A stretch of 25,172 nucleotides of DNA from a virus, in IMG/VR virus record IMGVR_UViG_3300008459_000350, positions 1 through 25,172 of that record. One strand, written 5' to 3'. The notes beneath the pieces are model-generated. The model worked only from the letters and a program-made list of their open reading frames with translations, had not been told where the DNA came from and searched no databases. The position numbers were made by a program, and so were the translations under genes. Numbering within the stretch: the stretch's first letter is position 1; every line of letters begins with the position of its first letter. Positions 1 through 25,172 of this stretch are shown here, one piece after another.

Positions 1-481
1 CGATAGCTTGTCCATTAGCCCCTGTCAAAAGGGTTCCTACACAACCCCAAGCAGCACTAAAAGGATTGGTTGTGGTGGTTACTAAACCATGTTGAACTAA
101 TGGATCATAACCTTGATCACCTGGTTGTAAAATATATGCTATGATTCCACCCAATGCAGCGTCACCAACTTCATAAGTCGGTGGTAGATTATCACAGCAT
201 AGATCAATACTTACACGCTTCCATGTACCACTACTACCTTTAGGGTAGCCATCAGCGATAACAAGACTTCCTGGTACAATCTTACCAACTTTAGTGTATC
301 TAACCCAACCCATTTTTTTAGAAGGTGTGGTTGGTCCAACCGGATCGTCGCAACATAGATCTGTTACCACTTCAGCCCATAGTGCTGGACCTTCAGGGTA
401 ACTACCTTGTGTAATGATCATACTACCTGGAACAATCTTTCCAGACTTAGTATATCTAACAAATGCACGTTGCTTTGCCAT
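1..481 (-). CDS. Phage adhesin/tail fibre, two shared N-terminal modules plus Lcl/DUF1566-like domain (partial, C-terminus beyond left edge)
   Basis: The first 160 residues are visible; the frame is still open at base 1. The ATG at 481 lies 4 nt after the stop of the preceding 49-residue gene. Residues 1-44 and about 55-96 are two copies of a module also seen in three other genes of this window (core KIVPGS, then Tyr-Pro, Trp and a closing DLCC). From about residue 110 the sequence GGIIAYILQPGDQGYD, followed by QHGL and AAWGC, resembles the start of DUF1566/Lcl-type domains that are common in Bacteroidota secreted and phage fibre proteins. The likely role is a virion surface protein that docks through the N-terminal modules and presents a C-terminal receptor-binding domain. 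The module repeat is seen directly, the domain match is from memory, and the receptor-binding role is inferred. Confidence 0.75.
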   Translation of the reverse strand, partial: MAKQRAFVRYTKSGKIVPGSMIITQGSYPEGPALWAEVVTDLCCDDPVGPTTPSKKMGWVRYTKVGKIVPGSLVIADGYPKGSSGTWKRVSIDLCCDNLPPTYEVGDAALGGIIAYILQPGDQGYDPLVQHGLVTTTTNPFSAAWGCVGTLLTGANGQAI

Positions 482-485
482 ACAA

Positions 486-635
486 TTAATTTTGATTGTT
501 AGACTGAGCTTTTGCTGCTTCTACTAAAGCTTTAGCTTCTTCAAGAGTTTTACCTTCTTTTAAGTAGTCAGATACTCTTTTATCTTGTGCATCTCTAATA
601 GCTTTTTCTTCTGGGGTTACTTTTTTAATTGGCAT
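486..635 (-). CDS. Small lysine/glutamate-rich helical protein, 49 aa
   Basis: ATG at 635, TAA at 486-488. It fits exactly between the adhesin gene ending at 647 (11 nt gap) and the adhesin starting at 481 (4 nt gap), with no overlap. The product begins MPIKKVTPEEKAIRDAQDKR and continues with more Lys, Glu and Ala. It has no Gly or Pro after about residue 30, has no hydrophobic segment, and should be mostly alpha-helical and soluble. The tight fit between two genes on the same strand is the main evidence that it is translated. The function is not recognised; a small structural or fibre-associated protein is possible from context only. Confidence 0.6.
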   Translation of the reverse strand: MPIKKVTPEEKAIRDAQDKRVSDYLKEGKTLEEAKALVEAAKAQSNNQN

Positions 636-646
636 GATTTTAAATT

Positions 647-1426
647 TTAAGGGTTAACTGTTACACTCCATCCTTTTAATATAAGACTTGCTTCAGCTGC
701 TGATCCTAGAACAGATGGTGCAGAGTTAGTACCTCCACTAACATCAACAAATCCACCAGTTAACCCACCACTGTCAAGTGTAATAAGAACATGGTCTACA
801 GAAGCTTGTGTTAAAGCATTATTGTTCAAATTAACATCATCCAAGTTTATACAACCTGTAATGTTTATATGTACTAATCCTGAACTTTGGTTATACAACT
901 GTCTAAAAGTAGTTATTCCTGTAAAATCTAAAGATGTAAATGCCATATCATCACCATCCCATTCATCGATACCTTCTAATTTTTGAAGATTGCTTATTGC
1001 TACAGCTTGACCAGGACCAAACCCAATTTCAAAATCTTGAATTTGACTAGGGTTGTCTATACATAAATAAACAGTGTGAGGGATTAAACCTTCTAAGTCA
1101 TATTCAAAATCATAATCACTTCCATCAGCAACAAGAGAAAAACTCTCACTCACTACTGATGTCCATTGAATACTTCCTGTTAAATTAGGTCCTCCATTTC
1201 TTGTTTGTAATGTAAAACCATACTGTCCACTTTCAACATCTGCAATAGCTTGTATTGCTATACAGCATGTGTATCCACCATCTTGAATAGTGTTACAACA
1301 TAAGTCTGCTGGAACTTCACTCCATGTAGAAGATCCATTAGGATATGATCCACTAGTGAGGATCAAACTCCCAGGTACAATTTTTCCTTGCTTACTGTAC
1401 CTTACAAATGCACGTTTTTTTGACAT
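647..1426 (-). CDS. Phage adhesin/tail fibre with one N-terminal module and LRR-like C-terminus, 259 aa
   Basis: Residues 1-44 are a single copy of the shared adhesin module (RAFVRY, then GKIVPGS, GSYP, W and DLCC). The middle is beta-rich and the last 110 residues have a leucine-rich-repeat-like pattern with regularly spaced Leu, Ile and Asn (for example GCINLDDVNLNNNALTQ). The C-terminus is a glycine-rich segment ending GWSVTVNP. A similar ending (GWTVTL) closes the two fibre genes at 4308 and 5721, so these proteins share both an N-terminal and a C-terminal theme. The probable role is a virion receptor-binding or host-attachment protein. It starts 12 nt after the amidase stop, in the same minus-strand operon. 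The module is seen directly; the LRR label is pattern recognition and the role is inferred. Confidence 0.75.
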   Translation of the reverse strand: MSKKRAFVRYSKQGKIVPGSLILTSGSYPNGSSTWSEVPADLCCNTIQDGGYTCCIAIQAIADVESGQYGFTLQTRNGGPNLTGSIQWTSVVSESFSLVADGSDYDFEYDLEGLIPHTVYLCIDNPSQIQDFEIGFGPGQAVAISNLQKLEGIDEWDGDDMAFTSLDFTGITTFRQLYNQSSGLVHINITGCINLDDVNLNNNALTQASVDHVLITLDSGGLTGGFVDVSGGTNSAPSVLGSAAEASLILKGWSVTVNP

Positions 1427-1437
1427 TTTAATTTATT

Positions 1438-2088
1438 TTAAAGTGATTTTAACATTGCAATCATCTTAGGATGAGGGTAGATATCTACTTTATCTGCTCT
1501 CACAGAATTATGTGTAAACACACCAGCCTCACCTCTGAGTGCTCTCTGAGTAACAGTCCAGATATCTTCGTTATACTTAATCGGAATACCATATCTGTCC
1601 CTCCATAACAATAATAAATCTTTCACACTCTGAATCTGAGCATCAGAGTAGTTATGGAAATAAATATGTCTTTTATAGGGAACATCTAGCTTAATCACTT
1701 GATCAGCAGGAACTTCCCCTCCAACATAATTATAAAACTTACCTCCAGTGTAACTAAGTTGACCCCAATTACAGATCTCTATACCAATAGAGTTCTTGTC
1801 GAGGTTAGTATAAGGTACACCAAATGCATCAAATACGTTACGTTTGACACCAAGATGGTATGCCCAGTATTTAGAACCAAATCCTTGTACAATCTTACCA
1901 TCTCCATCAGCTGATCCAGGACCAGCAATAGCTACACAGGTAGCTACACGCTCAGGATTAGAAGCCCACCACTTAAATACATTTGTACCACTACTGTTAC
2001 CAGCTGTATGGTGCAAGTAAATTTGACGTTTGGGATGTTCTTCCCTTACATACTGACTAGACGGAAAATCAATTTGTACTAGGTTCAT
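1438..2088 (-). CDS. N-acetylmuramoyl-L-alanine amidase (Amidase_2/PGRP fold) endolysin, 216 aa
   Basis: The protein cuts the amide bond between MurNAc and L-Ala in peptidoglycan and would act as the phage endolysin. Expected zinc ligands of the Amidase_2 family are visible: the His pair at residues 26-27 in IYLHHTAG, His193 in FTHNS, and Asp202 in KVDIYPHP, a spacing close to that of AmpD and T7 lysozyme relatives. GIEICNWG near residue 104 is the conserved core strand, and WAYHLG (74-79) is the usual loop. A stretch at about 112-140 looks like a family-specific insertion. No signal peptide is seen, consistent with holin-dependent release. Its start lies inside the upstream holin-like gene (20 bp overlap), as in many lysis cassettes. 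The catalytic assignment is strong. Confidence 0.93.
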   Translation of the reverse strand: MNLVQIDFPSSQYVREEHPKRQIYLHHTAGNSSGTNVFKWWASNPERVATCVAIAGPGSADGDGKIVQGFGSKYWAYHLGVKRNVFDAFGVPYTNLDKNSIGIEICNWGQLSYTGGKFYNYVGGEVPADQVIKLDVPYKRHIYFHNYSDAQIQSVKDLLLLWRDRYGIPIKYNEDIWTVTQRALRGEAGVFTHNSVRADKVDIYPHPKMIAMLKSL

Positions 2089-2272
2089 CTGTAAAAAAGT
2101 TTGAAATGAATTTACCTACAACACCTACCACCATAATAACTGTACCAGCTATAGGGTGTCCGTTAAGGATTACAATTGTAGCACCAAATGTACCAGCAGC
2201 CGCTAGGCTGTCTCCAAACACCCTAAGTCTCTTAGGAGTGGGAGAGAAATAATGTTTCCAACCGAACTGCAT
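2069..2272 (-). CDS. Small membrane protein, putative holin, 67 aa
   Basis: The protein has a charged N-terminus (KHYFSPTPKRLRVFGD), then a long hydrophobic stretch at residues 22-60 that can form two short membrane spans with a break at NGHP. A short charged tail (TDEPSTN) follows. This two-span, under-100-residue layout matches class II holins, which form the membrane lesion that lets the endolysin reach the cell wall. The strongest support is context: its 3' end overlaps the amidase start by 20 bp. The topology is read from sequence and the holin role is inferred. Other small membrane proteins at 7121-7468 and 7453-7842 could share or replace this job. Confidence 0.65.
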   Translation of the reverse strand: MQFGWKHYFSPTPKRLRVFGDSLAAAGTFGATIVILNGHPIAGTVIMVVGVVGKFISNFFTDEPSTN

Positions 2273-2282
2273 AACCTATATT

Positions 2283-2585
2283 TTAGAGAAGTGTAATGTT
2301 GAGCTTGGCAGCAATACGCACATAAGCATCTTCATTGATGTCTGCACTATTTCCCCACTCATTATATTCAGTTCCCTCTAGTGCAGAATTTCCTTTAGCA
2401 AGCATGATGTTACTAACCTGAGGCTCAGAATCAGGATCTTCACTAGGAGTGATCACTTGATTAATGAGTTCAAAATAGAAAGTTGCTGAGTTAGTCAGGT
2501 TGTCATTAACAATATACAACTCAAGATGATTTGCTGTTTGCTGTTGACCGTTTACCCAAAGTGTTACGGGTTGAATCGCTTTCAT
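2283..2585 (-). CDS. Conserved phage hypothetical protein, 100 aa
   Basis: It starts MKAIQPVTLWVNGQQQTANH and alternates short beta-type segments. Near the C-terminus EYNEWGNSADINEDAYVRIAAKLNITLL looks like a compact helix-strand end. It resembles small proteins that sit beside fibre and lysis genes in Bacteroidota phages, but no function is known to me. It has no signal peptide or membrane segment. It lies between the 17-residue-repeat fibre and the holin-like gene on the same strand (23 nt and 10 nt gaps), so a small virion or fibre-associated protein is plausible from context only. Confidence 0.7.
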   Translation of the reverse strand: MKAIQPVTLWVNGQQQTANHLELYIVNDNLTNSATFYFELINQVITPSEDPDSEPQVSNIMLAKGNSALEGTEYNEWGNSADINEDAYVRIAAKLNITLL

Positions 2586-2608
2586 AATATATATTTATTT
2601 ATAAAGGT

Positions 2609-4024
2609 TTAGAATAAATCGTTCCAGATAGTACCGTTGAAACAACGTAGTTTGTTTGTTCCACTATCATAATACACATCCCCAGCTTGTGCTGTAGCAG
2701 GTTGTGTCATAGGTTGAAATCTAACAGAACCATTAGATTTAATACGCATTCTTTCAGTGGATGCAACTAAGCTAGGGGCTGTTCTAAAAATAATAGCAGC
2801 ATTGTTAGTTGACCCAGAGTCAAAATACATTTGACCAGGGAAGTTTACGTCTGTATTTCTAAATGCTTGGAATGCTGCTCCATTAGCAACAGCAGCTATT
2901 AGGGGAGCAGCATAAAATCTGATAGCTGTAGGGTTATCACCAAGACGAATATCCGCATAACTTTGAGTGCTTGAGTCATTGTTATCAAGCGTAATCAGTC
3001 CATAAGTGTTCTGAGGAGCAGTGTTCATGTTCTTGATAGTAAGAACACTCTTTGTATAGTCAAATGCTGCAGGGCTTCCCTCAAAGTAACCTGTACCAGC
3101 TACTTGAAGTTTATATCCTGCGTTTGTAGGAAGTGCAGTAGAACCTCCTACAAATGTATTACCATCATTGAAAGATACAATTCTTCTATTATTAGAACCA
3201 TCAGCAATAATAATATGATTACTTAAAGTTGCAGATAATCCTTGAACTTGTGCACCAATTACTGTATTGCTACTACCTGTGGTAATACCTCTTCCCGCAC
3301 GTTGTCCTATAAAAGTATTATAACTTCCTGTAGTTAAAGATTCACCAGAAAAATAACCATAACCAGTATTAGCTACACCAGTAGTCATTTTCCACAAACT
3401 ATCTAATCCAAAAGCACAGTTTTGAACTCCTGTAGTTAATGCAAATAATGCCCACCCACCGAATGCTTGGTTATTATTACCAGTAGTAGAGCTAAACAAT
3501 GCTCTATATCCAAAAGCATCATTTTGTGTAGAATCAGCTCCACCTGTATACTGCCAACTATTACAAGCTTCTGCACCAAACCAAGTAGAAGTATGCCATC
3601 CACCAGCTCGAATATAATTTCTATCAATTAAAGCATCAGCTCTTGTTGGAGCTTCAATAACTAATTGTGGTAATTTTTGAAGAGGAGCAACACCCCTATA
3701 TGTAAGAGGAATAGGACCATTAATTGCTCCAACATCTACCCCACCAAAAACATCTAATCCTACACTAGGTGTATTTGTACCAATACCAAGTCTATTGTTT
3801 ACATTATCCCAAAATAACTGTGTAGGATCTTCACTAATAGTACCAGTAGAACCTGTAAATAACACAGATCCTGGTGTATATGATGTAGGTACAATAGCAT
3901 CAATCTCAGTTTGTACCTGATTGACTAAGTCATTTAAATGAGCAAGCCTTGCAAACTCAGTGTCTCCTTTGATCTTATTTACATAAGGATCAGGACTTAA
4001 CGGTTTATACTTTTTAATAGCCAT
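2609..4024 (-). CDS. Tail fibre/adhesin with 17-residue head-type repeats, 471 aa
   Basis: The N-terminus (MAIKKYKPLSPDPYVNKIKG) is followed by a helical stretch (LAHLNDLVNQVQTEID), as in fibre proteins that trimerise. Residues 75-95 (NNRLGIGTNTPSVGLDVFGG) are the familiar GIGT-x-P-x-x-x-L-D/V segment of Bacteroidota phage and surface fibres. Residues about 171-260 hold six repeats with an exact 17-residue period, each with an aromatic or Ile-Gly step and a TTG turn, like trimeric beta-roll heads. The C-terminus reads MRIKSNGSVRFQP, then GDVYYDSGTNKLRCFNGTIW, a typical closing element of such fibres. No Ser/Lys intramolecular chaperone of the S74 type is evident. The likely role is receptor recognition as a trimer. 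It is not built on the KIVPGS module of the neighbouring adhesins. Confidence 0.82.
   Translation of the reverse strand: MAIKKYKPLSPDPYVNKIKGDTEFARLAHLNDLVNQVQTEIDAIVPTSYTPGSVLFTGSTGTISEDPTQLFWDNVNNRLGIGTNTPSVGLDVFGGVDVGAINGPIPLTYRGVAPLQKLPQLVIEAPTRADALIDRNYIRAGGWHTSTWFGAEACNSWQYTGGADSTQNDAFGYRALFSSTTGNNNQAFGGWALFALTTGVQNCAFGLDSLWKMTTGVANTGYGYFSGESLTTGSYNTFIGQRAGRGITTGSSNTVIGAQVQGLSATLSNHIIIADGSNNRRIVSFNDGNTFVGGSTALPTNAGYKLQVAGTGYFEGSPAAFDYTKSVLTIKNMNTAPQNTYGLITLDNNDSSTQSYADIRLGDNPTAIRFYAAPLIAAVANGAAFQAFRNTDVNFPGQMYFDSGSTNNAAIIFRTAPSLVASTERMRIKSNGSVRFQPMTQPATAQAGDVYYDSGTNKLRCFNGTIWNDLF
3245..3514 (-). repeat. Six in-gene repeats of 51 bp (17 residues) in the fibre gene
   Basis: In the 471-residue fibre, glycines fall at residues 172, 189, 206, 223, 240 and 257, exactly 17 apart. 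A second set in TTG turns falls at 182, 199, 216, 233 and 250. The DNA copies have diverged, so the repeat is conserved at protein level. The pattern fits a repeating beta-roll or beta-helix turn. Confidence 0.85.
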
Positions 4025-4026
4025 TT

Positions 4027-4287
4027 TTAGTCAATTAAATTTCCTAATTGTAGATTTTGTTCAAGTTGTGCTTCCACTTGAGCTTGTGTTACAGGACTAT
4101 CTGTCCAATCTACAGGTATAAGCTCAGCATTTTGATACACTTCTTCTAGCTCAGGAAGCATTTCAGCGGGAAATGTCTCTTGAGAGAAATAGAATGTGCC
4201 ATCATCACGCTTACCAAATGTCACTTGGTAAAACTCTGTAGCATTAAGACCCATGTAAGTTCCTGTCGATGTTTTGTAGAAGTTCAT
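4027..4287 (-). CDS. Small acidic phage hypothetical protein, 86 aa
   Basis: The protein begins MNFYKTSTGTYMGLNATEFY and has a beta-rich first half followed by an acidic helical half (PAEMLPELEEVYQNAEL and VEAQLEQNLQLGNLID). There is no membrane segment and no motif I recognise. It ends 2 nt before the start of the 471-residue fibre and begins 20 nt after the 463-residue fibre, so it is almost certainly co-transcribed with them. A fibre-associated chaperone or small structural component is a guess from position only. Confidence 0.65.
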   Translation of the reverse strand: MNFYKTSTGTYMGLNATEFYQVTFGKRDDGTFYFSQETFPAEMLPELEEVYQNAELIPVDWTDSPVTQAQVEAQLEQNLQLGNLID

Positions 4288-4307
4288 AATTTATATTTTA
4301 TATATTT

Positions 4308-5699
4308 TTAACTAAGTGTAACTGTCCATCCCTGTGCAGCAAGATATGTTCTTGAAACAAGAGAAGCAGCAGAGACAGTGGTTGTAGTTCTTACCGCTAA
4401 TTCAGCCTGACTACCGACCACAGGAGTGATTCCTGTAAGGTTTGTAGCAATGTTGTTCCAAACTAAATCTGATACAGCTGTTGTATTCTGGGTGGTATTT
4501 CCAGCAACACAACTGAGATATCTATTAACCTTTGGCATATTCAAGAACCAGCTTTCATTACCACCCATTCCCCATAGACTGCTATTTATTGTAAACATTA
4601 GTTCTGAAACATTAGGATAGTTCGTTTGATTTACAAATGATCCTACACCTAAAAGATTTCCAGTTCCAATCATTTGACCAAACGTAAGCTGAGTGATGGA
4701 AGGTCTGTATAAATTTGGAAAAAACGCAGCATTTTCATATCTCCAAGGTCCCCCACCAGCGTGCTCCATTGGGAAACTCCATAGTGATGTTAACTCTTGC
4801 CAGTTAGTAATTAGGTTGTAATCAGTATTAAAATACGCAGCCATCAAACAAATAGCTTTTGTATTTATAGGAAGATTGCCTGCTACATAGTAGACACCCC
4901 AACTAAAGCTTGGACCTAGATATTCAGTATCTTCATTATGAAAAACATACAAGTCTGAACTAGTGGTGTATCCTGTACAGTTTACAGCCAATACATTTCT
5001 TCTAGGTATTTTAGTTTTATACCTTTGACCTGAACCAAGTAAGTATCTATTCCAGTCACGAGTGCTATCAGAATCTACAATAAATCCATTTACAGCCCCT
5101 GTTAAAGTTGTAGAACCATATTTAATTATGTCATTAGTTCCTACATACAATCTAATGTTTGCGGGACCTCTGTACATATAATACCTCAAAGCTCTAAGTC
5201 CAGGATCAGTGGGTGATGTAGATTTAAAACTTGTAGAAGTTGTAGAAATAGGAGTAATTGTTGATACAAGTTGATTATCAGGATCAGAGTTCCAAAGAGC
5301 AGCATATTCAGTTGCATTATCTGCTATTCCTAAATATACATCATTAACATTCCATACTCCTACAGGATATCCTGGGGTGTCTGTTCCTAAGAAAGTCCTA
5401 AGATTAAATACAGGTTCACAACATAAATTAATACTTACATCTCTCCACAGTGACCCGTTGCGAACTGGAGGTTTATTTCCTAATACTAACGATCCAGGAA
5501 CTATATTACCGTCTTTAGTGTATCTTACAAATCCTTTAACCTTACTAGTAGTGTAAAAACCAGGATCATCACAACACAAATCAGTTGTAATCTCAGCCCA
5601 TTTAGCAGGTCCTTCTGGATAGCTACCATTGGTAACAATCATACTACCCGGAACTATTTTTCCGTTTTTAGTATACCTTACAAATGCTCTGTTTTTCAC
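4308..5699 (-). CDS. Phage adhesin/tail fibre with two N-terminal modules, 463 aa
   Basis: Residues 1-43 and about 55-94 are two copies of the shared module (RAFVRYTKNGKIVPGS and GFVRYTKDGNIVPGS, ending LCC). After the second copy comes a domain starting TFLGTDTPGYPVGVWN, a beta-rich middle and a C-terminal part with LRR-like features (ESWFLNMPKV, then SDLVWNNIATNLTGI, ending GWTVTLS). The domain after the modules and the C-terminus match the next gene upstream (5721-7121), while the middle differs more, so the two are paralogues. The likely role is a virion surface receptor-binding protein. The start is a standard ATG in an A/T-rich leader without a Shine-Dalgarno sequence. Confidence 0.78.
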   Translation of the reverse strand: MKNRAFVRYTKNGKIVPGSMIVTNGSYPEGPAKWAEITTDLCCDDPGFYTTSKVKGFVRYTKDGNIVPGSLVLGNKPPVRNGSLWRDVSINLCCEPVFNLRTFLGTDTPGYPVGVWNVNDVYLGIADNATEYAALWNSDPDNQLVSTITPISTTSTSFKSTSPTDPGLRALRYYMYRGPANIRLYVGTNDIIKYGSTTLTGAVNGFIVDSDSTRDWNRYLLGSGQRYKTKIPRRNVLAVNCTGYTTSSDLYVFHNEDTEYLGPSFSWGVYYVAGNLPINTKAICLMAAYFNTDYNLITNWQELTSLWSFPMEHAGGGPWRYENAAFFPNLYRPSITQLTFGQMIGTGNLLGVGSFVNQTNYPNVSELMFTINSSLWGMGGNESWFLNMPKVNRYLSCVAGNTTQNTTAVSDLVWNNIATNLTGITPVVGSQAELAVRTTTTVSAASLVSRTYLAAQGWTVTLS

Positions 5700-5720
5700 T
5701 ATTTATAAAATTGTATAGTA

Positions 5721-7121
5721 TTAATTAAGTGTTACAGTCCAGCCTTGAGCTGCAAGGTAGGTTCTAGAAACTAACGAAGCAGCTGATGCAGCTGAAGTAT
5801 TTCTAATACGAAGTTGTTTTTGACTACCTACAACAGGAACAATTCCTGTTAAATTTGTAGCTACATTATTCCAAACAAGATCTGATGTAGCTGTAGTTTG
5901 TGCTCCTGAATATATAGCAAGATATTTAGTTACTTTTGGCATATTCAAAAACCAGCTTTCTGATCCTGTAAAGTTCACTGAAGAATTATTTTGATCTGTT
6001 ATAAGTTCAGAAACATTTGGATAATTAGCTTGAGTCATGTATGGAGCAGTCGAAATAAGATTGTTAAGTGATTGACCAATCTGTACCTGTGTAATTTGAG
6101 TAGAATTTATAGTAGCAGGCCATTTTGCAGGATCAGTCTGATGCCATCTACCACCCCCTGCAGAAAAATTACAAATACTCCATAAAGAAGTAAGTTGAGG
6201 CCAGTTATTTATTGCATTATAGTCAAAAGTATTTCCATCTGTTCTTGCCTCAAATGCCTGTGTAGCAATAGGAAGAGCCCCAAAAATAGTATAGACACCT
6301 CCATCTGGAGGAAATACTTTTGGTCCTACATACTCTGTATCTTCATTATGAAATATAAAAACAGGTGTGCTATCTGGATTACCTGTACATGTTAAAACAT
6401 ATACTGTTTTATTTGGAACTTTTGTAAAGTAGTTAATTGTCCAAAGAGGTCTATTCCATTCAAGTCTTGTATCCGACTGTACTGCTGTAGCATTAGCTGC
6501 TGTTCTTGTTGTAGATCCATATCTAACTATATCATTTATGCCCATAAATATTTGTAATCCAGGAGCACCTGTATATCTATAATATCTCAATCCTCTTACA
6601 AAACTAATTGTAAGATTTGGCGTATCTGTTATATAAAACTCTGTAGATGTGGGTCCAGCAAAAAGTTTTCCTTGTGCTTGGTTTGTAACATCTGAGTTCC
6701 AAAGAGTTACGTAAGCATCCTGATCTGTAGCTGTTCCTAGGTATGTACCAGTTATGTTCCAAACACCCACTGGGTAACCTGGTGTATCAATATTCAGAAA
6801 GTTTTTCATAGGAATAATAACACAAGAAAACTTCTCGCAGTAAACAATCTGTTCTATTGTATGAACTCCTAATGGTTTCTTTCTAGCTGCAAATAAAGAA
6901 TTTGCAATTATATTTCCGTATTTATCAACCTTGACAAAGAACCTTAATCCTTCTGGATGATATTCTCTACATTCACAAGGAAGGGGTGTGTATTCAAAAT
7001 TCTTAAGCTCAAATAACCCTCTTTTTAAAGATGGATAGGGTTTATGAAAACCCTCCATGGTTCCCGGTATAGGAAAACCATATTTATCTTTTTGAGCATA
7101 ATATTTTTTACAGACCGCCAC
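5721..7121 (-). CDS. Phage adhesin/tail fibre, paralogue of the 4308-5699 protein, 466 aa
   Basis: The body is clearly paralogous to the neighbour: NFLNIDTPGYPVGVWN at about residue 107, NDIVRYGSTT, VFIFHNEDTEYVGP, ESWFLNMPKV, SDLVWNNVATNLTGI and GWTVTLN at the end. The N-terminal modules are present but degenerate (KDKYGFPIPGT near 11-21 and FFVKVDKYGNIIANS near 61-75), and the paired cysteines have become CEC and YCEKFSC. The start is a GTG that overlaps the UAG stop of the preceding gene by one base (UAGUG), suggesting coupled translation. The next in-frame Met would remove half of the first module, so GTG is preferred. The role is probably receptor binding, with a different specificity from its neighbour. 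Confidence 0.78.
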   Translation of the reverse strand: MAVCKKYYAQKDKYGFPIPGTMEGFHKPYPSLKRGLFELKNFEYTPLPCECREYHPEGLRFFVKVDKYGNIIANSLFAARKKPLGVHTIEQIVYCEKFSCVIIPMKNFLNIDTPGYPVGVWNITGTYLGTATDQDAYVTLWNSDVTNQAQGKLFAGPTSTEFYITDTPNLTISFVRGLRYYRYTGAPGLQIFMGINDIVRYGSTTRTAANATAVQSDTRLEWNRPLWTINYFTKVPNKTVYVLTCTGNPDSTPVFIFHNEDTEYVGPKVFPPDGGVYTIFGALPIATQAFEARTDGNTFDYNAINNWPQLTSLWSICNFSAGGGRWHQTDPAKWPATINSTQITQVQIGQSLNNLISTAPYMTQANYPNVSELITDQNNSSVNFTGSESWFLNMPKVTKYLAIYSGAQTTATSDLVWNNVATNLTGIVPVVGSQKQLRIRNTSAASAASLVSRTYLAAQGWTVTLN

Positions 7122-7468
7122 TATCTTCTAAATATGTAATTGTAAAACAAATTAAATGACATGTTCCAAATCAATCCTAGTAAAACAAAATGTGGAAGTT
7201 TAGCTGATACAGGAACAGCTGATATAATTGCCAGAACAATGAATACCACCATAGAGCTCTTGGCTAAATGCCAAGCATCTGGTCTGTATTTAGTGAATGG
7301 AAGAAACTTCACATACTCCCAACTGATTGATTTACACCACCATCTAGGATTGAGCTTGGAGAATATAGACTTCTCAAATGCAGTTTCATATTCTACACTA
7401 TCCATCAGAGCATTACATGCTGCTGCTAGAATTAGAAATGCTGCTGAGAATATCATTTCTGGTAGCAA
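7121..7468 (-). CDS. Small integral membrane protein, 115 aa
   Basis: Three hydrophobic segments are visible, at about residues 3-22, 70-88 and 90-110. Between the first and second lies a soluble loop with many aromatic residues (FEKSIFSKLNPRWW, SWEYVKF) and the motif RPDAWHLAK. It looks like a conserved membrane family seen in Bacteroidota phages, with no function I can name. It overlaps the upstream gene's 3' end by 16 bp and shares one base with the following GTG start, so it is translated within the operon. A lysis or envelope role is possible given the neighbouring membrane proteins, but nothing in the sequence proves it. Confidence 0.7.
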   Translation of the reverse strand: MLPEMIFSAAFLILAAACNALMDSVEYETAFEKSIFSKLNPRWWCKSISWEYVKFLPFTKYRPDAWHLAKSSMVVFIVLAIISAVPVSAKLPHFVLLGLIWNMSFNLFYNYIFRR

Positions 7469-7842
7469 TTATAAGGTCCACCTACAATTAAGCAGTTCTT
7501 TCTAAGGCTGTCCCAAATAGGTTTAACAGATCCAGAATCCTTGATAATTTGATCTACATGGGATTTCTCAAGCACCTTATCATTGTTCCATTTGATTTGA
7601 CTAGGTTGCCAAAGAAGTGAAGATAATCCTCCTACAATAAGAATAAATAGAGCCACATTACTCATAGCTCCAATCTTAGGGAACCACTTGGCATTGCTAG
7701 CAGCACCAATAAATGTAGCAAGAGCAGCTAACAATAAAACTGTTCCAATAATTGTCCAGGTGAGGCTGTCTCCTCTTTCTGAAGCAAAATGAAAAGCTTG
7801 TTTCCATGTAGGTGATAATACCACCTTAGTTGAATCTAACAT
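7453..7842 (-). CDS. Small membrane protein with two predicted spans, 129 aa
   Basis: Two hydrophobic segments, at about residues 27-47 and 57-77, are joined by a short loop (NAKWFPKIG). They are flanked by a soluble N-terminus (MLDSTKVVLSPTWKQAFHF) and a polar C-terminal tail of about 50 residues with two cysteines (NCLIVGGPYNCYQK). A longer reading is open to 7893, but it would overlap a 24-residue gene ending at 7847. The ATG at 7842 lies 4 nt after that stop and gives a sensible N-terminus, so it is preferred. The topology would suit a class II holin or a holin antagonist. The function is not established. Confidence 0.65.
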   Translation of the reverse strand: MLDSTKVVLSPTWKQAFHFASERGDSLTWTIIGTVLLLAALATFIGAASNAKWFPKIGAMSNVALFILIVGGLSSLLWQPSQIKWNNDKVLEKSHVDQIIKDSGSVKPIWDSLRKNCLIVGGPYNCYQK

Positions 7843-7846
7843 TGGT

Positions 7847-7921
7847 TTATTTTTTTGGTTTAGTAGATGTAGGACGAGGTTTACCACAACCACATCCGTA
7901 TATAGCAGTATTTAATACCAT
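7847..7921 (-). CDS. 24-residue cysteine-containing peptide
   Basis: ATG at 7921, TAA at 7847-7849. The product starts MVLNTAIYGCGCGKPRP and ends in a Thr/Lys/Pro tail. It fits precisely between the stop of the 211-residue gene (7927, 5 nt gap) and the preferred start of the next membrane protein (7842, 4 nt gap). That fit and the CGCGK motif are the evidence for a real small gene. A short metal-binding or lipidated peptide is conceivable. An alternative is that it is only a leader for the downstream membrane protein. Confidence 0.45.
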   Translation of the reverse strand: MVLNTAIYGCGCGKPRPTSTKPKK

Positions 7922-7926
7922 AAACT

Positions 7927-8562
7927 TTACTTTTTAAGTTTTATTTTCCAATAAGACTGCACTCCATATATAATGTTACCGTCTCTATCAAATCCGGCAT
8001 TAGCTCCTATAATGTAGTCTTTCTTAGTTTTATATAATAAACCTGCATTAATTCCGTTTACAGGACTTCCTGCTACCCCAGATACTTGACCACCCGCATA
8101 AAGCTGTCTAACTTTTGGAGCAGGCTTAATAATTGTTTCTGTTATAATAGGATACTTAACATTGATTCTATAACCACGTTTAAGAAGCTGATTTTGACTA
8201 ACAGTATCTGTTACCTTTACATAGCCAATAGTATCAATTCTAACACTATCAGAATAAAGATTTGTAGCTAAAAATCTACCTACAACTTCTTGATACTGAG
8301 CAAGTAATCTACTATAGTTTGTATCAGGAATATAGTGATTAATAATTGTGTCACGTGAAACATCTATAGGAATAGTCTTAATTAACTGAGGTTTACTATA
8401 GATTGTAGAGTCTTTGATAATCCATGTTGTGTCACGGATCACCTTAACTTGTACATCACCAGAAGGCGTTGACTTACAGCTTTTTAATAGTAATGCAATA
8501 AGTAAACACAATACAACTAAGTTCAAAAAATTTTTCTGTATAAACTTAGATGTACTTTGCAT
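7927..8562 (-). CDS. Envelope protein with N-terminal signal/anchor, possible o-spanin-like partner, 211 aa
   Basis: From the ATG at 8562 the protein has a basic start (MQSTSKFIQKN), a hydrophobic segment at residues 12-26 and a cysteine at 29 in LLLKSCKST. This is near a lipobox but has Lys at -2, so lipidation is uncertain. A periplasmic region rich in Asp, Thr and Ile follows. The last 45 residues look like amphipathic beta-hairpins (YAGGQVSG, INAGLLYKTKKDYIIGANAGF, GVQSYWKIKL) with an outer-membrane flavour. A longer reading starts at 8610, but the ATG at 8562 fits better, overlapping the upstream gene by 17 bp. Topology and overlap recall Rz/Rz1-type spanin pairs; this is an inference. 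Confidence 0.65.
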   Translation of the reverse strand: MQSTSKFIQKNFLNLVVLCLLIALLLKSCKSTPSGDVQVKVIRDTTWIIKDSTIYSKPQLIKTIPIDVSRDTIINHYIPDTNYSRLLAQYQEVVGRFLATNLYSDSVRIDTIGYVKVTDTVSQNQLLKRGYRINVKYPIITETIIKPAPKVRQLYAGGQVSGVAGSPVNGINAGLLYKTKKDYIIGANAGFDRDGNIIYGVQSYWKIKLKK

Positions 8563-8848
8563 ACTTTTTCCTCTTTTCGTTAAGAATAAATTCTTTAGAA
8601 CTGTATACATGAGCTACTGGATTAACTGGGCTTTGTTCAGTGGGTTTTAAAAGAGATCTATTTAAGATGTCAATTTGCTTTTCTAAAGCATCAATCCTAG
8701 TTTTGTCAATATTAGACTGAGCTAAGAGCTGCTTTACATCATTTTTAAGTTCTTTGACGTCTTGCCAGATAACTGTTGCCAAAATAGTAACAACAGCTGG
8801 AAACAACCACGTCTTAATAGTTGCTACAGAGTCATTCTTTTGTTGCAT
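8546..8848 (-). CDS. Membrane-anchored coiled-coil protein, possible i-spanin, 100 aa
   Basis: One hydrophobic segment at about residues 13-29 (TWLFPAVVTILATVIW) is followed by a heptad-like stretch at about 30-66 (VKELKNDVKQLL, RIDALEKQIDILNRSLL) and a basic tail (NEKRKKYAKYI). A single N-terminal anchor with a periplasmic coiled coil is the layout of inner-membrane spanins and of some holin accessory proteins. It is the first gene of the minus-strand operon, next to the divergent promoter region, and its 3' end overlaps the following envelope-protein gene by 17 bp. The topology is clear; the spanin label rests on architecture and gene order only. Confidence 0.65.
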   Translation of the reverse strand: MQQKNDSVATIKTWLFPAVVTILATVIWQDVKELKNDVKQLLAQSNIDKTRIDALEKQIDILNRSLLKPTEQSPVNPVAHVYSSKEFILNEKRKKYAKYI

Positions 8849-8977
8849 TTCAAAAGAAAATTAGTTAATATATAAAAATTAGTTATAATCATAGTCCTTT
8901 GTAAACATAGTCTACAATATAATATAATATTTTTTGACCAAAAAACCCCTAATTTTACATTTAAACTTCTAAAAGTT
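8849..8977. promoter_or_regulatory. Divergent intergenic region with candidate promoters for both operons
   Basis: This 129-bp gap lies between the two divergent transcription units, is almost entirely A/T, and has no open frame. On the plus strand TTGTAA (8899-8904) is followed after 18 bp by TATAAT (8923-8928). On the minus strand TTGTAG (8917-8912) is followed after 18 bp by TATGAT (8893-8888). These are sigma-70-like matches in very AT-rich DNA, so chance matches are likely. The Bacteroidota consensus TAnnTTTG was not found here. That the region drives both operons follows from gene direction. Confidence 0.5.
8857..8885. repeat. Two 11-bp direct repeats just upstream of the minus-strand operon
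   Basis: AAAATTAGTTA occurs at 8857-8867 and again at 8875-8885, 18 bp apart start to start. They sit between the candidate minus-strand -10 element and the start codon at 8848. They could be an operator or merely AT-rich chance. Confidence 0.45.
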
Positions 8978-9478
8978 ATGAATCTAGAGACTTATGCAAC
9001 CAAGCTTGAAAGAAAGTTGGTAGAAGAATTCAAAGAAAAATTCCTAAGTAAAATAGGGTATGAGCCTATTGTAATAACAAAACCTGCAGTTAGCTCTGAA
9101 GGAAATATACCTATAATTTCCATGGAAGAGCTTGAAGAGATATTTGAACCATACCTTCCTGTAAAGAGAGGAAGAAAGCTATCCTTAAAAGACTCAGCTA
9201 GATACAGAGAACTAGTAGAACTTAGACAAATCTTCTGTGTACTAGCTAGAGAAATGAAATACACCCTGGTTGGAATTGGTACCTATCTAGGTAAAAGAGA
9301 CCATACAACAATCATCCATAGCATTAATAGTTTTAAAAACCTAGTGGAGCTAGATGAGCAAATTAAAAAGAAGTATTTATTAATTCTACATGATTTAAAA
9401 GAGAGATATAATGAGCCATCAATTATGGAGCGTATTAATCAGACACAATTTAAGTCCGAACCAGATCTATCTGCTTAG
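8978..9478 (+). CDS. DnaA domain IV-like DNA-binding protein (no AAA+ domain), 166 aa
   Basis: Residues about 74-145 match the C-terminal double-stranded DNA-binding domain of the replication initiator DnaA. RQIFCVLAREMKYTLVGIG is the helix-turn-helix lead-in and GKRDHTTIIHSI (105-116) is the DnaA signature (usual form GxRDHTTVxHA). The Walker A and B motifs of DnaA's ATPase are absent, and the protein is far shorter than DnaA. Residues 1-60 are helical and acidic, followed by a basic KRGRK patch at 63-67. As the first gene of the replication operon it probably binds DnaA-box-like sites in the phage origin or regulates the operon. Domain identity is strong; the role is inferred. Confidence 0.85.
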   Translation: MNLETYATKLERKLVEEFKEKFLSKIGYEPIVITKPAVSSEGNIPIISMEELEEIFEPYLPVKRGRKLSLKDSARYRELVELRQIFCVLAREMKYTLVGIGTYLGKRDHTTIIHSINSFKNLVELDEQIKKKYLLILHDLKERYNEPSIMERINQTQFKSEPDLSA

Positions 9479-9989
9479 TTGCTATAGAAGTAATATTAAA
9501 CCAACTAAAATTATTGACGAAAATTTAGAGAATTCAATATGTCAACAAAGACAACTAATTGATTCTCAAGGAAATCTAACAAACACCGGAGCTTTAATTT
9601 TAAATGAATTTGAAACATTCTTAACTAAGACTAAGAAAAAGGTAGCAACGGAAGTATTAGGTGCAGAGTCTTCTGATAAAATCAAAGAGTATAGAGAGAT
9701 TTTTCCCTCTAAAAGATTACCATCAGGTCAACTGGCTAGACAGTCTACTGAAGAACTAAAGCAGAAGTTTATCTGGTTCTTTAAAACCTACCCTGAGTAT
9801 GACTGGGATTTGGTCCTAGATGCTGCAGATTACTATAATGCAGTGTTTGAAAAGAAAGGATATATGTACATGGTAACTTCTTCCTATTTTATAAAGAAGA
9901 CAGACCCAATAACAAAAGAGGTAAGTTCAAAGCTTGCCGACTACTGTCAGGAAATACTTGACAACCCAAAAATTTTGGATAGTTTATAA
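9411..9989 (+). CDS. Putative replication initiation/helicase-loading protein, 192 aa
   Basis: The start at 9411 lies 68 bp inside the preceding DnaA-like gene, and the N-terminus (SVLIRHNLSPNQIYLLSC) looks like genuine winged-helix-type coding sequence rather than read-through. Residues about 7-70 could form a small wHTH (QQRQLIDSQGNLTNTGALIL at its end). A basic, polar linker follows. The C-terminal part (ELKQKFIWFFKTYPEYDWD and YMYMVTSSYFIKK) looks helical and contains many aromatic residues. Its position between a DnaA-like protein and a DnaB-like helicase is where phages commonly encode helicase loaders or replisome organisers. No ATPase motif is present. The function is inferred from context. 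Confidence 0.6.
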   Translation: MSHQLWSVLIRHNLSPNQIYLLSCYRSNIKPTKIIDENLENSICQQRQLIDSQGNLTNTGALILNEFETFLTKTKKKVATEVLGAESSDKIKEYREIFPSKRLPSGQLARQSTEELKQKFIWFFKTYPEYDWDLVLDAADYYNAVFEKKGYMYMVTSSYFIKKTDPITKEVSSKLADYCQEILDNPKILDSL

Positions 9990-10050
9990 ACAAAAATTTG
10001 GTTTTTTACACAATCATGCTTATTTTTACAGACTCAAAACACAAAAACAA

Positions 10051-11088
10051 ATGTCACAACCAAGGTTATTCAATGGGAAAACCTACGTAGAAGTGTTAGA
10101 GGAAGGTCTTCAGTACGTAAAAGATAGACGTACTGGAAAGATCAAATCCTTTAAACTTCCTTGGATAGGTTTAAATAAGGTGGGGGTTGGAGGACTGGAA
10201 TGGGGGTCAATGCTTACTATTGGTGCAAGACCTGGGGCTGGTAAGACAATGTTTGTCAGTCAAATTCTAAGAGAATCTAAAATTCTAAACCCAACACAAG
10301 AGTTTAACATACTTGAGTTTCAGTTTGAGATGGCTCCAAAGCAAACAGCTTCGAGAGACTTTGCTGCACAAACTGGATTAGACTATAACGTTATATTAAG
10401 TACAGACTTTGAAGTGTCTGAGTTTGCAATGAACGTTATAAATAACTATGTAAACGACTGCAAAAATTTACAGAATCAAGGTGTAGTAAGAGTTCAGATA
10501 AATGAACCACTGTCTTACAAAGACATTGAAAAAGCAGTGTACCATTACTACAATGTTCTAGGAGGTAAGCCTCTTATTATTACAATTGACCATAGCTGGC
10601 TAATTAAGAAAGACAAAGAGGACAGAGAAAAAATCAATACTCTGTACAACACTACAGAGATGTTGATGCAGCTTAAAAATAAGCTACCTGTTATTATTGT
10701 AATGATCACTCAGCTAAACAGAAGTATTGACGAGCCTCATAGAAAAACTCCAGGTAGTATTTCTAACTTCCCAACTAGTTCAGATATTTTTGGTGGTGAT
10801 GCCTTGATGCAAGGATCAGATATGGTGCTAATACTAAATAGACCATATAAGTCAGATATTCCCGTATATGGACCAAAAGAATATATATGTGGAAAGGAAG
10901 ACTGTTTTGTACATGTAATTAAAACCAGAAATAGTTCAGATGATAATAATCTTCTGTTTATGAAGTTTGACTTTGGTAAACAAAAGTTACAAGAAGTACC
11001 TGAACCAGCTGCAAACAATCCATCTGGAAACTATCAAAGAAGAAGTAGAAGAAATTCTGCTGCACCAGATGCAGGACTAGAGCTTTAA
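10051..11088 (+). CDS. DnaB-type replicative helicase, RecA-like core only, 345 aa
   Basis: This SF4 helicase unwinds DNA 5'-3' at the phage fork. Walker A is GARPGAGKT (58-66). Walker B is in KPLIITIDHSW, with later conserved blocks VIVMITQLNRS, DIFGGDALMQGSDMVLILNRP and HVIKTRNSSDDN (arginine-finger region). The N-terminal primase-interacting domain of bacterial DnaB is largely missing: only about 50 residues precede the core, so it is shorter than cellular DnaB (about 450 aa). The frame is open upstream to 9934, but the ATG at 10051 gives the expected N-terminus and avoids overlap. The tail is Ser/Arg/Asn-rich and probably disordered. It is flanked by a putative loader and the recombination genes. 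Confidence 0.88.
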   Translation: MSQPRLFNGKTYVEVLEEGLQYVKDRRTGKIKSFKLPWIGLNKVGVGGLEWGSMLTIGARPGAGKTMFVSQILRESKILNPTQEFNILEFQFEMAPKQTASRDFAAQTGLDYNVILSTDFEVSEFAMNVINNYVNDCKNLQNQGVVRVQINEPLSYKDIEKAVYHYYNVLGGKPLIITIDHSWLIKKDKEDREKINTLYNTTEMLMQLKNKLPVIIVMITQLNRSIDEPHRKTPGSISNFPTSSDIFGGDALMQGSDMVLILNRPYKSDIPVYGPKEYICGKEDCFVHVIKTRNSSDDNNLLFMKFDFGKQKLQEVPEPAANNPSGNYQRRSRRNSAAPDAGLEL

Positions 11089-11124
11089 TTAAACAATATA
11101 CATTAACAATTAAAACAGAGTAAC

Positions 11125-11703
11125 ATGTCTATTATGCACAGCATGAGTGATGAAGAACGTGCTAGGTACAAAGCTCAGAAACTCAAAGAAATGAGGGATT
11201 ACAACCACTCATTAATTGAAGATTTGGGTATTTCACCTTACGACTTCAACATGAAGAGTCAATTTTATGACGAACAGAGAAGACTGGTGGTTGGGATCTT
11301 TCCATCAGAATTTAAAAAAAGTAAAGGTTTTTACTTTGAGTTAATCGACAAAGACTTAAAACCAATAGATCCAGAAAGAAAAGTCTATCGTATACCACTG
11401 AATGATTCATTTGATGAAGAGTATGAACTAAACGCTAAAGGTTCATATCTTGTTCCAATTGAAGAGTTAAGAGTGGTAAACAGATCTTCTGTTGCAATCA
11501 GTAAATATTCTGCAGTTGCCGAAGGTCCTGATGATGATTTTAAACTAACAGCTCAAGCTAGAATGAGTGTTCCTAAAGCCCCAGCTCCTATGGAAGATGC
11601 TCCATATGCAGATATGACAATTAGGGATTATTTTGCTATTCATACTGGTAAGCCTGTTAGTACAAAAACCTGGTTAAACGACCTTATCAGAACCTATAAA
11701 TAA
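11125..11703 (+). CDS. Conserved phage hypothetical protein in replication operon, 192 aa
   Basis: Residues 1-35 are a charged helix (SDEERARYKAQKLKEMRDY). The middle is beta-rich (RRLVVGIFPSEF, GFYFELIDKDLKPID). Then comes an acidic, proline-containing linker, and the C-terminus reads DMTIRDYFAIHTGKPVSTKTW, a compact helical end that I associate with Bacteroidota phage proteins of unknown role. It sits between helicase and Sak4-like ATPase, 6 nt before the latter, so a replication or recombination accessory role is likely from context. No catalytic motif is visible. Confidence 0.7.
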   Translation: MSIMHSMSDEERARYKAQKLKEMRDYNHSLIEDLGISPYDFNMKSQFYDEQRRLVVGIFPSEFKKSKGFYFELIDKDLKPIDPERKVYRIPLNDSFDEEYELNAKGSYLVPIEELRVVNRSSVAISKYSAVAEGPDDDFKLTAQARMSVPKAPAPMEDAPYADMTIRDYFAIHTGKPVSTKTWLNDLIRTYK

Positions 11704-11709
11704 TCTATT

Positions 11710-12393
11710 ATGGCACAAGGAATATTAATTATTGCAGAGTCAGGTGCTGGTAAGTCTACTAGTATCTCGACGTTAAACCCTAAAGAGACGTTTATTATTA
11801 ATATAGCTAACAAGTCTTTGCCATTTAAAGGATGGAAAAAGAAGTATACAATATGGAGTAAGGATAATCCTACTGGTAATGTATATGATAAATCAAATCC
11901 TGAAAGTATTGAAGCTTGTCTTAAGTATATTAATGACAAACGTCCAGAAATTAAAAACGTAGTCGTTGATGACTTCCAATATATGAGTTCATTTGAGTTC
12001 TTTGATAAAGCTGGAGAAAAAGGCTATGAGAAGTTCACTCAAATTGGTGCTCATTTAGCTAGGATAAGTCGGATGCCCAAAGACATGAGAGAAGACTTAT
12101 TAGTATTCTTTCTCACTCATGCAGAAGAGTCAACAGATATGGAAGGTAAACGGAAATTTAAGGCAAAAACAATTGGAAAAATGGTTGACGAAAAACTAAC
12201 TCTGGAAGGATTATTTTCCATAGTTTTGTTTGGGAAAGCCAAGAAGGATAAGGAAGGAAACATCAGGTATGTATTTGAAACCCAAACTAATGGTGAAAAT
12301 ACTTGCAAGTCTCCAAAAGATATGTTTCCCACTTTTGAAATTCCAAATGATTTAAACCTTGTAGCATCTGCTATTAGAGATTACGAAAATTAA
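11710..12393 (+). CDS. Sak4-like RecA-fold ATPase (single-strand annealing/recombination), 227 aa
   Basis: The Walker A motif AESGAGKST lies at residues 9-17, right at the N-terminus, and Walker B is NVVVDDFQYM (83-92), with a later beta strand DLLVFFLTHAEE that fits the sensor region. A single compact RecA-like domain of about 230 residues starting with Walker A is typical of the phage Sak4 family of ATPases, which act with SSB in recombination and replication. An SSB-like protein is the next gene and a PD-(D/E)XK exonuclease is further along, which supports this. ATP binding is certain from sequence. The Sak4 assignment is by architecture and context; other phage AAA NTPases of this size are possible. 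Confidence 0.78.
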   Translation: MAQGILIIAESGAGKSTSISTLNPKETFIINIANKSLPFKGWKKKYTIWSKDNPTGNVYDKSNPESIEACLKYINDKRPEIKNVVVDDFQYMSSFEFFDKAGEKGYEKFTQIGAHLARISRMPKDMREDLLVFFLTHAEESTDMEGKRKFKAKTIGKMVDEKLTLEGLFSIVLFGKAKKDKEGNIRYVFETQTNGENTCKSPKDMFPTFEIPNDLNLVASAIRDYEN

Positions 12394-12418
12394 TTTTAAC
12401 TATTAAATATTAAACAAC

Positions 12419-13039
12419 ATGTTCAACACAGAAGGTCAAGACGTAAAACAAAATTCAAGTGTTTCAAGAAACTTTGAACCCGGAGTAGTTTATGCTCACA
12501 TTTTTAGTGGCAATGTACGTACATCAAAAACAGGTAAGAAATCTCTAGAATTAGTTCTAGAAGGACCAGCTCTTACAAATTTTGAGGGATGGGCAATTGA
12601 CAGAGAAAACCCAGAAGGACCTAAGTATAAAGGTCAGATGGCTAGAGTGAGTGCTACTATCTATACAAGTGATTTTAATAGTGACGACATTAATAAAAAT
12701 GAGATCCTGTACAAACTGCTTGTAATTGCTGATCAACTAGGTCTTAGAAAGAAAGTAGATGCTTTATCTAAGGATGCTAGTATCAAGACAATTGAAGACT
12801 GGGTAGTAAAAGCTATTGACATTTTGAAAGATAATGACCTGTATTTTTTCCTAGCAGGAAAAGAAGATGAGTATAATGGAAAGATTATTGTAAGACTCTC
12901 TCTCCCTAAGTTTAAGTTTTGTTCTGCTGACGAAACTAAACTAAACAAGTTTGATAAGTCTAACAAATATCACTACGCTCCTTATACCAACAAAACAGTT
13001 GGTGGTTTTGAACCAGCAAACAACGACTTTAATTTGTAA
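12419..13039 (+). CDS. Putative phage single-stranded DNA-binding protein, 206 aa
   Basis: After a short polar N-terminus, the segment FEPGVVYAHIFSGNVRTSKTGKKSLELVLEG resembles the first strands of an OB fold. Helical and further beta segments follow (LYFFLAGKEDEYNGKIIVRL), and an aromatic/acidic tail (FEPANNDFNL) recalls the C-terminal interaction tail of SSB and T7 gp2.5-type proteins. It follows the Sak4-like ATPase by 25 nt and precedes a G/C-rich hairpin terminator. Position and fold pattern make a ssDNA-binding role likely, but no motif is diagnostic. The translated length (206) is in the range of phage SSBs. Confidence 0.6.
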   Translation: MFNTEGQDVKQNSSVSRNFEPGVVYAHIFSGNVRTSKTGKKSLELVLEGPALTNFEGWAIDRENPEGPKYKGQMARVSATIYTSDFNSDDINKNEILYKLLVIADQLGLRKKVDALSKDASIKTIEDWVVKAIDILKDNDLYFFLAGKEDEYNGKIIVRLSLPKFKFCSADETKLNKFDKSNKYHYAPYTNKTVGGFEPANNDFNL

Positions 13040-13066
13040 TACAATCCTCTTGTAGCATAACATAAC

Positions 13067-13100
13067 GGGGGATTGTGTCTACTTTCCCCCTTTTCTTTTT
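13067..13100 (+). terminator. Intrinsic terminator after the SSB-like gene
   Basis: GGGGGA (13067-13072) pairs with TCCCCC (13085-13090) around a 12-nt loop, followed directly by the T-rich run TTTTCTTTTT (13091-13100). It lies 27 nt after the SSB-like stop and ends 13 nt before the primase start, so some read-through or a new promoter must serve the primase. Confidence 0.7.
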
Positions 13101-13113
13101 AACTCCAAGTAAA

Positions 13114-14097
13114 ATGTTTAAGACAAAGAACTTAGTACATAATGTAAAAAATGTACCTGCATCTTGGATATTTGAGAATTTTTGTAAACTACGAGAGAAA
13201 CTCACTGGACAAGATGTAAAAATTAAAAGTCTTTTTAATCCTAAAGAACGTACAGCAAGCATGTGCATTTATTTTGATGCAAATGCTAAGGTGTATAAGT
13301 ATAAAGACTTTTCTTCAGGTAAAGGTGGATCTGCTATTGATCTTGTAAAGGAACTAAACAGCCTTAAATTTCATGAAGCATCCCGCCTAATTATTGAAAA
13401 ATACAACGACTATATACTTCATAATAATGGAGGATATGATGTAAAAGAGTTTAAACAGTCTTCTAAGTACAAAGTTAAAAACTATCAAGTTAGACCTTGG
13501 TCAACACAGGATCAATATTTCTGGACCCAGTTTAATATTGGTAGTAAACTTTTAGAAGAACACAATGTAAAAGCTTTAGAACACTATGTCCTAGAAAAAG
13601 AAGTGGATGGTCAAGTTGCCTCTTTAAAAATAAGAGGTAGTTATTTATATGGTTATTTTCAACAAGATGGAACCCTGTACAAAGTTTATCAGCCCAAAAC
13701 TTTAGATAAGAAGTTTATAAAAGTTGGTAACTATATACAAGGTGAGGAACAACTTCATAACCAAGATTATCTCTTGATAACATCTAGTTTAAAAGATGTT
13801 ATGTCTGTAAAGTCTCTGAAGCTTAAAATAGATGTAATTGCTCCAGATAGTGAGAACACTATGATAAGATCAGAAGTAATGGAAGACTTACAGAAAAGAT
13901 TTAAGAAGATTATAGTCATGTTTGATAATGACGACGCTGGTATAGCATCTATGCAGAAATATAAAGAACGCTATCCTTTTATAGAGACGGCTGTACTTTT
14001 TATGAGTAAGGATGTATCTGACAGTATAAAAGATTTTGGAGCTAAGGAAGTTCGTAGTAGATTAGTACCCATACTAAACAATAAGATAAATGCCTAA
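13114..14097 (+). CDS. Divergent DnaG-type primase (TOPRIM), 327 aa
   Basis: Residues 38-80 follow the layout of the DnaG N-terminal domain (SLFNPKERTASMCIYF, then YKYKDFSSGKGGSAIDLV) but lack the zinc-binding Cys/His set. The TOPRIM part is at about 218-305: YLLITSSLKDVMSV (219-232), DVIAPDSEN (240-248) and IIVMFDNDDAG (266-276), the last giving the D-x-D pair at 271 and 273. The usual TOPRIM glutamate position in the first strand is filled by Ser/Thr. An upstream ATG at 13075 would put the start within the terminator hairpin; the ATG at 13114 is preferred. It should make RNA primers for the family B polymerase. It overlaps the HNH gene by 8 bp. Confidence 0.82.
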   Translation: MFKTKNLVHNVKNVPASWIFENFCKLREKLTGQDVKIKSLFNPKERTASMCIYFDANAKVYKYKDFSSGKGGSAIDLVKELNSLKFHEASRLIIEKYNDYILHNNGGYDVKEFKQSSKYKVKNYQVRPWSTQDQYFWTQFNIGSKLLEEHNVKALEHYVLEKEVDGQVASLKIRGSYLYGYFQQDGTLYKVYQPKTLDKKFIKVGNYIQGEEQLHNQDYLLITSSLKDVMSVKSLKLKIDVIAPDSENTMIRSEVMEDLQKRFKKIIVMFDNDDAGIASMQKYKERYPFIETAVLFMSKDVSDSIKDFGAKEVRSRLVPILNNKINA

Positions 14098-14476
14098 AAG
14101 AAAAAAAGTAATCAGAGCTGTCAGAACCAGAAATGCTGGTACAATGACTGAGTCTGCTTTTTGGTCTTTTATTAGAAGTGCACTTAGACAAAAGTCTAGA
14201 TGGTGGAAACCTATTACACAGTGTAAACAAAAGTCTAGAAGAACTTATAAGGGTCCAAACAAAAGACAAAAGTTTGAATACCAGTGTAATGAATGTAAGA
14301 ACTGGTTTCCTGAAAAGAAGATTAACGTTGATCATATAAAGCCAGCAGGTACACTAAGATCTGCTAATGATCTTCCAGGGTTTGTAGAACGTTTATTTTG
14401 TGAAGCTGACAACTTACAAGTGCTTTGTAGCAGCTGTCATGATGTTAAAACAAAAGCAGAAAAATATGGAAAATAG
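14090..14476 (+). CDS. HNH endonuclease, 128 aa
   Basis: The N-terminal 65 residues are strongly basic (MPKRKKVIRAVRTRNAGT, then RQKSRWWK). The HNH core follows: Cys66-x-x-Cys69 in QCNECKNW, the catalytic DH pair at 81-82 in INVDHIKPAG, the central Asn108 in EADNLQVLC, and Cys113-x-x-Cys116-His117 in LCSSCHD, which gives a four-cysteine structural zinc site. It cleaves DNA in a metal-dependent way. It may be a homing-type enzyme or a phage recombination or repair nuclease. It overlaps the primase by 8 bp and ThyX by 11 bp, so it is integrated in the operon rather than recently inserted as a free-standing element. Confidence 0.87.
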   Translation: MPKRKKVIRAVRTRNAGTMTESAFWSFIRSALRQKSRWWKPITQCKQKSRRTYKGPNKRQKFEYQCNECKNWFPEKKINVDHIKPAGTLRSANDLPGFVERLFCEADNLQVLCSSCHDVKTKAEKYGK

Positions 14477-15086
14477 CGTACAACTATTAGGGTATTATGG
14501 GTCTGACGAAATAATAGCTTGCTCAGCATGGACTAGTACGTCAAGAGATCTTACAGAAGACAAGAAAGAACGTATACCTAAGCTTATAAATATGCTTTGG
14601 TCAGAAGGACACGAAACTCCTTTTGAAAAGGGTACAGTTCACTTCTTAGTAAACTGTGATATAGCTTCACATATACATCTACTTAAACACAGAATTGCAT
14701 CCATCAATGCCGAATCAGCTAGATATAAGGAGCTAAAAGAAGATAAGTATTATATACCTACTGACTGGGATAATAGATGGGCTATTGCTCTACATAACTA
14801 CACAGAGATGGGTAATAGACTCTACCACGACTGCTTAAGAGAACTGACACCTGTATTAGGTAGAAAAAGGGCTAAAGAATCAGCTAGGTTCTTCAAGACT
14901 TATAACTCACAGATACAGGCAGACGTTATGTTTAACATGAGAAGCTTTGCTAACTTCTTAAAGCTGAGAATGTCGGAGCATGCACAATTAGAAATTAGAG
15001 ACATTGCTAGCCAGATGTTAGAATTAGTTACAAATATTCCAGGGTCACCATTTAAACACACACTGGAAGCATGGAAATTAAAATGA
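14466..15086 (+). CDS. thyX: Flavin-dependent thymidylate synthase ThyX, 206 aa
   Basis: ThyX makes dTMP from dUMP using FAD and methylene-tetrahydrofolate, supplying thymidine for replication of AT-rich DNA. The family pattern is clear: GHETPFEKGTVHFLV (48-62), the signature region LLKHRIASINAESARY (72-87; usual RHR-x7-S), and RMSEHAQLEIRDIASQML near the C-terminus. The first Arg of the signature is Lys74, a conservative change. Length is normal for the family. The frame is open back to 14400, but the ATG at 14466 gives the expected N-terminus and an 11 bp overlap with the HNH gene. Catalysis is highly likely, given the intact His75, Arg76 and Ser84. Confidence 0.92.
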   Translation: MENSVQLLGYYGSDEIIACSAWTSTSRDLTEDKKERIPKLINMLWSEGHETPFEKGTVHFLVNCDIASHIHLLKHRIASINAESARYKELKEDKYYIPTDWDNRWAIALHNYTEMGNRLYHDCLRELTPVLGRKRAKESARFFKTYNSQIQADVMFNMRSFANFLKLRMSEHAQLEIRDIASQMLELVTNIPGSPFKHTLEAWKLK

Positions 15087-15090
15087 GTTT

Positions 15091-16119
15091 ATGGAATTAA
15101 ATGAAATTTTAGAAGAATCTATTAAGTTAATGCAAGAAGACTTCTATAAAAAGAAGTTTTATTTCTCTTATAGTAGTTTAAGTAAGCTTTTGTGGAACCC
15201 ACAGGCTTTTTATCAGATTTATGTATTAGGTAACAGAGAAGAGCGTGATGATGCTCATTTAGTAAATGGTAAAATTATACATGCTTTACTGCTAGAACCT
15301 GAAAAGTTTAATCAGAACTTTGTTATAGCCCCAACAAGCCTACCTACAGGTAATACTAAAAAGGTAGTAGACACTGTATTTAGACACCACTCAGAACTTA
15401 AAATAAACGGTGATCAAAGAACGGAGCTGGCTGAATTTGAAGCAGCTATTCTGGATGTAATGAGAGATATAAACTACTTTCAGAATCTAAAAACAGATCA
15501 GCAAAGGTTAGACAAGGTTATTACTTCTGATACAATCAGTTACTGGGGATTTTTACAAACAAAAGGATCTAAAACGCTAATTGACCAGGAGTCATATGAC
15601 TTCTGTAAGAATGCTGTAGATTTAATAAAGACTAACAAGGAAGTTTGTAACTTGATTGGTTGTGACGTAACAGACTTTGACAACAAAGAGGTGTATAATG
15701 AATTATACTTAGAGTGTCAAGTAAATGACAAAGTTTTTGGACTCAAAGGAATTATAGACAATATTGTTATAGATCATGATCAAAAGGTGATATCTATAAA
15801 CGATATTAAAACTACATCTAAAGACCTCAAAGATTTCCCCGAAACTGTAGAATTTTATAACTATTGGCTGCAAGCTGTAATTTATTGCACCATTGTTGGA
15901 GTAAAATTCATAAATTTATATGAGAAGGGTTACAAAATAAAGTTCAGCTTTGTTGTAATTGATAAATCTTATCAGGTATATGCTTTTCCTGTTAGTGAAA
16001 CTACACTAGGTAACTGGATGGAAAAACTACTAGGTGTTATAGAAAAAGCAGATTGGCATTATACCAATAAAGACTTCACCCTTCCTTATGAATTTGCAAC
16101 AAATAAGGTGATTCTTTAA
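15091..16119 (+). CDS. PD-(D/E)XK superfamily exonuclease (RecE/lambda-exo-like), 342 aa
   Basis: Motifs of the superfamily appear in order. FSYSSLSKLLWNPQAFYQ (25-42) is the N-terminal helix typical of Cas4/RecE-like nucleases, NGKIIHALLLEP (59-70) carries His64, LKGIIDNIVID (218-228) carries Asp223, INDIKTT (236-242) holds D238-x-K240, and QAVIY (261-265) is the Q-x3-Y motif. These are the metal-binding and catalytic residues of a 5'-3' exonuclease. Together with the Sak4-like ATPase and SSB-like protein it would make a recombination set that resects ends for annealing. It begins 4 nt after the ThyX stop. The enzyme class is strong; the exact substrate is inferred. Confidence 0.85.
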   Translation: MELNEILEESIKLMQEDFYKKKFYFSYSSLSKLLWNPQAFYQIYVLGNREERDDAHLVNGKIIHALLLEPEKFNQNFVIAPTSLPTGNTKKVVDTVFRHHSELKINGDQRTELAEFEAAILDVMRDINYFQNLKTDQQRLDKVITSDTISYWGFLQTKGSKTLIDQESYDFCKNAVDLIKTNKEVCNLIGCDVTDFDNKEVYNELYLECQVNDKVFGLKGIIDNIVIDHDQKVISINDIKTTSKDLKDFPETVEFYNYWLQAVIYCTIVGVKFINLYEKGYKIKFSFVVIDKSYQVYAFPVSETTLGNWMEKLLGVIEKADWHYTNKDFTLPYEFATNKVIL

Positions 16120-16128
16120 AAAAATGTC

Positions 16129-16689
16129 ATGATAGAAAAACTCTATGGAAAGTACTTTCAAAAGTCTAGATCTTTTCTCTATCCCATATTAGGTATAAAA
16201 AGGACTAGTGCTAACATCCCTAAAGGAACATACATTTCTTTAGAGGGATTAATAGGTCCTGAAGATATGAAGTTGATCTGTGTCTATCCAGTTAATGAAT
16301 CTGAAGGCTTCAAAGCCTTTGAAAATCAAATGCTTATAGGTAATCCCCTATTTTCAGAAAAGATGCAGGTGAGTAATACAAACATCTATATATTTGATTT
16401 AGAGTCTTATAAGATTGACTGGTTCAACTTCATCTTGGGTAAATACTCAAAACTATCCAACCCTGTAAAAAGAGCAATTAAAACCTATTATGGTGAGAAA
16501 ACAGCTGAGTATAAGTATATAGAAAGCTACCTCTATCCAGAAAAGTACTTTGAAACTTATGCTAACCTTTTGGAAGTAGACATAGCCACCCTAGAAAATA
16601 TTGGGGAGCTTTGTGATGCTTGTGACTTAGAAAAAGAAACATTAAAAATTCCTGTAGAGTATTTGGAATTACTAACAAAAATAGAATAA
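16129..16689 (+). CDS. Conserved phage hypothetical protein, 186 aa
   Basis: The first 80 residues (LYGKYFQKSRSFLYPILGIK, then GTYISLEGLIGPEDMKLICV) are beta-rich with many aromatics. The rest is helical and acidic (ELCDACDLEKETLKIPVEYL). I have an impression of similar proteins beside phage replication genes, but no function can be assigned. There is no signal peptide or membrane segment. It lies 9 nt after the exonuclease stop and is surely co-transcribed with it. Confidence 0.7.
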   Translation: MIEKLYGKYFQKSRSFLYPILGIKRTSANIPKGTYISLEGLIGPEDMKLICVYPVNESEGFKAFENQMLIGNPLFSEKMQVSNTNIYIFDLESYKIDWFNFILGKYSKLSNPVKRAIKTYYGEKTAEYKYIESYLYPEKYFETYANLLEVDIATLENIGELCDACDLEKETLKIPVEYLELLTKIE

Positions 16690-16710
16690 ATTTGTTACAA
16701 AATTATTATT

Positions 16711-17118
16711 ATGAGTAAATCAATGATGCTAATTACATCAACCTGGGGAAAGTCTAAAACATTCAGACTTATCCCTGTTACAAAAGATAGTATTTATAAC
16801 GAAGCTATCTTTGACTTAGACAATAAAGTGCTTGCACTTATTTCTAAGGAGAAGAAACAAACTATGCATATGTTACCCAAACTGAATGAGTTCGGAGACG
16901 TTCAGTACCTTAAGGTGGGTAAAAGAGCTAATGGAAAAGAGTTTAGTGAAGAGCGTAAACTTGTAGAAACATTCTATGAGTATTATGTTGAGAATGTAGA
17001 AGAGGTGGTAGAATTTGTAAAAGCATTTGCTATTAATGCAGATACATTCAACTACCAACAATACATCGATGCTAAATCTGAAACAGTTAATCAGCCTAGC
17101 CTGATCCAATCTGTATAA
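16711..17118 (+). CDS. Conserved phage hypothetical protein, 135 aa
   Basis: It begins MSKSMMLITSTWGKSKTFRL, with a beta-rich first half and a C-terminal helical, acidic half (ETFYEYYVENVEEVVEFVK), ending in a polar tail. There is no motif I recognise. It is the last gene before a strong terminator at 17136-17168, so it closes the ThyX/exonuclease sub-operon. The leader is A/T-rich without a Shine-Dalgarno sequence. Confidence 0.68.
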   Translation: MSKSMMLITSTWGKSKTFRLIPVTKDSIYNEAIFDLDNKVLALISKEKKQTMHMLPKLNEFGDVQYLKVGKRANGKEFSEERKLVETFYEYYVENVEEVVEFVKAFAINADTFNYQQYIDAKSETVNQPSLIQSV

Positions 17119-17135
17119 GAATAACTATTAGCTTT

Positions 17136-17168
17136 AAAAGCAGATGTTCAAAAGACATCTGCTTTTTT
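17136..17168 (+). terminator. Strong intrinsic terminator before the DNA polymerase gene
   Basis: A perfect 12-bp stem (AAAAGCAGATGT at 17136-17147 with ACATCTGCTTTT at 17155-17166) encloses the loop TCAAAAG and ends in a run of six T (17163-17168). It starts 18 nt after the preceding stop and ends 37 nt before the polymerase ATG. Confidence 0.88.
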
Positions 17169-17204
17169 GTCGAAAGGGGGAACAGCTTAACTGAACACTG
17201 TATT

Positions 17205-19142
17205 ATGGAAAATTATGTAAAGCCTAATTGGATAATGGACTATGAGACACTATCTAACTGTTTCATAGGAGTATTCCAACATTATAAGACAGAAGAAAGA
17301 AAGGTGTTTGTTGTTTGCAAACAGCGAACAGACTTCCCAGAATTTATAGCATTTCTAAATGAATGTGTAACTAAAGGTCAGTGGCATATATCCTTTAATG
17401 GATTAAACTTTGATGCCCAGATTACACAACACATTCTAAACAATCAAAAGAGACTTTTAAAATTGTCGGCAGAGGCTGTAGCTGCTGAGGTATATAACTA
17501 TGCCCAAAAGACAATAGAAAAAAGTAACAATGGAATGTTTGTAGAATATGCTCCACATAAGTTAAAGATCAAACAGATTGATGTATTTAAACTTAACCAC
17601 TGGGATAACAGGGCTAAGATGAGTGGTTTGAAATGGGTTCAATATTCTATGGATTGGGAGAATGTTGAAGACATGCCTCATCCTCATTATAAACCTGTAG
17701 AGAATGAGCAAGAACTTGAGAACATTATAAACTATTGTATAAATGATGTTCTTAGTACAAAAGAAGTTTTTCATCATTCTAAAGAACAAATCCTCTTAAG
17801 ACAAACTTTGACCAAAGAGTATGGAATAGATCTCTATTCTGCTTCTGAACCAAGGATATCTAAAGAGCTGTTTTTACATTTCCTCAGTCAAAAACTTGGT
17901 ATTGATAAATCAGATATTAAACAATTAAGGACACCACGTCCCTATATAGTGTTAGCTGATTGTATCCTACCCTACGTTGAATTTAAAACTCCAGAGTTTC
18001 AAAAGGTACTTGACTACTTCCGTACAAAGGTGATTACATCTACAAAAGAAGGATTTAAGTATAGTGTAGACTACAAAGGAGTTAAGACAGACTATGGTCT
18101 TGGCGGCATCCACGGATCTATAGACGCTGGTCTCTATGAAGCAAAACCAGGATGGACAATTATGACATCTGATGTTACTAGCTTCTATCCCAATCTAGCT
18201 ATCAAAAACCAGTTTGCTCCACAGCATCTGCCTAAGAAAGAATTCTGTGAACTGTACGAATGGATCTTCGAGGAAAGAAAGAAAATACCAAAATCAGATC
18301 CAAAGAACTATGTTTACAAGATTATTCTAAATTCTACCTATGGGCTAACTGGTGATGAGAATAGTTTTCTGTACGATCCTAAAATGACAATGCAGATTAC
18401 TATTAATGGTCAACTACTTCTAAGCAAGCTTTATGAAATGCTAACATTAGCAATTCCTGAAGGTATTCCTCTTATGCAAAATACTGATGGTCTTGAGATG
18501 CTGATTCCTGAATCTGATGTACAAAAATATATGGATGTATGCAGACAATGGGAAGTTCTAACACAGTTGAGTTTAGAACACGATCAATATCAAAAGATGA
18601 TCATCCGTGATGTAAACAACTATATGGCTGTTTATAAGAACGGTAAAGTAAAGTGTAAGGGAGCATTTGAGTGGGAAGACTTAGACAAAAAGAAGGTAGC
18701 TATGTTTCATAAAAACAAAAGCTTCCTGATTATTCCTAAAGCAATTAATGCTTACTTCATTAATGGTACTAAACCAGAAGATTTCTTAGAACAGAACAAT
18801 AATATATATGATTATTGTGCCGGTGTAAAAGCAAAAGCCGGTTGGAGGTTTGAAGAAAGAAAAGTGGTTAATAGTCAATTAGTTATAAATAAGCTACAGA
18901 AGATTGTAAGGTATTATGTTTCCAATACTGGAAGCAAACTAGTAAAATGTCATGACGACGGACGAGAAATACAGGTAGAATCTGGTGAATGGTTACAAAC
19001 AATAATTAATAAACTAGATAAAAATCTGCCGTTTGCTAGTTATGATATAAACAAGAAGTATTATCTTGAAGAGATTTATAAACAAATAGAACAGATTGAA
19101 GAAGTAACTTTTAAATCTAGTGTACAACTTTCATTATTTTAA
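17205..19142 (+). CDS. Family B DNA polymerase with 3'-5' exonuclease, 645 aa
   Basis: This is the replicative polymerase. The N-terminal exonuclease motifs are MDYETLSN (Asp12/Glu14), ISFNGLNFDAQ (Asp70) and YCINDVLS (Tyr177/Asp181). The polymerase motifs are YGLGGIHG (297-304), motif A SDVTSFYPN (Asp323), motif B YKIILNSTYG (371-380) and motif C QNTDGLEM (425-432, Asp428). Motif C has Asn where the first Asp of the usual YGDTDS lies, but the metal-binding second Asp is kept. At 645 residues it is short for the family, near protein-primed and crAss-type phage polymerases. I see no obvious TPR1/TPR2 insertion, so I make no claim about protein priming. It starts after a strong terminator, so it needs its own promoter or read-through. 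Confidence 0.92.
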   Translation: MENYVKPNWIMDYETLSNCFIGVFQHYKTEERKVFVVCKQRTDFPEFIAFLNECVTKGQWHISFNGLNFDAQITQHILNNQKRLLKLSAEAVAAEVYNYAQKTIEKSNNGMFVEYAPHKLKIKQIDVFKLNHWDNRAKMSGLKWVQYSMDWENVEDMPHPHYKPVENEQELENIINYCINDVLSTKEVFHHSKEQILLRQTLTKEYGIDLYSASEPRISKELFLHFLSQKLGIDKSDIKQLRTPRPYIVLADCILPYVEFKTPEFQKVLDYFRTKVITSTKEGFKYSVDYKGVKTDYGLGGIHGSIDAGLYEAKPGWTIMTSDVTSFYPNLAIKNQFAPQHLPKKEFCELYEWIFEERKKIPKSDPKNYVYKIILNSTYGLTGDENSFLYDPKMTMQITINGQLLLSKLYEMLTLAIPEGIPLMQNTDGLEMLIPESDVQKYMDVCRQWEVLTQLSLEHDQYQKMIIRDVNNYMAVYKNGKVKCKGAFEWEDLDKKKVAMFHKNKSFLIIPKAINAYFINGTKPEDFLEQNNNIYDYCAGVKAKAGWRFEERKVVNSQLVINKLQKIVRYYVSNTGSKLVKCHDDGREIQVESGEWLQTIINKLDKNLPFASYDINKKYYLEEIYKQIEQIEEVTFKSSVQLSLF

Positions 19143-19153
19143 AAACAAATTTT

Positions 19154-19972
19154 ATGCCAGCAAAAACACAATTTAGCACAGAACAGTATTTAAGAAATGT
19201 TGAACTTCCTAATCACGGTAAGAGATATCAGGTGATATCTCATGGACATATTATTGATCAGACCCGTAACGAACTTGTAACTGCAGGGTTTGATATTAAA
19301 ACAGAATTATATAAAACAACTTTAGATGGGCAGATTGCTCAGGGTATTTATCATCTGAACTATGCAACAGATCCAGAAATTGGATTAATGTTTGCATGGA
19401 GTAATAGTTATAATAAGATGATGAGATTTAAGTGTGCAGTTGGTGCACATGTATTTGTTTGTATGAATGGTGTTGTATCAGGAGATTTGGCTAACTATAA
19501 ACGTAAGCACACTGGTACAGCTTTGGCGGACGTAAATAATAGTATTTTGTCCCAGGTTTCTGGAGCAAAAGAATATTACAACAATCTTATTGCAGATAAA
19601 GAAATGCTGAAACAAGTTATCTTAAGTAAAAAAGACCAGGCAGCTATTGTTGGAAGACTGTATGCTGATAATGAAATTATCACTCTTACACAAGTTGGAC
19701 TTGTAAAGAAAGAGATGGAAGAGCCTACATACAATTACAATGTAGATCCTAACTCAGCTTGGTCTTTATATAACCACTTGACACTAGCTCTAAAAGATTC
19801 TCACCCTATGAGATATCTGTCTGATCATCAGAATTTACATACATTCTTTGTTAACGAGTTTAACAGTGGAGCATCTCAAATTTACTCTGCTGTAGAAGAA
19901 ACTCCAGTTTTTGAAGAAGTTACAGATTCTGTAGAAGAAGATACTAATGTATTTGGTGTAAACTTTCTATAA
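19154..19972 (+). CDS. DUF932-like phage protein, 272 aa
   Basis: The arrangement of beta strands and the central region (GLMFAWSNSYNKMMRFKCAV, then GAHVFVCMNGVVSGD) resembles DUF932 phage/plasmid-like proteins, whose function is unknown but which often lie in replication regions. The C-terminus is an acidic tail (EETPVFEEVTDSVEEDTNVF) probably disordered, which could interact with replication partners. It starts 11 nt after the polymerase stop and is followed by a hairpin terminator. The family assignment is by pattern memory and is moderate. Confidence 0.6.
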   Translation: MPAKTQFSTEQYLRNVELPNHGKRYQVISHGHIIDQTRNELVTAGFDIKTELYKTTLDGQIAQGIYHLNYATDPEIGLMFAWSNSYNKMMRFKCAVGAHVFVCMNGVVSGDLANYKRKHTGTALADVNNSILSQVSGAKEYYNNLIADKEMLKQVILSKKDQAAIVGRLYADNEIITLTQVGLVKKEMEEPTYNYNVDPNSAWSLYNHLTLALKDSHPMRYLSDHQNLHTFFVNEFNSGASQIYSAVEETPVFEEVTDSVEEDTNVFGVNFL

Positions 19973-19979
19973 CTAAAAA

Positions 19980-20002
19980 GGGAGGGGGTACGTTCCCCTC
20001 CC
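19980..20002 (+). terminator. GC-rich hairpin, probable terminator after the DUF932-like gene
   Basis: GGGAGGGG (19980-19987) pairs with CCCCTCCC (19995-20002), an 8-bp all-purine/pyrimidine stem with a 7-nt loop. The T run (ATTTTAT) starts only after AAA, so termination may be partial. It is 7 nt after the stop and 12 nt before the next start, so it could also cover the start of the kinase mRNA. Confidence 0.6.
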
Positions 20003-20014
20003 AAATTTTATCTT

Positions 20015-20707
20015 ATGATTATAGCACTTAACGGTTATGCTGGATCTGGTAAAGATACTATAGCAGCTATTATTCAGTATCTCTTATGTACTAACAAAGG
20101 GGACCTGGATATTCAAAATGTTGTCAAGTATTATGACAAGCATGCTTGGTGGTTAGAGTATCAGTCAGGTTGGGAAGTAAAGAAATTTGCTGGTAAACTA
20201 AAACAAGTAGCAGAGCTTCTTACAGGTATTCCCAAATACATGTTTGAGAATAGGGAGTTTAAGGTTGGCAACATGCCTGAAGAATGGACAAAACATGGTA
20301 TGCCAATGTCTGTAAGAGAATTCTTACAGAGGCTCGGTACAGACGGTCTCAGAAACAACCTATGTGATAATGTATGGGTGAACGCTCTAATGATAGACTA
20401 TAAACCAGAGCATGATGTAGAATATACTACTACAGAAAACAATAGTGTTATTCCTACAGAGTTTATTACAACCTATCCAAACTGGATTATTACAGACTGC
20501 AGATTTCCAAATGAGGCCCACGCTGTAAAAAGAAAAGGTGGTATAATCATTAGAGTAGATAGACCTAGTGTTCAACCTGTAAATAAACACGTATCTGAAA
20601 CAGCATTGGATAGCTGGAACTTTGATTATAAAATTATGAATGGATCTGATTTAACAGCCCTAGCTTTTACAGTGGAGACCATTTTAAAGAAAGAAAAGAT
20701 ACTATGA
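20015..20707 (+). CDS. Deoxynucleoside monophosphate kinase (T4 gp1-like), 230 aa
   Basis: The enzyme phosphorylates dNMPs to dNDPs for phage DNA synthesis. Walker A is NGYAGSGKDT (6-15) at the very N-terminus. Family features follow: LQRLGTDGLR (104-113), the DCRFPNEA block (161-168), the strand IIIRVDRP (177-184) and HVSETALD (192-199). Length is typical. It follows a GC-rich hairpin and overlaps the next gene by 4 bp (ATGA), so the two are translationally coupled. It works with ThyX in the same operon to supply dTTP. Assignment is strong. Confidence 0.88.
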   Translation: MIIALNGYAGSGKDTIAAIIQYLLCTNKGDLDIQNVVKYYDKHAWWLEYQSGWEVKKFAGKLKQVAELLTGIPKYMFENREFKVGNMPEEWTKHGMPMSVREFLQRLGTDGLRNNLCDNVWVNALMIDYKPEHDVEYTTTENNSVIPTEFITTYPNWIITDCRFPNEAHAVKRKGGIIIRVDRPSVQPVNKHVSETALDSWNFDYKIMNGSDLTALAFTVETILKKEKIL

Positions 20708-21558
20708 AGATAATAAAACAGAAAACTAAAACCCTGATAACTAGAGATAATGGGAGAAGTAGTGACGCTATTTCTCCCAATTTTATCTATGGCTGTTTGG
20801 GCGGATGTATGAATTCCTACTGTTATGTAGGACGGTATAACAACGATAAGGTGTATATAAATGAGAATACAAAAGATATAGCAGACTCTATAACAAAATG
20901 GGTGGATGCACAACCCTGGCCTAAAGCACCAAACCAGGTTGATGATACATACTACGTTATAGACATAGGCTGTAGCACAGACGTAGCTTTAATGAAAAAA
21001 CACTACGACTGGAATAGTGTGTTTGAATACTTTAATGTATACAATCCAAAAGCTAAAAGTACATTTGCCACTAAGTATCCATCAATGTTTAATCCTGTCA
21101 TCTATGACTTAGATAAAAATAAACATAGAATCAGGGTGAGCTTGATGCCCCAGAAATACTCTGATGTATTAGAGCCTAATACAGATAAGATTTCAACAAG
21201 AATTAAATCAATTTCGTACCTTCAACAACATATGGAAGTACATATCAACTTTAGCCCTATCATCTACGCAGATGGTTGGCTAAAAGAATATGAAGATCTT
21301 TTCCAAGAAATTAAATGTAATGAAATTGAAACCAAATGTGAGTGCATCTTTCTAACGTATAACAATATACAGCATGAAAGAAACTCTCCTATGGTAAATG
21401 ATCTTTGTTGGAAGCCAGATATTCAGGAAAAGAAAGATTCACAATATGCTCCTGATAATATCCGTTATAAGTGGCAACTGAAAAAACAAATGATACAGGA
21501 CTTTACCAACCTGTATAGTAGGTATTTTGATCCGGCTGGTATCCGTTATATATTTTAA
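20704..21558 (+). CDS. SPL-like radical SAM protein, 284 aa
   Basis: The segment GCLGGCMNSYCYVGRY (30-45) carries Cys31, Cys35 and Cys40 followed by Tyr-Val, as in spore-photoproduct-lyase-like radical SAM proteins. The spacing is C-x3-C-x4-C rather than the usual C-x3-C-x2-C. YYVIDIGCSTDVAL (about 83-96) fits the next strand and SAM-binding region. Such proteins occur in phages and could repair UV thymine lesions or modify bases; neither is proven here. Its start overlaps the dNMP kinase stop as ATGA. I place the radical SAM fold as probable and the substrate as unknown. Confidence 0.72.
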   Translation: MKIIKQKTKTLITRDNGRSSDAISPNFIYGCLGGCMNSYCYVGRYNNDKVYINENTKDIADSITKWVDAQPWPKAPNQVDDTYYVIDIGCSTDVALMKKHYDWNSVFEYFNVYNPKAKSTFATKYPSMFNPVIYDLDKNKHRIRVSLMPQKYSDVLEPNTDKISTRIKSISYLQQHMEVHINFSPIIYADGWLKEYEDLFQEIKCNEIETKCECIFLTYNNIQHERNSPMVNDLCWKPDIQEKKDSQYAPDNIRYKWQLKKQMIQDFTNLYSRYFDPAGIRYIF

Positions 21559-21563
21559 AACGT

Positions 21564-21824
21564 ATGACTCTAGGAATTGGAACTGATAATCTTTGTATAA
21601 AAGTATATGATCCTGTGAATCAAAAGATCATAGCTGTTTTTGATACCTATAAAAAAGCATCTGCAAGACTTGGTGTATCAGCTGAGTTAATTCATAGAAA
21701 AGTGACCTCTAAAAGAAGGTTATACTCTCCTAAATATGGATTAGATGTGGCTGTGAGAATAGGGCAAAAGACAAAAGAAATGGATGAGCTAATCCTAAAA
21801 ACAAATAAATATAAACCACTCTAA
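21564..21824 (+). CDS. Small DNA-binding-like protein (NUMOD1/HTH type), 86 aa
   Basis: The pattern IKVYDPVNQKIIAVFDTYKK followed by ASARLGVSAELIHRKV is that of NUMOD1-like helix-turn-helix modules, with a short strand pair, then a recognition-type helix. The C-terminus is basic and helical. No nuclease domain is attached. It could be a small transcriptional regulator or a replication accessory factor. It starts 5 nt after the radical SAM stop. The fold is moderately supported and the role unknown. Confidence 0.6.
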   Translation: MTLGIGTDNLCIKVYDPVNQKIIAVFDTYKKASARLGVSAELIHRKVTSKRRLYSPKYGLDVAVRIGQKTKEMDELILKTNKYKPL

Positions 21825-21825
21825 T

Positions 21826-21996
21826 ATGTTTGAATTAAAAGTTACTCTGATTAGTAAATCAGAATGCCTACTAGGATTTCTATTTGACCAAGGTGAATTT
21901 GAACTTGTAGAAGATACGTGGGTTCCATTTACCAGACTCAGAATAGGAATTATTTTTGCTATAGTAGATGTCACCTACTATAAACGAAAATTCTAA
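21826..21996 (+). CDS. Small hypothetical protein, 56 aa
   Basis: ATG at 21826, TAA at 21994-21996. It starts 1 nt after the preceding stop and is the last plus-strand gene before the convergent giant gene. The product begins MFELKVTLISKSECLLGFLF and ends with a hydrophobic stretch and basic tail (RIGIIFAIVDVTYYKRKF). This could be a beta-rich core or a weak membrane segment. Function is not recognised. Tight coupling to the previous gene is the main support. Confidence 0.6.
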   Translation: MFELKVTLISKSECLLGFLFDQGEFELVEDTWVPFTRLRIGIIFAIVDVTYYKRKF

Positions 21997-22003
21997 AGCT
22001 ATA

Positions 22004-22036
22004 CGTAAGGGACGGTTATTTATACTGTCCCTTACG
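22004..22036. terminator. Hairpin between converging operons
   Basis: CGTAAGGGAC (22004-22013) pairs perfectly with GTCCCTTACG (22027-22036). For plus-strand transcripts the stem is followed by AGCTTTTT, a good terminator tail. For minus-strand transcripts it is followed by a weaker T-rich stretch. The right arm lies inside the last codons of the minus-strand giant gene. Confidence 0.75.
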
Positions 22037-25000
22037 AGCTTTTTCAGCAGATTCCATAGCTTTTCTTGGAGACAAGCTAGATCCAGTAAGACCAAAGATT
22101 TTAGCAAGGTCGGCTACAGCTTTAGATGCATCTCTTTTTTGCCATGGATAAACACCTCCAGGTATATTCTTTTGATAGTAGGAACTATTATCCCCCACTA
22201 TATTACCATAAGTGTGTTCAATAACTTGCCATGGAAGCTTAACACCCACATCCCATAGTGCACTTGGATCAGGAAGCTGTTTAGCAGTATTTAAAAACAT
22301 TCTAGGATGGGAAAAAGTCTGAACCTCTGTAAGAGTAGTAAGTGTGATAACAGCTGCTTGATTTACAAGCCATCCTTCTAAGTTAAAGTTTTTACCAAAT
22401 ATCACATCCTTTTGTCTTCTTTCCATCTTTTTGAAACGGTCTCTATCATCGTCATCATACTCAAACATGTATGATAAGAGCATATACATCATAGCAAGAG
22501 AAGCTACCTGACCTACCACCTTACGTGCTGCAGCTGCTTCGTCAGCATCCATTAATTTATAGTAGTTTTCACCATGTTTAGCATATACAATGAAATTCTT
22601 TAACATTCTTAAAAATGCAGTGTAATTACCAGAACTCACTGTACCTAAAGCAGCACTGGTTCTTTTAGCTGCAACATGGTTCATAAACATAGAAGTAAAG
22701 TACTTCTTAAAAAATAAACCAATTTGTCCAAAGTAGTATCTATTAATTTCAGGTTGACCAAATCTACTATAGTTACCTTCTAAACGGTCACCTATTTCAT
22801 GAATCTTATTCTTAATCTCATTAAACTTTTTACCCCCTGGGGCATACGCAGGATCAATTCCAGGTTTTAATTCAATCTGCCCATTTACAAGATGGAAAGC
22901 ATTGATATAGGGAATTTCATTTGTTGCTCCATTGATAGTTTGTTTAACCTTTTCAAAGTAGAGCATACCACACATCACCTCTGTAGTAGCTTCAAGCTGT
23001 AAGAACTTTCTAGGTGACATTAAGAAACTAAGATTAGCAGCGTCATCAATAGCTGATCTACCAAATTGAGTTTCTACAGTTTTTCTAAAAAAGTCTTGAG
23101 CAGGGTCAAAGATTTGCATCAACTGTACATCCAAAGATTTATTCTTCAATCTATAAATCTCTGTAGAATTTGCAACCATCATTTTAAAAGCTCTAGCTTT
23201 ACCTAATGCATAACTAGGAAGGTCTAAGAATCTACTTCCTGAAGCTTCTATAAATCCTTGTACAACGGCTGCATTTCTATTTTTAATAGCTGATGGTATA
23301 TTTAATGCAAAAGATGCTAAGCTTACTGTTTTTGAAGCAATTGCTTTAAGCTTCCATAAAAGAGGTATATTTTGTGAAAAGTCTGTTATACGGATACCTT
23401 CAAATTCTCTCTCATACAAGTTACGAATAGCTTTAGCACGAACAGACATGTTCTTAGGTTTCAAACCAACCTTCTCACCAGTTTTTTGATAAATCCATTT
23501 TACAAACTTATCTGTTTTAGCTACAGAATTTTTAGGATCTGTCACTACACTTTGAAGAGCTTTTGCAAACGGATTAATTTCAATCAGTTTTTTTTGAGTG
23601 ATTCCAGAGTGCATATACCTCATCATAGAATCTAGAAAGTTCATACTTACCTCCTCAGGCTTCATATCATAAAGACCCTGTATAGGAATTTGTCTATGTT
23701 CTTCATCAAACATATCAGCATTTACAAGCTGACCTGGATTAAAGTTTAATCCTTTTTCATAGTCATCTTTACCCGTAAAGAAGGTTTTTCTTATATTAAG
23801 AAACCATCTTTTACCAGCATCTATTTTTTTAGAAAGCTGTGCATTTTCAATAGCCTGAGTTCCAAACCTAGGTACTTGCATATACAGACGACTCTGTCTA
23901 GGCATCTCTTCTTGAAACTTCAGATGGTATTCTTTCATTTTTTCAAGAACATCAAACTTAGCACGATCTGATCTTTTTAGATTGTCATACTCAGCATTGA
24001 TATACGGAGAATCAGACTTAGCACCTTCAGCAATTGTTTTAGGTAAGAAGTTTCCTTTATTGTCTACTGTTTTACCTACAATCTTTTCTGTCTTATACTG
24101 ATCTTTAACCTTACGATAAAAGTAAGAAAGGTTAGGACTGCCCTCAATTATTTCTCCAGAGGCAAGTTTAATTGTTTCAAAATGAGACGGGTCATTAGGT
24201 CTAACCTTATTCCAAACATACAATCTTTCATACACTACAATATTCTTCTTTGTAGCAGCATCAAATACTTCTTTTCTAATGTGATTATCTTCAAACCATT
24301 TTTTAAACTCAGGGCTTTCTTTAAATAACTCTACATACCTGCCAGGTTGAAGAATCTCATTAGCTGTAGCACCCGTAATACGGTCAGCTACACCCATTTT
24401 ACCAAAATAATTATTTACAATATCTACATAGTAGTCTGTAGCATCTTTAGACTGTAAGGCACCGAGTTGTCTATAAAGATTAGACAGCTCTATCTGAGTG
24501 GCTTTATCAACCCCAAACTCTGCTTTACGTTCAGTGAGTTCATTAAGTCTAAAACGTTGTTCAGGAGTGAGTTTTTGTCCTGATTTGATTGTATCAAACA
24601 ACAATCCCATCTCCTCAAACTCATCTTTAGTCAGTCCACTAAAACCTGCATAGTTATCTTTCTTATCCTGAATTTCCTGCTGTAGTTTTTTAATACGTTC
24701 CTTAGCCTTTTCAGATATATCAGAACCAATAATCTGACCATCATTATCTCTAAAGCCTACAGTGGCATCAATAATCTCTTCTATCTCTGCAGTGGAATCC
24801 ACCTTAAGACGTATATTATCAGGAAGACGATTTAAAATCTCTTTAATCTCTGTAAAAATTCTAGCTCTTTCTTTATAGAACTCATCTGTAAACTTAACCA
24901 CAGTGTTTTCAGAAATCCAACTTTCCCTTTTATCTCTAAACTCATCACTATCTTTAGCAATACCTGAGTCAATTAAGTTTTGTTCAAACTGATCTAAGGC

Positions 25001-25172
25001 AAATTGAAAAGCACCATTTATAGGAACAAATTCAAAAAACTTCTTAGACTCTTTTCTATACTTACGTTCAATAGCAGCAGTGAGATATTCTTGTCCTTCT
25101 TTTAAATTACCATTTGTATTGGTTAAAGAAGCAAGTTGGGAATACTCCTTCCATAGAGCTTTCTTTTGCTGA
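22016..25172 (-). CDS. Giant phage protein, C-terminal 1051 residues (partial, N-terminus beyond right edge)
   Basis: The stop is at 22016-22018 and the frame stays open to the window edge. A GTG at 24901 is not the start, because 90 further residues (QQKKALWKEYSQLAS onward) read through without a stop. The visible part is helical, Lys/Glu/Arg-rich and soluble for about 880 residues, with an internal hydrophobic segment (KTVSLASFALNIPSAI). About 150-163 residues from the C-terminus, VASLAMMYMLLSYMF forms a possible membrane helix followed by EYDDDDRDR. No nuclease, polymerase or peptidase motif was recognised. This resembles very large internal-virion or polyvalent proteins that are ejected with phage DNA, possibly with an LPD-type domain. 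The role is inferred. Confidence 0.75.
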   Translation of the reverse strand, partial: QQKKALWKEYSQLASLTNTNGNLKEGQEYLTAAIERKYRKESKKFFEFVPINGAFQFALDQFEQNLIDSGIAKDSDEFRDKRESWISENTVVKFTDEFYKERARIFTEIKEILNRLPDNIRLKVDSTAEIEEIIDATVGFRDNDGQIIGSDISEKAKERIKKLQQEIQDKKDNYAGFSGLTKDEFEEMGLLFDTIKSGQKLTPEQRFRLNELTERKAEFGVDKATQIELSNLYRQLGALQSKDATDYYVDIVNNYFGKMGVADRITGATANEILQPGRYVELFKESPEFKKWFEDNHIRKEVFDAATKKNIVVYERLYVWNKVRPNDPSHFETIKLASGEIIEGSPNLSYFYRKVKDQYKTEKIVGKTVDNKGNFLPKTIAEGAKSDSPYINAEYDNLKRSDRAKFDVLEKMKEYHLKFQEEMPRQSRLYMQVPRFGTQAIENAQLSKKIDAGKRWFLNIRKTFFTGKDDYEKGLNFNPGQLVNADMFDEEHRQIPIQGLYDMKPEEVSMNFLDSMMRYMHSGITQKKLIEINPFAKALQSVVTDPKNSVAKTDKFVKWIYQKTGEKVGLKPKNMSVRAKAIRNLYEREFEGIRITDFSQNIPLLWKLKAIASKTVSLASFALNIPSAIKNRNAAVVQGFIEASGSRFLDLPSYALGKARAFKMMVANSTEIYRLKNKSLDVQLMQIFDPAQDFFRKTVETQFGRSAIDDAANLSFLMSPRKFLQLEATTEVMCGMLYFEKVKQTINGATNEIPYINAFHLVNGQIELKPGIDPAYAPGGKKFNEIKNKIHEIGDRLEGNYSRFGQPEINRYYFGQIGLFFKKYFTSMFMNHVAAKRTSAALGTVSSGNYTAFLRMLKNFIVYAKHGENYYKLMDADEAAAARKVVGQVASLAMMYMLLSYMFEYDDDDRDRFKKMERRQKDVIFGKNFNLEGWLVNQAAVITLTTLTEVQTFSHPRMFLNTAKQLPDPSALWDVGVKLPWQVIEHTYGNIVGDNSSYYQKNIPGGVYPWQKRDASKAVADLAKIFGLTGSSLSPRKAMESAEKARKGQYK

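Follow-up and report, generated by a model that had tools for sequence, protein, structure and literature searches.

Module genes of the window and their neighbours

The window, which here means the whole stretch of DNA analysed, is a virus record of 25,172 bases (IMGVR_UViG_3300008459_000350), in which four genes share a short N-terminal module; these genes, the module copies within them and the neighbouring genes described below all lie on the minus strand. Gene 1 (2-481) is clipped at the window edge and codes for two canonical modules (347-475, profile E 1.5e-26, and 191-322, E 2.1e-22), followed by an Lcl_C-type head. Its full length of 259 aa is seen at 15219-15998 of L001, another contig of the same virus with 100% identity, and in this full-length copy the head matches Lcl_C exactly at the Pfam cut-off (E 2.1e-8, 34.9 bits), in line with the Lcl/DUF1566-like C-terminal part ascribed to one of the genes in the initial annotation. 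Gene 2 (647-1426; 259 aa) combines a single canonical module (1292-1423, E 2.1e-25) with a head that has no Pfam match and is Ig-like plus LRR-like when read by eye; its homologues on four other contigs are 77-84% identical. Gene 3 (4308-5699; 463 aa) has two canonical modules (5568-5696, E 9.4e-27, and 5415-5546, E 6.8e-22), each predicted to form a three-stranded unit, and a head related to that of gene 4 (5721-7121; 466 aa), in which two degenerate modules of the type found in a headless protein are fused to a gene 3-type head. A match of gene 4 to a "DNA polymerase" PHROG (E 0.008) was judged to be due to chance. The heads of the genes other than gene 1 had also been described as LRR-like, a reading by eye for which Pfam gives no support in any module protein of the window; the reading is plausible because a clear LRR_5 head (E 5.7e-26) follows the module in L018 (2882-4081).

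The degenerate pair was delimited by aligning the N-terminus of gene 4 with its headless homologues and cutting the alignment into copy 1 (about 6984-7121, residues 1-46; KYYAQKDKYGFPIPGTM...) and copy 2 (about 6837-6950, residues 58-95; RFFVKVDKYGNIIANSL...), with 100 column-shuffled profiles serving as controls for each hhalign comparison. Against the canonical profile, copy 2 scored 49.8 (probability 97%; shuffle maximum 18.2) and copy 1 scored 26.3 (probability 82%; shuffle maximum 14.7), while the two degenerate copies scored 32.6 against each other (shuffle maximum 13.8). Since a profile search of the window finds five canonical copies (E 9.4e-27 to 6.8e-22) and all three hhalign comparisons exceed the shuffle maximum, the seven copies in four genes counted in the initial annotation are therefore real.

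Between and beside the module genes lie an Amidase_2 endolysin (1438-2088; Pfam Amidase_2 E 2.9e-12), which synteny identifies as a conserved neighbour of the module genes, and a tail-fibre/tailspike-like protein of 471 aa (2609-4024; PHROG tail spike E 4.1e-15), which carries a second N-terminal anchor type recognized by the pattern SPDPYxxKIxGDTExARLAHLN. Two further neighbours conserved in synteny are a gene that is spanin-like by resemblance (7927-8610) and a gene for a membrane/coil protein of about 100 aa at the start of the operon (8546-8848).

Distribution, predicted structure and origin of the module

When 2.9 million viral contigs were scanned with the alignment of the five canonical copies as query, 46 loci were found, and an iterated profile search of their ORFs identified 67 different proteins in which the module, of about 44 residues, is clear. 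The module starts at residues 1-6 in 66 of the 67; in the remaining one, the ORF includes an ATG further upstream, probably not the true start. One copy is present in 50 proteins and two in 17, and as many as four genes in a row carry the module at a single locus. Its G, P, G, S, P and W positions are conserved even across distant copies, and the closing CC pair is found in 77 of 87 copies. None of the members has a hydrophobic run of at least 14 residues within the first 35 residues, which argues against a signal peptide. The profile search thus agrees with the initial picture of a module that is N-terminal, varies in copy number and is followed by C-terminal parts which are unrelated to each other.

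Among the genomes of 84,980 cellular species, one scan revealed no convincing relative: its single match (L051; 25 residues, 44%) fell short of the reporting threshold when the profile search was iterated. A tblastn comparison of one copy with 50,697 records of isolated phages gave a best match of E 2 or worse; the scans were seeded by short conserved patterns, such that divergent relatives can escape. Among the collections searched, the module was found on phage contigs only, rather than mainly in non-phage cytoplasmic proteins. No model in Pfam, PHROGs or NCBIfam rises above noise over module residues 1-45, and the initial annotation had recognized no named family either. In BFVD one uncharacterised protein, from Virus NIOZ-UU157, was matched weakly but repeatedly (E 0.015 and 0.073, 29-31% identity).

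The AlphaFold2 model of the full 463-residue gene 3 product is confident for the two modules only. The 95-residue doublet was modelled with a mean pLDDT of 80.7 and a pTM of 0.72, a confidence that does not amount to proof of the fold; the underlying alignment contains the copies themselves. Two compact units of three short strands each are predicted, joined by a flexible linker at 44-49, and the concern that the copies might not form a discrete fold is answered by the prediction of a small discrete beta unit. Fold searches of the PDB gave no convincing match to the module model among solved structures, and the docking region of the crAss001 head fibres gp21 and gp29 may nevertheless have the same fold. 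Matches to the three-finger toxin fold (Z 2 to 2.8) were taken to reflect a common small beta arrangement, and the A3 profile gave a chance match only against the PDB.

The history of the doublets was considered in an unrooted tree of 77 module copies, of which only the nearest-neighbour classes were used because trees of 44-residue copies are poorly resolved. The nearest neighbour was another first copy for 10 of 15 first copies of doublets, and another second copy for 13 of 15 second copies; it follows from this grouping that the two canonical doublets of the window descend from one older doublet, which arose before the gene duplication in the window virus. The proposal that copy number changes by internal duplication is modified accordingly: copy number does vary among the 67 proteins, but the doublet of this virus did not arise by recent duplication gene by gene. 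Some doublets elsewhere, e.g., in L011, look independent in origin.

The degenerate pair of gene 4 is the form seen in a headless protein and is separate from the canonical one. This protein of about 90 residues consists of two degenerate copies without the closing cysteines, is found alone in related phages, and is encoded by the first operon gene in most of the relatives found by its profile; in one genome of 118 kb (G006), a similar protein of 133 residues lies instead in a block with ring, exonuclease and muzzle genes. The headless form is probably ancestral, and the existence of a headless double-module protein in related phages suggests a history in which a decoration or adaptor protein came first and acquired its heads later.

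Diversity and exchange of the heads

Paralogous modules within one genome share a median identity of 64% (35 pairs, which are non-independent as the genomes are related). Only 3 of the 35 pairs of paralogue heads reach a local alignment score of 60, and the remaining 32 show no clear similarity. Among 61 module proteins scanned by family profiles, FISUMP/Fib_succ_major (PF09603) and LCIB_C_CA heads each occur in five, Lcl_C (PF07603) and LRR_5 each in one, and most heads belong to no named family. The FISUMP/Fib_succ_major and Lcl_C heads score at or above their family cut-offs, but differ from the domains so named in being placed behind the module on phage proteins.

The heads of genes 3 and 4 share 50% identity over 357 aligned residues, while their N-termini are only 25% identical; one head type is therefore carried on two anchor forms, and this pairing is direct evidence for the exchange of heads or anchors inside one virus. 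Two further N-terminal motifs, INKQ..CC and SPDPY..KI.GDTE.A, occur on variable proteins of the same cassettes, and one head (starting YKVYTALLTQ) is found behind both, a lead from a pattern search made after examples had been seen, rather than a controlled count. In three contigs (L007, L010 and L013), stop-codon readthrough from a module/Ig-like ORF into an LRR ORF was not adopted as the first reading, since the two ORFs are interrupted by TAA stops (twice in two of the three) and the LRR ORF begins with an ATG itself; the simpler reading is that of a split gene.

In nine different proteins, a single module is followed by a carbonic-anhydrase domain of the LCIB type, for which matches of 80.7 bits to the LCIB_C_CA profile (cut-off 25) and of E 6.9e-12 to PDB 6kfs were obtained. 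In alignment with solved relatives, the Cys, His and Cys motif positions, which we take to be the zinc ligands of this domain, are retained in eight of the proteins by script and in the ninth by eye. The phage heads keep the VCSDD/ICSDD, SHIT and NTCG motifs of the LCIB/LCIC-type beta-carbonic anhydrases (PF18599), yet are fused behind the phage module. LCIB-type relatives were found neither in the isolated-phage collection nor, in connection with phage, in the literature searched. The initial description of receptor-binding heads holds for the presence of unrelated C-terminal domains, but suits these nine heads less well, as they have no obvious receptor-binding character.

Gene neighbourhood and phage affiliation

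Synteny across the loci, of which truncated contigs show a part only, reveals a common gene order. A DnaA-like gene on the first strand precedes the cassette, which runs on the opposite strand from an optional headless protein through the membrane/coil protein of about 100 residues and the holin or spanin-like genes with the endolysin to one to four module genes; VWA and MoxR genes then follow, back on the first strand. Two locus groups deviate in detail, for example with the endolysin after the module genes (L039 and near copies).

The muzzle and ring proteins of module-bearing genomes are 24-29% identical to those of crAss-like phages, with homologues in phi17:2, csAssE-Sib, cr50_1 and among Flavobacterium phage proteins, and the ring protein is present in all eight tested module-bearing records of at least 87 kb. 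Judged by these two proteins, the module-bearing genomes are crAss-like. The window record is a fragment without the ring/muzzle region, and its putative crAss-like affiliation follows from the shared gene order.

Possible roles of the module

The analysis documents an N-terminal domain which stays constant among paralogues with unrelated heads, heads which have been exchanged between anchors, and a position adjacent to lysis genes. We consider the best explanation, with a probability of roughly 0.6, to be that the module serves as a virion-docking N-terminal plug which holds different heads. It would act as a small attachment domain common to several late-expressed phage proteins, whereby different C-terminal heads may occupy the same kind of virion site. 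The module proteins would then probably be head or collar fibres, with heads that face outward and bind cell surfaces, the carbonic-anhydrase head carrying an enzyme. Several points speak against docking: the module matches neither crAss001 proteins in sequence nor any solved structure in fold, its location beside lysis genes would also be compatible with a function at lysis, a protein without a head cannot act as a receptor-binding fibre, and the LCIB-type heads are not obviously receptor-binding. A bolder version, which we regard as tentative and rather doubtful, would make one plug of about 44 residues a universal socket adaptor, such that different heads are present together on one virion, an active LCIB-type carbonic anhydrase among them, and new heads are gained by fusion behind the plug.

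The module may alternatively bind the host envelope or peptidoglycan, its carriers being non-virion proteins freed at lysis, which might cover cell debris, prevent re-adsorption or affect cells nearby. In nearly all loci that show both, the module genes come directly after the endolysin and spanin-like genes, and some heads are enzymatic or adhesin-like, as such a role would have it; we nevertheless hold it to be unlikely, given that the scan of cellular genomes revealed no module, although cellular proteins often have cell-wall-binding domains, that the neighbours include tail-spike-like proteins and other N-terminal anchors, and that a double module lies in the ring/muzzle block of the 118-kb genome. 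Less probable again is a domain for oligomerisation or cross-linking, which would hold heads as dimers or trimers, possibly through the closing cysteine pair, with attachment to the virion provided by something else. About 11% of the canonical copies, and the headless form, lack the cysteines, and one would less readily expect a mere oligomerisation tag to occur as a tandem pair, although the frequency of the CC pair noted above would fit such a domain, as would the CC near the N-terminus of a second, unrelated anchor type of the same cassette and the inter-subunit disulfides in the tail and portal parts of crAss001 (PMC10172136). Cross-linking of subunits by the cysteine pair, as the initial annotation had suggested, is possible. 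That the shared N-terminus is merely the start of genes prone to recombination, maintained because their 5' ends are copied and devoid of a specific binding function, would explain a 5' end that stays constant while the heads change, but is very improbable in view of the protein-level constraint on the G, P, G, S, P and W positions across distant copies and the compact predicted fold.

If the module does dock on the virion, it offers a sequence handle for the virion-displayed proteins of crAss-like phages that are uncultured and for which few surface proteins have an annotation, and possibly a short tag for protein display on such particles. It would also render surface diversification testable, both as head swapping behind a constant plug and as the presence of several heads at once.

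Comparison with known anchors

The closest functional counterpart of a docking module may be found in the head fibres of crAss001, gp21 and gp29, whose N-terminal residues 1-38 and 1-58, respectively, are inserted in capsid hexon pockets and whose C-terminal domains differ (PMC10172136). Like the module proteins, they combine a short N-terminal region with distinct C-terminal domains, and crAss001 resembles the module-bearing phages in having more than one anchor type per virus and in the location of gp29 among the lysis genes, between the holin and the peptidase. Most crassvirus groups lack homologues of gp21 and gp29, whose task may there fall to uncharacterised proteins (PMC10172136). The two systems differ in that crAss001 has one head per docking region, whereas here one module, often as a tandem pair, serves several heads. 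The module profile gave no match in the structural region of crAss001, and homology to gp21 or gp29 was rejected, as no sequence similarity was found. By its length, position, gene neighbourhood and head diversity, the module would fit the role of these head fibres, though no homology was found in support.

Modular receptor-binding proteins of phages typically have N-terminal tail anchors of larger size, whereas the module is of about 44 residues, occurs in up to four consecutive genes and is sometimes headless. The likeness lies in the architecture: such proteins, for example Klebsiella phage depolymerases, follow the general principle of a conserved N-terminal attachment part and an exchangeable C-terminal specificity part (PMC8262889), and the module proteins share with them a constant N-terminus and a swappable C-terminus.

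Results and Discussion

In nine loci from the scans of viral contigs, the module is followed by a fused domain which, by sequence, is an LCIB-type β-carbonic anhydrase and in which the zinc-site motifs are retained (L018:6001-6972, L021:6001-6972, L024:6001-6972, L027:4130-5113, L031:5428-6408, L033:5995-6975, L037:5944-6972, L038:5989-6765 and L049:5995-6981). L018 also codes for a 627-aa module protein (4095-5975), whose recurring pieces resemble the gas-vesicle protein GvpA (E 2e-8), at a score far under the family cut-off and with each stretch non-significant alone.

The same cassette contains variable proteins with two further N-terminal anchor motifs, INKQ..CC and SPDPY..KI.GDTE.A (L026:982-4070, L029:2194-4076, L034:3803-5471, L016:2137-2592 and, in the window, 2609-4024), and a single head type was found behind both. 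The window also codes for a large open protein (22016-25171, >1,051 aa), whose sole phage match is weak (E 5e-5) and falls within an 8.2-kb gene of Leptolyngbya phage Lbo-JY46.

Near a headless double-module gene, L063:11027-13156 codes for a 710-aa protein with a Cohesin domain match (E 2.7e-6) and a signal-like N-terminal stretch. In the 118-kb genome G006 (L052:11114-13745), the proteins on either side of the degenerate double module resemble each other and contain threonine-rich linkers; one of the pair has a weak peptidase PHROG match (E 2.9e-6).

The module gene at L056:12139-12713 is broken, its L026 relative being intact; the break may reflect a deletion or frameshift, or possibly an assembly error. 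The head is split in L007, L010 and L013, where an ORF comprising two modules plus an Ig-like part ends in TAA (4653-5189, 6001-6534 and 5995-6519, respectively) and an LRR-like ORF with its own ATG lies shortly 3' (from ~5205 in L007), whereas gene 2 of the window (647-1426, minus strand) carries a comparable head in one ORF.
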